Below are positions 1-64,000 of a stretch of DNA of 64,000 nucleotides, piece after piece. The notes beneath the pieces are model-generated. The model was not told the origin of the DNA and made no database searches. It was given only the letters and a program-made list of their open reading frames with translations. The stretch is from Corynebacterium humireducens NBRC 106098 = DSM 45392 (lineage in GTDB: Bacteria > Actinomycetota > Actinomycetes > Mycobacteriales > Mycobacteriaceae), in the NCBI RefSeq assembly GCF_000819445.1, contig NZ_CP005286.1:1984001-2048000 (forward strand), written 5' to 3'. Position 1 is the first letter of the stretch; every line of letters starts with the position of its first letter. The translations under genes and the position numbers were made by a program.

Positions 1-2
1 TC

Positions 3-71
3 CGCCACTACCCGTGGGTGGTCACCCTCGCCCCCCACGCGTACTTCTGGTTCGACCTCTCCGGGGAGTGA
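3..71 (+). CDS. treS: C-terminal end of trehalose synthase / maltose glucosyltransferase (partial)
   Basis: Only the last 22 codons lie in the window, reading RHYPWVVTLAPHAYFWFDLS-GE and stopping with tga at 69-71. An aromatic-rich tail of the form YPW-TL-PH-YFWF is typical of TreS, which interconverts maltose and trehalose. The maltokinase start codon follows two bases after the stop, and the TreS-maltokinase pair is a standard actinobacterial trehalose/glucan arrangement. The identification rests on this short tail plus the neighbour. Confidence 0.6.
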   Translation, partial: RHYPWVVTLAPHAYFWFDLSGE

Positions 72-73
72 TC

Positions 74-1135
74 ATGGATCTGGCACGCATGCTTCTCGAC
101 GCCCGCTTCTACGGCGCCAAGTCCGAGCCCGTCGAGGACGTCGAGATCGTCTCCGAGACCCCGGCCGGCGACGCCCGTCTGCTCATCCTCCGCGTCAACG
201 GGAGGTACCTGTACCAGGTGCTTGTCGACGCCACCGGTCAGGACGTCCTCGCCACCTCCCCCGAGCTGTACCTGCGGGCGCACGACCTGCCGCAGGGTGC
301 GGCCCGGGCGGTCGACGGTGAGCAGTCCAACACCTCGCTCATCGTCGACGGGCAGATGGTCAAGGTCTTCCGTCGGCTGGAGGCCGGGCTCAACCCGGAC
401 GTGGAGCTGCTCTCCCGCATCAGCGACTGCCCACACATCGCCCCGGTCCGCGGCTGGGTCACCGAGACCATCGACGGGGAGGAGCACACCCTGGCGATGG
501 TGCAGGACTTCGTGCCCGACGCCGACGACGGCTGGCGCTACGCCCTCGGCTTCGCCACCCACGACGCCTCCTTCGGGGCAGAGGCCTCCCTGCTGGGCGA
601 GGCGACCCGCGCCGTCCATGAGGCGTTGGCGGGGGCCTTCGAGGTGGGCGTCGAGAAGCCTGCGTTGACGCGTTCCCTCGAGGACCTCGTCGCCCGTGCC
701 CCGGTGCTCCGGGAGTTCGCGGCGGCCGCGCGCGACGTCTACGACGCCCTCGACGAGGAGGTGCCGGTGCAGCGTGTGCACGGTGACCTGCACCTGGGGC
801 AGGTCCTGCGCACCCCGGACACGTACGTGCTCATCGACTTCGAGGGCGAGCCCGCCCGCCCGCTCGCCGAGCGCCGCCGCCCTGACTCGCCGCTGCGTGA
901 CGTCGCGGGCATCCTGCGGTCGCTGGACTACGCCGCGCACGTCGCCGGGGCGTCCCCGGAGTGGGCGCAGGCCGCGGGGGACGCCTTCCTCGAGGGCTAC
1001 GGGATCGGACGGTCCCCGCTGCTCGACGCCTACGTGCTGGACAAGGCCCTCTACGAGGTGGTCTACGAGTCGGACAACCGCCCGGACTGGGTGCACATCC
1101 CGCTGGCGGCGGTGAGGCGTATCCTCGGTGGGTGA
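74..1135 (+). CDS. mak: Maltokinase
   Basis: Predicted to phosphorylate maltose to maltose 1-phosphate with ATP, feeding GlgE-type glucan synthesis from trehalose. The protein is 353 aa from the ATG at 74, two bases after the treS stop. The kinase catalytic region is visible as [16 protein letters not shown] followed by [17 protein letters not shown], an aminoglycoside-phosphotransferase-like fold with the HGDLHxGQ loop and the metal-binding DFEGEP motif specific to maltokinases. At about 350 aa it is shorter than the roughly 450-aa mycobacterial enzyme, mainly at the N-terminus. An in-frame GTG further upstream would start inside treS and is rejected. Confidence 0.85.
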
Positions 1136-1160
1136 CCCGTCTCCGACCGGAAGGTGCCCC

Positions 1161-2144
1161 GTGCGTATCCCGCTCTCGCTGATCGATTTCTGCCACATCT
1201 ACCCTGGTGAGACCGCCCGCCACTCCATGCGGCGTTCCGTGGACATGGCGCAGAGGGCGGAGCGGCTGGGGTTCCGGCGGATCTGGTACGCCGAGCACCA
1301 CAACATGCCGTACATCGCGTCCTCGGCCCCGGCAGTGCTGATCGCCCACGTCGGCGCGCACACGGAGACGATCCGTCTCGGGGCCGGCGGCGTGATGCTG
1401 CCGAACCACTCCCCCTACGTCATCGCCGAGCAGTTCGGCACCCTCGCGGAGCTCTACCCCGACCGCATCGACCTGGGGCTCGGCCGCGCGCCGGGCACCG
1501 ACATGAACACGCTCGGCCGGGCGCTGCGCCGCTCCCCCAACGCGGCGGACCACTTCCCGCAGGACGTCATGGAGCTGGAGGGCTATCTGGCCGGCCGTTC
1601 CCGGATCCCGGGGGTGGACGCCGTCCCGGGTGTCGGCACCAACGTGCCGCTGTACATCCTGGGGTCCTCCCTCTACGGCGCGACGCTGGCCGCGCAGCTC
1701 GGACTGCCCTACTCCTTCGCCTCCCACTTCGCGCCCACCCACCTGGAGCACGCGGTGTCGACGTACCGGGAGAACTTCCAGCCCTCGGAGAAGCTCTCCG
1801 AGCCCTACGTCATCGCGGCGGTCAACGTCGTCGCCTCCGACACCGAGGCCGACGCCGTCCGGCAGCTCGAGGGTGTGCGCCGCCAGCGGGTGAAGGCGAT
1901 GGCCGGCCGGGGCCGTCACCTCAGCGAGGAGCAGCTCGACCAGATCATCGAGTCGCCGCAGGGGCGGCAGATCATCGACATGCTGCGCTACACCGCCGTC
2001 GGCACCGGCGAGCAGGTCCGTGACTACCTCGACGGTTTCACCCGCACCGCGCAGGCGGATGAGCTCATGATCTCCCTGCAGGGTCTCTCCGAGGCGGAGA
2101 CGACCCGCGGCATGGAGATCCTCGCGGAGGCCTGGGAACTCTAG
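1161..2144 (+). CDS. Luciferase-like (LLM class) flavin-dependent oxidoreductase
   Basis: A 327-aa cytoplasmic TIM-barrel protein of the bacterial luciferase-like superfamily, expected to use reduced FMN or F420. Family markers are the N-terminal [28 protein letters not shown], the segment [22 protein letters not shown], and [16 protein letters not shown]. The substrate is unknown. I chose the GTG at 1161 because GGAAGG lies 7 nt upstream and the family motif starts immediately; a GTG at 1128 overlaps the maltokinase end and adds 11 unconserved residues. It probably shares a transcript with treS-mak. Confidence 0.85.
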
Positions 2145-2641
2145 ACCGTCCCCAGCTTGTCGACGCCCACGTCCCCCGCCCTCCCCCGCAGGAGGTCCAC
2201 GAGCTCGTAGGGCAGGTAGTTCGCCCCCTCCGGGAAGGTCACCGTGTACGGGGCGACGGCACGGGAGGGCATGCGCTCCGGGACGTGGCCCGGCAGCAGC
2301 ACCAGCCGGGGCACGCCGTGGCGGGTGTAGAGCTGCAGGTGGTCCAGCCGCTCGAGGGGGAAACGGACGCCGGTGGCGGGGAGGGTCACGTGGTCGTCGA
2401 CGAGCAGGACGGGCCGGGACCGGCGCCGCAGCCGGATGACGAGCATGACCAGTGCCAGCAGGAGGCCGACCGCGGGGGCGGTGGCGGCGATGAGGTGCAG
2501 CTCCGGCCACGGCGAGGTGCGGGCGGAGTTGAGCAGCACCAGCAGGACGGGGACCAGCAGCACGACGAACGCCACGAAGACGCCGACGGCCCGGCTCGTG
2601 GCCAGGTGTCGGGGTGCGGACCGCAGCGTGATGATGTCCAT
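2141..2641 (-). CDS. Small conserved membrane protein, function unknown
   Basis: 166 aa from the ATG at 2641, with two hydrophobic helices near the N-terminus ([19 protein letters not shown] and a second about 20 residues later), then a charged cytoplasmic stretch (RLRRRSRP) and a soluble C-terminal domain of about 90 residues. A TTG at 2662 overlaps the end of the upstream permease gene and is a possible coupled start. The 3' end overlaps the convergent oxidoreductase gene by 4 bp. The arrangement resembles PH-like membrane proteins, but I do not recognise a family. Confidence 0.6.
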
Positions 2642-2654
2642 GATGGCGGTGATG

Positions 2655-3554
2655 TTACCCAAGCAGCACGGTCACCACGACCAGTACCGGCAGGGACACG
2701 AGCGTGGACACCACGCCGGTGTCCCGGGCCAGTGCCTCGTTGGTGCGGAAGCGCAGCGCGTAGGTGAGCACGTTCTGCGCCGTGGGCAGCGCCCCGAGGA
2801 CCACGAGCGCGAACAGCGCCGGCCCCGTGAGGCCGAAGACGTAGTGCGCGAGCAGCCCCGAGACCACCGGCTGGACCAGGTTCTTCAGCGCCACCGCGAT
2901 GAGCACGTCCCCGTTGACGACCACCCGGCTGTCCACCAGGGACATGCCGAACACCATGAGCGCGACCGGCACCGAGGCCCCCGCGAGGAGGGCGACCGGC
3001 TCGCGCACGAGGTCCGGCACGGGGATGCGCAGGAAGCCGATGAGCAGTCCCACGACCGCGGCCAGCAGCATGGGATTCCGGAACGCGACCACCACGTTGC
3101 GCAGCAGCGTCGACTGCCGTGAGCGGTGGAGCATGTCGAGCGTGGTGAGCGTGAACGGCGCGTAGAACGCCACCTGGAAGAGGATGACGGGGATGACCAC
3201 GGCGGCGTCGTCAAGTATGTAGACAGCCAGCGGGATGCCGAGGTTGCCGGCGTTCGCGTAGGAGGAGGCGAGCATGCCGATGAGGCTGTCGGGGGCGGAG
3301 CGGCCGCGCAGCCGGAACACCAGGAAACCCAGCGCCCCGGCGATAATTGCGGAACCGGCGATGACCAGGAAATTCGCCGAGAAGATGTCGCGGGGATCGG
3401 TCCGCAGGAGGATGTCGAAGAGCAGCGCCGGAGTGGCCACGAGGTAGACCAGGTTGGCCAGTCCCCGACGGGCCTCCGCCTGGGTACGGCCGAAGAGCCA
3501 GCCGACGGCGATGACCGCCACGACCACGCCGAACCCGGTGAGGACCTGTATCAC
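2655..3554 (-). CDS. AEC-family (auxin efflux carrier type) permease
   Basis: 299 aa and almost entirely hydrophobic, with about ten membrane segments in two five-helix halves separated by a short loop (HRSRQSTLLRN). Typical AEC features are the N-terminal GWLFGR, SSYANAGNLGIPLAVYIL in helix 4, and PTAQNVLTYALRF near the C-terminus. These proteins export organic acids or other small anions; the substrate here is unknown. It starts with GTG at 3554 without a clear ribosome-binding site, and a TACGAT hexamer sits 8 nt upstream. It is divergent from the GntR regulator, which could control it. Confidence 0.85.
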   Translation of the reverse strand: MIQVLTGFGVVVAVIAVGWLFGRTQAEARRGLANLVYLVATPALLFDILLRTDPRDIFSANFLVIAGSAIIAGALGFLVFRLRGRSAPDSLIGMLASSYANAGNLGIPLAVYILDDAAVVIPVILFQVAFYAPFTLTTLDMLHRSRQSTLLRNVVVAFRNPMLLAAVVGLLIGFLRIPVPDLVREPVALLAGASVPVALMVFGMSLVDSRVVVNGDVLIAVALKNLVQPVVSGLLAHYVFGLTGPALFALVVLGALPTAQNVLTYALRFRTNEALARDTGVVSTLVSLPVLVVVTVLLG

Positions 3555-3562
3555 GATTGGTC

Positions 3563-3568
3563 ATCGTA
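3563..3568 (-). promoter_or_regulatory. Candidate -10 of the AEC permease gene
   Basis: TACGAT on the minus strand, 8 nt before the GTG start at 3554, with no Shine-Dalgarno between. This geometry suggests a leaderless transcript. Confidence 0.35.
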
Positions 3569-3696
3569 ATGCATCGGCCCCGTAGATTGATTTTCCGGGC
3601 CACTAGTCTAATGTTTCCCTATAACTTCATTGGTTGCCCCGGCAATCAAGCATTCTTCAGGAATACATCCCCACCCCGACCGCAAGGATCCTCCGA

Positions 3697-4440
3697 ATGC
3701 CACCACAGCATTACCAGAAGATCGCCCAGCATCTGCGTGAGGCGATCAACAGCGGTCGCCTCAACACCGGCGACGAACTTCCCTCGGAGGCCGAACTCTG
3801 TGAACAGTTCGGCTCCTCCCGTGGTCCCGTCCGCCAGGCCATGATGCTGCTGCGCACTGAGGGCATGATCTCCACGGGACGTGGTCGGCGCTCCACCGTT
3901 CTCGCGCGTTCCGACAACAACGACTTCGACTCCACCATCTCCATCAGCGCCTGGCTGCGCTACTTCGGGTACACCCCCGGCCAGCGCACCCTGTTCCTGG
4001 CCCGCAAGCCCGCCGACGAGACGACCGCCGGCCACCTGCGCATCACCCCGGGCGACCACATCGTCACGCTGCGCCGTCTCCGCCTGGCCGACGACCGGCC
4101 CTTCGCCATCGAGCGCTCCTACTTCCCCGTGCCTGTCGGCCGCCACATCCTCGACGCGGACACGGACACGACGTCGATCATGGAGACCCTCGCCGCCAAC
4201 GACATCGTCGTGGACAACCTGTCGCGCTGCCTCAACGCGGTGGTCGCCGACGAGGAGCAGGCGGAGCTCCTGGACGTCAGGCCGGGTGAGCCGCTGATGC
4301 GCATCCGCATGTCGGCGTCGGACCAGTACGGGCAGATCATCTTCTTCGCGGACAACCTCTTCCTCGCCGAGAACCTCACCATGAGCCTCAACACGGTCCG
4401 CGGCACCCCCTCCTCCGCGCGCCTCACGCCGCTCGACTGA
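3697..4440 (+). CDS. GntR/HutC-family transcriptional regulator
   Basis: 247 aa. The N-terminal winged helix-turn-helix covers about residues 1-70 (IAQHLREAINSGRLNTGDEL, PSEAELCEQFGSSRGPVRQA, then GMISTGRGRRSTV) and is followed by a UTRA effector domain (RLRLADDRPFAIERSYFP; DVRPGEPLMRIR). HutC-type UTRA domains bind small metabolites. The ATG at 3697 has AAGGA about 8 nt upstream; a TTG at 3634 would add 21 unconserved residues. It lies between the divergent AEC permease and the downstream peptide-type ABC importer, so it is probably their local regulator. Confidence 0.88.
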   Translation: MPPQHYQKIAQHLREAINSGRLNTGDELPSEAELCEQFGSSRGPVRQAMMLLRTEGMISTGRGRRSTVLARSDNNDFDSTISISAWLRYFGYTPGQRTLFLARKPADETTAGHLRITPGDHIVTLRRLRLADDRPFAIERSYFPVPVGRHILDADTDTTSIMETLAANDIVVDNLSRCLNAVVADEEQAELLDVRPGEPLMRIRMSASDQYGQIIFFADNLFLAENLTMSLNTVRGTPSSARLTPLD

Positions 4441-4458
4441 TTCGGCGGGACCGGCGGG

Positions 4459-4464
4459 TATCGT
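4459..4464 (+). promoter_or_regulatory. Candidate -10 for the ABC importer operon
   Basis: TATCGT lies 7 nt before the ATG at 4472 and no Shine-Dalgarno is visible, which is the geometry of a leaderless transcript. It falls in the 31-bp gap after the GntR gene. Confidence 0.4.
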
Positions 4465-4471
4465 CGGAATC

Positions 4472-5959
4472 ATGAACGCCAGCCGGTTGCTGACCGCCCT
4501 GGGTGCGGTCCTCCTCCTGACAGCCTGCTCCGCCGGATCCACGGCCACGCAGGTCGGTCGCGTCGCCGGGCAGGGGACCCTGGTGCTCGGCACGACGGGG
4601 GTGCCCGCCTCCCTCGACTTCACCACCACCGGTGGCGCCGCCATCCCGCAGGCGCTCATGTCCAACGTCTACGAGGGGCTCGTGCGTATCGACGCCGCCG
4701 GGGACGTCGTCCCCCACCTCGCCACGTCCTGGGACGTGACGGAGGAGGCCACCGTCTACACCTTCCACCTGCGGGAGGGCGTGACCTTCTCCGACGGCTC
4801 CCCCTTCAACGCCGAGTCCGCGAAGTTCTCCATCGAGTACGTCCGGGAGTCCTGGACGAACGGGCTCAAGGCGCAGATGGACGTGGTCTCCGGGGTGGAG
4901 GTCCTCGACGAGCACACCCTGCGGGTCACGCTGTCGCGCCCCTCCCACCACTGGTTGTGGTCGATGGGCACGCTGACCGGCGCGATGATGACTCCGACGG
5001 GCGTCGACCGCCTGGCGACCACCCCGGTCGGCACCGGCCCCTACCTGCTGGGGCGTTTCGCCGTGGGTGAGTCCATCTCCTTCACCCGCAACCCGGACTA
5101 CTGGGGCGAGCCGGCGAAGGAGAACGCCGCGATCCGCTACTTCGCGGACGCCACCTCCGCGGTCAACGCCCTGCGTTCCGACGACATCGACCTGGTGTGG
5201 GCGATGCAGGCCCCCGAGCTGCTCGACACGCTGCCGGAGGAGTACAACGTCGAGGTCGGCACCACCAACGGTGAGGTGCTCATCTCGATGAACAACCGGC
5301 GGGCCCCCTTCGACGACCCGGACGTGCGCCGCGCGGTCCTCCACGCCGTCGACCGCGAGGCCGTGAATCAGGTCGTGTGGGAGGGGCTGGCCACCGACAC
5401 GGGTGCCGCGCCCGTCCCGCCGACCGACCCGTGGTTCACCGGCGAGGACTTCGCCCCCTACGACCCCGACCGCGCCCGAGAGCTTCTCGACGGCCGCACC
5501 CCCGCCATCACCATCTCCCTGCCGTCGCTGCCCTACGCGCAGAACATCTCGGAGCTGCTCTACTCGCAGCTGCGGGACGTGGGTTTCGAGGTCACGCTGG
5601 AGACCGTCGAGTTCCCGGCGGTGTGGCTCGCGGAGGTGATGACGTCGAAGAACTACGACATGTCGATCATCGCCCACGTCGAGGCCCGGGACATTCCGGC
5701 GTTGTTCGGCAACCCGGACTACTACCTCGGCTACGACAACGAGTCGGTGCGTGCTGACCTGCTGGCCGCGGACACCGCCGTCACCGTCGAGGAGCAGGTG
5801 GACCACATGGAGGAGGCCGTCGCGACGATCATGTCGGACGCCGGGGCCCTCACCGTGTTCAACCTGCCCAACATCGTCGTCACCTCGCCCGGCGTCACCG
5901 GGGTCACTCCGACCGTGGTCACCGACGCCCTGGCCCTGGCCGGAATGGAGAAGCAGTGA
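4472..5959 (+). CDS. Peptide/nickel-type ABC transporter substrate-binding lipoprotein
   Basis: 495 aa, SBP family 5. The signal peptide ends in the lipobox LLTAC (Cys at about residue 19), so the mature protein should be lipid-anchored outside the membrane. Family features are TLVLGTTGVPASLDF, LMSNVYEGLVRID, HLATSWDVTEEATVYTFHLR, VTFSDGSPFNAES and PVGTGPYLL. It captures a peptide, opine or similar ligand and hands it to the two permeases that follow. The 3' end overlaps the next start by 4 bp (GTGA), so the genes are translationally coupled. The ligand cannot be inferred from sequence alone. Confidence 0.9.
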   Translation: MNASRLLTALGAVLLLTACSAGSTATQVGRVAGQGTLVLGTTGVPASLDFTTTGGAAIPQALMSNVYEGLVRIDAAGDVVPHLATSWDVTEEATVYTFHLREGVTFSDGSPFNAESAKFSIEYVRESWTNGLKAQMDVVSGVEVLDEHTLRVTLSRPSHHWLWSMGTLTGAMMTPTGVDRLATTPVGTGPYLLGRFAVGESISFTRNPDYWGEPAKENAAIRYFADATSAVNALRSDDIDLVWAMQAPELLDTLPEEYNVEVGTTNGEVLISMNNRRAPFDDPDVRRAVLHAVDREAVNQVVWEGLATDTGAAPVPPTDPWFTGEDFAPYDPDRARELLDGRTPAITISLPSLPYAQNISELLYSQLRDVGFEVTLETVEFPAVWLAEVMTSKNYDMSIIAHVEARDIPALFGNPDYYLGYDNESVRADLLAADTAVTVEEQVDHMEEAVATIMSDAGALTVFNLPNIVVTSPGVTGVTPTVVTDALALAGMEKQ

Positions 5960-6882
5960 TAGCCCGCGTTCTGCTCAGATTCATCCTGTCCCTGCTGCTG
6001 GCGTCGGTGGTGATCTTCCTGCTGCTGCGTCTCATCCCCGGCGACCCGGCGCGCGTGGCCCTCGGGGTCACCGCCACCGACGAGGCCGTCGCGGCCCTGT
6101 CGCGGCAACTGGGCACCGACCGGCCGCTCCTCATCCAGTACGTCGACTGGGTCCGGGGGCTGATGACCGGCAACTTCGGCATCTCGCTGGCCTCGCGGCA
6201 GGACATCACCCCGCTCATCGTGGACCGCGCGCAGGTGTCCCTCATCCTCTGCGGGCTCGCCATGGCACTGTCCCTGGTGATCGCCCTGCCGCTGGGCATG
6301 TGGGCGGCGCGTCGCGACGACCGCGTCATCTCCGCCCTCGCCCAGGTCGGCATCGCGGTCCCGTCGTTCCTCACCGGTATCCTGCTGGTCACCGTCTTCG
6401 CGGTGCACCTGGGCTGGGTGCCGGCCAACGGCTGGATCCCGCCGGGCACCGACTTCCCGGGTTTCCTGCAGCGCATCATCCTGCCGGTCATCGCGCTGAC
6501 GCTGGTGCAGGCGGCGATCCTCACCCGCTACGTGCGTTCCGCGGTGCTGGACGTGCTGGACCGGGAGTACATACGGACGGCGCGGAGCACGGGGGCGTCG
6601 GTAAGGGAGGCCCTGTGGAGACACGGTCTGCGCAACGCGTCCCTGCCGGTGCTCACGGTGGCGGGTCTGCAGCTGACGAGTCTCATCGTCGGGGCCGTGG
6701 TCATCGAGCGTGTGTTCCTCATCCCGGGGCTCGGGTCGATGCTGCTCGACTCCGTCGCGCGGCGTGACCTGACGGCGGTGCAGACGATCGTCATGCTGCT
6801 GGTCGTGTTCACGCTCACGGTCAACCTCGTCGTCGACGTCACCTACCGGCTCATCGACCCCCGCCTCAGGAGGAGCGCATGA
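5956..6882 (+). CDS. ABC transporter permease (DppB/OppB type)
   Basis: 308 aa with six predicted membrane helices. The N-terminus RVLLRFILSLLLASVVIFLLLRLIPGDPAR is the classical DppB opening. The EAA-type coupling loop reads REYIRTARSTGASVREALWRHGLRNASLPVLT. It starts with GTG, overlapping the SBP stop, and ends with ATGA shared with the next permease. Together with the downstream permease it forms the membrane channel of the importer. Confidence 0.92.
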   Translation: MIARVLLRFILSLLLASVVIFLLLRLIPGDPARVALGVTATDEAVAALSRQLGTDRPLLIQYVDWVRGLMTGNFGISLASRQDITPLIVDRAQVSLILCGLAMALSLVIALPLGMWAARRDDRVISALAQVGIAVPSFLTGILLVTVFAVHLGWVPANGWIPPGTDFPGFLQRIILPVIALTLVQAAILTRYVRSAVLDVLDREYIRTARSTGASVREALWRHGLRNASLPVLTVAGLQLTSLIVGAVVIERVFLIPGLGSMLLDSVARRDLTAVQTIVMLLVVFTLTVNLVVDVTYRLIDPRLRRSA

Positions 6883-7694
6883 ACAGGCTGCCGCTGTCCG
6901 GCTGGATCGGGGCGTTCATCGTCGGCGTCACGGTCCTGCTCGCGTTGGTCTCCCTCGTGTGGACCCCCTACGATCCCGTCCACGCCGTCCCCGCCGACCG
7001 GCTCCTCGGTTCCTCGGCGGAGCATCTCATGGGCACGGACCGCTACGGCCGGGACGTGTTCTCCCGGATCATGGCGGGTGCGCAGATCACGCTCTTCGTG
7101 GGGCTCGTCGCGGTGGGCATCTCCGCGCTCCTCGGCGTGCCCCTCGGTATCCTCGCGGGCATGCGCCGCGGGTGGGCGGAGACGCTGATCATGCGCGGCA
7201 TGGACCTCATGCTGGCGTTCCCGGCGCTGCTGCTCGCCATCGTCGCGGGGGCGGCGTTCGGTGCCTCGACGTTGACGGCCATGATCGCGATCGGCATCGC
7301 CGGCATCCCCGGCTTCGCGCGCGTGGCCCGGGCCGGCACCCTGCAGGTGATGACGCAGGACTACATCGCCTCCGCCCGTGTCTCGCGGGTGCCGGAGGTG
7401 ATCATCGCGCAGCGGCACGTGCTGCCGAACATCGCGGGCGTCATCATCGTGCAGTCCTCGGTGGCCTTCGCCCTGGCGATCCTCGCGGAGGCGGCCCTGA
7501 GCTTCCTCGGCCTGGGCACCTCCCCGCCGGACCCGTCGTGGGGGCGCATGCTGCAGTCCGCGCAGGCCTCCCTCGGTTCCGCCCCGCAGCTGGCCCTGTG
7601 GCCGGGCCTGGCCATCGCGCTGACCGTCCTCGGCTTCAACCTGCTCGGCGACGGCCTGCGGGACGTCCTCGACCCCTCCCGGAGGCGACGATGA
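6879..7694 (+). CDS. ABC transporter permease (DppC/OppC type)
   Basis: 271 aa with six membrane helices. Family markers are HLMGTDRYGRDVFSRIMAGAQ near residue 50, the coupling loop ARVARAGTLQVMTQDYIASARV, and SFLGLGTSPPDPSWGRML near the C-terminus. It pairs with the preceding DppB-type permease. ATGA overlaps at both ends show tight translational coupling within the four-gene transport operon. Confidence 0.92.
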   Translation: MNRLPLSGWIGAFIVGVTVLLALVSLVWTPYDPVHAVPADRLLGSSAEHLMGTDRYGRDVFSRIMAGAQITLFVGLVAVGISALLGVPLGILAGMRRGWAETLIMRGMDLMLAFPALLLAIVAGAAFGASTLTAMIAIGIAGIPGFARVARAGTLQVMTQDYIASARVSRVPEVIIAQRHVLPNIAGVIIVQSSVAFALAILAEAALSFLGLGTSPPDPSWGRMLQSAQASLGSAPQLALWPGLAIALTVLGFNLLGDGLRDVLDPSRRRR

Positions 7695-9112
7695 CCATTC
7701 TCTCCGTGACCGGTCTCCGCGTCGGGGACGGGCTTCTCGACGACATCACCTTCACCGTCGGCCGCGGCGAACGCGTCGGCCTCATCGGCGAGTCCGGGTC
7801 CGGCAAGTCGCTCACCGCGCTGTCGATCATGGGTCTGCTGCCGCGGGGTCTGTCCGCCAGCGGGTCCGTCGTCCTCGACGGGCAGGAGCTCATCGGGCTG
7901 CCCGACCGCCGGATCCGGCCGCTGCGCGGCAGGGTGATGTCGATGGTGTTCCAGGAGCCGATGACGGCGCTGGACCCGCTGATGACCGTCGGAAAGCAGG
8001 TGCAGGAGGCGGCGCACCGCAGTGACGTCGCCGACCTCTTCGAACAGGTCGCACTCGACCCGGCGCGCATGAACGCCTACCCGCATGAGCTGTCCGGTGG
8101 GCAGCGGCAGCGTGTGCTCATCGCGATGGCGCTGGCACAGGAGCCGGACCTGCTCATCTGCGACGAGCCGACGACCGCCCTCGACGTCACCGTGCAGGAC
8201 CAGATCCTCGACCTGCTCGACCGGCTCGTCGACGAGACGGGTGTGTCGCTGCTGTTCATCACGCACGACCTCGGCGTGATCAACCGGATGTGCCGCCGCG
8301 TGCTGGTGATGTCCGGGGGTTCGGTGGTGGAGGAGGGCACCACCGAGCAGGTGCTCCGCGCGCCGGAGCACCCGTACACGCAGCGTCTTATCGCCGCCTC
8401 CCTGCCGGGTGCGCCCGCCGAGGTCCGGGAGGTGGGGCCGCCGGTGCTCACCCTCTCCAACGTCACCCGCGAGTACGGCGCGACGAAGGCACTTGACGAC
8501 GTCTCCCTCGTCGTCCACCGCGGTGAACGCCTCGGCATCGTCGGTGGTTCCGGTTCCGGCAAGACGACGCTGCTCCGCCAGCTCGCCGGCCTCGACTCCC
8601 CCACCAGCGGCACCGTGCGTGTCGACGCCGGCGTGCAGGTTGTCTTCCAGGATCCGCAGAGCTCCCTCAATCCCCGTCTCCGGGTCGGTCGTTCCGTGGC
8701 GGAGGGAGGTGGCGACCACGCCCGTGTGCTGGAGGTCCTCGCGGAGGTCGGCCTGCCGCCGGACGCCGCCGAGCGTTACCCGCACCAGTTCTCGGGTGGT
8801 CAGCGCCAGCGCATCTCCATTGCACGCGCCGTCGCCGGCCGGCCGGAGATCCTGCTCGCCGACGAACCCGTCTCCGCCCTCGACGTCTCCGTCCGGGCCC
8901 AGGTGCTCGAGCTCCTCGACAGGCTCGTGGACGAGTACGGCCTCACCCTCGTGTTCATCTCCCATGACCTGTCCGTGGTCCGGGAGGTGTGCTCGACCGT
9001 GGCTGTGATGTACCGGGGCAGGATCGTGGAGCACGGTCCCACCGAGGCGGTGTGGGCTGATCCGCAGGACGAGTACACCCGTTCCCTGCTGGCGGCGATA
9101 CCCCGGATCTGA
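7691..9112 (+). CDS. ABC transporter ATPase with two fused nucleotide-binding domains (DppD-DppF type)
   Basis: 473 aa. NBD1 (residues about 1-235) has Walker A GESGSGKS, signature LSGGQRQR and Walker B LLICDEPTTALD. NBD2 (about 250-470) has Walker A GGSGSGKT, Q-loop VVFQDPQSSLNP, signature FSGGQRQR and Walker B ILLADEPVSALD. It energises the importer formed with the preceding three genes. The fusion replaces the usual separate DppD and DppF, and NBD2 is compact, with few residues between Q-loop and signature. All catalytic motifs are intact in both halves. The ATG overlaps the permease stop. Confidence 0.92.
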   Translation: MTILSVTGLRVGDGLLDDITFTVGRGERVGLIGESGSGKSLTALSIMGLLPRGLSASGSVVLDGQELIGLPDRRIRPLRGRVMSMVFQEPMTALDPLMTVGKQVQEAAHRSDVADLFEQVALDPARMNAYPHELSGGQRQRVLIAMALAQEPDLLICDEPTTALDVTVQDQILDLLDRLVDETGVSLLFITHDLGVINRMCRRVLVMSGGSVVEEGTTEQVLRAPEHPYTQRLIAASLPGAPAEVREVGPPVLTLSNVTREYGATKALDDVSLVVHRGERLGIVGGSGSGKTTLLRQLAGLDSPTSGTVRVDAGVQVVFQDPQSSLNPRLRVGRSVAEGGGDHARVLEVLAEVGLPPDAAERYPHQFSGGQRQRISIARAVAGRPEILLADEPVSALDVSVRAQVLELLDRLVDEYGLTLVFISHDLSVVREVCSTVAVMYRGRIVEHGPTEAVWADPQDEYTRSLLAAIPRI

Positions 9113-9183
9113 GTGACCCCTTGCGCGTGTCGCTCAGGTGCTCTATGGTGGAGATCGAACACAGGGGCGAAAGGGGGGTGGCG

Positions 9184-10482
9184 GTGAGTACCGGACTGAT
9201 CGAGATGACCGAGGTCGAGGCAGGCCTGTACCTGCACTTCTCCCCGCCGGTCTACTACTCGGTGTCCAACCCGCACGATCCCGCGGCCGTCCGCGGCGCG
9301 CGGGCCCGCCGGGAGGACTTCCGGATGTGGCAGAACGAACTGCCTTCCGCCGACGCGGATCTCCGGCTCACCCTCGCCCGCCTGCGCAGGTCCACCGGGC
9401 ACGGTGACGGCTACATCACCTCCGCGATCTTCGCCCACCAACGCCTGGAGGAGCTGCCGAGGCTCAAGCTCCTCCAGCGACGCCTCGTCCACCTCGACCT
9501 CCACCGGCTGAAGGCCATCGACGGCGTCCTGAACAAGATCGACGCCTCGGTCACCGCGCACATGGCCGTCATCGACGAGGAACTCACCGACTTCCTCACC
9601 CCCACCCGCGCCAACCAGAACCTGCCCACCCCCGGTGAGATCCGCAAGAAGCTCAACGCGATCATCCAGACCCTCGACACCTCGGTCTCCGAGAAGGACG
9701 ATCCCCTGCCGGACCCGCGGGACCACTTCGAGGTCGGCTTCGAGGGCGACCGCGCCTACATCACCGTCGAGACCGATGCCGCCACCGGCCTCGAGATCGA
9801 CATACGCGTGCGGAAGCACGCCGCCGCGAACAACATGAGCCTCGTCGACGCGTACAACGATCTCATGCGCGGTGAAGGCAACACCTCCGTGACCCTCAAC
9901 ATCTACCGCGCCCACGACGTCGAGGACGCCCCCGGCTGGATGTCCGACGTCGGCTACATCAACCCCACGTTCACCGATGAACTGGCCGCGAAGGCCACGC
10001 GGATCCGCGACATGGATGAACTCAAGGACAAGATGGTCAAGGGCTACGCCACCCCGGAGGACATCAAGGCGGTGATCATCGGCTTCGACGGGGGATGTTC
10101 GGAGGCCGACTGCTCCTGCCCGGGCCACCGCACCCAGATGGAGCACCGCGTCAACCATGCGGACGGCGGCCCCACGACCGCCGCGAACATGGCGGCCTTC
10201 TGCCCGACACACCACAACGTGAAGACCGACGGGCGCATGACCTACATCATCGACCCGCACACACGGGAGAAGTACCTCCTCTACGAGGACGGGACGTATG
10301 TGATCTCCGAACCGCGCGGCCCCCTGTCGCTCAAGGAACGTCGCTGGCTGCAGACCGTCGGGCAGAGGATGCACAACCGGAGGGAACGGGTCCGCAAGGA
10401 ATCCCAGGACAGACGCAACCTGGAGAAACGGGCCGGGTTGTCCACTCCCCCTCCGACCGAGGACGACCCGCCTCCCTTCTAA
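9184..10482 (+). CDS. HNH endonuclease domain protein (DUF222 / 13E12-repeat type)
   Basis: 432 aa. A helical N-terminal region is followed at about residues 310-360 by an HNH nuclease motif: CSEADCSCPGHRTQMEHRVN, then HADGGPTTAANMAAFCPTHHNVK. The Cys pairs would bind zinc and the EHR...N...H residues form the beta-beta-alpha-metal site. Such genes are abundant and often multicopy in actinobacteria, and their role is unknown. I chose the GTG at 9184 because AAGGGGGG lies 5 nt upstream; a TTG at 9121 is less likely. The 3' end overlaps the convergent thpR by 4 bp. Confidence 0.85.
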   Translation: MSTGLIEMTEVEAGLYLHFSPPVYYSVSNPHDPAAVRGARARREDFRMWQNELPSADADLRLTLARLRRSTGHGDGYITSAIFAHQRLEELPRLKLLQRRLVHLDLHRLKAIDGVLNKIDASVTAHMAVIDEELTDFLTPTRANQNLPTPGEIRKKLNAIIQTLDTSVSEKDDPLPDPRDHFEVGFEGDRAYITVETDAATGLEIDIRVRKHAAANNMSLVDAYNDLMRGEGNTSVTLNIYRAHDVEDAPGWMSDVGYINPTFTDELAAKATRIRDMDELKDKMVKGYATPEDIKAVIIGFDGGCSEADCSCPGHRTQMEHRVNHADGGPTTAANMAAFCPTHHNVKTDGRMTYIIDPHTREKYLLYEDGTYVISEPRGPLSLKERRWLQTVGQRMHNRRERVRKESQDRRNLEKRAGLSTPPPTEDDPPPF

Positions 10483-11012
10483 CCCAGTCGGACCCGCTCC
10501 AGGACCTCGTACCTGGGGCCACCCGAGCGACCCTGGCCGAGATGCGACTCCACGAGGGCCAGCTCATCGCACACGAAACGCGGACCGTCGTAGACCAGCA
10601 GGGCATGGACCAGATCCCCGACCAGCCAGCGTTCCTGCGTCCGGGCGATGGTCACGTGCGGTTTCTGCGGCGGCGGGGGTTCCTCCGGGTTGTAGACGGC
10701 GTCGGCCATCAGTGCCTTCAACCGGGCGGTGTCACCACCGACGCCGATCCACAGGGAGCGGTGACCGAAGGAGCCGGCACCGTGCAGGTGGAGGTCCAGG
10801 GGCCCGGAGGAGGCAGCGGCCTGCGCCAGGTGCTGCAGCAGGTCGGTGTGGTCGTTGGGCATGAGCCCGTAGAAGCTCAGCGTGATGTGCCAGTTGTCGG
10901 GGTCGGTCCACCGCAGGTCGCGGGGGTTGTTCTCCCGGATGGGGCGCAGGGCGTGCACGAGGTGTTCGCGTGCCTCCTCCGGGAGGAGCAGTGTCGAGAA
11001 GAGTCTTTTCAT
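10479..11012 (-). CDS. thpR: RNA 2',3'-cyclic phosphodiesterase (2H superfamily, ThpR type)
   Basis: 177 aa. The two signature tetrapeptides of 2H phosphoesterases are visible: HITL with His42 and HVTI with His119. Enzymes of this family hydrolyse 2',3'-cyclic phosphate ends of RNA, and some members act on ADP-ribose 1'',2''-cyclic phosphate. It is the last gene of a three-gene operon (ADP-ribosylglycohydrolase, unknown protein, this gene) with gaps of only 4 and 8 bp, so RNA-end or ADP-ribose processing is a reasonable shared theme. It overlaps the convergent HNH gene by 4 bp. Confidence 0.88.
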   Translation of the reverse strand: MKRLFSTLLLPEEAREHLVHALRPIRENNPRDLRWTDPDNWHITLSFYGLMPNDHTDLLQHLAQAAASSGPLDLHLHGAGSFGHRSLWIGVGGDTARLKALMADAVYNPEEPPPPQKPHVTIARTQERWLVGDLVHALLVYDGPRFVCDELALVESHLGQGRSGGPRYEVLERVRLG

Positions 11013-11020
11013 GGGGCTGT

Positions 11021-11494
11021 TCAGAGGGAGACGTCGAATCTCCCGTTGGTGTTGAAGTGGAGGTGGACGGTGTCACCCACTCCGACGCCGAGGTCGCGGA
11101 GGAAGCGGGCGATGGAGCCGAGTCGGATCTCGGCGTCGTCCATGACGAGCCCCTGGGGGCCGAGCCGGGACGAGAAGGAGCGGTGGCCGTGGCGGTACAC
11201 CTGGACGAGGGAGCCGACGGCGAGGGGGACGGGGACGGGGGCGTCGGCAAGCAGTTCCTCGGTGACCTCCAGTGGCATCGACCAGGAGGTGAGCAGGGTG
11301 GGTTCGCGCTGCGGGAACCAGGTGCCGGGGCTGGGGACGGAGGCGAAGCGGACGTGGCCGTCGACGATCTGGAAGTCACCGGATCCGGCGACGGTGCGGA
11401 CGGCGGCGCGGTCGAAGGGGGTGGACTCGAGAAGCTGCTGGAGGTCGGTGCGCCCTGCGGCGATCTCGGCGGCGAGCCATTCAGGGATGAGCAT
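11021..11494 (-). CDS. Uncharacterised protein between draG-like and thpR genes
   Basis: 157 aa, soluble, with no signal peptide or membrane helix. I do not recognise the family. The N-terminus is helical (IPEWLAAEIAAGRTDLQQLLES). The middle is rich in Pro, Trp and aromatic residues (SVPSPGTWFPQREPTLLTSW), and the C-terminus looks like a beta/alpha domain ending GDTVHLHFNTNGRFDVSL. Gaps of 4 bp upstream and 8 bp downstream place it firmly in the operon with the ADP-ribosylglycohydrolase and ThpR, so it probably acts in the same process, as a partner or a ligand-binding subunit. Confidence 0.7.
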   Translation of the reverse strand: MLIPEWLAAEIAAGRTDLQQLLESTPFDRAAVRTVAGSGDFQIVDGHVRFASVPSPGTWFPQREPTLLTSWSMPLEVTEELLADAPVPVPLAVGSLVQVYRHGHRSFSSRLGPQGLVMDDAEIRLGSIARFLRDLGVGVGDTVHLHFNTNGRFDVSL

Positions 11495-11498
11495 GTCG

Positions 11499-12362
11499 TC
11501 ACACGCTACCGGCGTTCACGGCGAGGAGCTTGTCGACGAGCTCCTCCGCATCATTCGGGTGGTACTCGGCTGGGCGGTTGTGGTTCGGGCGGCAGTTGTC
11601 GACGGCGTCGCGCCAGCGCTGCGGGATCCCCGAGGCACCGTGGACGCCACCGAGGAAGGCACCGACGATGGCGCCATTGGTGTCGGTGTCGCCGCCGCGG
11701 CCGATGGTGCGGACCAGGGACTCCTCGAAACTGTCGCCCTGCGCCACCTCATGGACGGTGAGGGTGATCGCGTGCCGGACCCAGCCCTGCTGGCTGAACA
11801 CGTCGCCGGGGGCGGGGTCGTAGAGCTCGGGGCGGTCGAAGACGGGCGCGGATCCGTCGTGGATGACCCGCGCCAGGGCGCCGACCCACAGGGCGTTGAC
11901 GTCGAGGCAGTAGGAGTTGGGGTGGGTGAGGGCGGCGTCGGTACGCGCGAAGGCTGCGGCCTGCCGCGAGTCGGCGTGATAGGCGATGGCGACCGGGGAT
12001 ATGCGCATGAGCGCCCCGTTGGCCTCGGATGATTCGCTGAAGTGGCCACGCAGGGCGTTGCTGATGGTGGAACCACGGTCGAAGGGGTGGGAGTCGAGCC
12101 AGCGTCGGTAGGAGTCGAGGACGTCCGCGCGGTCGTACCCGTCGTTGCGGACCAGTGAGCGCGCCAACGCCAGGGCCATCTCGGAGTCGTCGGTCGGCTG
12201 GCCGGCGGCGATGTTGTGGGGACCACCGTCCGCGAGTTCACGGACCCCGTCGGGGTACCGCCGCGCGATCTGCGACGGCTCGAGGAACTCCACGAGCGCG
12301 CCGAGGCTGTCACCGATGAGCTGTCCGTACCAGGCGCCGAGGGCGCGATCACGAAGGGTCAT
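11499..12362 (-). CDS. ADP-ribosylglycohydrolase family protein (DraG type)
   Basis: 287 aa. The DraG-family di-metal site is visible as QPTDDSEMALAL (about residues 55-66) and GRGGDTDTNGAIVGAFLGG near residue 240. The N-terminal RALGAWYGQLIGDSLGALVEF is also typical. Members remove ADP-ribose from proteins, nucleic acids or small molecules. It is the first gene of a three-gene operon with an unknown protein and ThpR. The start has no Shine-Dalgarno, but TAGACT lies 7 nt upstream, suggesting leaderless transcription. No NAD-dependent ADP-ribosyltransferase is visible nearby. Confidence 0.9.
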   Translation of the reverse strand: MTLRDRALGAWYGQLIGDSLGALVEFLEPSQIARRYPDGVRELADGGPHNIAAGQPTDDSEMALALARSLVRNDGYDRADVLDSYRRWLDSHPFDRGSTISNALRGHFSESSEANGALMRISPVAIAYHADSRQAAAFARTDAALTHPNSYCLDVNALWVGALARVIHDGSAPVFDRPELYDPAPGDVFSQQGWVRHAITLTVHEVAQGDSFEESLVRTIGRGGDTDTNGAIVGAFLGGVHGASGIPQRWRDAVDNCRPNHNRPAEYHPNDAEELVDKLLAVNAGSV

Positions 12363-12369
12363 GCAGGCC

Positions 12370-12375
12370 AGTCTA
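12370..12375 (-). promoter_or_regulatory. Candidate -10 of the draG-like operon
   Basis: TAGACT on the minus strand, 7 nt before the ATG at 12362 with no ribosome-binding site between. This is the spacing expected for a leaderless actinobacterial mRNA. Confidence 0.45.
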
Positions 12376-12419
12376 CGTGTGATCCAGCACAGCCGAAATC
12401 AACCTGTGACCTGGACCAC

Positions 12420-12449
12420 TTGACGGGGACGCCGCCATGAACCTAGGCT
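12420..12449 (+). promoter_or_regulatory. Sigma-70-type promoter of the ribose operon
   Basis: TTGACG (12420-12425) and TAGGCT (12444-12449) are separated by 18 bp, matching corynebacterial housekeeping promoters. The predicted start, about 12456, lies just before the LacI-type operator. Confidence 0.6.
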
Positions 12450-12463
12450 GACAGCAACGGACC

Positions 12464-12479
12464 ATGCAAACGATTGCAT
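12464..12479 (+). promoter_or_regulatory. LacI-type operator, probable RbsR binding site
   Basis: ATGCAAACGATTGCAT is a 16-bp near-palindrome (14 of 16 positions symmetric) with the central CG expected for LacI-family operators. It lies downstream of the predicted -10 and about 37 bp before rbsR, so RbsR binding would block transcription of its own operon, with relief by ribose or a derivative. Confidence 0.65.
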
Positions 12480-12515
12480 CGAGCTTGAAAGGGTATTCAC
12501 AGGAAAGGAGGGGCG

Positions 12516-13505
12516 ATGGCACGCACCACTCTGCGGGATGTCGCGGCCGCCGCCGGAGTGTCGGTCTCCACCGCCTCCCGGGCCCTCGCGGGCAATCCGG
12601 CCATCTCCCCCGGCACCCGCGAGCGTGTCCGCGCCTGCGCCGAGCAACTCAACTACCGCCCCAACGCCCAGGCCCGGGCCCTACGCAGCTCCCGCACCAA
12701 CATCATCGGACTCACCGTCCCCAGCCTGGTCAACCCCTTCTTCGCCGGGATGGCCCACGCCATCCAGCAGGAGGCCGACCGTCACGGACTGTCGACCATC
12801 ATCTCCTCCACCTCCGAGGACCCGGCGCGCCTGTCCACCTCCCTCGAGGTCCTCACCTCCCAGCAGGTCGACGGCCTCATCGCCGTCCCCTACAACGGCA
12901 CCGAGCAGGCGTTCACCCGGGTCCCGATGCCGACCGTGCTCGTCGACCGCGAGCTCCCCACCGCGGGGCTGCCGACCGTCGCTACCGACCCGGCACCGGG
13001 CATCACCGCCGCCGTGGACCACCTCCTCGACAACGGTCACCGCCGCATCGGCTACCTGTCCGGCCCCGTGACCACGTCCACGGGCGTGCGCCGACTCGCC
13101 GCCTTCGAGGAGGCGTGCGACAGCCGGGGCGTCCGGGAACGGTCCATCCACCACGGAGGGTTCGACCACTCCATCGGCTTCGCTGGCACCCTCGAGCTCC
13201 TCGACCGGGGTGTCGAGGCCATCATCGCCGGCGACACCATGATGTCCATCGGCGCGCTCGAGGCCTGCCACGCGCAGAGGATCGCCCTCGGCCGCGATCT
13301 GGCCCTCATCGGCTTCGACGACAACGCGACCATGCGTCTGCAGGCCGCCCCGGTCTCGGTCATCGACCAGGACGTCGCGGAGATGGGCAGACGCGCACTG
13401 CACCTGCTCCTCGACCTCATGTCAGGACACTCCCCACCAGAACCGATCACCATCCCCACCACACTCATCATCCGCCCATCCAGTGATTTCACCCGAAGGA
13501 GGTGA
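12516..13505 (+). CDS. rbsR: LacI-family transcriptional repressor of the ribose operon
   Basis: 329 aa. The N-terminal HTH and hinge are classical: TTLRDVAAAAGVSVSTASRA, then NYRPNAQARALRSSRT. A periplasmic-binding-protein-like sensor domain follows (IIGLTVPSLVNPFFAGMAHA, then LIGFDDNATMRLQAAPVSVI). AGGAAAGGAGGGG precedes the ATG at 12516. It is the first gene of an rbs operon, with a LacI-type operator directly upstream, so autoregulation is likely. Confidence 0.9.
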   Translation: MARTTLRDVAAAAGVSVSTASRALAGNPAISPGTRERVRACAEQLNYRPNAQARALRSSRTNIIGLTVPSLVNPFFAGMAHAIQQEADRHGLSTIISSTSEDPARLSTSLEVLTSQQVDGLIAVPYNGTEQAFTRVPMPTVLVDRELPTAGLPTVATDPAPGITAAVDHLLDNGHRRIGYLSGPVTTSTGVRRLAAFEEACDSRGVRERSIHHGGFDHSIGFAGTLELLDRGVEAIIAGDTMMSIGALEACHAQRIALGRDLALIGFDDNATMRLQAAPVSVIDQDVAEMGRRALHLLLDLMSGHSPPEPITIPTTLIIRPSSDFTRRR

Positions 13506-13509
13506 CTCC

Positions 13510-15048
13510 GTGACTGACGCACTACTGACCCTGGAGAAGGTCTCCAAGTCCTTCGGCCCCGTCAACGTCATCGACAACGTCAGCATCTCGGTGTATCCGG
13601 GCAAGGTCACGGCCCTGCTCGGGGAGAACGGCGCCGGCAAGTCCACCCTGATCAAGATGATGTCGGGCGTCTACCAGCCCGACTCCGGCACGATCATCGT
13701 CGACGGCCAGCCGACCACCCTCCCCACCACGAAGGCAGCCGAGGCCCTCGGCATCGCCACCATCCACCAGGAGCTCAACCTGGTCCCCACCATGTCCGTC
13801 GCCGAGAACGTCATGCTCGGCCGCACGCCCGAGAGGTTCGGGCTGGTCAACTACCCGGAGCTGCGCCGCCGCGCGCAGGCCGCACTCGACATCATCGGCG
13901 TCAACGTCGACCTGGACACCCCGGTCGGCGAACTCGGCATCGCCCGGCAGCAGCTGGTGGAGATCGCCAAGGCGCTGTCCATGGACGCCCGCATCCTCAT
14001 CCTCGACGAGCCCACCGCCGCCCTCACCGGCCACGAGATCGACCAGCTGTTCAGCGTGGTCGACGACCTCAAGGCCAAGGGCGTGGGCATGGTCTTCATC
14101 TCCCACCACCTCGACGAGATCGCCCGCATCGCGGACACCGTCTCGATCCTCCGCGACGGCGAGTTCGTCGCGGAGGTCCCCGCCGACACCCCCGAGGAGG
14201 AACTCGTCCGCCACATGGTCGGCCGTGACATCGACGACCAGTTCCCCCGCGTCGTCCCCGAGATCGGTGACGTGCTTCTCGACGTCGACTCGCTCACCGC
14301 CGCAGGCCGCTTCGAGGATGTCTCGTTCCAGGTCCGCGCCGGAGAGGTCGTCGGCGTCGCCGGACTCGTCGGCGCCGGCCGCACCGAGGTCGTCCGCGCC
14401 ATCGCCGGCGCCGATCCGGTTGACTCCGGCACCGTCCGCATCGAGGGCCGGGACCTGCGTCAGCACGACATCGCGGAGGCCATCCGCCGCGGCGTCGGCC
14501 ACGTCCCCGAGGACCGGAAGGCCCAGGGCCTCGTCCTCGGGGCCAGCGTCGAGGAGAATCTCGGCCTCGCCACCCTCCGCTCCACCTCACGGTTCGGCCT
14601 GGCCGACCGCGGTGGGCAGCGGCGCCGCGCCGGTGAGGTGGCCGAGAAGCTCCGCATCCGCATGGCCGGCCTCAACCAGGAGATCCGCAACCTCTCCGGC
14701 GGCAACCAGCAGAAGGCCGTCTTCGGCCGCTGGGTCCTCGCCGGCTCCCGCGTCCTGCTTCTCGACGAACCGACCCGCGGCGTCGACGTCGGCGCCAAGG
14801 TCGAGATCTACAACATCATCAACGAACTCACCGCCTCCGGCGGCGCAGTGCTCATGGTCTCGAGCGAACTTCCCGAGGTCCTGGGCATGTCCGACCGCGT
14901 CCTCGTCATGTCGGGTGGCCGCCTCGCCGGAGAGCTGCCCAACACCGCCACCCAGGATGAGGTGATGGCGCTGGCGGTCTCGCAGATCGACGACGCCCTC
15001 ACCTCCGATGCACTCGACCAACTCGACCACACGAAGGAGACCCCATGA
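13510..15048 (+). CDS. rbsA: Ribose import ATP-binding protein RbsA
   Basis: 512 aa with two nucleotide-binding domains. NBD1 has Walker A GENGAGKST and Walker B ILILDEPTAALTGHE. NBD2 has a degenerate P-loop (GVAGLVGAGRTE), signature NLSGGNQQKA and Walker B LLLDEPTRGVDVGAK, as usual for CUT2 sugar transporters. The start is the GTG at 13510, 5 bp after an AAGGAGGTG ribosome-binding site that overlaps the rbsR stop. The stop overlaps rbsC by ATGA. It powers ribose uptake with RbsC and RbsB. Confidence 0.93.
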   Translation: MTDALLTLEKVSKSFGPVNVIDNVSISVYPGKVTALLGENGAGKSTLIKMMSGVYQPDSGTIIVDGQPTTLPTTKAAEALGIATIHQELNLVPTMSVAENVMLGRTPERFGLVNYPELRRRAQAALDIIGVNVDLDTPVGELGIARQQLVEIAKALSMDARILILDEPTAALTGHEIDQLFSVVDDLKAKGVGMVFISHHLDEIARIADTVSILRDGEFVAEVPADTPEEELVRHMVGRDIDDQFPRVVPEIGDVLLDVDSLTAAGRFEDVSFQVRAGEVVGVAGLVGAGRTEVVRAIAGADPVDSGTVRIEGRDLRQHDIAEAIRRGVGHVPEDRKAQGLVLGASVEENLGLATLRSTSRFGLADRGGQRRRAGEVAEKLRIRMAGLNQEIRNLSGGNQQKAVFGRWVLAGSRVLLLDEPTRGVDVGAKVEIYNIINELTASGGAVLMVSSELPEVLGMSDRVLVMSGGRLAGELPNTATQDEVMALAVSQIDDALTSDALDQLDHTKETP

Positions 15049-16013
15049 CCACCGCCACCGCCCCCCGCATCTCCACGGGGCAGAAGGTGCTCAACTGGGT
15101 GATGAACAACGGTGCCCTGGTGGGTCTCGTCGCCCTGTGCATCGCGCTGTTCATCGCCACCCCGCACTTCCTCACCGTCAACAACTTCCTCAACATCGGC
15201 ATCCAGGCCGCGACCGTGGCTATCCTCGCCTTCGGCATGACCTTCGTCATCGTCACCGCGGGCATCGACCTGTCGGTGGGTGCCGTCGCCGCCCTCGGCG
15301 CGATGGTGTCCGCCTGGTTCTGGGTCGAGGCCGGCCTCCCCGGCTGGCTCACCCTCCTCGCCGGTCTGCTCACCGGCCTGCTGGCCGGCGCCATCAGCGG
15401 CATCGCCACGGCCTACGGCAAGCTGCCCGCCTTCATCGCCACCCTCGCGATGATGTCGATCGCCCGTGGCGCGACCCTCGTCATCTCCCAGGGTTCGCCC
15501 ATGTCCACCGCCCCGACCGTCAACTGGCTGGGCCGCACCGTGGCCGGCGTCCCGATCCCGATCGTCATGATGGTCATCGCCGGCTTCGTCTGCTGGTTCA
15601 TCCTCTCCCGCACGGTCCTGGGCCGCTCGATGTACGCCATCGGCGGCAACGTCGAGGCCGCCCGCCTCTCGGGCCTGCCGGTGAAGAAGATCCTGGTCAC
15701 CGTGTACGCCCTGTCCGGCCTGTTCGCCGGCCTGGCCGGTCTCGTGATGGCCGGACGCCTCTCCTCCGCGCAGCCCCAGGCCGGTGTCGGGTACGAGCTC
15801 GACGCCATCGCCGCCGTCGTCATCGGCGGTGCCTCCCTCGCCGGCGGCACCGGCAAGGCGACCGGCACCCTCATCGGCGCCATTCTCCTCGCCGTGATCC
15901 GCAACGGCCTCAACCTCCTCAACGTCTCCTCCTTCTGGCAGCAGATCGTCATCGGCCTCGTCATCGCACTCGCGGTCGGCTTCGACGTCCTGCGCAAGAA
16001 GACCACGACCTAG
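15045..16013 (+). CDS. rbsC: Ribose ABC transporter permease RbsC
   Basis: 322 aa of the BPD_transp_2 permease family with about ten membrane helices. Typical motifs are LAFGMTFVIVTAGIDLSVGA, GRSMYAIGGNVEAARLSGLP and AVVIGGASLAGGTGKATGTL. It forms the membrane channel for ribose. The ATG overlaps the rbsA stop, and 29 bp separate it from rbsB. Confidence 0.93.
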   Translation: MTTATAPRISTGQKVLNWVMNNGALVGLVALCIALFIATPHFLTVNNFLNIGIQAATVAILAFGMTFVIVTAGIDLSVGAVAALGAMVSAWFWVEAGLPGWLTLLAGLLTGLLAGAISGIATAYGKLPAFIATLAMMSIARGATLVISQGSPMSTAPTVNWLGRTVAGVPIPIVMMVIAGFVCWFILSRTVLGRSMYAIGGNVEAARLSGLPVKKILVTVYALSGLFAGLAGLVMAGRLSSAQPQAGVGYELDAIAAVVIGGASLAGGTGKATGTLIGAILLAVIRNGLNLLNVSSFWQQIVIGLVIALAVGFDVLRKKTTT

Positions 16014-16042
16014 ACCCACCCACCCAGGAAAGAAGAAGGAAC

Positions 16043-16966
16043 ATGTCCCTCACCCGTAAGTCCCTCGCCATCGTCGCCTCCGTCTCCCTCGCTCTGGGAC
16101 TGGCGGCCTGCAACCGCGACTCCGCCGGCGACGGCTCCGTGACCCTCTCCCTGTCGACCCAGACCAACCCGTTCTTCGTCCAGCTCCGCGACGGCGCCCA
16201 GGCCAAGGCCGACGAGCTCGGCATCACCCTCAACATCCAGGACGCCTCCGACGACGCCTCCACCCAGATCAACCAGCTCAACAACGCGGCCAGCGCGGGG
16301 GCGCAGGTCGTCATCGTCAACCCGACGGACTCGGACGCCGTGGTCCCGGCCGTCGAGGCGCTCAACAACGCCGACATCCCGGTCATCGCCGTCGACCGTT
16401 CCTCCAACGGCGGCGAGGTCGCCTCGTTCATCGCCTCCGACAACGTCGCCGGCGGCAGGCAGGCCGCCGAGGCCCTCGCCGAGGCCATCGGCGAGGAGGG
16501 CGAGGTGATCGTCCTCCAGGGCATCGCCGGCTCCTCCGCCTCCCGTGACCGCGGCCGGGGCTTCACCGAGGGCATCTCGGCGTACCCGAACATCCGGGTC
16601 GTCGCCACACAGACCGCCGGCTTCGACCGCACCAAGGGTCTCGACGTCGCCAGCAACCTCCTCCAGGCGCACCCCAACGTCAAGGCCATCTTCGCCGAGA
16701 ACGACGAGATGGCGCTCGGCGCCCTGGAGGCTCTCGGTGCCCGCGCCGGTGACGCCGTGAAGGTCGTGGGCTTCGACGGCACGGCGGACGGACTCGCCGC
16801 GGTCAAGGCGGGCCGCATGGTCGCCACCATCGCGCAGCAGCCGGATGAGCTCGGGGCCCAGGCCGTCGAGCAGGCGAAGAAGATCCTCGACGACCAGACG
16901 CCCGACAAGGAGGTTCCGGTCGAGGTGGTCACCGTCACGCGTGAGAACGTCGGTGACTTCGAGTGA
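16043..16966 (+). CDS. rbsB: Ribose-binding lipoprotein RbsB
   Basis: 307 aa. The signal peptide ends in the lipobox LAAC (Cys about 22). The mature domain is a type I periplasmic binding protein: LSTQTNPFFVQLRDGAQAKA, DIPVIAVDRSSNGGEVASFI and FAENDEMALGALEALGARAG. The ATG at 16043 has AGAAGGA upstream. It binds ribose outside the membrane and delivers it to RbsAC. Its final codons overlap the rbsK GTG start. Confidence 0.93.
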   Translation: MSLTRKSLAIVASVSLALGLAACNRDSAGDGSVTLSLSTQTNPFFVQLRDGAQAKADELGITLNIQDASDDASTQINQLNNAASAGAQVVIVNPTDSDAVVPAVEALNNADIPVIAVDRSSNGGEVASFIASDNVAGGRQAAEALAEAIGEEGEVIVLQGIAGSSASRDRGRGFTEGISAYPNIRVVATQTAGFDRTKGLDVASNLLQAHPNVKAIFAENDEMALGALEALGARAGDAVKVVGFDGTADGLAAVKAGRMVATIAQQPDELGAQAVEQAKKILDDQTPDKEVPVEVVTVTRENVGDFE

Positions 16967-17883
16967 CCGCCCCTGACGTCGTCGTCGTCGTCGGCTCCGT
17001 CAACGCCGACCTGACCGTCCGTGTGGCCCGCCACCCGCAGCCCGGGGAGACCCTCCTCGGGTCCGGAAGCGCGGTGTCCGCCGGCGGCAAGGGTGCGAAC
17101 CAGGCCGTCGCCGCCGCCCTGCAGGGCGCGTCGGTGGCCATGGTCGGGGCGGTCGGCGGGGACCCCTACGCGGCCCCGGCCACGGAGATCCTGCGCGGCT
17201 CCGGCGTGGACATGTCGGCGGTGGCCACCGTTGAGGGGCCGACGGGCCTGGCGGTCATCACCGTCGACGAGAAGGGCGAGAACACCATCGTCGTCGTCCC
17301 GGGCGCCAACGCGCACGTCGACGCCGACTTCGTGGAGGAACGCGCCGACCTCATCGCCGGTGCGGGGATCGTGCTCCTCCAGGGTGAGATCCCCGCCGAC
17401 GGTTTCGCCGCGGCCGTCCGTCTGTCCACCGGCCGCGTCGTGGTCAACCTGGCGCCCGTCATCGAGGTCGATCCCGCCGCCCTCCTCCGTGCCGATCCAC
17501 TCATGGCCAACGAGCACGAGGCCGGGCTCATCCTCGAGCAGCTCGGCGTCGGCATCACCTCCGACGTCCCGGAGGATCTCGCCCGCGCGCTTCTCGACGC
17601 CGGCTTCCCCTCCGTCGTCCTCACCCTCGGCGCCGCCGGCGCCATGGTGGCGACCGGCGACGGCCTCACCCCGGTCCCGACACCACGCGTCACCCCGGTG
17701 GACACCGTCGGCGCCGGCGACGCCTTCGCGGGTGCCCTGGTGGCGCGGCTCGTCGCGGGCGATGACCTCATCGCCGCGGCCGGGCACGCCGCCCGGGTGG
17801 GGGCCTTCGCGGTCACGGGCCACGGGGCGCAGACCTCGTACCCGGGCCCGGACGCCACCCTGCCGGAGGTGGACGATGCGTAG
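16963..17883 (+). CDS. rbsK: Ribokinase
   Basis: 306 aa, PfkB family. GSVNADLTVRVARHPQPGET and GGKGANQAVAAA form the N-terminal sugar-binding signature. DTVGAGDAFAGALVA near residue 250 carries the catalytic Asp and the anion hole. It phosphorylates ribose to ribose 5-phosphate. The GTG start overlaps the rbsB stop by 4 bp, and the end overlaps rbsD by 8 bp, so translation is coupled across the operon. Confidence 0.93.
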   Translation: MTAPDVVVVVGSVNADLTVRVARHPQPGETLLGSGSAVSAGGKGANQAVAAALQGASVAMVGAVGGDPYAAPATEILRGSGVDMSAVATVEGPTGLAVITVDEKGENTIVVVPGANAHVDADFVEERADLIAGAGIVLLQGEIPADGFAAAVRLSTGRVVVNLAPVIEVDPAALLRADPLMANEHEAGLILEQLGVGITSDVPEDLARALLDAGFPSVVLTLGAAGAMVATGDGLTPVPTPRVTPVDTVGAGDAFAGALVARLVAGDDLIAAAGHAARVGAFAVTGHGAQTSYPGPDATLPEVDDA

Positions 17884-18250
17884 GTCAGGAATCCTCAACC
17901 CGCAGCTCGCCGCGCGGATCAACCGCCTGGGGCACACGGACACGTTCGTCGTCGCCGACTGCGGTCTACCCATCCCCGCGGGCATCCCCGTGGTCGACCT
18001 GTCCCTCGTCTTCGGTGTCCCCCGCTTCGCCGAGGTGCTGGATGCACTGCTGGACGAGGTCGTCATCGAGGGCGTCACCATCGCCGCGGAGACCCCCACC
18101 GAGGTACGTGACCTGCTTCCCGCGGTCCCCGTCACCGAGGTCAGCCACGAGGAACTCAAGGCGTTGCTCGCGGACGTCTCCTTCGTCGTCCGCACCGGGG
18201 AGACCACCCCCTACGCGAACGTCATCCTCCGCAGCGGGGTGCCGTTCTAG
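17876..18250 (+). CDS. rbsD: D-ribose pyranase
   Basis: 124 aa. RbsD converts beta-D-ribopyranose to the furanose form used by ribokinase. The N-terminal MRRSGILNPQLAARINRLGH contains the catalytic His20, DCGLPIP follows, and the C-terminus FVVRTGETTPYANVILRSGV carries the conserved TGE-TPYAN segment. It overlaps rbsK by 8 bp and is followed by a strong hairpin, so it closes the operon. Confidence 0.93.
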   Translation: MRRSGILNPQLAARINRLGHTDTFVVADCGLPIPAGIPVVDLSLVFGVPRFAEVLDALLDEVVIEGVTIAAETPTEVRDLLPAVPVTEVSHEELKALLADVSFVVRTGETTPYANVILRSGVPF

Positions 18251-18313
18251 GAATCACCGGGAGGGGTGCAACACCATAACCAGCACGATGGCGTTGCACC
18301 CCTCTACCGATTC
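18251..18313 (+). terminator. Long inverted repeat after rbsD, likely terminator
   Basis: GAGGGGTGCAAC (18261-18272) pairs perfectly with GTTGCACCCCTC (18293-18304), and an outer GAATC/GATTC pair extends the stem. There is no long T-tract, so it may act as an intrinsic hairpin terminator without U-run or as a 3'-end stabiliser of the rbs mRNA. Confidence 0.6.
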
Positions 18314-18380
18314 CTCGACACAAGTCACACTTTCCCCTATAGGGTGAGCTGCAACACAATTTCTCACTTAGGGAGTACGT

Positions 18381-18782
18381 ATGACCTTGACAACTCAGGC
18401 CACTGAGTGGCTCACCCGATTCGAGGAAGCAACGGCTGGTCCCTCGGCCGAGGCACTGAGAGACCTCTTCGAGCCGGAGTCGTTCTGGCGAGATCTCACC
18501 TCCATCAGCTGGAACATCACTACAGCGGAAGGAATCAACGAGATTGTGGCCATGGTGGAAGCAACCCACCCCCGCAGTCAGCTACGCAACATTGAACTCA
18601 GTGATGAGCCGGCCGACGAAGGGGACGGTGTCACCCGTATTTCCTTCACCTTCGACTCACTCGACTTCCATTGCAAGGGCATTGTCCGGCTCCGAAATGG
18701 TCGCGCGTGGACTGTCCTCACCTCTGCGCAGGAGCTGATCTCCTACCCCGAGCCAAGAGGACGTAGGGTCAAGTCCGCGGGA
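18381..18782 (+). pseudogene. Flavin-containing monooxygenase, 5' remnant
   Basis: 134 codons from the ATG at 18381 (AGGGAG upstream) that read through a SnoaL/NTF2-like N-terminal domain (SWNITTAEGINEIVAMVEAT; VRLRNGRAWTVLTSAQELIS) to YPEPRGRRV. In family members that segment is followed by the FAD-binding Rossmann fold. The frame then runs into the left end of an IS256-family element at 18783. The C-terminal part resumes after that element at 21569. By family length (about 600 aa) some 250 residues, including the FAD and NADPH glycine motifs, are missing, so the gene is dead even without the insertion. Confidence 0.8.
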
Positions 18783-18859
18783 GTGGTGTATCTGCCTTTC
18801 GATAAAACAAGCAGCATGACGGTGTCAGGGACCGGCACGAGCCCGATGGTGAGACTGGC

Positions 18860-19312
18860 TCATGCGACCTCCTGAGTGGCTTCGCCGGCATCGATGAGGT
18901 GGGCAGCCATCATCGCCTTCGTCTGCTCCAGGCTCGTCAGCGACATGTAGCGCTTCTGCTGGATCCAATCATCGTGCTGCTCCGCCAACACGGCACCCAC
19001 GAGGCGGACCACGGCCTCGCGGTTGGGGAAGATCCCGACGACGTCGGTGCGCCGGCGGATCTCCCGGTTGAGCCTTTCGGTCGGGTTGTTCGACCACACC
19101 TTCGTCCACACCGCCTTCGGGGCGTGGGTGAAAGCCAGCAGCTCGTCGAGGGACTCCTCGAGGTAGTCCGCGACATGCGGGAACTTCTGCTCACAGAAGC
19201 CCACCACCTCCCGTGCCTGATCCCACACAGCCTGGGCATCGGGTTGCTGGAAGATCGTCTGAAACATCGCCGACAACGTCGGCCACTGCGTCTTGGGCAC
19301 CAGCCCGGAGAG
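18860..19312 (-). pseudogene. IS256-family transposase, C-terminal part
   Basis: 150 codons starting LSGLVPKTQWPTLSAMFQ and containing NNPTERLNREIRRRTDVVGI, the region of the catalytic Glu of the DDE triad. The N-terminal part is at 20678-21463, and both parts are in the same frame. Joining them across the single AAC codon duplicated by the IS3 insertion gives a transposase of about 412 aa, so the disruption is purely insertional. Confidence 0.88.
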
Positions 19313-19378
19313 GTTGGGCCCGAACCCCGGAAAGTGGACACGGGGATTTCATCAAGATGCGATAGTCAGTGTAGCTAA

Positions 19379-20272
19379 TCAGGCGGCTTCAAAGGCATTC
19401 GGCGAGCGGTAGCCGCACCATGAGTGCAAACGTTTCGTGTTGTACCGGGTGCACCACCGAAACACATCCCGGCGGCACACCAGCTGACTTGGAAAAACAG
19501 GCTCATCCTGAAGGACTTCCCGCTTCAGTGACGCGTTGAACGACTCCGCCAACGAGTTATCCGCACTCGTCCCGATCGCTCCCATCGACTGGGTGACGCC
19601 GAACTGCTCACACAACCTCCGGTACTGCTCAGAGGTATAAACACTGCCGTGATCCGAGTGGAAAATCGCCCCGTCAAGACTACCTCGGGCCCCGTGGGCC
19701 ATCGTGAGGGCTTCTTCGACCAACTCGGTGCGCATGTGGTCGGCGATCGCGAAACCGGTCAACTGCCGCGAATAGCAATCAATAACGGTGGCCAGGTACA
19801 TATTCGACCCGTCCGCGATCGGCAGGTACGTGATATCGCCGACGTAGACCGTGTTCGGCTTGGCTGCGGTGAACCGACGTTTCAACAGGTCCGGGAACTT
19901 CGGAACCCGTTTCGCAGACACGGTGGTCTTCACGCGGCGTTTTTTCGTGTAGCCGAACAGACCCATCTGCCGCATCAGCCGGGCCGTGCGCTTGTGATTG
20001 ACCCGCTGCACAACAACGCCGCCGGCGGAGTTGCCGTCGCTGGAGTTGATAGTCGCAGTCACACGTTTCGCCCCGTAGCAGCCGTTCTCGGCGTTGAAGG
20101 TGGTCTTGATCTGCGCTCCCAGCACCGCGTCGGCGACGAGGCGTTGCTGGCGGGCAGGGGCAGCCGATTTCCAGGCGTAGTACGAGGACCGGTTGATCTT
20201 CAGAACCTCACATAACCGCTTGACCTCGTAGAAGTCTCGGTGGTCGTCAACAAATCGGAAGCGGTTCACCAA
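19379..20272 (-). CDS. IS3-family transposase OrfB (copy A1)
   Basis: 297 aa. An HTH_21-like region (NRSSYYAWKSAAPARQQRLV) precedes the rve integrase core. D is in YVGDITYLPIADGSNMYLAT, the second D is in IFHSDHGSVYTSEQYRRL, and E is in ADNSLAESFNASLKREVL, giving the DDE triad. The 5' end overlaps OrfA at TTGGTGAAC, so expression may need frameshifting to an OrfAB fusion or coupled restart at GTG. The catalytic residues are intact, so the element could be active. Confidence 0.9.
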   Translation of the reverse strand: MVNRFRFVDDHRDFYEVKRLCEVLKINRSSYYAWKSAAPARQQRLVADAVLGAQIKTTFNAENGCYGAKRVTATINSSDGNSAGGVVVQRVNHKRTARLMRQMGLFGYTKKRRVKTTVSAKRVPKFPDLLKRRFTAAKPNTVYVGDITYLPIADGSNMYLATVIDCYSRQLTGFAIADHMRTELVEEALTMAHGARGSLDGAIFHSDHGSVYTSEQYRRLCEQFGVTQSMGAIGTSADNSLAESFNASLKREVLQDEPVFPSQLVCRRDVFRWCTRYNTKRLHSWCGYRSPNAFEAA

Positions 20273-20607
20273 TTCGTCTCTTCCGCGAAATATTTAGCCG
20301 CCTTGCGCAGGATCTCTCGTTCCTCCCGGAGCTTGGCGTTTTCGCGTTCCAACACGCGGATGCGCTCGGTATCGGAGAGTCCTTCAGCCGGGGTGCGTGC
20401 GCTGTTGGCCGCGGCGACGGGGCTGGCGACTTTCTCGCCGTTGGCGTTGGTTTTGGTGCCGGTGCCGAAGGAGTCGAGCCAGGTGCGCAGGGAGTTGCGG
20501 TTGACTCCGAGATCGGAGGCGATCGCGTTGATCGTTGCTCCGGGAGTCGACTCGTACAACGCCACTGCGTCACGCTTGAACTGCTCGGTGTAGGTCTTGC
20601 GTGGCAT
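20266..20607 (-). CDS. IS3-family OrfA (copy A1)
   Basis: 113 aa from the ATG at 20607 (MPRKTYTEQFKRDAVALYES). It carries a helix-turn-helix (ATINAIASDLGVNRNSLRTW) and a C-terminal leucine-zipper-like coiled coil (ERIRVLERENAKLREEREIL). OrfA binds the element ends and regulates transposition. It ends within the OrfB start region. Confidence 0.9.
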   Translation of the reverse strand: MPRKTYTEQFKRDAVALYESTPGATINAIASDLGVNRNSLRTWLDSFGTGTKTNANGEKVASPVAAANSARTPAEGLSDTERIRVLERENAKLREEREILRKAAKYFAEETNW

Positions 20608-20677
20608 GGTGGAAAGGTACCTCACTTCCCCAGCGAAATGCTGGTTTCAGCGTGTCCACCATCAAGGGGTCAGGTCC

Positions 20678-21463
20678 GTTCTTAGCGAAGTGCGTGCGGC
20701 ACCGCTGCCAGGAGGCGTTGGGCAGCACCTCGCCGATGGCGTGCTGGATCCCCAGGTGCGCGTCGCTGGTGACCAGGTACACCTGGTCCAGGCCCCGGGC
20801 CTTGAGATCGCGGAAGAAACCGGTCCAGGAGGCCACCGACTCCGAGGTGGCGACCTGCATACCGAGTAGTTCCCGATAGCCTTCGGCATTGACGCCGGTG
20901 GCCAGCAGGACGGAGGTCTTGACCACCCGCCCGCCTTCACGGACCTTCATGGTCAACGCGTCGCAGGAAACATACAGATACGGGCCAGAATCCAACGGGC
21001 GGGTCCGGAAATCCTCCACCATCTGATCAAGATCTTTGGCCATCTCTGAGACCTGTGATTTCGAGAGATTGTTGATCCCCAAGCTGGCGACCAGGTCGTT
21101 CATCCTGCGGGTCGACACGCCTTTGAGGTAGCAGGTGGCGATCACGGTGGTCAGGGCCCGTTCGGCCCGGGTGCGTCGTTCCAGCAGCCAGTCCGGGAAG
21201 AAGGAACCGGTGCGTAGTTTCGGCACGGCGACGTCGATGGTGCCGACTCTGGTGTCGAGGTCTCGGTGGCGGTAGCCGTTGCGGACGTTGGTGCGGGACT
21301 CGGATGTGGTGGCGTAATCGGCGCCGCAGATCTGGTCGGCCTGGGTGGACAGGATCTGGTTGATGAAATTCTGCAGCATCTGTCTCATCAGGTCCGGGGA
21401 GGCTTGAGACAGTAGGTCGTCGAGGTAGGTGGTCGGGTCGATATGATGGGGGCCAGCGGCCAT
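20678..21463 (-). pseudogene. IS256-family transposase, N-terminal part
   Basis: 262 codons from the ATG at 21463 (MAAGPHHIDPTTYLDDLLSQ), running through YVSCDALTMKVREGG (first catalytic Asp) and VYLVTSDAHLGIQHAIGEVL (second Asp) to CRTHFAKN, where the IS3 element is inserted. The C-terminal part continues at 19312. An in-frame read-through into the IS3 end gives a tail GPDPLMVDTL that is not transposase sequence. Confidence 0.88.
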
Positions 21464-21568
21464 CGTGGGTTGTCCCTTTCGAGGAGATGTAGGAGTTGAT
21501 TCGAAAGGTACTGCGGTGGTCGCCCACATCTTCCATGGGGTCCTCACCGGCAGTTACAGATACACCAC

Positions 21569-22216
21569 GCTAACGGACGTCACCACGTAGACACCGCTGA
21601 CCTGCTCTTCGCATCGTGGCCTTACAGACTCCTACCCGATGTCCAGCGTCCAGTCTTCGACAAGATCCGGGAGGACGATCGCGAGTTCTACGACAGATTG
21701 GAGGAAGCCGGTTTCACGCTCGACTTCGGCGATGACAACTCCGGCCTCTTTCTCAAGTATCTGCGCCGCGGTTCTGGGTACTACATCGATGTCGGTGCCT
21801 CTGACCTCGTAGCAGAGGGGAAGATCCCGGTGCGTTCAGGAGTGAGCATCGACCATGTCACCGAAACGTCGGTGGTACTCACCGACGGCACAGAGCTTCC
21901 AGCCGACGTCATCGTCCTGGCCACCGGATATGGCTCCATGAACGGCTGGGCCGCCCAGCTCATCAGCCAGGATGTCGCCGACGAAGTGGGACGTTGCTGG
22001 GGCCTCGGTTCCGACACTACAAAGGACCCTGGTCCATGGGAGGGAGAACTGCGCAACATGTGGAAGCCGACCCAGGTTAAGGGACTGTGGTTCCACGGAG
22101 GAAACCTTCACCAGTCGCGACACTACTCCCGCTATTTGGCACTCCAGCTGAAGGCCCGCTATGAGGGAATGGACACACCCGTCTATAACCTCGCTCCGGT
22201 CCATCACACCAGCTAA
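21569..22216 (+). pseudogene. Flavin-containing monooxygenase, 3' remnant
   Basis: 215 codons in frame from the right end of the IS256 element. Family sequence is recognisable from ADLLFASWPYRLLP through GLFLKYLRRGSGYYIDVGAS, the ATG-containing motif VIVLATGYGSMNG, and LWFHGGNLHQSRHYSRYLAL at the C-terminus. It lacks the cofactor-binding half and has no start signal, so it is non-functional. It pairs with 18381-18782. The original enzyme would have been an FMO-like oxygenase with an NTF2-like N-terminal domain. Confidence 0.85.
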
Positions 22217-22226
22217 GAAACGACAC

Positions 22227-22255
22227 GAGACCGGGTGCACACCGCACCCGGTCTC
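22227..22255. terminator. Bidirectional hairpin terminator
   Basis: GAGACCGGGTGC and GCACCCGGTCTC form a perfect 12-bp stem around a 5-nt loop, just after the monooxygenase stop at 22216. It lies between convergent genes and could serve both strands. Confidence 0.7.
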
Positions 22256-22267
22256 TTCCCTGCGCCC

Positions 22268-22411
22268 TTACCCCCCGTACACCTGGGTGAGGATCCCGGG
22301 GTCGAGGACGCGCTCCTCGGAGACCTCGAAGACTCCGAGCTCGGTGGCCAGTCGATCGAATTCGGTGACCTCTGTCATGGACAGGGTCACATGCTCACGG
22401 TTGTCCTGCAT
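22268..22411 (-). CDS. Possible small protein, unknown
   Basis: A 47-aa frame from the ATG at 22411 (MQDNREHVTLSMTEVTEFDR, then a tail ending LDPGILTQVYGG). Composition looks protein-like (acidic, mixed), not like a high-GC shadow, and GAAGGTG lies about 11 nt upstream. I recognise no family. It sits between the BASS transporter start-distal end and the hairpin at 22227-22255, which would terminate the convergent remnant. Confidence 0.35.
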   Translation of the reverse strand: MQDNREHVTLSMTEVTEFDRLATELGVFEVSEERVLDPGILTQVYGG

Positions 22412-22477
22412 GATTTCACCGCACCTTCTCGGTCGACGCGATACCAGTGGACTCACTGTAGCCCACCGGGGTGTCGT

Positions 22478-23470
22478 CTACGAGACGGACACCTTCTCTT
22501 CAACAACCCTGGTGCGATTCTGTTCCTCCGGGAGCGGGAAACGGCGGGCGGCCGCGGCGTAGACCGCGCCTGTGATGTTGTGGAGGACGGCGGCGACGGC
22601 ACCCGGGAGGGCGGCCTCGGGGCTGAAGAACTTGGCGGACATACCGGAGGCGAGTCCGGCGGACTGGGTACCCACCTCAACCGCCATGGTGCGGTTGTTG
22701 GACTCCGGCAGGCGGAAGAGCTTGCCGGTGACATAGCCCAGCAGGTAGCCGAAGACATTGTGCAGGAGCACGGCGAAGAAGACGATCATGCCGACGGCGG
22801 CGAGGCGCTCGGTGTTGTTGGCCACGGTCGGGAAGACGACGCCGCCGATGCCGAGGATGGAGATCCACGGCAGAACAGGGGCGATGAGGCCGATCCACTT
22901 GTCCAGGAAGTAGCGCAGGACGAGGCCACCGATAACGGGGAGCAGCACGGTCTGGACCAGCGTCATCGCCATGCCCCAGCCGTCGACGTCGGTGCGCTGG
23001 TTCGCCAGGGCGAGCATGAGCATCGGGGTGACGATCGGCGACAGCAGGGTCGACACTGAGGTCATCGCCACGGACAGGGCGACGTCGCCCTTGGCCAGGA
23101 AGGTGATGACGTTGGATGAGGTACCGCCCGGCACGGAGCCGAGCATGAGCAGACCGACGGCCAGCGCCTCATTGAGGCCCAGCATGCGGGCCACAGTGAC
23201 GGCGGCGACGGGCATGATGACGAACTGCGCCACCACGCCGAGGAGGATGGCCCACGGTCGGCGGGCGATCTCCCGGAAGTCCGGGATAGTCAGGGTCAGG
23301 CCCATGCCGAACATGATGATCATGAGGAAGTACGTGATGTACTGCGACCACGGCTGGAACGGCGCCGGGAAGAGGTAGGCGATGGCGGTGCCGACGAGGA
23401 TGAACAGGGGGAAGGCCGTCACGGCGATGGCGGCGGAGCGGTCCTCGCGGGAGCGGAACACGGCAGACAT
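22478..23470 (-). CDS. Bile acid:sodium symporter (BASS) family transporter
   Basis: 330 aa with about ten membrane helices. The family signature is in MLGSVPGGTSSNVITFLAKG and VEVGTQSAGLASGMSAKFFS, where Na+-binding residues lie in BASS structures. The ATG at 23470 has a GGAGG sequence 7 nt upstream; a start at 23506 would add 12 residues. These carriers import organic anions (bile acids, pantoate, pyruvate, others) with sodium; the substrate here is unknown. The C-terminal tail is charged and cytoplasmic. Confidence 0.9.
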   Translation of the reverse strand: MSAVFRSREDRSAAIAVTAFPLFILVGTAIAYLFPAPFQPWSQYITYFLMIIMFGMGLTLTIPDFREIARRPWAILLGVVAQFVIMPVAAVTVARMLGLNEALAVGLLMLGSVPGGTSSNVITFLAKGDVALSVAMTSVSTLLSPIVTPMLMLALANQRTDVDGWGMAMTLVQTVLLPVIGGLVLRYFLDKWIGLIAPVLPWISILGIGGVVFPTVANNTERLAAVGMIVFFAVLLHNVFGYLLGYVTGKLFRLPESNNRTMAVEVGTQSAGLASGMSAKFFSPEAALPGAVAAVLHNITGAVYAAAARRFPLPEEQNRTRVVEEKVSVS

Positions 23471-23580
23471 GAATCCTCCAGTGGAGATGGTGAGGTCTCC
23501 CGTCATCGGCCGTCAGGGGTGGGCTGCCGGTGCCAGAAGAAATGTCGCGGCGGGTGTGCGCTGGTAACACCATAAAGCGC

Positions 23581-24801
23581 TTATGAACGCACCATTTTCA
23601 TGAGGTGACGCAGGATGCGGGCACCGTCGGCCCGCAGCCCGTCATGCTGGTGATCGGCGGTCTCCCAGACGCGCAGGTCGCGGAAGTGGGCGGCGGTCTC
23701 CAGAGAGAGTTCGCGGGGGACGAAGATGTCGTCTCGGTAGACGGCGGCTGCGCACACGGCCGTCGCTTCCCCGAGTGCGGCCGCGTCGTACTGTGGCTCC
23801 CAGTCGCGTGCCGCCAGGTCCTCGGCTGCCCCGCGGAAGTCGCGGAGGGCAGGGTCCTCCTCGAAGAGCCAGGGGTAGATGTGTTCACCGGTGAGGTGGA
23901 AACGTTCGGCGCGGACGGGGTCGAGGTCCTCCCCGAAGCCCTCGACCTCCTCGCGGACGCGGTGCGCCGCCCACGCGGGCACGCCCGGGTAGATGGTCTC
24001 GTGGATGGCGGCGTAGAGTGGGGCCGACTCGAAGGACAGGCGCCCACTGAGGTCGGCCAGGGTGTCGCCACGGAGGCGCTTCTCGCCGCGGACGTGGTGG
24101 AAAGGGGCGTCGAGAAGCATCGCGAGGTTCTCGAATCCCGCCCCGCGCCCCAGCTCAATGCCGATGGTGCGGAAGCGGCGGGAGCTCAGTCGCTCACCGG
24201 TGGGCAGACGTTCGTCGGAGTTGTCGAGGTGGTGGCAGATCTCGCGGATTCGCGCCTCCGCCCAGGGCACCGACCTGTAGAACTGTTCGTGGCGGGCGGC
24301 GAGCTTGCTGTAGGTCGCGTGGTAGACCTCCTCGGCGGGACCGAAGCCGGGGAGTCCTCCGGTGAGGTAGGCGTAACGGATCGCGTCGGGGTGCTGCGAG
24401 AGGTAGGTGGTGGTGCAGAAACCGCCGAAGGACTGGCCGAGGACGTCCCAGCGCTCGATGCCCAGGTGCCCGCGGAAGGCCTCGGCGTCGGCGACGATGT
24501 CGCTGGCCCGGAGATGGGCGAGGTGGGTGGCGTCGAGAAGCGTGGGGTCGCCGTGGCGGTCGATGCGTGTGGAACGGCCGGTGCCGCGCTGATCGAGGAG
24601 GAAGACGCGGTGATCGGTGAGCGCCTCGGAAAGCCAGCCGTCGAACGAGGGGCGGGCGGGGTAGCCGGGGCCGCCCTGGAGGAAGAGCAACGGCGGCAGG
24701 GTGTCATCGCGGGAGATCTCGCGGCAGAACACCTCGATGGTCTCCCCCTCGTACCAGGGGACGGTGAGAGTGTGGTCGCGGACGGTGACGGCACTGTACA
24801 T
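23581..24801 (-). CDS. Alpha/beta hydrolase, proline iminopeptidase-like
   Basis: 406 aa. The oxyanion motif LLFLQGGPGYPA, LLDQRGTGRSTRI and the nucleophile elbow GQSFGGFC (Ser near residue 120) are typical of prolyl aminopeptidases (S33). The catalytic His is probably in ADHQHDGLRADG near the C-terminus. It would release N-terminal proline from peptides in the cytoplasm. The ATG at 24801 lacks a Shine-Dalgarno, but TAAGGT sits 7 nt upstream. The divergent epimerase-like gene starts only 19 bp away. Confidence 0.88.
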   Translation of the reverse strand: MYSAVTVRDHTLTVPWYEGETIEVFCREISRDDTLPPLLFLQGGPGYPARPSFDGWLSEALTDHRVFLLDQRGTGRSTRIDRHGDPTLLDATHLAHLRASDIVADAEAFRGHLGIERWDVLGQSFGGFCTTTYLSQHPDAIRYAYLTGGLPGFGPAEEVYHATYSKLAARHEQFYRSVPWAEARIREICHHLDNSDERLPTGERLSSRRFRTIGIELGRGAGFENLAMLLDAPFHHVRGEKRLRGDTLADLSGRLSFESAPLYAAIHETIYPGVPAWAAHRVREEVEGFGEDLDPVRAERFHLTGEHIYPWLFEEDPALRDFRGAAEDLAARDWEPQYDAAALGEATAVCAAAVYRDDIFVPRELSLETAAHFRDLRVWETADHQHDGLRADGARILRHLMKMVRS

Positions 24802-24807
24802 TGCGCC

Positions 24808-24814
24808 TACCTTA
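24808..24814. promoter_or_regulatory. Symmetric bidirectional -10 for two leaderless genes
   Basis: TACCTTA reads as TACCTT on the plus strand (24808-24813, 7 nt before the ATG at 24821). On the minus strand it reads TAAGGT (24814-24809, 7 nt before the ATG at 24801). A weak plus-strand -35, GTGACG, lies 17 bp upstream. Both start codons would be at or next to the transcription start. Confidence 0.5.
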
Positions 24815-24820
24815 GAGGGT

Positions 24821-25564
24821 ATGGACGACCTGTTGACCGTCGGCCGGATGCGCATCTGCCCCGCCGGCGCCCATGTGACCAGCACCGACACCGATCTCGG
24901 GGAGTTGTTCTACCTCTCCTCCACGAGTGGTTTCCCGATCCGCGGCGGCATTCCCGTCATCGCGCCGGCGTTCGCGGACCTGCTTCCCGACGCCCCGCGT
25001 CACGGCTGGGCCCGCACCTCCGACTGGCGGGTGACCACGGATTCGCGGAGTTTCACGGCGACGCTCTCCGAGGAGGGACTGGGGCTCACGCTCAGCGGCC
25101 ATGAGCTGGCCGACGGCCTGCGCATCACCCTGACCATGAGCAACGACTCCGGGGAGGACCGAGTCGTGCAGATGGGCTTCCACCCCTATTTCCTGGTCGC
25201 CGACGTGCGCACGGTGCGCCTGCACGGCCTCGACGGCGTCACGGTCACCGACCGCCTCACCGGCGCGGAGTCCACCCAGGCCGGTGAGGTGCGTATCGAC
25301 GCCCCCTTCGACCGCATCTTCCACGCCTCCCGGGAGGTGCGTATCGACGACGGCGAGCGCGTCATCACCGTGGCCTCCGAGGGCGCGGACTCGGTCGTGG
25401 TCTGGAATCCCGGAGAGGCCGACATGAAGGATGTCGGCCCCGGGGAGTGGAGTCGTTTCGTGTGCGTCGAGCCCGCGGTCCTCGGTGCGGACCTGCGGGG
25501 TGTGACACTGCCGGCAGGTGAGGATCTCACCCTGGCGATGACGGTGACCGTCAGCCCTTCCTGA
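24821..25564 (+). CDS. Aldose 1-epimerase / hexose-6-phosphate mutarotase-like protein
   Basis: 247 aa of the galactose-mutarotase-like beta fold. Recognisable elements are FPIRGGIPVIAPAFADLLPD, MGFHPYFLVADV (His as in the mutarotase active site) and VVWNPGEADMKDVGPGEWSRFVCVEPA, matching YeaD-type glucose-6-phosphate 1-epimerases. It would interconvert anomers of a sugar or sugar phosphate in the cytoplasm. The start codon is preceded by TACCTT at 7 nt and no Shine-Dalgarno. The 3' end overlaps the convergent YeeE gene by 14 bp. Confidence 0.85.
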   Translation: MDDLLTVGRMRICPAGAHVTSTDTDLGELFYLSSTSGFPIRGGIPVIAPAFADLLPDAPRHGWARTSDWRVTTDSRSFTATLSEEGLGLTLSGHELADGLRITLTMSNDSGEDRVVQMGFHPYFLVADVRTVRLHGLDGVTVTDRLTGAESTQAGEVRIDAPFDRIFHASREVRIDDGERVITVASEGADSVVVWNPGEADMKDVGPGEWSRFVCVEPAVLGADLRGVTLPAGEDLTLAMTVTVSPS

Positions 25565-26903
25565 TGGTGATCTGCCAGGAGGCGTCGCCGGTGGCGTGGA
25601 AGTCGGTGACGTCGTGGCCGTTCTCGGCGGCCCACTGCGGGATGGTCTCGGTGCCCTGGGTGCAGTCGAAGTCGATGACCAGTTCCTCGCCGGTCTCCAG
25701 GGAGTTGAGCACGTCCCTGGTCTCGATGAGCGGGAAGGGGCACACGGCACCCATCTGGTCGAGGGCGTAACGGCCCTCGGCGATCGGCTGGGCCTTGGTC
25801 ACGCGCGGGGCGGTCTTGAGGGCGACGGCGCCGGTGGCGACCTGGAAGGCCGGGGTCAGCGGGGTGGTGTCGAGGACGGCGTCCTCGGCGGAGGTGGGGG
25901 CCGGGGCCGGAGCAGCGGCCGGCTTGAGCCAGATCTTCGCGCCGGCGCCGACGCCGAGGGCGATGAACAGCAGGGCGACCCAGCCCTGGTAGCTGAAGAG
26001 GGCGGTCTGGACCATGCCGTTGCCGACGGTGCAGCCACCGGCCAGGGCGGCGCCGACACCCATCATGCTGCCGCCGATGACGGCGCGGGTGGCGGTGGTG
26101 GCGTCGGGGACGCGCAGGCGGAACTCGCCGGTGGCCTTGGCGGCGGCGAAGGCGCCGATGAACAGGCCGAGGACGAGCATGACCCCCCAGTCGACACGCT
26201 CGACGTCGCCGGTGACGATGAAGTTGGCGACGTTGCCGGTCGGACCGGTGATTCCCAGACCGGAGTTGCGGCCGGCGGCGGCGGACAGCGGCCAGGCGAT
26301 GACGCCGATGAGTCCGACGAGGGCACCTGCGGTGTAGAGGTGCAGGGGGCGCTTCCACAGGGGGACGTCGAGACGCGCGGCCTTCTTCTCGGTGGCCAGG
26401 TAGTGGCGGGCGGCCAGGGCGGTGCCGACGGCCAGGGGGACGGCGAAGAACCAGGCGGAGACGCCGAAGGTGGCGGGCAGGGTGGTCAGGCCGGAGTCGA
26501 CGGACTTCATGCCGACGTTGAGCCAGTTGAGCGCACCGGTCTGCATGGCGGAGGCGGACAGGGCGTAGAAGACGAGCGCGATCCAGGAGCCGATGAGTCC
26601 CTCCGCGGACCGGAACCACGTTCCGGATGCGCAGCCGCCGGCCAGGATGATGCCCAGGCCGAAGACGAAGCCGCCGACGGTGACGGCGAGCGGGGCGAAG
26701 GCGTTCTCCTTCGGGGCGATGACTCCGGCGCTGGTGAGCGCGGCGACGCCGAGTGCGTGCACGGAGATGACGATGAACAGCGCCACGATGGTGCGCCAGG
26801 ACCTCTGCAGGAAGATGTCGCGGAGCATGCCCGTGACACAGAACCGTCCGCGTTGCATGACGACGCCGAGGACTGCGCCCACGGCCAGACCGGTGAGGAT
26901 CAT
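25551..26903 (-). CDS. YeeE/YedE-family sulfur transporter fused to a TusA-like domain
   Basis: 450 aa. The first ~350 residues are a membrane protein with two repeated YeeE units, each with a conserved Cys-containing loop: MQRGRFCVTGMLRDIF, ILAGGCASGTWFRSAEGL and ALAGGCTVGNGMVQTALFSY. These transport thiosulfate or related sulfur species. The last ~80 residues are a TusA/SirA domain with the catalytic CPxP motif (MGAVCPFPLIETRDVLNSLE), which accepts sulfane sulfur. The fusion would couple import to cytoplasmic sulfur relay. The ATG at 26903 follows AAAGGCGG. Confidence 0.92.
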   Translation of the reverse strand: MILTGLAVGAVLGVVMQRGRFCVTGMLRDIFLQRSWRTIVALFIVISVHALGVAALTSAGVIAPKENAFAPLAVTVGGFVFGLGIILAGGCASGTWFRSAEGLIGSWIALVFYALSASAMQTGALNWLNVGMKSVDSGLTTLPATFGVSAWFFAVPLAVGTALAARHYLATEKKAARLDVPLWKRPLHLYTAGALVGLIGVIAWPLSAAAGRNSGLGITGPTGNVANFIVTGDVERVDWGVMLVLGLFIGAFAAAKATGEFRLRVPDATTATRAVIGGSMMGVGAALAGGCTVGNGMVQTALFSYQGWVALLFIALGVGAGAKIWLKPAAAPAPAPTSAEDAVLDTTPLTPAFQVATGAVALKTAPRVTKAQPIAEGRYALDQMGAVCPFPLIETRDVLNSLETGEELVIDFDCTQGTETIPQWAAENGHDVTDFHATGDASWQITIRKG

Positions 26904-26958
26904 GGATCCGCCTTTCATGTGATTTTTACTTACTGGACCGAAAGGTACATCACCGCAA

Positions 26959-26990
26959 ACCATTCTGTCTAGTTTTGCAGACCATTCTGT
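26959..26990. promoter_or_regulatory. Direct repeat ACCATTCTGT in a divergent promoter region
   Basis: ACCATTCTGT occurs at 26959-26968 and again at 26981-26990, 22 bp apart (two helical turns), with GTCT...AGAC half-sites between them. The position between the YeeE-TusA gene and the first FUSC gene makes this a candidate operator for one or both. Confidence 0.4.
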
Positions 26991-27007
26991 TCATTTCATT
27001 CACGGTC

Positions 27008-27013
27008 TATCCT
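27008..27013 (+). promoter_or_regulatory. Candidate -10 of the FUSC gene pair
   Basis: TATCCT lies 7 nt before the ATG at 27021 with no Shine-Dalgarno between, which fits a leaderless transcript. Confidence 0.45.
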
Positions 27014-27020
27014 GATTCAC

Positions 27021-28679
27021 ATGATCGAGACGCTCCCACCACGGCCCAGCCCCTGGCAGCTGTTCACGGCCTTCCACTCCCCCGGTCCCCGCTGGCCGGG
27101 TGCGCTGCGCGCCGGGCTGGCGATGGGACTGCCGGGCACCCTCGCGCTGCTCCTGGGGCTCGAGGCGGAGCTGCTGCTGATCGCCGCCGGCTCGTTCACC
27201 GTCATCCACGGCGAGGGGTACGCCTACCGCGCCCGGTGGAAGGTGCTGCTCACGGCGGGTGCCTTCTTCATCACGGGGGCGGTGGCCGGCGCCTTCGTGG
27301 GCACCGTGGTGTGGGGGCAGATCGAGGCCGGGGCGACGCGCTGGTGGCTGCTGCTCACCGTCATCTTCTCCACGACGATCGCGGGATTCGGCGTCTTCAT
27401 CGCGAACGCGCTCCGACTGCCACCGCCCGGGCCGTGGTTCATCCTGCTCGTCGCGGGAGCCTCGACCATGACCTACCGCCTGGGGCTCAACCCGGTGGAG
27501 GTCGGCGCCTGGGCGGGCGTCGGCGTGCTCAGTTCCCTGCTCGTCGGCATGGCCCCGGCCCTGGTCAACCCGCACGGCCCGGAGCAGAAGGCCGTGCGGG
27601 TGCTGGAGGACACGGTGGCGGACATTGACGGCGACATGAGCGTCGCCAAGCTGCACCAGGCGCAGACGGCGCTGACCAACGCCTGGTTCATGCTCGCCGA
27701 CGCGGGGGCCATCCACGCCGGACGCATCGTCGACTCCTCCGGTCTGGCGGAACGCACCCTCGCCGCGCAGCTCAAGCTCGCGGGCACCGACAGCCGCGCG
27801 GTCGACGAGATCTCCGACAACAAGAACCTCATCGACGTGGACCGGGCCCGGGTGCCGCACTTCCGGCCGTCGGTGAGCTACCGCCTGTACCGGTCGGTCC
27901 ACCCCGACAGCCACGCCATGATGACCGCCTCGCGGGTCGTGCTCGCCTGCCTCGGCGCAGGCGTCACGAGCGTCAGCCTCGGTTTCGACCGTCCCGACTG
28001 GGCGATCGTCTCCGCGCTGCTCATCCTGCAGTGGGGGCCAGACCGCATCCCCGGCACGGTCCGCGGCGTGCACCGCTTCCTGGGGTCGGTGCTCGGCGTG
28101 GTGCTCTTCGGCGGGCTCCACCTGCTCGGCGTGCACGGCTGGTCGCTGATGCTCGCGCTGTCGGTGTGCCTGTTCTTCGCGGAGATCTTCGTCACCCGCA
28201 ACTACGCGCTGACCGTCATCTTCACCACCCCGGTCGCGCTCATGCTCGGCGGCGCCCTCGACGTCGACCTCGACGTGACGATGACCGAGCGTGTCATCGA
28301 GATCGTGTTCTCCGTCGTCTTCGCCCTCGTCCTCCTGTGGCTCTACCGCCCGGACGCCGAGCCCGCCCACCATCTGCGCCTGCAGCGACGCTGCCGCCGC
28401 GCCATGAGCTCCCTGCTCGGGGCGCTGCTCACCGCCACCCCGGACCAGACGCTCGAGCTGCGCCGCGACCTGCAGTACGAGCTGCTCAGCGAACGTCGCG
28501 CCGCCCAGTCCCTGGCCCGCAACAACCCCGACATCGCCGAGGAACGCTGGAACGAGCACCTCGGGCTGCAGCGCGCGGGTTACGCCCTCCTCGACTACTG
28601 CGAGGCCCACGGCGACCTCCGCCTGCCCATCGGCGACATCCAGGCCGTCGCGGAGAGGATCGAGGCCCACCATGAATGA
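27021..28679 (+). CDS. FUSC-family membrane protein 1 (aromatic acid exporter-like)
   Basis: 552 aa. Two blocks of membrane helices (about residues 25-170 and 310-430) are separated by a cytoplasmic region, and a soluble C-terminal tail of about 120 residues follows, the FUSC/YccS/AaeB layout. Characteristic sequence is SVSLGFDRPDWAIVSALLIL, then QWGPDRIPGTVRGVHRFLGS. These proteins are thought to export aromatic acids or other amphiphiles. The paralogue that follows overlaps its end by 8 bp. The pair is divergent from the sulfur transporter. Confidence 0.85.
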   Translation: MIETLPPRPSPWQLFTAFHSPGPRWPGALRAGLAMGLPGTLALLLGLEAELLLIAAGSFTVIHGEGYAYRARWKVLLTAGAFFITGAVAGAFVGTVVWGQIEAGATRWWLLLTVIFSTTIAGFGVFIANALRLPPPGPWFILLVAGASTMTYRLGLNPVEVGAWAGVGVLSSLLVGMAPALVNPHGPEQKAVRVLEDTVADIDGDMSVAKLHQAQTALTNAWFMLADAGAIHAGRIVDSSGLAERTLAAQLKLAGTDSRAVDEISDNKNLIDVDRARVPHFRPSVSYRLYRSVHPDSHAMMTASRVVLACLGAGVTSVSLGFDRPDWAIVSALLILQWGPDRIPGTVRGVHRFLGSVLGVVLFGGLHLLGVHGWSLMLALSVCLFFAEIFVTRNYALTVIFTTPVALMLGGALDVDLDVTMTERVIEIVFSVVFALVLLWLYRPDAEPAHHLRLQRRCRRAMSSLLGALLTATPDQTLELRRDLQYELLSERRAAQSLARNNPDIAEERWNEHLGLQRAGYALLDYCEAHGDLRLPIGDIQAVAERIEAHHE

Positions 28680-30303
28680 GCCCCTGCCCCCGCGGCTCGG
28701 CTTCTGGGACCTGTTCACGGCGGTGCACTCCCCCGGCACCCGCTGGCCCGGCGCGCTGCGGGCGGCCCTGGCGCTGGCGCTGCCCGGTTCGGTCGCGCTG
28801 CTGCTCGGTCACGACGCCGAGATGCTGCTCATCGCCGCGGGCGGATTCACCGTCATCTACGGCGAGGGACATCCGGTGCGCACCCGGTGGCGGGTCATGG
28901 TCGTCGCCGGGCTCCTGCTGGTGACGGGCACGGTGGCGGGCGCGTTCGTCGGTTCGGTGGTATGGGAGCAGGGCGGCCGCTGGTGGCTGCTGCTCGCCGC
29001 CCTGTTCACCGCGGGCGTCGCCGCCGTGGGCGCCTTCGTGCAGAACGCCCTGCGCCTGCCCCCGCCGGGTAGCTTCTTCATCGTCATGGTCACCGGCGGC
29101 GCGACGATGGTGGCCCGCCTCGGCCTCAACCCTCTGGAGGTCGGCGCGTGGGCCGGCGTCGGCGCCCTGAGCGGCCTCGTCCTCGGCATGACCTCCGGCC
29201 GGAAGGCGGAGCACCGGGCGGTGGACACCCTGGAGAAGGCGGTGGAGGACTTCGCGGCGGGCGAGGCCAGCGTCGCCAAGCTTCACCAGGCCCGCACCGC
29301 CTTGTCCCACGCCTGGAACATGCTCGCCGACGCCGGCGTGATCCGCGCCGGACGCATCATCGACGAGTCCCGCGGTGACCTGGTCCGCCGGACGCTCACC
29401 GCGCACCGGCGGCTCGCGGCCCTCAACACCCCGCCCGACGACCCCGAGGAGCTGACCGACACCCCGAACTTCATCGACCTGACGCGGACGGCGATCCCGC
29501 ACACGCGGCCGTCGATAAGCTACCGCCTCTACGGCTCCCTCCACCGGCACAGCCACGCGACGACGACCGCGTGGAAGGTCTTCGCCGCGGCCCTGGCGGC
29601 CGCCGTCCTCGGCATCGCGCTCGGCTTCGACCGTCCGGACTGGGCGATCGTGTCGGCGCTGCTCATCCTGCAGTGGGGGCCGGAGAGCCTGCCGGGCACG
29701 ATCCGTGGGCTCCACCGGCTGCTGGGGTCCGTGCTGGGCATCGGCCTGTTCACCGTCCTGCACCTGCTCGAGCTCAACCTGTGGGGGCTGCTGCTCGCGC
29801 TGGCGGTGTGCCAGTTCTTCGCCGAGATCTTCGTGGTGCGCAACTACGTCCTGTGCGTCATCTTCACCACTCCCCTGGCGCTGATGATGGGCAACGCGCT
29901 GGCGCTGCCGCTCGGCGAGACGGTCGTCTCCCGCACGACCGAGGTGCTGCTCTCGGTGGTCTTCGCGGTGGCCCTGCTGTGGGTCGGTCTGCGTGACCCC
30001 GAGAACCACGCCCGCCTGATGCAGCGCAGCCGCGAGGCGATGATGACGCTGCTCGGCGCGCTCCTGGCGGACACCCCGGACCGCGCCCTCGCGCAGCGCC
30101 GTGACCTGCAGTTCGAGCTGCTCGGTGAGCGACGGGCGGCGCAGTCCCTGGCCGCCAACCTCCCGGATGCGGCCGCCGCCCGCTGGAATGAGCACCTCGC
30201 ACTGCAGAGCGCGGGCTACGCGCTGCTCGACCGGTGCAACGCCCAGCCCGGCACGCGGCTGCCCATCGGCGACATCCAGGCCGTCGCCGACCGGCTCAGC
30301 TGA
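28672..30303 (+). CDS. FUSC-family membrane protein 2, tandem paralogue
   Basis: 543 aa with the same layout as the preceding protein and extensive identity along its whole length, for example LGFDRPDWAIVSALLILQWG in both and the shared C-terminal LPIGDIQAVA. It arose by tandem duplication. The ATG at 28672 overlaps the first gene by 8 bp, so the two are co-translated and may form a hetero-oligomer. The 3' end overlaps the convergent phosphoesterase gene by 8 bp. Confidence 0.85.
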   Translation: MNEPLPPRLGFWDLFTAVHSPGTRWPGALRAALALALPGSVALLLGHDAEMLLIAAGGFTVIYGEGHPVRTRWRVMVVAGLLLVTGTVAGAFVGSVVWEQGGRWWLLLAALFTAGVAAVGAFVQNALRLPPPGSFFIVMVTGGATMVARLGLNPLEVGAWAGVGALSGLVLGMTSGRKAEHRAVDTLEKAVEDFAAGEASVAKLHQARTALSHAWNMLADAGVIRAGRIIDESRGDLVRRTLTAHRRLAALNTPPDDPEELTDTPNFIDLTRTAIPHTRPSISYRLYGSLHRHSHATTTAWKVFAAALAAAVLGIALGFDRPDWAIVSALLILQWGPESLPGTIRGLHRLLGSVLGIGLFTVLHLLELNLWGLLLALAVCQFFAEIFVVRNYVLCVIFTTPLALMMGNALALPLGETVVSRTTEVLLSVVFAVALLWVGLRDPENHARLMQRSREAMMTLLGALLADTPDRALAQRRDLQFELLGERRAAQSLAANLPDAAAARWNEHLALQSAGYALLDRCNAQPGTRLPIGDIQAVADRLS

Positions 30304-30868
30304 ACAGGATCCGCTGGACCGCGTCCTGACGCGCCGGCTTCATTCCCCAGGCGTCCTGGCCGACGTCGACCAGCCCCTCGCCCGTGTCCGGGTCGCGGGA
30401 GTGCAGGTGGCCGTGGACGATCCACTCGGCCTCCAGGCGCACCTCGTCGTGCCGCGAGGGCATGCCCGGGTGGTCCATGCCGGGACGCGGGAAGTGGTTG
30501 AGGTAGACGTTGCGCCCCTCCCACTTGAGTTTCTGGTACGCCTGCACCGAGTGGAACACCTCGAGGAACATCCGCTGCGTCTTGTGCGCCGACCGGTGGA
30601 TCGGGTGGCACGAGTCGTGGTTGCCGGGGATGAGGTGCATCTCCAGGTGGGCACCGTGGATCTTCAGCAGCTGCAGCGCCCGGCGCTCATCCTCCGAGGA
30701 ACCACGGGAGAGGTCCCCGAGGATCCAGAGGCGGTTGCCGACGGGCAGGTTGCGGATCCCCTCGAGCACCGCGTCATCGTGCTCCTCGACGGTGCTGAAT
30801 CCCCGCAGCCGGGCGATGAACTGGTGCCCGAGGTGCAGGTCGGAGGTCAGCCACACGCTCATGGTCAC
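30296..30868 (-). CDS. Metallophosphoesterase
   Basis: 190 aa. The calcineurin-type metal-binding motifs are complete: SDLHLGH near the N-terminus, LWILGDLSRG, IPGNHDSCHP, NHFPRPGM and VHGHLHSRD. This set resembles small stand-alone phosphoesterases of unknown substrate. It starts with a GTG overlapping the stop of the DsbA-like gene by 4 bp, or with the ATG two codons later, so it is coupled to that gene. Confidence 0.88.
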   Translation of the reverse strand: MTMSVWLTSDLHLGHQFIARLRGFSTVEEHDDAVLEGIRNLPVGNRLWILGDLSRGSSEDERRALQLLKIHGAHLEMHLIPGNHDSCHPIHRSAHKTQRMFLEVFHSVQAYQKLKWEGRNVYLNHFPRPGMDHPGMPSRHDEVRLEAEWIVHGHLHSRDPDTGEGLVDVGQDAWGMKPARQDAVQRILFS

Positions 30869-31503
30869 TCACCCGCCGCGATCTGCTCCAGGGCCCGGGT
30901 GAACACCTCGACGGGCTGCGCCCCGGAGACCGCCAGGCGACCGTCGAACACGAAGAACGGCACGCCCTGCACACCGATGCGGCGCGCCTCGGCGATGTCG
31001 GCCATGACCTCCTGCGAGTAGGCGGACTCGTCGGCGAGCACCGACTCGACGTCCTGCGGGCGGAGGCCGACCTCCGCGGCCAGGGAGCGTAGCTCGTCAT
31101 GGTCGGCGATGTTGCGGCCCTGCGTGAAGTAGGCGCGCTTGACCAGTTCGTCCCACTCGACCCCGCGGTCGTCCTCCCGTGCCAGGACGCCGAGGCGGTG
31201 GGCGGTCATGGTGTTGACCATGTGCGACTCCCGCCAGTTGAAGTCCAGGCCGACCTGCGCGGCGCGGGCGGCGAGGCCGTCGTTCATGGCGACGACCTGT
31301 TCCTCGCTCATGCCCTTGACGCGCGTGAGGTAGTCCAGTGCGTTGCCGGTGGACTCGTGGGGAGCCTCGGGGTCGAGCTGGAAGCTGCGCCACACGATCT
31401 CCACGTCATCGCGTCCGGCGAACTCCTCCAGGGCGAGGTTGAGGTGCCGCTCGCCGACGGTGCAGAAGGGGCAGATGTAGTCGGACCAGATGTCGATGCG
31501 CAT
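30865..31503 (-). CDS. DsbA-family oxidoreductase (FrnE-like)
   Basis: 212 aa from the ATG at 31503. The thioredoxin-fold redox motif CPFC lies at residues 11-14 (IDIWSDYICPFCTVGERHLN), followed by a long helical insertion and the cis-Pro region GVQGVPFFVFDGRLAVSGAQ. There is no signal peptide, so this is a cytoplasmic FrnE-type protein, not a secreted disulfide oxidase. An upstream start at 31572 would add a Cys-containing stretch without family support. It is coupled to the phosphoesterase downstream. Confidence 0.88.
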   Translation of the reverse strand: MRIDIWSDYICPFCTVGERHLNLALEEFAGRDDVEIVWRSFQLDPEAPHESTGNALDYLTRVKGMSEEQVVAMNDGLAARAAQVGLDFNWRESHMVNTMTAHRLGVLAREDDRGVEWDELVKRAYFTQGRNIADHDELRSLAAEVGLRPQDVESVLADESAYSQEVMADIAEARRIGVQGVPFFVFDGRLAVSGAQPVEVFTRALEQIAAGE

Positions 31504-31655
31504 GACCCCATTCTGCATGTCGCGGGCGGGGCATGCTTTTCCGTTGCAGGAGACACAAAGGGATAACGGCACCTTCGCAATCCTTTACACCTTCACCACA
31601 AGGGGATATCGTGTGATCTACGTAACATTTTCGGGGGTGACGGAAGGATGAAGTC

Positions 31656-32606
31656 ATGGACCTCCAGCTACAGGCGAGGACACAGCAGTTCACCGCCGAA
31701 CTCGTCCGCGCGATGCCCCAGCTGTCCGTCGCCCAGGCCGTCTCCGCGGCACTGCAGATGGCCGACGCCCTCGACCTGCACCGCTACGAGGACTTCGGCG
31801 CACTCGTCGGCCTGGTGAAGACGCTCCAGCTCCGCCCCGCCTTCGAGTGGGAGCTCTTCGGCTACGAACCGGTGGACGGGGCCGTCCCCGTCCGCCTCGA
31901 GGTGCCGCACGAACCGGGCCGGGACCACCGGATCCACTTCGAGGACCACTACCTGTCCTTCCACATGCGCCGCGTCCACCCGCCGGGCGTCCACCTCTTC
32001 GACTACCAGGACACCGTCGGCGGCTGGCGCAAACGCCTCGGCTACGTCACCCGGCCCTCCCTGGACTACGCCGAGTTCGCGGAGGCCGCCGCCAACCGCC
32101 GCCTCCCGCTGCGCCGGGTGGAGATGCTCGGCAACCTATGGAAGATCGGGGCCGTCGCCACGTGGGAGCGGGAACGGGAGGGCGAGACCTCCTGGTGCCA
32201 CGTCCAGCGCCACCCGCTGCCGGGCGAGTCCCCGCACCCGCAGATGACGGAGCAGGACGCCTGGTACCGTCTGCGCATCCACCCCGAGGTCGGCCGGGAC
32301 GTCATCGTCGAGATCGCGCGCTGCCTGGCGGAGATCCACCTGGGGTACGTCGAGAAGCTCTGGGAGGTGCCGGAGGACAGCCGCGCGCAACGCGGCCCGG
32401 AGTCGGAGGCCGCCGCCTACCTCGCGCTCGAAAGACTGTGGGTCCCCCAGCGCAGCCGCCGCACCGACTGGTACCGCCGCTACACCGCCGGCGAGCCGAT
32501 GGCCGCGGACTTCCGCTGGGACGCCGTCTACGAGGCAGCCCAGCAGGTGGAGGACCTCCTGCGTGGCGACACCGCACCGGTCACCGCCTACACTGGAGGT
32601 CTGTAG
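31656..32606 (+). CDS. Uncharacterised 316-aa protein
   Basis: 316 aa, soluble and rich in Arg, Trp and Tyr, with no signal peptide. The start is well defined: GGAAGG about 8 nt before the ATG at 31656. The helical N-terminus (SVAQAVSAALQMADALDLHR) is followed by WELFGYEP, HLFDYQDTVGGWRKRLGYV and a C-terminal helical region with QRSRRTDWYRRYTAGE. I do not recognise a family. The DUF1275 membrane gene follows after 27 bp and may be co-transcribed. Confidence 0.75.
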   Translation: MDLQLQARTQQFTAELVRAMPQLSVAQAVSAALQMADALDLHRYEDFGALVGLVKTLQLRPAFEWELFGYEPVDGAVPVRLEVPHEPGRDHRIHFEDHYLSFHMRRVHPPGVHLFDYQDTVGGWRKRLGYVTRPSLDYAEFAEAAANRRLPLRRVEMLGNLWKIGAVATWEREREGETSWCHVQRHPLPGESPHPQMTEQDAWYRLRIHPEVGRDVIVEIARCLAEIHLGYVEKLWEVPEDSRAQRGPESEAAAYLALERLWVPQRSRRTDWYRRYTAGEPMAADFRWDAVYEAAQQVEDLLRGDTAPVTAYTGGL

Positions 32607-32633
32607 GTCCAGACATAACCAACCAAAGGAGCG

Positions 32634-33341
32634 GTGTTGCAGCGTTACACCGCCGGTGAGAAGAATCTGGCGGTGAGCTTCGCGTTCATCGCCGGTTTCG
32701 TCGACTCCATCGGCTTCATATTCCTCGGTGGCGTGTTCCTGTCGTTCATGTCGGGTAACACCACCCGCATCGCCGCGGCCACGGTCGACGGCAAACCCGA
32801 CCTGGCGTGGCTCGCGGGTTCCGCGGTGATCTTCTTCCTCCTCGGCGTCATGGAGGGCGCGCTCGTCCGGCGCCTGGCCAAACGCCGGGTGCGGCCGGAC
32901 CAGGTCCGCGAGGTCGTCATGATCAACATGTGCGTCCTGTTCACGCTGTCCGCCCTGCTCGTCCTGCTCGGTGCACCGCGCGCCGCCATCATCGTCGCCT
33001 CCCTCGGCATCGGCTCGATGAACTCGATCTTCGAACGGGAGGGCGAGGTGTCCATCCCGCTGACCTACATGACGGGCACCCTGGTGAAGATGGGCCAGCG
33101 TTTCGTCGACGCCTTCTTCGGCGGCTCCCACCGGGAGTGGCTGGGGCACCTGAAGATGTGGGCGGGCCTGACCACGGGCGCCTTCACGGGTGCGCTGGTC
33201 TACCGCTACCTGGGCATCCAGTCGCTGTACGTGGTGGCCCTGCTCACGTGGGCGGTCACGGGCGTCGCCCTGGGCCTGCGCATGTGGGCGCGCCGCCACG
33301 CGATCGGCTCCGTGGTGAAGGTCAAGGTCGACCCCTACTAG
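32634..33341 (+). CDS. DUF1275 (YoaK-type) membrane protein
   Basis: 235 aa with six or so membrane helices. The family signature is FIAGFVDSIGFIFLGGVFLS followed by FMSGNTTRIA, and later IGSMNSIFEREGEVSIPLTY then MTGTLVKMGQ. AAAGGA precedes the GTG at 32634; a TTG one codon later is possible. The function of the family is unknown, although some members are annotated as transporters. Confidence 0.88.
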   Translation: MLQRYTAGEKNLAVSFAFIAGFVDSIGFIFLGGVFLSFMSGNTTRIAAATVDGKPDLAWLAGSAVIFFLLGVMEGALVRRLAKRRVRPDQVREVVMINMCVLFTLSALLVLLGAPRAAIIVASLGIGSMNSIFEREGEVSIPLTYMTGTLVKMGQRFVDAFFGGSHREWLGHLKMWAGLTTGAFTGALVYRYLGIQSLYVVALLTWAVTGVALGLRMWARRHAIGSVVKVKVDPY

Positions 33342-33381
33342 GTTGCCAGACACCTGCCAAGGTGTTACCAGTGACGGGGAC

Positions 33382-33387
33382 TAGCCT
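33382..33387 (+). promoter_or_regulatory. Candidate -10, first mycolyltransferase gene
   Basis: TAGCCT lies 8 nt before the ATG at 33396, with no Shine-Dalgarno. This fits a leaderless or nearly leaderless mRNA. Confidence 0.4.
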
Positions 33388-33395
33388 GGCGCCCC

Positions 33396-34514
33396 ATGCG
33401 CCCGACGATCCCCACCCTGGCCGCCACGCTCCTGTTCCTCCTCCCGGCCCCCGCCGTCGCCGACAGCCCCCTCCGGGACTCGCTGGCGGACTCCAGCCGG
33501 GACGTCGACGCCACCGGCGCGCTCGTCGAGGGCACGGTCGACTCCCTCCACCGCATCGGCTCCTCCGAACTGCCGCTGCCCGCCGTCTCCCCCGACCCGC
33601 GCTTCCCCCTGCCGCTCTCCGACGCCATCGTCCGGCCCGGCGTGCTGCACCGTGAGGTCATCGACGCCGACGCCCGCCTCGAGCGCTGGAGCATCGCCTC
33701 GCCGGCCATGAAGCGCCCCGTCGACGTGCAGATCATCCGCGCCCCCGGCCCCGCGCCGCTCCTCCTGCTTCTCGACGGCATCGACTCCCCCTCCGACAGC
33801 GACTGGATCACCCGGGGCCGCGCGCCGGAGGTCTTCCGCGACGAGAACGTCACCGTCGTCATGCCCACCGACGCCACCGCCTCGCTGTACTCCGACTGGG
33901 TGTCCGACGACCCGGTCCTCGGCCGGCAGCAGTGGGAGACGTTCCTCACCGCGGAACTCCTCCCGCTTCTCGACGCCCACCCCGACCTCCACTCCACCGG
34001 CCGCCACGGCGTCGGCGGACTGTCCATGGGTGCCGCCGGGGCACTGCACCTGGCGGCCAACCACCCCGACCTCTTCGACGGGGTCTTCGGCATCTCCGGC
34101 TGCTACTCCCCTCTCAGCCCCATCGGCCGGCAGACCACCAACCTGATCGTCGCCTCCCGGGGCGGCACGTTGGACAACCTGTGGGGCGAGTTCGGCTCCC
34201 CGCAGTGGCAGCGCCACGACACCGCCGCCCACCCGGAGGGCCTGCGCGACATGGCCGTGTACCTGACCGCCGCCACGGGTGCCCTCGAGGGTGCGGAGCT
34301 GCAGGAGTTCCTGGAGTCCGAGGAGCTCACCTCCATGGGCACCATGCTCGAACGCGGGGCCCTGACCTGCACGAGGGACCTGGACCTCGCCATGCGTGCG
34401 CACGGCATGACCCACCAGCAGGTCGTGTACCGGGACACCGGCGCCCACAACTGGATCCACTTCCACAACGAACTCCGGCCCGCCTGGGAGGCCATCCGCG
34501 ACGCTCTGCAGTAG
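33396..34514 (+). CDS. Trehalose corynomycolyltransferase-like secreted esterase 1
   Basis: 372 aa, antigen 85 family. These enzymes transfer mycolic acids between trehalose mycolates and onto arabinogalactan outside the membrane. A signal peptide ends near PAPAVADS. The segment ASLYSDWVSDDPVLG then QQWETFLTAELLPLL matches the Ag85 SFYSDW...WETFLTSEL region. The nucleophile is Ser210 in GGLSMG and the His is His351 in GAHNW. There is no LGFP repeat or C-terminal anchor. First of three paralogues in tandem. Confidence 0.9.
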   Translation: MRPTIPTLAATLLFLLPAPAVADSPLRDSLADSSRDVDATGALVEGTVDSLHRIGSSELPLPAVSPDPRFPLPLSDAIVRPGVLHREVIDADARLERWSIASPAMKRPVDVQIIRAPGPAPLLLLLDGIDSPSDSDWITRGRAPEVFRDENVTVVMPTDATASLYSDWVSDDPVLGRQQWETFLTAELLPLLDAHPDLHSTGRHGVGGLSMGAAGALHLAANHPDLFDGVFGISGCYSPLSPIGRQTTNLIVASRGGTLDNLWGEFGSPQWQRHDTAAHPEGLRDMAVYLTAATGALEGAELQEFLESEELTSMGTMLERGALTCTRDLDLAMRAHGMTHQQVVYRDTGAHNWIHFHNELRPAWEAIRDALQ

Positions 34515-34519
34515 GTCAG

Positions 34520-34525
34520 TACAAT
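34520..34525 (+). promoter_or_regulatory. Candidate -10, second mycolyltransferase gene
   Basis: TACAAT, a near-consensus Pribnow box, is 7 nt before the ATG at 34533 with no Shine-Dalgarno, so this gene probably has its own leaderless promoter. Confidence 0.5.
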
Positions 34526-34532
34526 CCCGCGC

Positions 34533-35678
34533 ATGAGAAGACTGACCGCCGCGCTTGTGGCCACCGCTCTTGTCTCCCTGCCCGCGACCGCCGCCGCGCA
34601 GAGCGCCGACGGACTGATCCTCGACTCCTCGGAGTCCTCCAGCCACCGCCCGCAGTCCTCCGGCTCCGCGCTGGGGATGGCCGTCAGCTCCCTGTCGCTG
34701 CTCGGCTCCTCGGACATCTCCCTGCCCGAGAGCATGCGCGACGTCGACCCGCGGTACCCGCTGCCGACGACCGGGGAGATCACGGAACCGGCGATCGTCG
34801 AGAAGCGGGTCGAGGACCCGGCCATCCGCCTGGAACGCTGGACCGTCGCCTCCCCGGCCATGAAGCGCAACGTCTCCGTGCAGATCATGCGGGCGGCCGA
34901 CCCGCAGGTCCCGGCCCCGATGGTCTACCTCCTCGACGGCGTTGACGCCCCCTACCACGGCGGCTGGATCGGCCAGGGTGAGGCCCAGAAGGTGTTCCGC
35001 GACGAGAACGTCACCGTCGTCATGCCCACCGAGGCGATCGCCTCCATGTACTCCGACTGGGTGGCCTACGACCCGGCGCTGGGACTGCACATGTGGGAGA
35101 CCTTCCTCACCGAGGAGCTCGCGCCGCTCCTCGAGGCCGAGCCGGAGCTCAACTTCAACGGCCGCCGCGGCATCGGCGGGCTGTCCATGGGCACGAACGC
35201 CGCCGTCCACCTCGCCGCCACGCACCCGGAGATGTTCCACGGCGTGTTCGGCATCTCCGGCTGCTACTCCCCGCTCAGCCCCATCGGCCGCCAGATGGCC
35301 GGCCTGGTGGTCACGTCCCGGGGCGGCACCCTGGAGAACATGTGGGGCGAGTTCGGTTCCGACGAGTGGATCTACCACGACACCGTCTCCGCCCCCGAGG
35401 GGCTGCGCCACCAGGCCGTCTACCTCTCCGCCGCGAACGGTGCCGTCTCCGCCGAGGAGGCCGCCGCCTACCGGACCCAGGACCCGACGAACATGGCCGT
35501 GGGCACCATGCTGGAGCTGGGCGTCCTCCGGTGCACGCAGGATCTCGACGCCGCGCTGCGCGCCCACGGCATGACCCACCAGGTCGTCGAGTACAAGGAG
35601 GAGGGCGCGCACAACTGGATCAACTTCAACCGGCAGCTGCAGCCTGCCTGGGACACGATCCGGCCTGCACTGATCTAG
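34533..35678 (+). CDS. Trehalose corynomycolyltransferase-like secreted esterase 2
   Basis: 381 aa, closely related to the preceding gene. It has a signal peptide with Ala-rich cleavage region (PATAAAQS), LERWTVASPAMKRNVSVQIM, ASMYSDWVAYDPALG then WETFLTEELAPLL, nucleophile motif GGLSMGTNAA and the C-terminal GAHNWINFN. Catalytic residues are complete. It is 18 bp downstream of the first paralogue but has its own -10-like hexamer, so separate expression is possible. Confidence 0.9.
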   Translation: MRRLTAALVATALVSLPATAAAQSADGLILDSSESSSHRPQSSGSALGMAVSSLSLLGSSDISLPESMRDVDPRYPLPTTGEITEPAIVEKRVEDPAIRLERWTVASPAMKRNVSVQIMRAADPQVPAPMVYLLDGVDAPYHGGWIGQGEAQKVFRDENVTVVMPTEAIASMYSDWVAYDPALGLHMWETFLTEELAPLLEAEPELNFNGRRGIGGLSMGTNAAVHLAATHPEMFHGVFGISGCYSPLSPIGRQMAGLVVTSRGGTLENMWGEFGSDEWIYHDTVSAPEGLRHQAVYLSAANGAVSAEEAAAYRTQDPTNMAVGTMLELGVLRCTQDLDAALRAHGMTHQVVEYKEEGAHNWINFNRQLQPAWDTIRPALI

Positions 35679-35679
35679 C

Positions 35680-35685
35680 TAGTCT
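35680..35685 (+). promoter_or_regulatory. Candidate -10 of the lipoprotein gene
   Basis: TAGTCT lies 6 nt before the ATG at 35692. The intervening GGGGGC is not a good ribosome-binding site at that distance, so a leaderless start is likely. Confidence 0.35.
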
Positions 35686-35691
35686 GGGGGC

Positions 35692-36174
35692 ATGCGCCGT
35701 CTGCTGCCCGCCCTCGCCCTGCCCCTGCTGCTGGTCGCCTGCGCGGACGCCGAGCACTGCGGCGTCGACACGGAGGCCGCGGCGATCCACGACAACATCC
35801 ACCGCGTGCCGCCGCCGACCCTGGAGGGTGAGGGCTGGGAGTACTACGGGCACTCCGACTACGACCCGTGCGCGGACCTCAGCTATGCGGTGGTCTTCGT
35901 GACGGGCTCCACCCACGCCCAGAAGCAGAACCAGATCATGCTCTTCCACCGGGGCGAGTACCTCGGCGTCGGGCTGCTGGCCCCGCAGGTCTACCGCCAC
36001 TGGGAGGGCGACGGGCAGGAGGTGCATGTCCGGCTCATCGATTACGAGGCCATGGAGGCGGACGGCGCCCCCAACGCCGCCGCCGCCAACTACGAGGTGG
36101 ATCTGACCTTCCGGTGGAACGGGGAGCGTGTGGAGCCGGTCGGTCGCATCCCGAACCTGGGCCACGCCGAATGA
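35692..36174 (+). CDS. Secreted lipoprotein (LppP/LprE-like)
   Basis: 160 aa. The signal peptide ends in the lipobox LLLVAC (Cys at residue 17), so the protein is predicted to be anchored on the outer face of the membrane. The mature part contains ADLSYAVVFVTGSTHAQKQN then QIMLFHRGEYLGVG, which resembles the LppP/LprE lipoproteins of mycolate-containing actinobacteria, whose function is unknown. It sits between the second and third mycolyltransferase genes, hinting at a role in envelope assembly. Confidence 0.75.
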   Translation: MRRLLPALALPLLLVACADAEHCGVDTEAAAIHDNIHRVPPPTLEGEGWEYYGHSDYDPCADLSYAVVFVTGSTHAQKQNQIMLFHRGEYLGVGLLAPQVYRHWEGDGQEVHVRLIDYEAMEADGAPNAAAANYEVDLTFRWNGERVEPVGRIPNLGHAE

Positions 36175-36178
36175 TAAC
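36173..36178 (+). promoter_or_regulatory. Candidate -10, third mycolyltransferase gene
   Basis: GATAAC begins inside the lipoprotein stop codon region and lies 9 nt before the ATG at 36188. No Shine-Dalgarno is visible. Confidence 0.4.
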
Positions 36179-36187
36179 GTGGCAGTT

Positions 36188-37321
36188 ATGCCACGGTTTC
36201 CACTCGCCTTAACTGTCACCACAGCAGTCACACTGGGGGTGGCCTCCCCGGCCGCCGCCCAGTCCCTCACCGGCAGCGCCCTCGAGCAGGCCGTCATCAG
36301 CTCCAACAACGACCCCACCTCCTCCGGCCGGGCCATCGAGAGGACCCTCGACCTCCTCGCCGCCCTCGGCTCCTCCGACGTGCCGCTGAGCAGCGGCAGC
36401 AGCCTCGGCGGGAGCCGCCTCCCGCTGGATGAGTCGATCACGGAGGCGGCGGTCGTCGAGAAGCGTGTGGAGGGCGCACGCCTCGAACGGTGGATCGTGG
36501 CCTCCCCCGCCATGAAACGCAACGTCGAGGTGCAGATCTGGCGCGCCGCCGGCAGCGGCCCGGCCCCGATGCTCTACCTCCTCGACGGCGTCGGCGCCCC
36601 GCGCACCTCCTGGTGGCTCGACCCCGGCATCGCGCCGGAGGTCTTCGCCGACGAGAACGTCACCCTCGTCATGCCGACGCAGGCGCAGGCCTCCATGTAC
36701 GCCGACTGGCTCCGCGACGACCCGACGCTGGGCCGCCACCAGTGGGAGACGTTCATCACCGCCGAACTGGCGCCGCTTCTCGACGCCGCCCCCGAACTCA
36801 ACTTCAACGGTCGCCGCGGCATCGGCGGACTGTCCATGGGCGCGACGGGGGCGGTGCACATCGGCAACCGTCACCCCGGGCTCTTCGACGCCACCTTCGG
36901 GCTCTCCGGCTGCTACTCCCCGCTCGACCCCGTCGGCCGGCAGAACGCGCACATGACGGTGACCACGCGCGGCGGCGACGTGGCCAACCTCTACGGCCCG
37001 GAGGGCGGCGAACGGTGGCACTGGCACGACACGGTCGGCAACCCGGAGGGGCTGCGCAACCAGCGCGTGTACCTCGCCGCCGCCAACGGGGTGTTCGCCG
37101 CGGAGGACATCGCCAACTACGCCACCGGCAACTGGTTCGACATGTCCTCCGGCGCCGTCCTCGAGCGCGGCTCGCTGGAGTGCACGCGGCAGCTGGAGGC
37201 CGCGCTCGGCGACGCCCCGGGGCTGCGCGTCGACTACGCCGACACCGGCACCCACGACTGGCACACCTTCAACAGGCACCTGCGCCCCGCGTGGGAGCAC
37301 ATCAGGCCGGCGCTGCTCTGA
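36188..37321 (+). CDS. Trehalose corynomycolyltransferase-like secreted esterase 3
   Basis: 377 aa from the ATG at 36188, 13 bp after the lipoprotein stop. The signal peptide ends at ASPAAAQS. Conserved elements are LERWIVASPAMKRNVEVQIW, ASMYADWLRDDPTLG then WETFITAELAPLL, nucleophile motif GGLSMGATGA and C-terminal GTHDWHTFN with the catalytic His. It is the most divergent of the three paralogues. An upstream in-frame start would lie inside the lipoprotein gene and skip the signal peptide. It overlaps the convergent AraC gene by 20 bp. Confidence 0.9.
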   Translation: MPRFPLALTVTTAVTLGVASPAAAQSLTGSALEQAVISSNNDPTSSGRAIERTLDLLAALGSSDVPLSSGSSLGGSRLPLDESITEAAVVEKRVEGARLERWIVASPAMKRNVEVQIWRAAGSGPAPMLYLLDGVGAPRTSWWLDPGIAPEVFADENVTLVMPTQAQASMYADWLRDDPTLGRHQWETFITAELAPLLDAAPELNFNGRRGIGGLSMGATGAVHIGNRHPGLFDATFGLSGCYSPLDPVGRQNAHMTVTTRGGDVANLYGPEGGERWHWHDTVGNPEGLRNQRVYLAAANGVFAAEDIANYATGNWFDMSSGAVLERGSLECTRQLEAALGDAPGLRVDYADTGTHDWHTFNRHLRPAWEHIRPALL

Positions 37322-38240
37322 GGGTCTCGCTGGGGGTCTGCCCGTAGCGGCGCCGGTAGGCGGTGGAGAACCGCCCCAGGTGGGCGATCCCCCAGGTCAG
37401 GGCGATGTCCGTGACCGTGGTGCCCGAGTCCGGGTCCGCGGCGGACAGCTCCTCGTGGATCACCGCGAGGCGCACGCCCCGCAGGTACTCCAGCGGCGAC
37501 ACCCCGTACTCCTCCCGGAAATCCCCCTGCAGCGTCCGCACCCCGCAGCCGGCCACCGCCGCGATCTCCGCGACGGTCCAGGCCCGGGCGGGATCCGCCT
37601 CGATGGCCTCGACGGCCCGCCGCAGCCGCGCCGGGGTGGTCCGGGACCCGTCCGGCCCCTGCTGCGCGAGCACGAGCGCCAGGCCGCTGGCCAGCGCGGC
37701 CGCCAGGTTGCGGCGGAAGACGGGGTGCCCCGCCAGCAGGCCGCCCGCGCTGCAGGTGACCACACTGCGGCAGATCTCCTGCCACTCCTGCCCGGGCCCG
37801 GTCGACAGATCGATGACGGTGGGGGCGGGCCGGGGTGCGACGCCCGCCATCTCCAGCTGGTTGCGCAGGTAGTCCGCGCCGAGGCGGACGCCGAGCATGC
37901 TCACCTCCGCGCCCCAGTTGGGGAAGCTGACCGGCGTGTCCGGCGGGCAGACCACCGCCTGGTTCGCCGCCGCCTGACCCCGGCCGTGACGGCTGTGCAC
38001 GGTGAGACGCCCCCGCAACGGGATGTTGACGGCGAAGGCGTCCGGGTGCTCCGTCTCCACGCTCACCGCCGCTCCCCAGTTCAGCCTCACGAGTGAGACC
38101 TCCCCCAGCCCCCGGTAGGTCAGGCCGCTCCCACCGAGGAGCACCTGGGACTCCACCCGCACCGTGTGCGGGAAGTAGTGCCGCTCCGTGACCTGGGACA
38201 GTTCACGGAACGAGGTCGGGCTGGCGTCGCAGTCACTCAC
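37302..38240 (-). CDS. AraC/XylS-family transcriptional regulator
   Basis: 312 aa. The N-terminal AraC-binding-like domain (FAVNIPLRGRLTVHSRHGRG) precedes two helix-turn-helix units: WTVAEIAAVAGCGVRTLQGD and VTDIALTWGIAHLGRFSTAY, ending RRRYGQTPSETLR. It is divergent from the flavin reductase/HpaB pair with 137 bp between the starts. By position it is the likely activator of that pair in response to an aromatic compound. Confidence 0.9.
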   Translation of the reverse strand: MSDCDASPTSFRELSQVTERHYFPHTVRVESQVLLGGSGLTYRGLGEVSLVRLNWGAAVSVETEHPDAFAVNIPLRGRLTVHSRHGRGQAAANQAVVCPPDTPVSFPNWGAEVSMLGVRLGADYLRNQLEMAGVAPRPAPTVIDLSTGPGQEWQEICRSVVTCSAGGLLAGHPVFRRNLAAALASGLALVLAQQGPDGSRTTPARLRRAVEAIEADPARAWTVAEIAAVAGCGVRTLQGDFREEYGVSPLEYLRGVRLAVIHEELSAADPDSGTTVTDIALTWGIAHLGRFSTAYRRRYGQTPSETLRAAPA

Positions 38241-38377
38241 GCATCCTCACCTTCTCCTGGATTCTTTCGCAATGCGGACAACCGTGCGCAGAGTGGATTT
38301 CCCGCGTGACGGGAGCCTCCTACGCTGCAACATGTGATCCCGATCATAAACACACTCTCCGTTGAAAGGACACCCCC

Positions 38378-38929
38378 ATGACGGATGGACGGAAACTCCG
38401 CAACGTCTTCGGGCAGTTCGCGAGTGGCGTCACCGTGGTCACCACCACCGCCGCCGACGGCACCCCGCACGGCGCGACGGTCACCGCGTTCACGTCGATC
38501 TCGCTGGAACCACGCCTCTGCCAGGTGACGCTCACCCGCACGTCGAAGGCCTGCGCCATCCTCGGCGACAACAACTTCGCCGTGAACATCCTCGCCTCCG
38601 ACCAGGACGACGTCGCCCTCCACTTCGCCGGCCGCCCCCGGGAGGAACCCATCCGGTGGGGCGACCACGAGATCGCCCCCTCCCTCGACGGCAACCTCGC
38701 CACCCTGTGGTGCACGCCGTGGGCCCAGTACGACGGCGGCGACCACATCATCTTCATCGGTGAGATCGCCGACGCCGAGATCGCCGAGCACCGCAACCCC
38801 CTCCTCTTCTTCCGCTCCACCTTCCACGACATCGGACCCACCTCCCACGACGGACTGTGGACGCACAGCGGAGACGACCCCCTCACCGGCTGGTTCGGCG
38901 CCAACGCCGAACTCCGCCCCCTCATCTAG
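38378..38929 (+). CDS. Flavin reductase (HpaC-like) of a two-component monooxygenase
   Basis: 183 aa, flavin reductase-like FMN-binding family: [20 protein letters not shown], then [28 protein letters not shown] and [10 protein letters not shown]. It would supply reduced flavin to the oxygenase encoded 17 bp downstream. GAAAGGA precedes the ATG. The pair is divergent from an AraC regulator. Confidence 0.88.
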
Positions 38930-38946
38930 ACCACCAGGAGAAAACC

Positions 38947-40536
38947 ATGAGCATCTTCGACGGCACCGCCAACCCGGCCGCTGAGCACCCCGCCAACACC
39001 ACCCGGAACTTCGCCTCCCGCCCCATGACCGGCGACGAGTACATCGAGTCCCTCCGGGACGGCCGCGAGGTGTGGCTCCACGGCGACCGCGTCAAGGACG
39101 TCACCACCCACCCCGCCTTCCGCAACTCCATCCGCATGGTCGCGCGTCTCTACGACGCGCTGCACGAGGGGCCGCACGTCGACAAGCTCACCGTCCCCAC
39201 GGACACCGGCAACGGCGGTGTGACCATGCCCTTCTTCAAGGCGCCCACCAGCGCGGAGGACATGCTCAAGGAGCGTGACGCCATCGCCACCTGGGCGAAG
39301 CTCACCTACGGCTGGATGGGCCGCAGCCCCGACTACAAGGCGTCCTTCCTCGGTACCCTCCACGCCAACCGCGAACTCTACGAGCCCTTCGGCGACAACG
39401 CCGAGCGCTGGTACCGCGAGTCCCAGGAGAAGGTCCTCTACTGGAACCACGCCATCATCAACCCGCCCGTCGACCGCCAGCTGCCGCCCGACGAGGTCGG
39501 CGACGTGTACATGAAGGTGGAGAAGGAGACCGACGCCGGCCTCATCGTCTCCGGCGCGAAGGTCGTGGCCACCGGCTCCGCCATCACGAACTACAACTTC
39601 ATCGCCCACTACGGGCTGCCCATCAAGAAGAAGCAGTTCGCCCTCATCTGCACCGTCCCCATGGACGCCCCCGGCATCAAGCTCATCTCCCGTGCCTCCT
39701 ACGCGCAGAACGCCGCCGTCACCGGCACCCCCTTCGACTACCCGCTGTCGAGCCGCATGGACGAGAATGACGCCATCTTCATCTTCGACAAGGTCCTCGT
39801 CCCCTGGGAGAACGTCTTCATGTACGGCGACGTGGAGAAGATCAACGCCTTCTTCCCCCAGTCCGGCTTCCTCCCCCGCTTCACCTTCCAGGGCTGCACC
39901 CGCCTGGCGGTCAAGCTCGACTTCATCGCCGGCCTGCTCATGAAGGCCCTCGACGCCACCGGCTCCGGCGGCTTCCGCGGCGTCGAGACGCGCGTCGGTG
40001 AGGTCCTCGGCTGGCGCAACCTCTTCTGGTCACTCACCGAATCCATGGCCCGCGACCCCGAGGAGTGGAAGGACGGCACCCTCCTGCCCAAGCTCGAGTA
40101 CGGCCTGACGTACCGCATGTTCATGATCCAGGGCTACCCCCGCATCAAGGAGATCATCGAGCAGGACGTCGCCTCCGGCCTCATCTACCTGCCGAGCTCC
40201 TCCGTCGACTTCCAGACCCCCGAGATCCGCCCCTACCTGGACAAGTACGTCCGCGGCTCCGACGGCATCACCGCCGTCGACCGCGTCAAGGTGATGAAGG
40301 CCCTGTGGGACTCCATCGGCTCCGAGTTCGGCGGACGCCACGAACTCTACGAGCGCAACTACTCCGGCAACCACGAGAACGTGAAGCGTGAGCTGCTGCT
40401 CGCCGCCAACAACCGGGGCTCCGCCGCCGAGATGCGCGGCTTCGCCGAGCAGTTCATGTCCGAGTACGACCTCGACGGCTGGACCGTCCCCGACCTCATC
40501 TCCGGGGACGACGTCTACGCCTACGGCAGGAAGTAG
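38947..40536 (+). CDS. hpaB: 4-hydroxyphenylacetate 3-monooxygenase-type oxygenase (HpaB family)
   Basis: 529 aa. It hydroxylates a phenolic substrate using FADH2 and oxygen. Family markers are [20 protein letters not shown] at the N-terminus, [37 protein letters not shown] and the C-terminal [20 protein letters not shown]. The preceding flavin reductase is the expected partner, and a AGGAG sequence precedes the ATG. The physiological substrate is not determined by sequence: 4-hydroxyphenylacetate or another phenol is possible. No ring-cleavage genes are in the window. Confidence 0.9.
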
Positions 40537-40580
40537 AAAGACGCTTGTCGACGCCCCGTAAACACCGCTAACGCATAGAG

Positions 40581-40617
40581 AACCCGTGGCACTCCTCCAT
40601 CTGGAGGGCCACGGGTT
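40581..40617 (+). terminator. Terminator after hpaB
   Basis: AACCCGTGGC (40581-40590) pairs with GCCACGGGTT (40608-40617), and CTCC/GGAG pairs inside the stem. The hairpin starts 44 bp after the hpaB stop and has no clear T-tract. Confidence 0.6.
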
Positions 40618-40629
40618 CGTCACCTCCAC

Positions 40630-40740
40630 TTAGCGTCCGGATTCCTTGAGGGTCCGAGACTGGCGAAGGAATAGCAGGGTGACCGTGATTGAGTAGATGA
40701 ACAGAAAAAATATGACGGTGTACAGCAGAGTGTCGTTCAT
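40630..40740 (-). CDS. Candidate 36-aa single-pass membrane protein
   Basis: A short frame from the ATG at 40740 to TAA at 40630, reading MNDTLLYTVIFFLFIYSITV, then a TLLFLRQSRTL stretch ending KESGR. It has a single hydrophobic helix of about 20 residues and a basic C-terminal tail. CTGGAGAC precedes the ATG, giving a usable ribosome-binding site. Composition is AT-richer than the neighbours. It may be a small regulatory or accessory membrane protein, and no family is recognised. Confidence 0.45.
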   Translation of the reverse strand: MNDTLLYTVIFFLFIYSITVTLLFLRQSRTLKESGR

Positions 40741-40802
40741 GTCTCCAGCCTATCCGCAGTTAGCCGTAGCACAACGCACACGGCACCTTCGACCTAGACC
40801 GC

Positions 40803-40816
40803 AGTACTAAAGTACT
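40803..40816. repeat. Palindrome upstream of the sensor kinase gene
   Basis: AGTACTAAAGTACT is a 14-bp inverted repeat about 70 bp before the kinase start. It is a possible operator, for example for autoregulation by the cognate response regulator. Confidence 0.3.
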
Positions 40817-40871
40817 CAACAGACGCCTTCACCTTGACATTCGCAGGATAATCCTCCTCCATAACCACTGA

Positions 40872-40877
40872 TACAAT
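40872..40877 (+). promoter_or_regulatory. Candidate -10 of the two-component operon
   Basis: TACAAT lies 7 nt before the ATG at 40885 with no Shine-Dalgarno, so the transcript is probably leaderless. Confidence 0.45.
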
Positions 40878-40884
40878 CTGCGGC

Positions 40885-41333
40885 ATGACCGGACGAGCAC
40901 CTCGCCAGACCATCTCCATCGCCGAGGCGTCGGTGGGTATTTTTGTTGTTTTGAACTCCATTTATTCCTTTCAGCATTCTGGCGGGAAACTACCTGCACT
41001 TCTTGCCATTTCGGCTGTGACAATGTGCTGTCTCGTTTCAGCGATGAGATCGAAAGTTGCGATTATAGGCCTCGCACCCGCCTCTGTTTTCGCAATCTTC
41101 TCGATCAGCAACCCTATACCCGTTATTATTGCTGTCGCCTCCATCGTGGCGCTGCTCATATCCCGCGATATGCTGCCCTCCACACTTCCCACCATCGTTA
41201 GCGTTCCGATGGCAATGATCCTAAAACACCCGGAACTCGACGCCACGTCATCCGAGTTTCTCATTCTTACTTCATTGACCCTCGGCGCAGCTATCGTCAT
41301 GGGCGTCGTCATTCTGCGCGCAAACACTTTAAG
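40885..41333 (+). pseudogene. Sensor histidine kinase, N-terminal remnant
   Basis: About 149 codons from the ATG at 40885 encoding four or five membrane helices (ASVGIFVVLNSIYSFQHSGG; IIGLAPASVFAIFSISNPIP; LGAAIVMGVVILRANTL). The frame is then cut by the left end of an ISL3 element at 41334. The catalytic half continues at 48327. The segment is visibly AT-richer than flanking housekeeping genes. Rejoining the two parts does not give one frame and seems to lack the short linker before the H-box, so some bases were lost at the insertion point. Confidence 0.75.
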
Positions 41334-41461
41334 GGCTCTTCACGATTTGGAATGCGTAGCTGACCACGGGGTGGGGTTCGGGGTGGCACAACATGTAGAG
41401 TTCCTGGCCGGTACAAGATGAGAGTTGCGAAGCTTCCATCTGACCGAACCAGGACCCTACT

Positions 41462-41923
41462 GTGCAGCCTAGTGGCAACCTCGTCGCCGACACCATCTGC
41501 CGCACGGCAGAAATCGGCCTGACCATCACCGGAGCCGCTGACGCCGGCAACATCACCATCATCGACGCCACCCCGGTGGCCGTGGCCACCACCTGTCCCG
41601 AGTGCGGACACCCCGGGACGAAACGTGATCACGTGGTCCGGACTCTGGTCGACCTGCCGGTGGTGGGGTTCCCCACCCGCCTGCATGTGCGCGTCCCCAG
41701 ATTCCTGTGCACGATGGCGTCCTGTCCCCGCAAGATCTTCCAGGCTTCACTGGCCTGCGCGGATGACCGATCCAAGCTCACCCACCGCGTCACCCGCTGG
41801 GTCCTCCAGCGACTAGCGATTGACCGGATGAGCGTGGCTGCGACCGCCACAGCGCTGGGCGTCGGGTGGGAGCTGGTCAACCAGGTCGCACTGGATGCCT
41901 GCCGCCAGCTCGTCTACGACGAT
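41462..41923 (+). pseudogene. ISL3 transposase (element D), N-terminal part
   Basis: 154 codons from the GTG at 41462 (MQPSGNLVADTICRTAEIGL). It contains the zinc-ribbon TTCPECGHPGTKRDHVVRTL plus CTMASCPRKIF, then an HTH region, and ends LVYDD where the IS3 copy A2 is inserted. The rest is at 47462-48313, and the two parts join to a 437-aa ISL3 transposase. Confidence 0.9.
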
Positions 41924-41993
41924 GGACCTGACCCCTTGATGGTGGACACGCTGAAACCAGCATTTCGCTGGGGAAGTGAGGTACCTTTCCACC

Positions 41994-42118
41994 ATGCCAC
42001 GCAAGACCTACACCGAGCAGTTCAAGCGTGACGCAGTGGTGTTGTACGAGTCGACTCCCGGAGCCACGGTCAACGCGATCGCCTCCGATCTCGGAGTCAA
42101 CCGCAACTCCCTGCGCAC
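41994..42118 (+). pseudogene. IS3 OrfA of copy A2, 5' part
   Basis: The first 42 codons of OrfA (MPRKTYTEQFKRDAVVLYES; NAIASDLGVNRNSLR), cut by element B inside the CAC target. The 3' part resumes at 46292, and the rejoined OrfA is 113 aa. It differs from copies A1 and A3 at two residues here (AVVLYES for AVALYES, ATVNAI for ATINAI). Confidence 0.88.
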
Positions 42119-42168
42119 TGAACCGTCACGGGTTTCTTGCCGCCTTCCAATGAGGAAGGATCACCAGC

Positions 42169-42300
42169 ATGAAAAAGTCCTACGACCCCGAGTTCAAAGC
42201 CCGGGCCGTCCGGATGGTCCAGCAGCACCGCGAAGACTACCGGTCACTGACCGCCACCTGCACCGCCATCGGTAGCGAGCTCGGGGTATCCCGGGAAACC
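42169..42300 (+). pseudogene. IS3 OrfA of element B, 5' part
   Basis: 44 codons from the ATG at 42169 (MKKSYDPEFKARAVRMVQQH) through the helix-turn-helix start LGVSRET, then cut by ISL3 element C. It continues at 45129 with LRNWVRQAEVDAG. GAGGAAGGA precedes the start. The rejoined protein is 103 aa. Confidence 0.85.
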
Positions 42301-42313
42301 GGCTCTTCACGAT

Positions 42314-43441
42314 TTAGAGTGCGTTGATCTTCCCCTGCAGCTGCCCGGAGTGGATCAGGCACCTCAATATGTAGTGGTTGAGATTCCTGAACCCCAGGGC
42401 AATTCCCCGCAGGTGCTCGAGCCTGCCGTTGATGGCCTCGACCGGCCCGTTGGACGCACCGATATCGAAATAGGCGAGCACATCCTCACGCCGGCGCCAC
42501 AAGGTCCGTCCCAGTTGGGCGAGTTCCTCCAATCCGGCGGGCAGTCCCTTACGCAGGCTGTTGATCACCCTGCTCATCAGCTTTTTGCCTTCTGATTTCT
42601 GCGGATGCCCGTACGCCGCAATCATGTCCTGATAGAACAGCCACGTCACCTCGAGTGCCACGTAGTCATCATCAGTGGCCCACAACATGTCCAGACGCTG
42701 TTTCTGCCGCTGCGTCAGGTAGTTCGTCCTGGTCAACAGCGTTCGGCGGTACTTGTACAGCGGGTCATCTTTCCGTCCACGACGCCCGGTGGTCTCCCGT
42801 TGGAGTCGCTGCCGGCATCCGGTGAGCTTGTCAGCTGCCAGATGGACTACGTGAAAGGGATCCATGACCTTGGTCGCGTCCGGCAGGACCTGGTCCACAG
42901 CGCTGGCGTAACCGGTGAAACCATCCATCGTCACTACCTGCACCTGCTCCCGGAAACCGGGGTCGCGTTCCTGCAGCCACGTACGCAGCACTTCCGCGCT
43001 ACGTCCGGGTCGCAGGTCCAGCAGGCGGGCCGGACCACGCCCATCGACCAGCGGGGTGAGATCCACGAGGATCGTCACCAGATTGGACGGCTGACCTGGC
43101 TTTCGGGTGTGCTTCCAGACGTGCTCATCGACCCCGAGGATCCGGACGCCGTCCAGGTAGTGCGGGTCGTCATAGACGAGCTGGCGGCAGGCATCCAGTG
43201 CGACCTGGTTGACCAGCGCCCAACCCACACCAAGTGCCTTGGCGGTGGCGGACACACTCATCCGGTCAATCGCCAGGCGCTGCAAGATCCAGCGGGTCAC
43301 CCGGTGGGTGAGCTTGGCACCGTCATCAGCACAGCTGAGTGTGGCCTGGAAGATCTTCCTCGGGCAGGAGATAGCTGTGCACAGGAAGCGGGGGACGCGG
43401 ACATGCAGACGGGTGGGGAACCCCACCACCGGCAGGTCGAC
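42314..43441 (-). pseudogene. ISL3 transposase (element C), C-terminal part
   Basis: 375 codons beginning VDLPVVGFPTRLHVRVPRFL. The DDE region includes LGVDEHVWKHTRKPGQPSNL, VVTMDGFTGYASAVDQVLPD, PFHVVHLAADKLTGCRQRLQ and FDIGASNGPVEAINGRLEHL. The N-terminal 62 codons are at 44807-44992. The open frame extends through the IS3 end to about 43525, but that extra N-terminal tail is IS3 sequence. Confidence 0.9.
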
Positions 43442-43514
43442 GAGGGACCTGACCCCTTGATGGTGGACACGCTGAAACCAGCATTTCGCTGGGGAAGTGA
43501 GGTACCTTTCCACC

Positions 43515-43856
43515 ATGCCACGCAAGACCTACACCGAGCAGTTCAAGCGTGACGCAGTGGCGTTGTACGAGTCGACTCCCGGAGCAACGATCAACGCGAT
43601 CGCCTCCGATCTCGGAGTCAACCGCAACTCCCTGCGCACCTGGCTCGACTCCTTCGGCACCGGCACCAAAACCAACGCCAACGGCGAGAAAGTCGCCAGC
43701 CCCGTCGCCGCGGCCAACAGCGCACGCACCCCGGCTGAAGGACTCTCCGATACCGAGCGCATCCGCGTGTTGGAACGCGAAAACGCCAAGCTCCGGGAGG
43801 AACGAGAGATCCTGCGCAAGGCGGCTAAATATTTCGCGGAAGAGACGAATTGGTGA
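43515..43856 (+). CDS. IS3-family OrfA (copy A3)
   Basis: 113 aa, identical to OrfA of copy A1. It has a helix-turn-helix (ATINAIASDLGVNRNSLRTW) and coiled coil (RVLERENAKLREEREILRKA). The last codons overlap the OrfB start at TTGGTGAAC. Confidence 0.9.
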   Translation: MPRKTYTEQFKRDAVALYESTPGATINAIASDLGVNRNSLRTWLDSFGTGTKTNANGEKVASPVAAANSARTPAEGLSDTERIRVLERENAKLREEREILRKAAKYFAEETNW

Positions 43857-44743
43857 ACCGCTTCCGATTTGTTGACGACCACCGAGACTTCTACGAGGTC
43901 AAGCGGTTATGTGAGGTTCTGAAGATCAACCGGTCCTCGTACTACGCCTGGAAATCGGCTGCCCCTGCCCGCCAGCAACGCCTCGTCGCCGACGCGGTGC
44001 TGGGAGCGCAGATCAAGACCACCTTCAACGCCGAGAACGGCTGCTACGGGGCGAAACGTGTGACTGCGACTATCAACTCCAGCGACGGCAACTCCGCCGG
44101 CGGCGTTGTTGTGCAGCGGGTCAATCACAAGCGCACGGCCCGGCTGATGCGGCAGATGGGTCTGTTCGGCTACACGAAAAAACGCCGCGTGAAGACCACC
44201 GTGTCTGCGAAACGGGTTCCGAAGTTCCCGGACCTGTTGAAACGTCGGTTCACCGCAGCCAAGCCGAACACGGTCTACGTCGGCGATATCACGTACCTGC
44301 CGATCGCGGACGGGTCGAATATGTACCTGGCCACCGTTATTGATTGCTATTCGCGGCAGTTGACCGGTTTCGCGATCGCCGACCACATGCGCACCGAACT
44401 GGTCGAAGAAGCCCTCACGATGGCCCACGGGGCCCGAGGTAGTCTTGACGGGGCGATTTTCCACTCGGATCACGGCAGTGTTTATACCTCTGAGCAGTAC
44501 CGGAGGTTGTGTGAGCAGTTCGGCGTCACCCAGTCGATGGGAGCGATCGGGACGAGTGCGGATAACTCGTTGGCGGAGTCGTTCAACGCGTCACTGAAGC
44601 GGGAAGTCCTTCAGGATGAGCCTGTTTTTCCAAGTCAGCTGGTGTGCCGCCGGGATGTGTTTCGGTGGTGCACCCGGTACAACACGAAACGTTTGCACTC
44701 ATGGTGCGGCTACCGCTCGCCGAACGCCTTCGAAGCCGCCTGA
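43850..44743 (+). CDS. IS3-family transposase OrfB (copy A3)
   Basis: 297 aa with an intact rve integrase core: D in VGDITYLPIADGSN, D in FHSDHGSVYTSEQ, E in ADNSLAESFNAS. Identical at protein level to copy A1 although the DNA differs at a few silent positions (for example GAACTG against GAGTTG within TELVEEA). The copy A2 protein has ARKVRGDLNG where this one has AHGARGSLDG. Confidence 0.9.
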   Translation: MVNRFRFVDDHRDFYEVKRLCEVLKINRSSYYAWKSAAPARQQRLVADAVLGAQIKTTFNAENGCYGAKRVTATINSSDGNSAGGVVVQRVNHKRTARLMRQMGLFGYTKKRRVKTTVSAKRVPKFPDLLKRRFTAAKPNTVYVGDITYLPIADGSNMYLATVIDCYSRQLTGFAIADHMRTELVEEALTMAHGARGSLDGAIFHSDHGSVYTSEQYRRLCEQFGVTQSMGAIGTSADNSLAESFNASLKREVLQDEPVFPSQLVCRRDVFRWCTRYNTKRLHSWCGYRSPNAFEAA

Positions 44744-44806
44744 TTAGCTACACTGACTATCGCATCTTGATGAAATCCCCGTGTCCACTTTCCGGGGTTC
44801 GGGCCC

Positions 44807-44992
44807 GAGGCGGCGGAGGATGTGATCCCGCAACTTCCCGGCATGCCCGCAGTCCGGGCAGAGGCCGGTGACGACCACCGGTGTGGCGTCGATGATGGTG
44901 ATGGCACCGGCGTCAGCGGCACCGGTGATCGTCAAGCCGATCTCGGCGGTGCGGCAGATGGTGTCGGCGACGAGATTGCCAGTAGGCTGCAC
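44807..44992 (-). pseudogene. ISL3 transposase (element C), N-terminal part
   Basis: 62 codons starting MQPTGNLVADTICRTAEIGL and including the first zinc-ribbon pair GLCPDCGHAGKLRDHILRRL, then cut by IS3 copy A3. It rejoins in frame with 42314-43441 to give 437 aa, the same length as the element D transposase. Confidence 0.88.
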
Positions 44993-45128
44993 AGTAGGGT
45001 CCTGGTTCGGTTAGATGAAAGCGTCGTAACTCTCATCTTGTACCGGCCAGGGCCCCTATATGTTGTGCCACCCCGAGCCCCACCTCGTGGTCAGCTACGC
45101 ACTCTGAATCGTGAAGAGCCGGGAAACC

Positions 45129-45308
45129 CTGCGCAACTGGGTCCGGCAGGCCGAGGTCGACGCTGGCACCGCCCCCGGTGTCACCACCGAGGAGTACGAG
45201 GAAATGGCACGCCTACGCAAGGAGAACAAACGTCTGCGGGAAGCCAACGAGATTTTGAAGAAGGCCACGGTTTTCTTCGCCGGGGAGCTCGACCCCCGAA
45301 ACCACTGA
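45129..45308 (+). pseudogene. IS3 OrfA of element B, 3' part
   Basis: 59 codons from LRNWVRQAEVDAGTAPGVTT through the coiled coil (RLRKENKRLREANEILKKAT) to FFAGELDPRNH. It follows directly after the right GGGAAACC duplication of element C. GGTTTTC at 45269-45275 lies where a -1 shift would enter the OrfB frame, so it is a candidate slippery site. Confidence 0.85.
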
Positions 45309-46261
45309 TCGCCGACTTCATCGACCAGATGAGAGACGAAGGCTTCGCCGTCGAGTCGATCTGCCGTGTCCTGCGTGAGCAGGGCGTGCAGGTCGCGGCA
45401 AGAACCTACCGCTATTGGAAGAAAGCGGCACCGGCCACACGGATCGTCAGCGACGCGCAGATCCTGAACGCGCTCCACGATCTGAAAGGCACACCGGAAT
45501 CCTTGTACGGGCGGCGCAAGATGGTCGCGTACCTGCGCCGGCAAGGGCATGCGGTGGCGCACTGCACCGTCGACCGATTGATGCGCCTGGCCGGGGTCAA
45601 CGGTATCTCCAGGCGTCGGATGAAACCGCGGACCACGGTTCCCGGCCCCGGGGACCGTGCCCCGGACCTGCTGAACCGGGACTTCACCGCTGAAGCGCCC
45701 AACCGGGTGTGGATCGCGGATTTCACCTATGTGCACACTGCGTCTGGCTGGGTATACATCGCTTTTATCGTCGACGTCTACTCGCAGCGCATCGTAGGCT
45801 GGCACGCCCAGACCTCCCGTGGAGTGGAATTGGTGCGTATCCCGTTGCGTCTGGCGCTGTGGGAGCGCGACCGCACCCAGCATCCGGTCGTGCCCGGGGA
45901 GCTGACCCATCATTCGGATGCGGGAAGCCAATACACGGCGGTGAAGTTCACCGAGAATCTGGCGCTGCAGGGCATCACTCCGTCAATCGGCAGTGTCGGC
46001 GACGCCTACGACAACGCCCTCATGGAGTCGATTAACGGGCTCTACAAGACTGAATGCATCGGCTCTCGGATCTTCACCCCACAGCGCTTGGAGTCGATCG
46101 TGGACGTGGAGCTGGCGACGATGTCGTGGGTGCAGTGGTACAACACCCGTCGACTGCACTCCACCCTCGGGATGGTCCCACCCGCGGAGTATGAGGAAGC
46201 CTACTGGGCCGGGCACGCTAGAATTACCGAGTCACCTGAGAGGGTGGCTCAGCCAATCTAA
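45270..46261 (+). CDS. IS3-family transposase OrfB of element B
   Basis: About 320 aa if entered by a -1 frameshift near 45270; the recognisable protein begins LIADFIDQMRDEGFAVESIC at about 45308. It has an HTH_21-like region followed by an rve core: D in NRVWIADFTYVHTASGWVYI, D in LTHHSDAGSQYTAVKF, E in YDNALMESINGLYKTE, all intact. The open frame extends upstream to 44822 through foreign ISL3 sequence, which is not part of the protein. This gene is complete, but its OrfA partner is split by element C. Confidence 0.8.
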
Positions 46262-46291
46262 CGGCGGCAACAAAGCCGTAGCGGTTCACAC

Positions 46292-46508
46292 CTGGCTCGA
46301 CTCCTTCGGCACCGGCACCAAAACCAATGCCAACGGCGAGAAAGTCGCCAGCCCCGTCGCCGCCGCCAACAGCGCACGCACCCCGGCTGAAGGACTCTCC
46401 GATACCGAGCGCATCCGCGTGTTGGAACGCGAAAACGCCAAGCTCCGGGAGGAACGAGAGATCCTGCGCAAGGCGGCTAAATATTTCGCGGAAGAGACGA
46501 ATTGGTGA
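46292..46508 (+). pseudogene. IS3 OrfA of copy A2, 3' part
   Basis: 71 codons from WLDSFGTGTKTNANGEKVAS to the stop at 46508, directly after the CAC duplication of element B. It carries the coiled coil intact. Together with 41994-42118 it reconstitutes a 113-aa OrfA. Confidence 0.87.
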
Positions 46509-47395
46509 ACCGCTTCCGATTTGTTGACGACCACCGAGACTTCTACGAGGTCAAGCGGTTATGTGAGGTTCTGAAGATCAACCGGTCCTCGTACTACGCC
46601 TGGAAATCGGCTGCCCCTGCCCGCCAGCAACGCCTCGTCGCCGACGCGGTGCTGGGAGCGCAGATCAAGACCACCTTCAACGCCGAGAACGGCTGCTACG
46701 GGGCGAAACGTGTGACTGCGACTATCAACTCCAGCGACGGCAACTCCGCCGGCGGCGTTGTTGTGCAGCGGGTCAATCACAAGCGCACGGCCCGGCTGAT
46801 GCGGCAGATGGGTCTGTTCGGCTACACGAAAAAACGCCGCGTGAAGACCACCGTGTCTGCGAAACGGGTTCCGAAGTTCCCGGACCTGTTGAAACGTCGG
46901 TTCACCGCAGCCAAGCCGAACACGGTCTACGTCGGCGATATCACGTACCTGCCGATCGCGGACGGGTCGAATATGTACCTGGCCACCGTTATTGATTGCT
47001 ATTCGCGGCAGTTGACCGGTTTCGCGATCGCCGACCACATGCGCACCGAACTGGTCGAAGAAGCCCTGACGATGGCCCGGAAGGTACGAGGAGACCTGAA
47101 TGGGGCGATTTTCCACTCGGATCACGGCAGTGTTTATACCTCTGAGCAGTACCGGAGGTTGTGTGAGCAGTTCGGCGTCACCCAGTCGATGGGAGCGATC
47201 GGGACGAGTGCGGATAACTCGTTGGCGGAGTCGTTCAACGCGTCACTGAAGCGGGAAGTCCTTCAGGATGAGCCTGTTTTTCCAAGTCAGCTGGTGTGCC
47301 GCCGGGATGTGTTTCGGTGGTGCACCCGGTACAACACGAAACGTTTGCACTCATGGTGCGGCTACCGCTCGCCGAACGCCTTCGAAGCCGCCTGA
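46502..47395 (+). CDS. IS3-family transposase OrfB (copy A2)
   Basis: 297 aa with an intact DDE core. It differs from copies A1 and A3 at a cluster of residues just before the second Asp (ALTMARKVRGDLNGAIFHSD here). The cognate OrfA is split by 4.2 kb of nested insertions, so an OrfAB fusion cannot be made and this copy should not transpose alone, although its ends could be used in trans. Confidence 0.88.
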   Translation: MVNRFRFVDDHRDFYEVKRLCEVLKINRSSYYAWKSAAPARQQRLVADAVLGAQIKTTFNAENGCYGAKRVTATINSSDGNSAGGVVVQRVNHKRTARLMRQMGLFGYTKKRRVKTTVSAKRVPKFPDLLKRRFTAAKPNTVYVGDITYLPIADGSNMYLATVIDCYSRQLTGFAIADHMRTELVEEALTMARKVRGDLNGAIFHSDHGSVYTSEQYRRLCEQFGVTQSMGAIGTSADNSLAESFNASLKREVLQDEPVFPSQLVCRRDVFRWCTRYNTKRLHSWCGYRSPNAFEAA

Positions 47396-47461
47396 TTAGC
47401 TACACTGACTATCGCATCTTGATGAAATCCCCGTGTCCACTTTCCGGGGTTCGGGCCCGAT

Positions 47462-48313
47462 GCTTCCCACCTCGATGGAGTCCGGATCCTCGGTGTGGAC
47501 GAACATGTCTGGAAGCACACCCGAAAGCCAGGCCAGCCGTCCAACCTGGTGACGATCCTGGTCGACCTCACCCCGCTGGTCGACGGACGTGGGCCGGCCC
47601 GACTACTGGATATCCGCCCAGGCCGCAGCGCAGACGTGCTGCGCACGTGGCTGCAGGAACGCGACCCTGGCTTCCGGGAGCAGGTGCAGGTCGTGACCAT
47701 GGACGGGTTCACCGGCTACGCCAGCGCTGTCGACCAGGTCCTCCCGGGCGCCACCAAGGTCATGGATCCCTTTCACGTGGTCCATCTGGCAGCTGACAAG
47801 CTCACCGGATGCCGGCAACGGCTCCAACGAGAGACCACCGGACGCCGGGGCCGCAAGGACGATCCGCTGTACAAGCACCGTCGCACGCTACTGACCAGGA
47901 CGGACTACCTCACCGAGCGGCAGAAACAGCGACTGGACATGCTGTGGGCCACCGATGACGACTACGTGGCCCTGGAGGTGACGTGGATGTTCTATCAGGA
48001 CGTGATCCAGGCGTACGGGCATCCGAAGAAGTCGGAGGGCAAGAAGTTGATGGACCGGATCATCAACACCCTGCGCAAAGGCTTGCCGAAAGGTCTGGAG
48101 GAGCTGGCTCAACTCGGGAGAACCCTGTGGCGTCGGCGGGAAGATGTCCTGGCGTACTTCGATATCGGGGCGTCCAACGGTCCGGTCGAGGCGATCAACG
48201 GACGGCTTGAGCATCTACGCGGGATTGCTCTGGGGTTCAGGAATCTCAACCACTACATCTTGCGGTCACTGATCCACTCCGGCCAGATACACAACCGGAT
48301 CAACGCACTCTAA
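47462..48313 (+). pseudogene. ISL3 transposase (element D), C-terminal part
   Basis: 283 codons from ASHLDGVRILGVDEHVWKHT to HSGQIHNRINAL, containing the ISL3 DDE core (VVTMDGFTGYASAVDQVLPG; FDIGASNGPVEAINGRLEHL). Continues from 41462-41923. Compared with element C it has scattered substitutions, for example ASHLDG against PHYLDG at the junction. Confidence 0.9.
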
Positions 48314-48326
48314 ATCGTGAAGAGCC

Positions 48327-48927
48327 ACTTTCCTCCGAACTCCACGACAATGTCACCAGCAAACTGTCTTCCGCTGTAATACTGCTAGAAAGCATGCAGT
48401 CATCCCTTCGACAACCGAGTGCGGAAACTTGCGCTCAACTCCCCCTTGCCAAGTCACTGATACGTTCTGCGGCAGAGGGGGCTCGGAATATCAATGTCGA
48501 GATAGCGAAGGATCCCTCCATGCTTCCGCCGAATGGGCCAGTGGATGTCCACACGCTCATCTGGGACCAGATTCGAACGCTGCGGACCATGGGAATCGAG
48601 GTAATTTTCTCGACCACAGGCCCTCGCACCGTGACCCCTCACTCCTTTAACGCAGCAATGCGAGAAGCTTTCGTAAACATCCACAAATATGCAGACCCTC
48701 AACAACCTGTTACGGTCAGCCTCGACACTTCCTGTGGTGTCCACCTCGAGGTCGAAAACTCGGAGCGTTCGATCTCACGTGATCGAGTCATATCCTCACA
48801 ACTCGGAATCGCCCAACACGCCACCAAACTTCATCTGGAGGGCGGAAGAATGAAGGTCTATAATCACGGCAAAACCTGGAGAGTATCTCTCGAACATCCC
48901 CGATCAGAACGAACTGAGACCAAATGA
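48327..48927 (+). pseudogene. Sensor histidine kinase, catalytic remnant
   Basis: About 199 codons in frame from 48328. It begins with the dimerisation H-box LSSELHDNVTSKLSSAVILL (HisKA_3 type) and continues to a HATPase region with the N-box AAMREAFVNIHKYADPQQPV. The membrane-sensing half is at 40885-41333. It has no start signal of its own at the IS junction; the first in-frame ATG, at 48394, lies downstream of the H-box, so phosphotransfer function is lost. The stop overlaps the response regulator ATG. Confidence 0.8.
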
Positions 48928-49547
48928 TACGGATGTTGATTGCGGATGACGACCCAATTGTGCGTCACGCACTACCAGCCTATTTCGAGAGCATAAGCGA
49001 TATTTCCGTAGCAGACACAGCCCCCGACGGCCATTTGGCTTTGGAGTCCCTTAAGAACAACGACATAAATCTAATTCTGAGTGATCTAAGAATGCCGAGC
49101 ATGGACGGGTTGACTCTCCTGAAACGGGTTCGAGAGTTATCAGAGAACATTTGCTTTGTTGCGATGACGTCGTACGACTCCGACACCGCAATGATTGAGG
49201 TTTTGAGAGCGGGCGCTTCGGGCTATATCCTCAAAGACGCGTCCCCTGAAAAAATGGTTACCGCAGTACGAGACGCCTATTCAGGCGGAACAGCTCTTTC
49301 GCCTTCCTGCGTGAGTCGGCTCGTACAACTCTCCATGGCCGGACGTAAGCAAGTTTCGATGGAGTCTTTGTCGCCTACGGATTACTCCATTCTTTCCCTG
49401 CTCTCATCGGGAATGTCAAATCGACAGATAGCCTCGGAACTTCATTACGCTGAGTCAACAATCAAGAATCGAGTTAGCCATCTAATAAAGAAGTTTCAGG
49501 TGGATTCTCGCATCAAGTTAGCGCTGTTGTTCCACGGACACGTGTAG
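48924..49547 (+). CDS. NarL/LuxR-family response regulator
   Basis: 207 aa. The receiver domain has acidic residues D8-D10, the phosphorylation site Asp54 (NLILSDLRMPSMDGLTLL) and Lys in SGYILKDAS. The C-terminal LuxR-type HTH reads LSPTDYSILSLLSSGMSNRQ, then IASELHYAESTIKNRVSHLI. Its ATG overlaps the kinase stop (ATGA). The cognate kinase is inactivated by the IS nest, so this is probably an orphan regulator. The gene is AT-rich compared with the flanking lepA block, which suggests acquisition by transfer. Confidence 0.9.
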   Translation: MIRMLIADDDPIVRHALPAYFESISDISVADTAPDGHLALESLKNNDINLILSDLRMPSMDGLTLLKRVRELSENICFVAMTSYDSDTAMIEVLRAGASGYILKDASPEKMVTAVRDAYSGGTALSPSCVSRLVQLSMAGRKQVSMESLSPTDYSILSLLSSGMSNRQIASELHYAESTIKNRVSHLIKKFQVDSRIKLALLFHGHV

Positions 49548-49646
49548 AAGCCCAACCTGCCTATACGGCAGATCCGTGTCTCGAAGCCTGGGTATTACTT
49601 CCTCATTTCGCGTGCTCGGTCTCATCACCGCATATCGGGTTTGATC

Positions 49647-51494
49647 TCAGTCGCCGTCGGTCGACAGCGCCGCGACGAAGGCCTCCTGCGGCACGGAGAC
49701 GGAACCGATGTTCTTCATGCGCTTCTTACCGGCCTTCTGCTTCTCCAGGAGCTTGCGCTTACGGGAGATGTCACCGCCGTAGCACTTGGCCAGGACGTCC
49801 TTGCGCAGGGCACGGATGTTCTCACGCGCGATGACGCGGGAACCGATCGCCGCCTGGACCGGCACCTCGAACTGCTGGCGGGGGATGAGCTCCTTGAGCT
49901 TCACGGTCATCTTGTTGCCGTACCACTGGGCGTTGTCCTTGTGGACGATCGCCGAGAACGCGTCCACCGGCTCACCCTGCAGCAGGATATCCACCTTGAC
50001 CAGGTCGGCGGTCTGCTCGCCGGCCTCCTCGTAGTTGAGGGAGGCGTAACCCTTGGTGCGGGACTTGAGCATGTCGAAGAAGTCGAAGATGATCTCGCCC
50101 AGCGGCATGAGGTAACGCAGCTCGACGCGGTCCTCGGACAGGTAGTCCATGTTCTTCATCTCGCCACGCTTGGCCTGGCACAGCTCCATGGTGGAGCCGA
50201 CGAACTCGGAGGGCACGATGATGGTGACGTTGACCATCGGCTCGTAGATCTCCTGCAGCTTGCCGCCCGGCCAGTCGGAGGGGTTGTGCACATGGTGCTC
50301 GGTGCCGTCCTCCGCGATGACGCGGTAGTCCACCGACGGGGAGGTGGAGATGAGGTCGAGGTCGAACTCGCGCTCCAGGCGGTCACGGGTGATCTCCATG
50401 TGGAGCAGGCCGAGGAAGCCGCAGCGGAAACCGAAGCCCAGGGCCACGGAGGTCTCCGGCTCCCAGGTGAGGGAGGCGTCGTTGAGCTGCAGCTTCTCCA
50501 GGGCCTCACGCAGGGCCGGGAAATCGGCCTGGGAGATCGGGAACAGGCCCGAGTAGACCATCGGCTTCGGCTCGGCGTAGCCCTGCAGCGGCTCGGTGGC
50601 GCCCTTCTCCGCCCAGGTGACGGTGTCACCGACCTTCGACTGACGCACGTCCTTCACGCCGGTGATGAGGTAGCCGACCTCGCCCGGGCCGAGGCCCGCG
50701 CACTTCTTCGGCGTCGGGGAGACGATGCCGATCTCGAGGAGCTCGTGGTTCGCACCCGTGGACATCATGGTCAGACGCTGACGCGGGGTCAGCTTGCCGT
50801 CCATCATGCGGATGTAGGTGACCACGCCGCGGTAGGTGTCGTAGACGGAGTCGAAGATCATGGCACGCGCCGGGGCGTCGGGGCCGTTCTCCGAGGTCGG
50901 GGCCGGGATGAGCTCCGCGACCTTGTCCAGCAGCTCCGGCACGCCCTGGCCGGTCTTGCCGGACACGCGCAGCACGTCCTCCGGCTCGCAGCCGATGATG
51001 TTGGCGACCTCGAGGGCGTACTTCTCCGGGTCCGCCGCCGGCAGGTCGATCTTGTTGAGGACCGGGATGATCTCCAGGTCCTTGTCCATCGCCATGTAGA
51101 GGTTCGCGAGGGTCTGCGCCTCGATGCCCTGGGCGGCGTCGACAAGCAGGATCGCACCCTCACACGCCTCGAGGGCGCGGGAGACCTCGTACGTGAAGTC
51201 GACGTGACCCGGGGTGTCGATCATCTGCATGACGATCTCCTGGCCCGCGAACTCACCCGACTGCGGGATCCACGGCAGACGCACGTTCTGCGCCTTGATG
51301 GTGATGCCGCGCTCCCGCTCGATGTCCATGTTGTCGAGGTACTGGTCACGCATGTCGCGTGCCTCGACGACGTTGGACAGCTGCAGGATTCGGTCGGCGA
51401 GCGTGGACTTGCCGTGGTCGATGTGCGCGATGATGCAGAAATTACGGATCCGGGAGGGATCGGTGAACGTCTGCTCCGCAAAGTTCTTCGCCAT
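49647..51494 (-). CDS. lepA: Elongation factor 4 (LepA)
   Basis: 615 aa translational GTPase that back-translocates or remodels stalled ribosomes. G-motifs are intact: [10 protein letters not shown] (P-loop), DTPGHVDF (G3), [10 protein letters not shown] (G4). The LepA-specific C-terminus [14 protein letters not shown] ends the protein, after [20 protein letters not shown] and [21 protein letters not shown] chose the ATG at 51494 ([10 protein letters not shown]) with GGAACC/AGGGAAC upstream; an earlier start adds 19 unconserved residues. An IS5-family element now sits directly upstream. Confidence 0.95.
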
Positions 51495-51566
51495 GTGTGG
51501 TGGAGGTTCCCTTCTGGTATGACTCCCCCACTCTACCGAAGTCGCGCCCATTACTTAAGTGGCCTA

Positions 51567-52573
51567 GAGGGTGTTACGAAAGTCGTTTCAGCCAGTAGCG
51601 GATATTCGCCAACTGCACCGTGGCCTCGAAATGCACCGCTAACTTGTCGAAACGCGTGGCACACCCACGATGCTGCTTGATCCGGTTGATACCCCGCTCC
51701 ACGGCATTACGCCGCTGGTAAGCCACGGCATCGAAGGCAGGGGGTCGGCCACCGGCCGACCCCCTGCGCCGACGGTTGGCGACCTGGTCCTTCGGCTGGG
51801 AGATCGTCGCCTTGATCCCCCGCGCCCGCAACCACGCCCGGTTCGCCCGTGAGGAATACGCCTTGTCCGCCAACACCCGCTCGGGTCGTTTCCGCGGCCG
51901 ACCACGCGTGGCGGACGGCACCCGGATTTTCTCCAGTACCCGCACCATCTGTGGACCATCACCGGCTTGACCTGGGGTGATCGCAAAGGACAGCACCCCG
52001 CAGTCAGCGTCAATGGCCACATGGATCTTGGTCGACCACCCGCCCCGCGAGCGGCCGAACCCATGATGATCCGGCTCCCCCGGGTGGCGGAGGGGGCTGT
52101 CTTTCCGTGCACCCGCGGCGTGGATATGTCCACGGGTGGTTGTGGAATCCACGCTGACCTCCCAGGAGAGTTTTCCTTTCTCCTGGGCGTGGGTGAGCAG
52201 CCGGGTGTGCACGTTCTCCCATACTCCGTTGGCCCGCAGCCGGGCGAACAGATCGTGGACCCGCCACCAGGGGCCGTAGCGCTCATGGACATCGCGCCAC
52301 GGGCAGCCGGTGCGGATGCGAAAGAAGATGCCGTTGACCAGGGACCGTAGGTCCCAGGTGCGGGGGCGTCCCCGCCGTGACGGGGCCGGTAGCAGTGGGA
52401 CAAGCAGGTCCCATTCAGCGTCGGTGAGGTCATGGCGTGCTGAGGGCGGTACAGTAGGCAACGAGGGTTTCCTTGCGAGCGTTGATGATTCGACACCAAC
52501 AGCGTGCGCGGGGAGACCCTCGTTGCTGTTTATGACACGCCGGTCTCACTCACCGGATTTTCGTAACACGCTC
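51567..52573 (-). mobile_element. IS5-family element (IS427-like)
   Basis: 1007 bp with terminal repeats GAGGGTGTTACGAAA (51567) and GAGCGTGTTACGAAA (reverse strand from 52573). It is flanked by TA on both sides (part of CTAG), which fits the 2-bp TA duplication of the IS427 group. It is inserted between lepA and the PemK-like gene and probably separates lepA from its native promoter region. Confidence 0.88.
51574..52461 (-). CDS. IS5-family transposase
   Basis: 295 aa in a single open frame from a TTG at 52461 with AAGGAA upstream. N-terminal LTDAEWDLLVPLLPAPSRRG is the family opening. DDE residues lie in VSVDSTTTRGHIHAAGARKD (first Asp), ERVLADKAYSSRANRAWLRA (second Asp) and RRNAVERGINRIKQHRG (Glu). 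Many IS427-group transposases need a frameshift between two frames; this one does not. The element looks intact and potentially mobile. Confidence 0.9.
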   Translation of the reverse strand: MPTVPPSARHDLTDAEWDLLVPLLPAPSRRGRPRTWDLRSLVNGIFFRIRTGCPWRDVHERYGPWWRVHDLFARLRANGVWENVHTRLLTHAQEKGKLSWEVSVDSTTTRGHIHAAGARKDSPLRHPGEPDHHGFGRSRGGWSTKIHVAIDADCGVLSFAITPGQAGDGPQMVRVLEKIRVPSATRGRPRKRPERVLADKAYSSRANRAWLRARGIKATISQPKDQVANRRRRGSAGGRPPAFDAVAYQRRNAVERGINRIKQHRGCATRFDKLAVHFEATVQLANIRYWLKRLS

Positions 52574-52646
52574 TAGCCGCGGAGGACTTTCCCCCGATAC
52601 ACTGGGACAACAATCCACCACCCGCCACGGAAGGAGCGGCAGACAC

Positions 52647-53243
52647 ATGGGCACCAACAGCAACGGCTCACGGGGAGTCCACCGGCCCGCGCTGCCCCAG
52701 TCCGACCGCCCCTCCCTGCTCGACCGCGTCCGCTCGGTGCTGATCGGACCGACCGCCTCCCCCCTCGACTCCGGCCTGGCCCGCATCAACGAACGCCTCG
52801 GCCTCAACACCGGACTCAAGCCCGAGGCCGTCCGTGCCGCCGCCGCGAACATCCGCGTCGAGGCCACCGAACGGATGAGCCGCAACATCTATTACGCCCC
52901 CGACATGGACGGCCAGGCAGAACCCGGCGAGGTCGTGTGGATCTGGGCCCCCTCCGACGGCCCCGACCTGCCGCCGCGGGAACGCGCCATGCTCGTCATC
53001 GGCCGCGACCGCCACACCATCCTCGGCCTGCTCATCTCCCCCAACCCGAAACACGCGGGCGCGGAGACGTGGCTCGACATCGGGGCCGGCGAGTGGGACG
53101 CCTCCGGCCGGCAGTGCTGGATCCGCCTCGACCGGGTTCTCGAGGTCTCCGAACAGGGCGTCCGCCGCCAGGGGGCGCTGTTCCCGCAGCGCCGATTCGA
53201 GCGCATCGCCAACCGCCTGCGCAACCACTACCACTGGGGATAG
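52647..53243 (+). CDS. PemK/MazF-like family protein
   Basis: 198 aa. After a variable N-terminal ~90 residues, the PemK-like beta barrel is recognisable: [40 protein letters not shown], and a C-terminal [16 protein letters not shown]. PemK/MazF toxins are mRNA interferases, but this gene is longer than a classical toxin (about 110 aa), and no antitoxin-like frame precedes it. A AAGGAG sequence lies before the ATG. It sits between lepA and rpsT as in other corynebacteria, so a housekeeping role is as likely as a toxin. Confidence 0.65.
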
Positions 53244-53247
53244 CGGT

Positions 53248-53277
53248 TTGGGTTTCCGCTGGTCGGACTGCTAGTAT
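53248..53277 (+). promoter_or_regulatory. Candidate promoter of rpsT
   Basis: TTGGGT (53248-53253) and TAGTAT (53272-53277) are spaced by 18 bp. Transcription would start near 53284 and leave a leader of about 155 nt before rpsT, long enough for autoregulation by S20. Confidence 0.5.
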
Positions 53278-53440
53278 TTCCGCTGTTATTCACTTCCGGG
53301 CGCGCCGGTCGGGACGGGCAGGACCTTGGGTCCGTTCATCGAACACCGACGCCGAGCGATCGCTGCTGGTCAGCAGGTCGCGGGACATGTCCGCTGGTGG
53401 GTTACCGACACCATTTCTTCGAATCCCAAGAGGTATCTTC

Positions 53441-53704
53441 ATGGCAAACATCAAGTCCCAGATCAAGCGCAACATCACCAACGAGAAGGCACGCGTCCGC
53501 AACCAGACCGTCCGCTCCGCCGTGCGCACCGAGATCCGCAAGTTCCGCGAGACCATCGAGGCCGGCGACAAGGCTGCAGCCGAGGCTCAGCTGCGCGTCG
53601 CCTCCCGCGCTCTGGACAAGGCTGTGACCAAGGGCGTGTTCCACCGCAACAACGCCGCCAACAAGAAGTCCGCCATGGCCCTGGCCTTCAACAAGCTCGG
53701 CTAA
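53441..53704 (+). CDS. rpsT: 30S ribosomal protein S20
   Basis: 87 aa, basic and helical, with the family pattern [20 protein letters not shown] and a C-terminal [20 protein letters not shown]. It binds 16S rRNA in the small subunit. AAGAGG precedes the ATG. It is monocistronic, with its own promoter and a strong terminator. Confidence 0.96.
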
Positions 53705-53716
53705 AGCACTTCTGAG

Positions 53717-53745
53717 AAAAACCCGGTCCTCGGACCGGGTTTTTT
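53717..53745 (+). terminator. Intrinsic terminator of rpsT
   Basis: AAACCCGGTCC and GGACCGGGTTT form an 11-bp stem with a very short loop, followed by a T-run (TTTTTTG). This is the clearest rho-independent terminator in the window. Confidence 0.85.
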
Positions 53746-53809
53746 GTTGTCGATCGCCGGTGAACATCGTGCTTCTCGACGCCCCCGGGGCGCGATCCTC
53801 ACCGGCGAT

Positions 53810-54457
53810 CTACCTCTGCAGATCCTCCATGCCGTTCCACACGAGCACCAAGCCGGCGACGAGGAAGAACACCCCGGAGATCACGTCGATCCACGGTCCG
53901 GCACGCAGGAGCTTCTGCCGCATCGCCGGGGTGGACACCAGCAGGGCCATGCCGAGCTGCAGGATGACCGACGAGATCGAGAGCATCGCCACCACGCCGA
54001 TCGCCAGCCACACCGACGGGGACGCCGGCAGCAGCGGGGCGATGAGCGCGGAGAGGAACAGCACGATCTTCGGGTTCGACAGGTTGGTGGTCAGCCCGTG
54101 GAGGAAGGCGTGGCGCAGCCTGCCGAGGCGGGCCTGGGCCTCCTCGAGGTCGGCGGGCGGGGACTTCCGTTCGCTCAGGCCGCCGGACACCATGCCGTAG
54201 CCCATCCACACCAGCCAGGCGCCGCCGATGAGCTGGAGGAATCCCAGGATCGCCGGGAACGCCGTCAGCAGGGCCGCGAAACCGAGGACGGTGAGGGTGC
54301 ACCAGAACAGGACCCCGACCTGGATGCCCAGGACCGTAGCCACGGCGTGCCGACGCGAGCGGATGGCCGTCCGCGTGATGAGCAGGATGTCAGGCCCGGG
54401 TGACGCCGCGCCCGCGATGTTCAGGATGAGGAGTGCGCCCCACTGCGCGGGGCTCAC
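53810..54457 (-). CDS. LysE/RhtB-family amino acid exporter
   Basis: 215 aa with about six membrane helices. The family signature near the N-terminus reads LNIAGAASPGPDILLITRTA, and GGAWLVWMGYGMV and FLHGLTTNLSNPKIVLFLSA follow. RhtB-type proteins export amino acids such as threonine, homoserine or leucine. Its start overlaps the stop of the ankyrin-repeat gene by 4 bp, so the two form an operon. The specific substrate is unknown. Confidence 0.88.
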   Translation of the reverse strand: MSPAQWGALLILNIAGAASPGPDILLITRTAIRSRRHAVATVLGIQVGVLFWCTLTVLGFAALLTAFPAILGFLQLIGGAWLVWMGYGMVSGGLSERKSPPADLEEAQARLGRLRHAFLHGLTTNLSNPKIVLFLSALIAPLLPASPSVWLAIGVVAMLSISSVILQLGMALLVSTPAMRQKLLRAGPWIDVISGVFFLVAGLVLVWNGMEDLQR

Positions 54458-54843
54458 TCCGTGGCGCCGAGGCGGACCAGTGCGTCGTGCATCTGGAACA
54501 GTCGGGCGGTCTCCACGGCGGAGGGCGCACCCGCCTGCGGATCGGCTCCCGCAGCCACGAGCGTGTCGACGACCTCGTCGTACTTCTTGAACACCGCGCC
54601 CGCCAGCGGGGTCTGTCCGCGGTTGTTCTGCTTGTCGACGTCCGCCCCGCGCTCCACCAGCGCCTGCACGATGCCGTTGTGTCCGGCGTAGGCGGCGAGC
54701 ATGAGGAGGGTGTTGCCGTCCTGGTTGGCCAGGTCCGGGCTGACGCCGTTGTCGAGGTACTCGATGAGGGCGTCGTCACCGGTGCGGGCCATGTCGAAGA
54801 GACGCGTGGCGAACTCGCGCACGTCGTCGGGGATCTCGGTCAT
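54454..54843 (-). CDS. Ankyrin-repeat protein
   Basis: 129 aa made of about three ankyrin repeats: DQDGNT-type LANQDGNTLLMLAAYAGHNG, then ALVERGADVDKQNNRGQTPL and VDTLVAAGADPQAG. These mediate protein-protein contacts; the partner is unknown. The ATG at 54843 has no ribosome-binding site but TAGAAT 7 nt upstream. That hexamer overlaps the holA stop codon, so an independent leaderless promoter is likely. It is coupled to the LysE-type gene. Confidence 0.88.
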   Translation of the reverse strand: MTEIPDDVREFATRLFDMARTGDDALIEYLDNGVSPDLANQDGNTLLMLAAYAGHNGIVQALVERGADVDKQNNRGQTPLAGAVFKKYDEVVDTLVAAGADPQAGAPSAVETARLFQMHDALVRLGATE

Positions 54844-54850
54844 GGGGTCA

Positions 54851-54856
54851 ATTCTA
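54851..54856 (-). promoter_or_regulatory. Candidate -10 of the ankyrin/LysE pair
   Basis: TAGAAT on the minus strand begins with the holA stop codon (TAG) and lies 7 nt before the ATG at 54843. This would be a leaderless promoter embedded in the upstream gene end. Confidence 0.4.
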
Positions 54857-55798
54857 GCCAGCGAGTTCGGAGACGCGTCGCACGGCGTGCTCGATCGCGA
54901 ACTCCGGGTCGCCGCCCTGTCCCTTGACCTCCGCGTCGAGCTCCGCCATGAGGATGACGGCCTTGGAGACGTTGTCCCCGGTCCAGCGGCGGGCCACCCG
55001 GGAGGTCTTCTCCGCCAGCCACGGCGGCATGCCGACCTGCCCGGCCAGCGCGTTGAAGTTGGTGGTGCGCGTCGAGTACAGACGGGCGATACCGGCGACC
55101 TTCATGCTCAGGGCCGTGGCCAGGGCGACCGGGTGCATGCCCAGCTGGAGGGCACGTCGGCAACTGGCGACCGCCCGGGCGGTCTGCCCCGTGACGGCGA
55201 GGTCGGCGATGTCGAAGCCCGACACCTCGGCGACGCCCTCGTAGTAGTTGCGGACCGTCTCGACGGTCACCTCCCCGTCGGTGTCCGAGACCAGCTGCGA
55301 CACCGCGGAGGCGAGCTCCCGCAGATCCGAGCCGACGCCCTCGAGCAGGGCGTGGATGACGTCCGGGGTGGGGCGCACGCCGTGGGAGCGGAACTCGTTG
55401 GTCACCCAGGCGGGGCGGTCGCCGGGCTTGAGCGGGTTCGCCTCGTGGACCTCGGCGAGCTTCCGGTACTTGGCCACCATCGCCTTCTGCCGTCCACCGC
55501 CGGTGTGGTGGATGATGATCGTGATGCCCGGCGCGACGCTCCTGCAGGTGGCCAGCAGCAGCTCGTTAGGTTCCTTGCCGGCAACCTCGGTGTGGGTGAT
55601 GATCACCGCGCGGTCCTCGCCGAACAGGGAGGGGCTGGTGGCGTCGATGAGCTCGGGACCGCTGACCTCCGAGGCGCGCATGACGGTCAGTTCGAGGTCG
55701 GGTGCCTGCGCACGCAGCTGATCGAGGATCGAACGGCGGATACGTTCGCCGATGAAGTCCTCTTCGCCGAGGATGAGATGGACGGGCGCGACTGTCAT
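54854..55798 (-). CDS. holA: DNA polymerase III subunit delta
   Basis: 314 aa. The N-terminal VHLILGEEDFIGERIRRSIL and the domain I residues IIIHHTGGGRQKAMVAKYRK are typical of the clamp-loader delta subunit, which opens the beta clamp during replication. The C-terminal domain includes VARRWTGDNVSKAVILMAEL. The ATG at 55798 is preferred over a GTG at 55807. It follows comEC by 10 bp, an order conserved in many bacteria. Confidence 0.92.
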   Translation of the reverse strand: MTVAPVHLILGEEDFIGERIRRSILDQLRAQAPDLELTVMRASEVSGPELIDATSPSLFGEDRAVIITHTEVAGKEPNELLLATCRSVAPGITIIIHHTGGGRQKAMVAKYRKLAEVHEANPLKPGDRPAWVTNEFRSHGVRPTPDVIHALLEGVGSDLRELASAVSQLVSDTDGEVTVETVRNYYEGVAEVSGFDIADLAVTGQTARAVASCRRALQLGMHPVALATALSMKVAGIARLYSTRTTNFNALAGQVGMPPWLAEKTSRVARRWTGDNVSKAVILMAELDAEVKGQGGDPEFAIEHAVRRVSELAG

Positions 55799-55808
55799 GG
55801 GAACCACC

Positions 55809-57407
55809 TTAGAACCTCCCGTCGCGGGCGTGCTGCGAGCCGTCCGTGTGGAGGGTGACCTCGCCGTCGCGGTGCGGGAACAGCACGGGCACCCCCTCGC
55901 GGGTGACCGTGGGCCGGGTCGCCGGGCTGCCGGCGGGGTCGAGCACGACGATCACCTGGGTTCCGGCGGGGGCGTGCTCCACCTCCCCGAGCTTCTCGAC
56001 GACGTGCACCACCAGGCCCTCCAGCGGGACCTCCGGCGGCGGGCGGGAGAGGTCGGCGTTCCACGCCCACCACGCGGCCACGATGAGGAGGGTCATCCAG
56101 GAGCGGCCCGCGAGCAGCCCGGCGAGGATCCAGCCGTAGGCGAGGAGCACCCACACGGGTCCGGCGGGCACGGTCGATACCGGCAGCCCGGCGCACCAGG
56201 TGGCGACCGTGTGGATCCACCACGTGCACGGCTCGAGGAGCGTCAGCGGGAGCCAGGCCAGCGGCCCGGGAATGAGTGCCAGACCGGCGGCGAGGAGCCC
56301 CAGCACGGTCACGGGTGCCACCGCCGGGGCCACGAGCACGTTGGCCAGCACGGAGACCACCGACACCTCCCCGGCCATCAGCGCGATGAGCGGGAGGGTG
56401 ACCAGGTCCGCCGCGATCGCCACCGCCAAGGCGCGGACGAGAATGTCCGGTAGCCGGGTGCGTGCCAGGGCCGGGTAGAGCAGCGGGTGCAGGGCGATGA
56501 TCCCGGCGGTCGCCGCCACGGAGAGCGCGAAACCGTAGCTGACGGCCAGGTCGGGGTCCCACAGGACGAGCCCGATGACCGCCAGGCAGAGTCCGTGGAT
56601 CGGCTCCAGACGGGTGGAGCCCAGGACCGCGAGCAGGCCGACGAGCCCGGTGACGGAGGCCCGCAGCACCGAGGGCTCCGTGCCCACCAGACCGACGAAG
56701 ACCGCCAGGGACAGGACCGCCGCCCCCACCTGGGCACGGGGCCCGAGGGTGAGCAGCCGGCAGGCCAGCACGGCGGCGGTGGTGACGATGGCGACGTTGG
56801 CACCCGACACCGCGCTGAGGTGCGAGAGGCCCGTGTCGGTGTACAGCTGCTGTTCCGCCCCGGACTGGGCGGAGACGTCACCGAGCACCATCCCCGGGAT
56901 GAGGCCCCGCGAGGACTCCCCCACCGTCGCGTCGACGGCCGCCCGGAGCGACGCCCGGACCGTCGCCGCCATCCCCGTCGGCTCCGCCAGCACCGTGAGG
57001 TCGCCGTTGCCCACCACCTCTGCGAGGCCGGGGCGGCGGGAGGGGGACCAGGTGGCGTGGACGGACACCAGCGACCCCTGCTCGGCCGTGTCCGTGGTGA
57101 ACACGGTGAGCAGCGCCGGGTGTTCGGGGGCGCGGAGGCGCACGAGGCCGGGGCCGGTGTTCACCACGCGGCCGATGAACTCCTCCGGCGCGGTCCACGC
57201 CGCCGCCAGACGCTGCCGCCACCACGTCGCGGCGGCGGCCAGCCCGCCGAGCACCCCGGTGAACAGCGCCTGCCCCGCCTGCCTCCCGAGGAACAGCCCG
57301 GTGGGGACGAGGAGGAGGAGAAGGGTGAGGAGGGGGACGTCGAGAAGCAGCGTCAGCGCGACCGCCCACACCACCACCGCGGCGGGCAGCAGGCGGAGTT
57401 CGCTCAC
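55809..57407 (-). CDS. comEC: ComEC/Rec2-family competence membrane protein lacking the nuclease domain
   Basis: 532 aa with many membrane helices. The competence core is visible as GLIPGMVLGDVSAQSGAEQQ, LYTDTGLSHLSAVSGANVAI and LRASVTGLVGLLAVLGSTRL. ComEC forms the DNA-uptake channel in competent bacteria. The C-terminal metallo-beta-lactamase domain is absent: after WWAWNADLSRPPPEVP only about 75 residues remain and no HxHxDH motif is present. It overlaps comEA by 4 bp. Confidence 0.9.
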   Translation of the reverse strand: MSELRLLPAAVVVWAVALTLLLDVPLLTLLLLLVPTGLFLGRQAGQALFTGVLGGLAAAATWWRQRLAAAWTAPEEFIGRVVNTGPGLVRLRAPEHPALLTVFTTDTAEQGSLVSVHATWSPSRRPGLAEVVGNGDLTVLAEPTGMAATVRASLRAAVDATVGESSRGLIPGMVLGDVSAQSGAEQQLYTDTGLSHLSAVSGANVAIVTTAAVLACRLLTLGPRAQVGAAVLSLAVFVGLVGTEPSVLRASVTGLVGLLAVLGSTRLEPIHGLCLAVIGLVLWDPDLAVSYGFALSVAATAGIIALHPLLYPALARTRLPDILVRALAVAIAADLVTLPLIALMAGEVSVVSVLANVLVAPAVAPVTVLGLLAAGLALIPGPLAWLPLTLLEPCTWWIHTVATWCAGLPVSTVPAGPVWVLLAYGWILAGLLAGRSWMTLLIVAAWWAWNADLSRPPPEVPLEGLVVHVVEKLGEVEHAPAGTQVIVVLDPAGSPATRPTVTREGVPVLFPHRDGEVTLHTDGSQHARDGRF

Positions 57408-58024
57408 AGGGTGACCTGGTCGCGGAGGGACTCGAACTTGGCGGGTCCGATGCCGCGGACGTCGAGAAGCTGCTCGACGCTGCCGAAACCGCCCGTGGAC
57501 TCGCGGTGGGCGACGATGGCGGCAGCGGTGGCGGGGCCGACGCCGGGCAGTGCGGTGAGCTCGGACTCGGTGGCGGAGTTGAGGGAGATCCCCGAGGACG
57601 CCTCCGCGGGCGTCACCCCCACCACCGGGACGACCAGCTGCTGGCCGTCCGTGAGTTTCTGGGCGAGGTTGAGGGCGGTGAGGTCGGCGTCGGGAAGCGG
57701 GCTGACCTGCTGCAGCGCGTCGTGCACCCGCGCGCCGGGGGCGAGGGTGAGCAGACCGGGCTCCACCACCGCGCCGACGACGGAGACCACCAGCTCCTCC
57801 TGGTCCGCAGGTGGGGCCTCCACAGCGGGGGCCTCGAAGGCCACGGGCTCGGGGGTGCGGGACTGGGCAACGAGCAGCACGCCGACGACCACGACGACGC
57901 TCAGGGCGGCGAGGACGGCGTGACGGACGCTGAGATGCAGGCGTGGGGTGGGGTAGGCGACGTCGAGAAGATCCTCCTGCCCCGTGGGGCGGGTGAGGTC
58001 CTTGAGGCGGTCGAGCGGGCTCAT
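57404..58024 (-). CDS. comEA: ComEA-like DNA-binding competence protein
   Basis: 206 aa. A membrane anchor (VLAALSVVVVVGVLLVAQ, about residues 36-53) is followed by a SLBB-like domain (VVGAVVEPGLLTLAPGARVH) and a C-terminal double helix-hairpin-helix (SATESELTALPGVGPATAAA; LLDVRGIGPAKFESLRDQV) that binds DNA. In competent bacteria it captures DNA for ComEC. It is translationally coupled to comEC. No type IV pilus or comFC genes are in the window. Confidence 0.92.
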   Translation of the reverse strand: MSPLDRLKDLTRPTGQEDLLDVAYPTPRLHLSVRHAVLAALSVVVVVGVLLVAQSRTPEPVAFEAPAVEAPPADQEELVVSVVGAVVEPGLLTLAPGARVHDALQQVSPLPDADLTALNLAQKLTDGQQLVVPVVGVTPAEASSGISLNSATESELTALPGVGPATAAAIVAHRESTGGFGSVEQLLDVRGIGPAKFESLRDQVTL

Positions 58025-58103
58025 GGCCCCGACGTTAGGGTCCCGGCACCACCTGTGGAAGGCAGGCGACCGGAACCTGTGGACAACTTTGTCCGGATGT
58101 CAC

Positions 58104-58913
58104 CTATCTGGGGACAAGATCCTCCGGCTGCGACATGAACACCGCGGAGACCCCGATCGCGCCGGCGCCCGTGTGCACCGCGAGGGTCCGCTCCATCGGC
58201 AGGGTCATGAGGCTGGAACCGTCGGGCAGCACCTGCTCGAGCATCGACTCGAGGTGGGCGGCGGCCTCGGCGGCGTCGTTGTGCTGGATGGCGACGAACA
58301 CGGGGCGGCCGTCGGCACGCTCGATGACCAGCTCCACCAGGCGGGTGAAGGCCTTCTCCTGGGTCCGGGTCTTGCCGACGAGCTCGAGACGACCGTCCGT
58401 GATCGACATGATCGGCTTCGTGGCCAGCAGCGTCGCCGACAGCGCCGTGCCGGTGGAGATACGCCCCGACCTCCGGATGTCCTCGATGCCGTGGAGGTAG
58501 ACCCAGGTGGCGGAACGCGCCAGGGTGTCCTCCGCGATGTCCTGGCAGGTCTGCAGGTCAGCCCCCTCGGAGGCGAGCTTCGCGGCGGTCATCGCCGCAG
58601 CCCCCACCGCCATGCCGACGGAACCCGTCTCGATGACGCGGACCTGCTCCTCGGGGAAGACCGCCGCCGCCTGCACCGCCGCCGACCACGTGGAGGACAG
58701 CTCCTTGGCCAGGTGCAGCGCCAGCACGCCCTCGTCACCGCCGCGCTCCAGCTGGCGGGCGTACGCCGCGACCAGCTCCAGGGAGGACAGACCGGCCGTG
58801 GAGGAACCGTCACCGTCGGACATGACGTGCAGGTCGACGACGGTGATGCCCAGCTCCTCGACGACGTCGGCGGGCAGCCCGGAGGACGAGTCGGTGACAA
58901 TACGGACCGGCAT
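58104..58913 (-). CDS. DegV-family fatty acid-binding protein
   Basis: 269 aa. DegV hallmarks are MPVRIVTDSSSGLPADVVEE, LSSTWSAAVQAA, HGIEDIRRSGRIS and KPIMSITDGRLELVGKTRTQ. Members bind fatty acids, and FakB proteins present them to a kinase; no FakA partner is in the window. Its ATG follows the phosphatase stop directly, so the two are coupled. Confidence 0.92.
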   Translation of the reverse strand: MPVRIVTDSSSGLPADVVEELGITVVDLHVMSDGDGSSTAGLSSLELVAAYARQLERGGDEGVLALHLAKELSSTWSAAVQAAAVFPEEQVRVIETGSVGMAVGAAAMTAAKLASEGADLQTCQDIAEDTLARSATWVYLHGIEDIRRSGRISTGTALSATLLATKPIMSITDGRLELVGKTRTQEKAFTRLVELVIERADGRPVFVAIQHNDAAEAAAHLESMLEQVLPDGSSLMTLPMERTLAVHTGAGAIGVSAVFMSQPEDLVPR

Positions 58914-59633
58914 TTATCCCATGTTCCATCCGTCGAGGTACCACTGGGCGTCCCCGACGGTCTCCGGGGTGAAACGCGGCGCACCGACCTGGGTGCCACC
59001 GTTGCCGGACTCCACGCCGTGGGAGACGTCATCCAGGGCGTCACTGCTGCCCGGCTTGTAGCGCGGACGGGCGGTGAGCTCGGAACGGCGGGTGTTCTTC
59101 AGACCCGAGAGCATCGGGTACATGCTCACGTCGAGGCCCAGCAGGCTGGAGGTCAGGGCGGAGATGGTGCCGCCGTGCGCGACGATGAGGACGGCATGGG
59201 AGTCCCAGTCGTCGTAGTCGCGCATGAGCTCCTCGATGACGGGGCGGGCACGACCCGCCACCTGCACGCGGGACTCACCCCCGGGTGGGGCCCACGTGGC
59301 GTCGTGACGCCACGCCGCACGCGCCCCCGGCAGCTCCTCGTCGACCTCCGCGGAGGTGCGGGACTGCCACTCCCCCAGGTGCGTCTCCCGGAGACGGGCA
59401 TCCGTCTGCACCTCGAGGCCGAGCTGCTCGGCAATGATCTGCGCGGTGTCGAAGGCACGCGTCAGATCGGAGGAGATGATGCGGGTGATCGGTGCGTCAC
59501 TGAGCGCACGCCCCGCACGGGCCGCCTGTTCCCGGCCGAGATCGGACAGGTGGGTGTCCAGCTGACCCTGCATACGACGGGTCGCGTTGTAGTCGGTCTG
59601 ACCGTGACGGATCAGAATCAGGCGGCGGGTCAT
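58914..59633 (-). CDS. Histidine phosphatase family protein (phosphoglycerate mutase-like)
   Basis: 239 aa. The catalytic RHG motif is in RRLILIRHGQTDYNATRRMQ and the second His in LIVAHGGTISALTSSLL; HLGEWQSRTSAEV carries a substrate-binding segment. In corynebacteria this position, between rsfS and degV, holds a GpmB-like phosphatase; the substrate may be a phosphorylated sugar or glucosyl-3-phosphoglycerate. I chose the ATG at 59633, 4 bp after the rsfS stop; the frame extends further upstream without family support. Confidence 0.9.
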   Translation of the reverse strand: MTRRLILIRHGQTDYNATRRMQGQLDTHLSDLGREQAARAGRALSDAPITRIISSDLTRAFDTAQIIAEQLGLEVQTDARLRETHLGEWQSRTSAEVDEELPGARAAWRHDATWAPPGGESRVQVAGRARPVIEELMRDYDDWDSHAVLIVAHGGTISALTSSLLGLDVSMYPMLSGLKNTRRSELTARPRYKPGSSDALDDVSHGVESGNGGTQVGAPRFTPETVGDAQWYLDGWNMG

Positions 59634-59637
59634 GGTG

Positions 59638-60114
59638 TCAGTACTCCTCGTCGGCGTCGCCCGGAGCCTCCGCGGCGAGCGGGATCTCATCGATGGAGGC
59701 CACGGCGCGGGTGTCCACGTCATCCTCGGTCCAGGACCCCGGACGCTCCGGCGGCTCGAGGCCCTCGACCTCGATGAGCGGGCAGTCCCGGTACAGGCGG
59801 TCCAGGCCGTAGAACTCGCGCTCCGCGTCGCGCTGCACGTGGACGACGATCCCGCCGTAGTCGAGCAGCACCCAACGGTTCTCGCGGTTGCCCTCCCGTC
59901 GCAGCGGCTCCACGCCGGCCTTGGTGAGCTCATCCTCGACCTCTTCGACGATGGCGCCGACCTGGCGCTCATTGTCCGCCGAGGCCACGACGAAGATGTC
60001 GCTGATCGCCATCACGTCGGAGACGTCGATGACGGCGATGTTGCGGGCCAGCTTCTCGTCGGCGGCGAGAGCCGCAATGGTGGCCAGTCGGCGGGATTCG
60101 TCAGAAACAGTCAC
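59638..60114 (-). CDS. rsfS: Ribosome silencing factor
   Basis: 158 aa. RsfS binds L14 and blocks subunit joining in starved cells. Family sequence is IDVSDVMAISDIFVVASADN, GNRENRWVLLDYGGIVVHVQ and EREFYGLDRLYRDCP. An acidic C-terminal extension of about 45 residues (DDVDTRAVASIDEIPLAAEA) is beyond the usual domain and common in corynebacteria. It starts with GTG at 60114. It is 101 bp downstream of nadD. Confidence 0.94.
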   Translation of the reverse strand: MTVSDESRRLATIAALAADEKLARNIAVIDVSDVMAISDIFVVASADNERQVGAIVEEVEDELTKAGVEPLRREGNRENRWVLLDYGGIVVHVQRDAEREFYGLDRLYRDCPLIEVEGLEPPERPGSWTEDDVDTRAVASIDEIPLAAEAPGDADEEY

Positions 60115-60215
60115 AGATGTCCTTCACAGTCAGCGTTGATGTGCCTTAAATCGCGTTCAGTTTCCCACGAAACCGGCGCTTTTCCTAGTCTACGCGGCCA
60201 CCCGCGCCGCCGAGA

Positions 60216-60803
60216 TCAGTACAGATCATTCTTCGCGATGTACTGCACCACCCCGTCCGGCACCAGATACCAGACGGGACGCCCCTGCGAGGCCCGCTCG
60301 CGGCAGTCCGTCGAGGAGATCGCCATGGCCGGGACGTCGATGAGGTGCACCCGCTCCTGGCGGGCCTCCGGCAGCATCTCCTCGGTGAGCTCATAGCCCG
60401 GGCGGGTGACGCCGACGAACTGCGCGAGGTCGAACATCTTGTCCCAGTCACGCCAGGTCAGGATGGACTGCAGGGCGTCCGCGCCGGTGATGAAGAACAG
60501 CTCCGCGTCCGGGTACTGCGCCCGCAGGTCCGTGAGCGTGTCGACGGTGTACGTGTCTCCCCCGCGGTCGATGTCCACGCGGCTGACGTGGAACCGCGGG
60601 TTGGAGGCGGTGGCGATGACCGTCATCAGGTAGCGGTCCTCCGCCGGGGAGACCTTCTTCCGCGCCTTCTGCCACGGCTGCCCGGTGGGCACGAAGATCA
60701 CGCGGTCGAGTTCGAAGCGGTCCGCCACCTCACTGGCGGCCACGAGGTGCCCGTGGTGGATCGGGTCGAAGGTGCCACCCATGACACCGATACGCTCAGT
60801 CAT
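60216..60803 (-). CDS. nadD: Nicotinate-nucleotide adenylyltransferase
   Basis: 195 aa. NadD transfers AMP to nicotinate mononucleotide in NAD synthesis. The nucleotidyltransferase motif is [20 protein letters not shown], and the C-terminal motif is [20 protein letters not shown] (the SST-R segment). The start overlaps the stop of the cutinase-like gene (ATGA), an unusual coupling of a secreted hydrolase to NAD synthesis. Confidence 0.95.
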
Positions 60804-61624
60804 GGCTCAGGATTATATCCCGTGACCCATCCCGCGAAGGTGTCCGCGACGTGCGCGTCCTCCTCCGTCGCGGTCTCGTCCACGTCAAGGAAGTACCGGT
60901 TGTGCACTCCCCCACCGGACCCCAGTGCGTCGCCGAGGTTGCTGGACGTCAGCTGGCAGGCGTAGTCACCGTCGAGGCAGTGGCGGTGTTTATTACTTAT
61001 CGACGCCCCCGGCACCCCACCCGGACTGCCGAAGTACAACGCCCCCACCAGCTGACCCCGGTCGTGCAGCGCACGCTCCTGGGTGGCGAGCACCACCGCC
61101 CCCTGCGAGTACCCCACGAGCAGGTAACCGGGGGTGCAGCCGGTCGCGGTCTCCCAGTCGTCGATGAAGCCCGGCGTGCCGGTGACGGCCGAGTACATCC
61201 CGCCGACGAGTCCCCCGACGGCGTCCCCGACGATGACGTGCGGCGGGGTCGAGCTGAGCAGGGTACCCACTCGGCCGCTCATCTGGAGTGCGTCGAGGTC
61301 CTCGTCCTCCCCCGCCAGGGCAGGCAGCGGCATGCGTGCGGGGTAGACGGTGTCGTCCAACCCGAGGACCTGCACGTTCTCCATGGTCCCCGGGTGGCGC
61401 GCCTCCACGAAGTGCAGGAAGGCGCGGATGTTCTCCGCCTCGAAGCCGTTGGACGTCCACGGCGAGTCCGCGTGGTAGCGGGTGGGTTCCAGGTGCTCGT
61501 TCTGCTCGCTGCCGCGGGCGGCGAGCACGACGAGGTCAGGACAGGTGCCGGTGGGATCCTGCGCCTGCGCCGGCGGGGCGAGGAGCAGCCCACCGGCCAG
61601 CAGTACCGCCGCGGGGATCCTCAT
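60800..61624 (-). CDS. Secreted cutinase-family hydrolase
   Basis: 274 aa with a signal peptide ending APPAQAQD. The cutinase/serine esterase fold is shown by [17 protein letters not shown] near the mature N-terminus and the nucleophile elbow [14 protein letters not shown] (Ser near residue 173). Catalytic Asp is probably in CLDGDYACQ and His in GGGVHNRYF. Related corynebacterial and mycobacterial enzymes act on lipids or mycolate esters. It starts 3 bp after proA and overlaps nadD. Confidence 0.88.
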
Positions 61625-61627
61625 GCG

Positions 61628-62905
61628 TTAAGGACGGGTCTGTCCGGTGCCCTGCAGGATCCACTTGGTGGAGGTGAGCTCCGGCAGTGCCATCGGGCCG
61701 CGGGCGTGCAGCTTCTGGGTGGAGATGCCGATCTCCGCGCCCATGCCGTACTGCTCGCCGTCGGTGAAGGCGGTGGAGGCGTTGACCATGACGGCCGCGG
61801 CGTCGACCTCGTCGGCGAACTTCTGCGCGGTGGCGATGTTGCCGGTGGCGATGCCCTCGGTGTGGCCGGTGGTCCAGCGGGCGATGTGCTCGATGGCGCC
61901 CTCGACGCCGTCGACGACCTTGGCGGCGATGTCCATGGACAGGTACTCGTCGCCCCAGTCGGTGTCGTCGGCCGGGACGATGTCCTGCGCGCCGAAGGCC
62001 TCGAGCTCGGCGACGTCACCGTGGACGGTGACCCCCGCCTCCTGCAGCGCGGTGACGATGCGCAGCTTGTCGGCGTCGCTGAGGGCGGCGTCGATAAGCA
62101 CCGTCTCGGTGGCGTTGCACACGGAGCAGCGGCGGGTCTTGCCGTTGAGCAGCATGGCGATGCCCTGCTCGAGGTCACCCTCGGCGTCGATGTAGAAGTG
62201 GCAGTTGCCGGTGCCCGTCTCGATGGCCGGGACCGTGGCGTTGGTGACCACCGTCTCGATGAGGCGGGCGCCGCCACGCGGGATGACCACGTCGACGAGA
62301 CCGCGGGCGGTGATCAGGTCCTGCACGGAGTCGTGGGTCTCGCAGGGCAGCAGCTGGACGGTCTCACGCGGCAGACCGAAGTCGGCGACGACGTCCTGCA
62401 GGATCTCCACGAGCTTCGCGTTGGAGACCTTCGCGGTGCGCGAACCACGCAGCAGCGGCACGTTGCCGGACTTCAGCGCCAGACCGAAGGCATCGACGGT
62501 GACGTTCGGGCGGGCCTCGTAGACCATGCCCATCACGCCGAGGGGGACACGCACCTGACGCATCTGGATGCCGTTGGGCATGACGCCGCCGGTGAGGACC
62601 TCGCCCACCGGGTCCTTCAGGCCCGCGACCTGGCGCAGGCCACCGGCGATGCCCTCGATGCGGGCGGCGTCGAGGGAGAGGCGGTCGATGAGTGCCTCAG
62701 TGAGGCCCTCGGCGCGGCCGGAGTCGATGTCCTGCTGGTTCGCGGCGATGATGTCCTCGGTCTTCGCGACGAGCGCGTCCGCGGCCGCCAGCAGGATCTC
62801 GTTCTTCCGGGAGGTCGGCAGCTGCGCCAGAAGCGGGGCGACGGCCTTGGCCGCCCGGGCCTTGGTCAGTACTTCTTCACGTTCAATGGCGCGGGTGTCA
62901 GTCAT
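61628..62905 (-). CDS. proA: Gamma-glutamyl phosphate reductase
   Basis: 425 aa. ProA reduces glutamyl 5-phosphate to glutamate semialdehyde in proline synthesis. The catalytic Cys is in [20 protein letters not shown]; the NADPH region is [20 protein letters not shown], and the C-terminal signature is [24 protein letters not shown] then [12 protein letters not shown]. The ATG at 62905 lacks a Shine-Dalgarno and has TAGACT 8 nt upstream. It heads the proA-cutinase-nadD cluster. Confidence 0.95.
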
Positions 62906-62913
62906 GGGTCCCG

Positions 62914-62919
62914 AGTCTA
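62914..62919 (-). promoter_or_regulatory. Candidate -10 of the proA cluster
   Basis: TAGACT on the minus strand, 8 nt before the proA ATG, with no ribosome-binding site between. Leaderless geometry again, as for the draG-like operon, which has the same hexamer. Confidence 0.45.
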
Positions 62920-62951
62920 GCGAAAGCTGCTTTCCGACGTGCCCCCTTCCC

Positions 62952-63872
62952 CTAGTAGCCCGCCTCCAGGTCGACCTCGTTCGGCATGCGCTCCCCCGCC
63001 TCGAAGGCGGCGGCGTTGTCGACGACGAGACGTCCCGTCCGCTGCTGGATGACCGTGTACGTGTTCGCGGTGTGCGGGGTGATCATGCAGGTGTCGATGT
63101 CCCACAGCGGGTGGTCGTCGGGCAGGGGTTCGGGGTCGGTGACGTCGAGGGCCGCCCCGCCGATGACGCCGTCGCGCAGGGCCTCCACCAGGTCCTCCGT
63201 GTGCACGAGGGGGCCGCGTGCGACGTTGACGAGCACGGCGGTGGACTTCATCTGCGCGAACACGTCCCCGTTGATCATGTGCCGGGTCTCCGGGGTGAGG
63301 GGCGCGAGCACGACGACGACGTCGGCGACCGGCCACACCTCGTCCACCTCCGCGATGGCGCGGGACTCGTCCGCCCCCGCCACCTCCCGCCCGGACCGGG
63401 TGACGGCGATGATCCGCACGCCGAAGACCCGGAGCATCTCGATGAGCTTGACGGCGATGCGGCCCGCCCCGATGATCGCGACGGTCTTGCCGTCGAAGAG
63501 CCACTGCTTGCGCCGGTCCACCTCGCGGCGCACCGACCAGCTGCCCGCCAGGGTGATCATCTTGTGCTGGTGCATCTGGGCCAGCAGGATCGCGATCGTC
63601 GACTCGGCGACCGTGTCGTCGTAGAGGCCGGAGGCGCAGGCCCAGCGGACGCCGCCGGGACGGATGAGGCCGGCGTCGACGAGCGCGTCGATGCCCGCGA
63701 ACGTCGCCTGGACGTAGCGGATGTTCTCCGGCAGCGGGTCGGGAAACTTGCCCGGCCCCCCGTTGAACACGAGGAAGTCGGCGTCGTGGACGTCCTCGAC
63801 GTAGGTGTGGCCGGCGGCCTCGATCTCGGCGATGGCGTCCGGCCACTGCTGCGGCTGGAAGGCGAATCTCAT
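62952..63872 (-). CDS. D-isomer specific 2-hydroxyacid dehydrogenase
   Basis: 306 aa. The NAD-binding motif is [20 protein letters not shown] (GxGxxA/G variant). Catalytic residues are Arg in [18 protein letters not shown], Glu in [14 protein letters not shown] and His in [16 protein letters not shown]. It reduces or oxidises a 2-hydroxyacid; the substrate is unknown. GGAGGAGTCACCC precedes the ATG at 63872, giving a strong ribosome-binding site. It is separated from proA by 46 bp. Confidence 0.92.
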
Positions 63873-63959
63873 GGGTGACTCCTCCGGGGTGACCTGTGTC
63901 ACCACGTTACCGGAACTCCACCCCTGGGCGGCCACCCTGTCTTTCCCCGGTTTTTCCGG

Positions 63960-63965
63960 GATAAT
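63960..63965 (+). promoter_or_regulatory. Candidate -10 of the gene at the right edge
   Basis: GATAAT lies 6 nt before the ATG at 63972 with no Shine-Dalgarno between, suggesting a leaderless start. Confidence 0.4.
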
Positions 63966-63971
63966 GAAGAC

Positions 63972-64000
63972 ATGCGCTGGCCGTTCGGACGTCGTCCCCC
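63972..64000 (+). CDS. Start of an unidentified gene (partial)
   Basis: Only nine codons (MRWPFGRRP) lie in the window. The call rests on the ATG, the -10-like hexamer just upstream and the divergent orientation from the dehydrogenase. Nothing can be said of its function. Confidence 0.35.

Follow-up and report, generated by a model that had tools for sequence, protein, structure and literature searches.

Five insertion sequences nested within a probable histidine kinase gene of Corynebacterium humireducens

Prokaryotic genomes often carry intercalated clusters of insertion sequences (ISs), which can be resolved with ISsaga (PMC3129680). The locus described here is a deep example of this already published type of structure: as in the ISsaga clusters, one IS is interrupted by further ISs, each of which has an uninterrupted relative, and the nesting is five deep, a depth not being given for those clusters in the parts of that source drawn on here (PMC3129680). 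IS clusters have also been reported in Frankia, in a source whose relevant part does not mention nesting. No five-deep IS nest was among the matches listed in the literature searched, a body of text with subscription journals mostly outside it. Leifsonia xyli is, like the organism studied here, an actinobacterium. Of its 26 IS1237 copies, 4 are located within another IS, a case that differs from the nest in that the nesting described is single-step and involves the IS5 family (PMC2516522). With regard to target choice, ISCg1 of Corynebacterium glutamicum, a member of the ISL3 family, has an 8-bp target with a favoured A+T-rich centre, TTTA being the commonest central tetramer (PMC8715038). An A+T-rich centre is likewise found in the duplication of one nested element, ISL3-C, and in four other duplications of this genome, a likeness of family and target type. 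Finally, recombination and adjacent deletions are frequent causes of absent target duplications (PMC11708052). The outermost element of the nest, ISL3-D, resembles such ISs in lacking a duplication and in the apparent loss of host DNA next to it.

Below, "the window" is the whole stretch of 64,000 nucleotides analysed (genome positions 1984001-2048000); nest coordinates are window positions, and coordinates of six or seven digits are genome positions. The source genome is a single contig of 2,681,312 bases with a computed completeness of 100. The reading that we consider very probable for the locus as a whole combines an irregular outermost element, four ordered insertions, tolerated hits and a genome-wide tendency of ISs to lie within ISs.

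Layout of the nest and its uninterrupted relatives

The outermost element, ISL3-D (41334-48326, + strand, 1455 bp without its insert), interrupts the kinase gene and carries PF01610 in its right part. It contains IS3-A2 (41924-47458, +, 1362 bp without its insert), flanked by the duplication GAT at 41921-41923 and 47459-47461. Within IS3-A2 lies IS3-B (42119-46288, +, 1342 bp without its insert), with CAC at 42116-42118 and 46289-46291, and IS3-B is in turn interrupted by ISL3-C (42301-45120, - strand, 1455 bp without its insert; PF01610), with GGGAAACC at 42293-42300 and 45121-45128. The innermost element and the only uninterrupted one of the nest, IS3-A3 (43445-44806, +, 1362 bp), sits in ISL3-C between copies of GAG at 43442-43444 and 44807-44809. 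Element lengths were obtained by subtracting from each span the insert and one copy of the duplication.

Family membership is in keeping with this layout. ISL3 elements are expected to duplicate 8 bp of target and IS3 elements 3 bp, and these are the widths found at ISL3-C, where GGGAAACC flanks both ends, and at A2 (GAT), A3 (GAG) and B (CAC). ISL3-D and ISL3-C share the ISL3 terminal inverted repeats GGCTCTTC...GAAGAGCC and both have PF01610 in their pieces, while an uninterrupted D-type copy elsewhere scores 351.8 bits with NF033550 (cut-off 180). The IS3-A3 transposase, with PF00665 and PF13276, is spread over two frames (43497-43856 and 43850-44743), the second reaching 299.8 bits with NF033516 (cut-off 160) and the short first one 48.6 bits, below the cut-off. 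In IS3-B, rve and HTH_21 domains are found in a frame (44822-46261) that also crosses ISL3-C DNA, and IS3-A2 was assigned to IS3 because its DNA is about 98.5% identical to that of the other A copies.

The layers were examined without splicing, by comparing their separate pieces to uninterrupted relatives, evidence that weighs more than the duplications; the relatives came from the same genome for the D, A and C types and from five other genomes of the genus for B. Unbroken full-length D-type matches lie at 691826-693280 (also followed by eye across the GAT site), 694032-695486, 2469311-2470765 and 2579186-2580640, and the left and right parts of ISL3-D are 99.5-99.7% and 99.9-100% identical to them, respectively. 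Full A copies are found in the window at 19316-20677 (A1) and in the genome at 1371610-1372971 and 1617352-1618713; the two parts of A2 correspond to element positions 1-195 and 193-1362, with a three-base overlap. For the C type, the copy at 829845-831299, bordered by GCTTATCG at both ends, continues unbroken across the GAG site. The two pieces of IS3-B overlap by 8-9 bp on the B relatives at the target of ISL3-C, i.e., by the width of the ISL3-C duplication or one base more. There is no second full IS3-B in the genome, where the best other match is 71% identical over about 164 bp. With a B query at 1e-50, 13 of 242 genus genomes match, the source genome being counted in. A further relative, on a C. 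callunae plasmid (match at 19334-20351, coordinates shared with a match in a genome of the genus), has itself been interrupted, by an insert with a longest frame resembling an IS30 transposase; the best plasmid matches of the IS3-A query are also from Corynebacterium.

The five-deep nest appears to be real. The order D > A2 > B > C > A3 and the inner duplications proposed in the first-pass annotation hold when both sides of each junction are read and the pieces are mapped onto other copies, the five lengths follow by subtraction, and the duplications and the uninterrupted relatives give good support to a series of four insertions, each into a resident IS. Its claim that every transposase reconnects in frame was assessed by way of these relatives alone. 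The nest can be read as a log of insertion order that fixes the relative sequence of four steps, each layer being backed by an uninterrupted relative.

Allele comparisons bear on the integrity of individual layers. When A2 is aligned with four A copies (A1, A3, 1371610 and 1617352), letters found in A2 only occur left of B, at element positions 117, 142 and 146, and right of B, at 232, 268 and most of 972-1005. That such private alleles flank B on either side indicates that the two halves of A2 belong together. Against A1, A2 has 3 differences on the left of B and 20 on the right, and 14 of those 20 fall in 972-1005; the A2 letters at 954, 955, 1281 and 1287 are common to A3, and those at 1002 and 1003 to copy 1617352. 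ISL3-C, for its part, is identical to the 829845 copy over the 315 bp right of A3, and differs from it elsewhere at 43 sites, at all of which the 829845 copy has the D-type letter. These sites span 42446-42743, and 14 C-type sites lie among them (42618-42724). From this mosaic, the 829845 copy is best read as having undergone patchy gene conversion by a D-type copy, in which case the comparison would reveal IS copies exchanging sequence.

The outermost element and the broken kinase gene

ISL3-D is flanked by ACTTTAAG on the left and ACTTTCCT on the right, which have five letters in common and form no 8-bp duplication. A D-type element does duplicate its target at other loci (L051, with CCTTTCCC, and two split copies, 545144-548427 and 849099-851872), so that it is this insertion that is irregular and not the element; three further D-type copies are also without duplication (L052, L053 and L054). 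ISL3-D had been described as the first insertion, and its presence at the base of the nest stands, but a simple insertion does not, given the absent target duplication and the host DNA that is apparently missing.

The gene that it interrupts can be followed on both sides. The 5' part (40885-41333, +, within an open frame at 40885-41421) is the probable membrane sensor part of a histidine kinase: it is hydrophobic, ends 2 residues past its last hydrophobic window and gave no Pfam match. The 3' part (48327-48927, +) holds an H-box and a weak ATPase region; it starts at the H-box, with HisKA_3 aligned from profile position 5 (E 1.4e-4, 22.8 bits, just under the curated cut-off of 24) and HATPase_c at E 0.067, and it resembles ORFs of the genus that lie next to related response regulators, with a best E of 1.6e-11. 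Immediately downstream, an uninterrupted response regulator (48924-49547, +; Response_reg and GerE) is the partner of the broken kinase. Ten relatives in the genus, kinase-like ORFs chosen by an H-box pattern next to a response regulator, have 16-28 residues between the last hydrophobic window and the H-box, and hence about 14-26 residues are apparently missing at ISL3-D. This suggests a kinase gene lacking some 42-78 bp, a figure derived from relatives to which the right part is only 21-32% identical and which the left part barely matches (E 0.11 at best). An intact kinase locus was sought and none was found, which is why this number remains an estimate: when the right part was used as a protein query, no candidate out of 244 reached E<=0.001, a scan of genome contigs gave 14 far relatives, and across 201 genus genomes, its own included, the best non-self response regulators among the matches listed are 45-47% identical. 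At this locus a probable kinase gene is disrupted and the response regulator gene next to it is not; the kinase is probably inactive while the regulator remains.

As to how the site arose, ISL3-D is most likely better explained by ISL3 copies having recombined, or by a deletion next to the element, than by a clean insertion. Comparing its flanks with those of other ISL3 copies yielded no pair that would identify a recombination partner. The centres of the ISL3-D flanks, TTTA on the left and TTTC on the right, would suit two recombined ISL3 insertions, if weakly. Of note, elsewhere in the genome, two inverted ISL3 copies (691826-695486; L053 and L052) each lack a duplication of their own, and the right flank of L053 and the left flank of L052 share CGTATGGG, the sole such match in the flank comparison, which points to recombination.

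The history that we propose is as follows. ISL3-D came to sit in the probable histidine kinase gene and, because its ends lack matching duplications, the site would have been altered during or after its arrival, most likely through recombination with another ISL3 copy or an adjacent deletion. Ordinary transposition then brought A2 into D, B into A2, C into B and A3 into C, an order that follows from the nesting and the duplications. These later hits were probably tolerated, as they would have damaged only DNA that was already broken.

Nesting across the genome and the alternatives

The first-pass annotation had further proposed that the locus behaves as a sink in which insertions are neutral. 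As a property of this particular locus, this was not borne out, since IS-in-IS structures exist at several other loci of the same genome. Among 38 counted copies (5 IS3-A, 9 IS3-A', 13 ISL3, 6 IS256-type, 1 IS3-B and 4 of another rve element), 8 are strictly inside another IS, the four of the nest included, and 14 when abutting cases are added; two ISL3 fragments, a distant ISL3 relative (67%), lesser rve and Transposase_mut matches and other IS families fall outside this count. Strict cases beyond the nest are an IS3-A' in an ISL3 (849099-851872), IS3-A1 (19316-20677) in an IS256-type element (window 18767-21584), with the duplication AAC in the element's orientation, an IS256-type element that splits an IS3-A' (917228-920002) and is bordered by an 8-bp duplication, and an rve element (2445382-2447906) lodged in another copy of the same element and flanked on either side by GTTT. 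Six more copies lie directly against another IS with no clean duplication (545144-548427 holds two of them, and the others are at 112902-115588, 1915861-1916610, 806387-808070 and 371007-373615), and some of them may be deletion joins and not insertions. The genus-wide DNA searches, which scored 2 candidates per genome, are not usable as a census of nests: in genome G000 they gave 1-3 matches, versus 20 ISL3 matches in a separate search.

A true local sink, where insertions are neutral or favoured and ISs are collected far above the genome's own rate, would be suggested by the five elements at one site, and its standing depends on how unusual such a depth is. When 38 insertions are simulated with all elements equally long, in a toy model that ignores differences of family, length and site, a depth of at least 5 has a chance of 0.0239 with the strict cases (8/38) and 0.0027 when the nest is left out (4/34), a value that would favour something special; once abutting cases count, these chances rise to 0.169 (14/38) and 0.0778 (10/34), respectively. 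With values ranging from 0.003 to 0.17, the depth is unusual, yet can be reached by the genome-wide habit, and we regard a local sink as rather unlikely. Much of the nest can be put down to a genome-wide tendency or to survivorship; a depth of five is still somewhat unusual. Since the genome has many IS-in-IS structures, the nest would be the deep tail of a genome-wide pattern, for which a purpose-built landing site is unnecessary.

Another explanation is that IS3-A-type elements favour other ISs, of the ISL3 and IS256 types, and that the nest reflects targeting in part and not just tolerance. In this genome, 8 of 14 IS3-A/A' copies are in or abut ISL3 or IS256-type elements, versus 2 of 13 ISL3 copies in ISs (Fisher 0.046), but the strict cases alone give 4/14 versus 2/13 (0.65), a row in which the inner ISL3 at 546516-547556 is counted as nested though partly deleted. 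In other genomes, flanks match transposase frames at E<=1e-9 for 7 of 26 IS3-A and none of 29 ISL3 relatives (0.003), but this cut-off was picked after the data were seen, and at E<=1e-3 the counts are 7/26 and 4/29 (0.32). These figures come from 300-bp flanks, with a scorable end in 26 of 29 fetched IS3-A and all 29 ISL3 relatives, at loci that are the best-scoring ones, one per genome, and not a random draw; the flank library is small and home-made from the longest open frames, part of them apparently antisense, and some matches are neighbours rather than hosts. Counted among the 7 IS3-A relatives is a 93% identical one in another species (G155:C1:587399-589168), which abuts an ISL3 fragment. 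Against a shared site, the positions hit within ISL3 differ each time (55, 90, 311-315, 587-591, 695-700 and 1281), and three of the six (55, 90 and 1281) are deletion borders. No common motif was found among the 3-bp duplications of IS3-A/A' (AAC, AGC, AGC, TGG, GCA, CAT, CAC, GAT and GAG), and three IS3-A' copies (L028, L030 and L031) have no duplication. IS3-A-type elements may land in ISs more often than ISL3 elements do, on evidence that hangs on cut-offs. Targeting as a contributor to this nest appears doubtful to us, and slightly more doubtful still is the broader proposition that Corynebacterium IS3-A-type elements prefer ISs, above all ISL3, and that deep nests are built through targeting as well; if true, such targeting would offer a testable reason for IS pile-up.

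Lastly, a wrong joining of identical repeats during assembly, conceivable with repeats of 1.3-1.5 kb in many copies, is highly improbable in view of the one-contig genome with its completeness of 100, the right-length duplication at every inner junction, the A2 alleles flanking B on both sides and the lack of a second full genomic copy of B with which to be misjoined.

Other features of the window

Searches for tRNAs and Rfam families across the 64-kb window found nothing. Beyond the nest, a 118-bp repeat at window 52430-52547 is 99% identical to a stretch at genome position 804657, which also matches position 2266480 at 99%; this repeat is possibly an IS end. Close by, a frame at window 52647-53243 has a PemK/MazF-like domain (E 1.2e-7).
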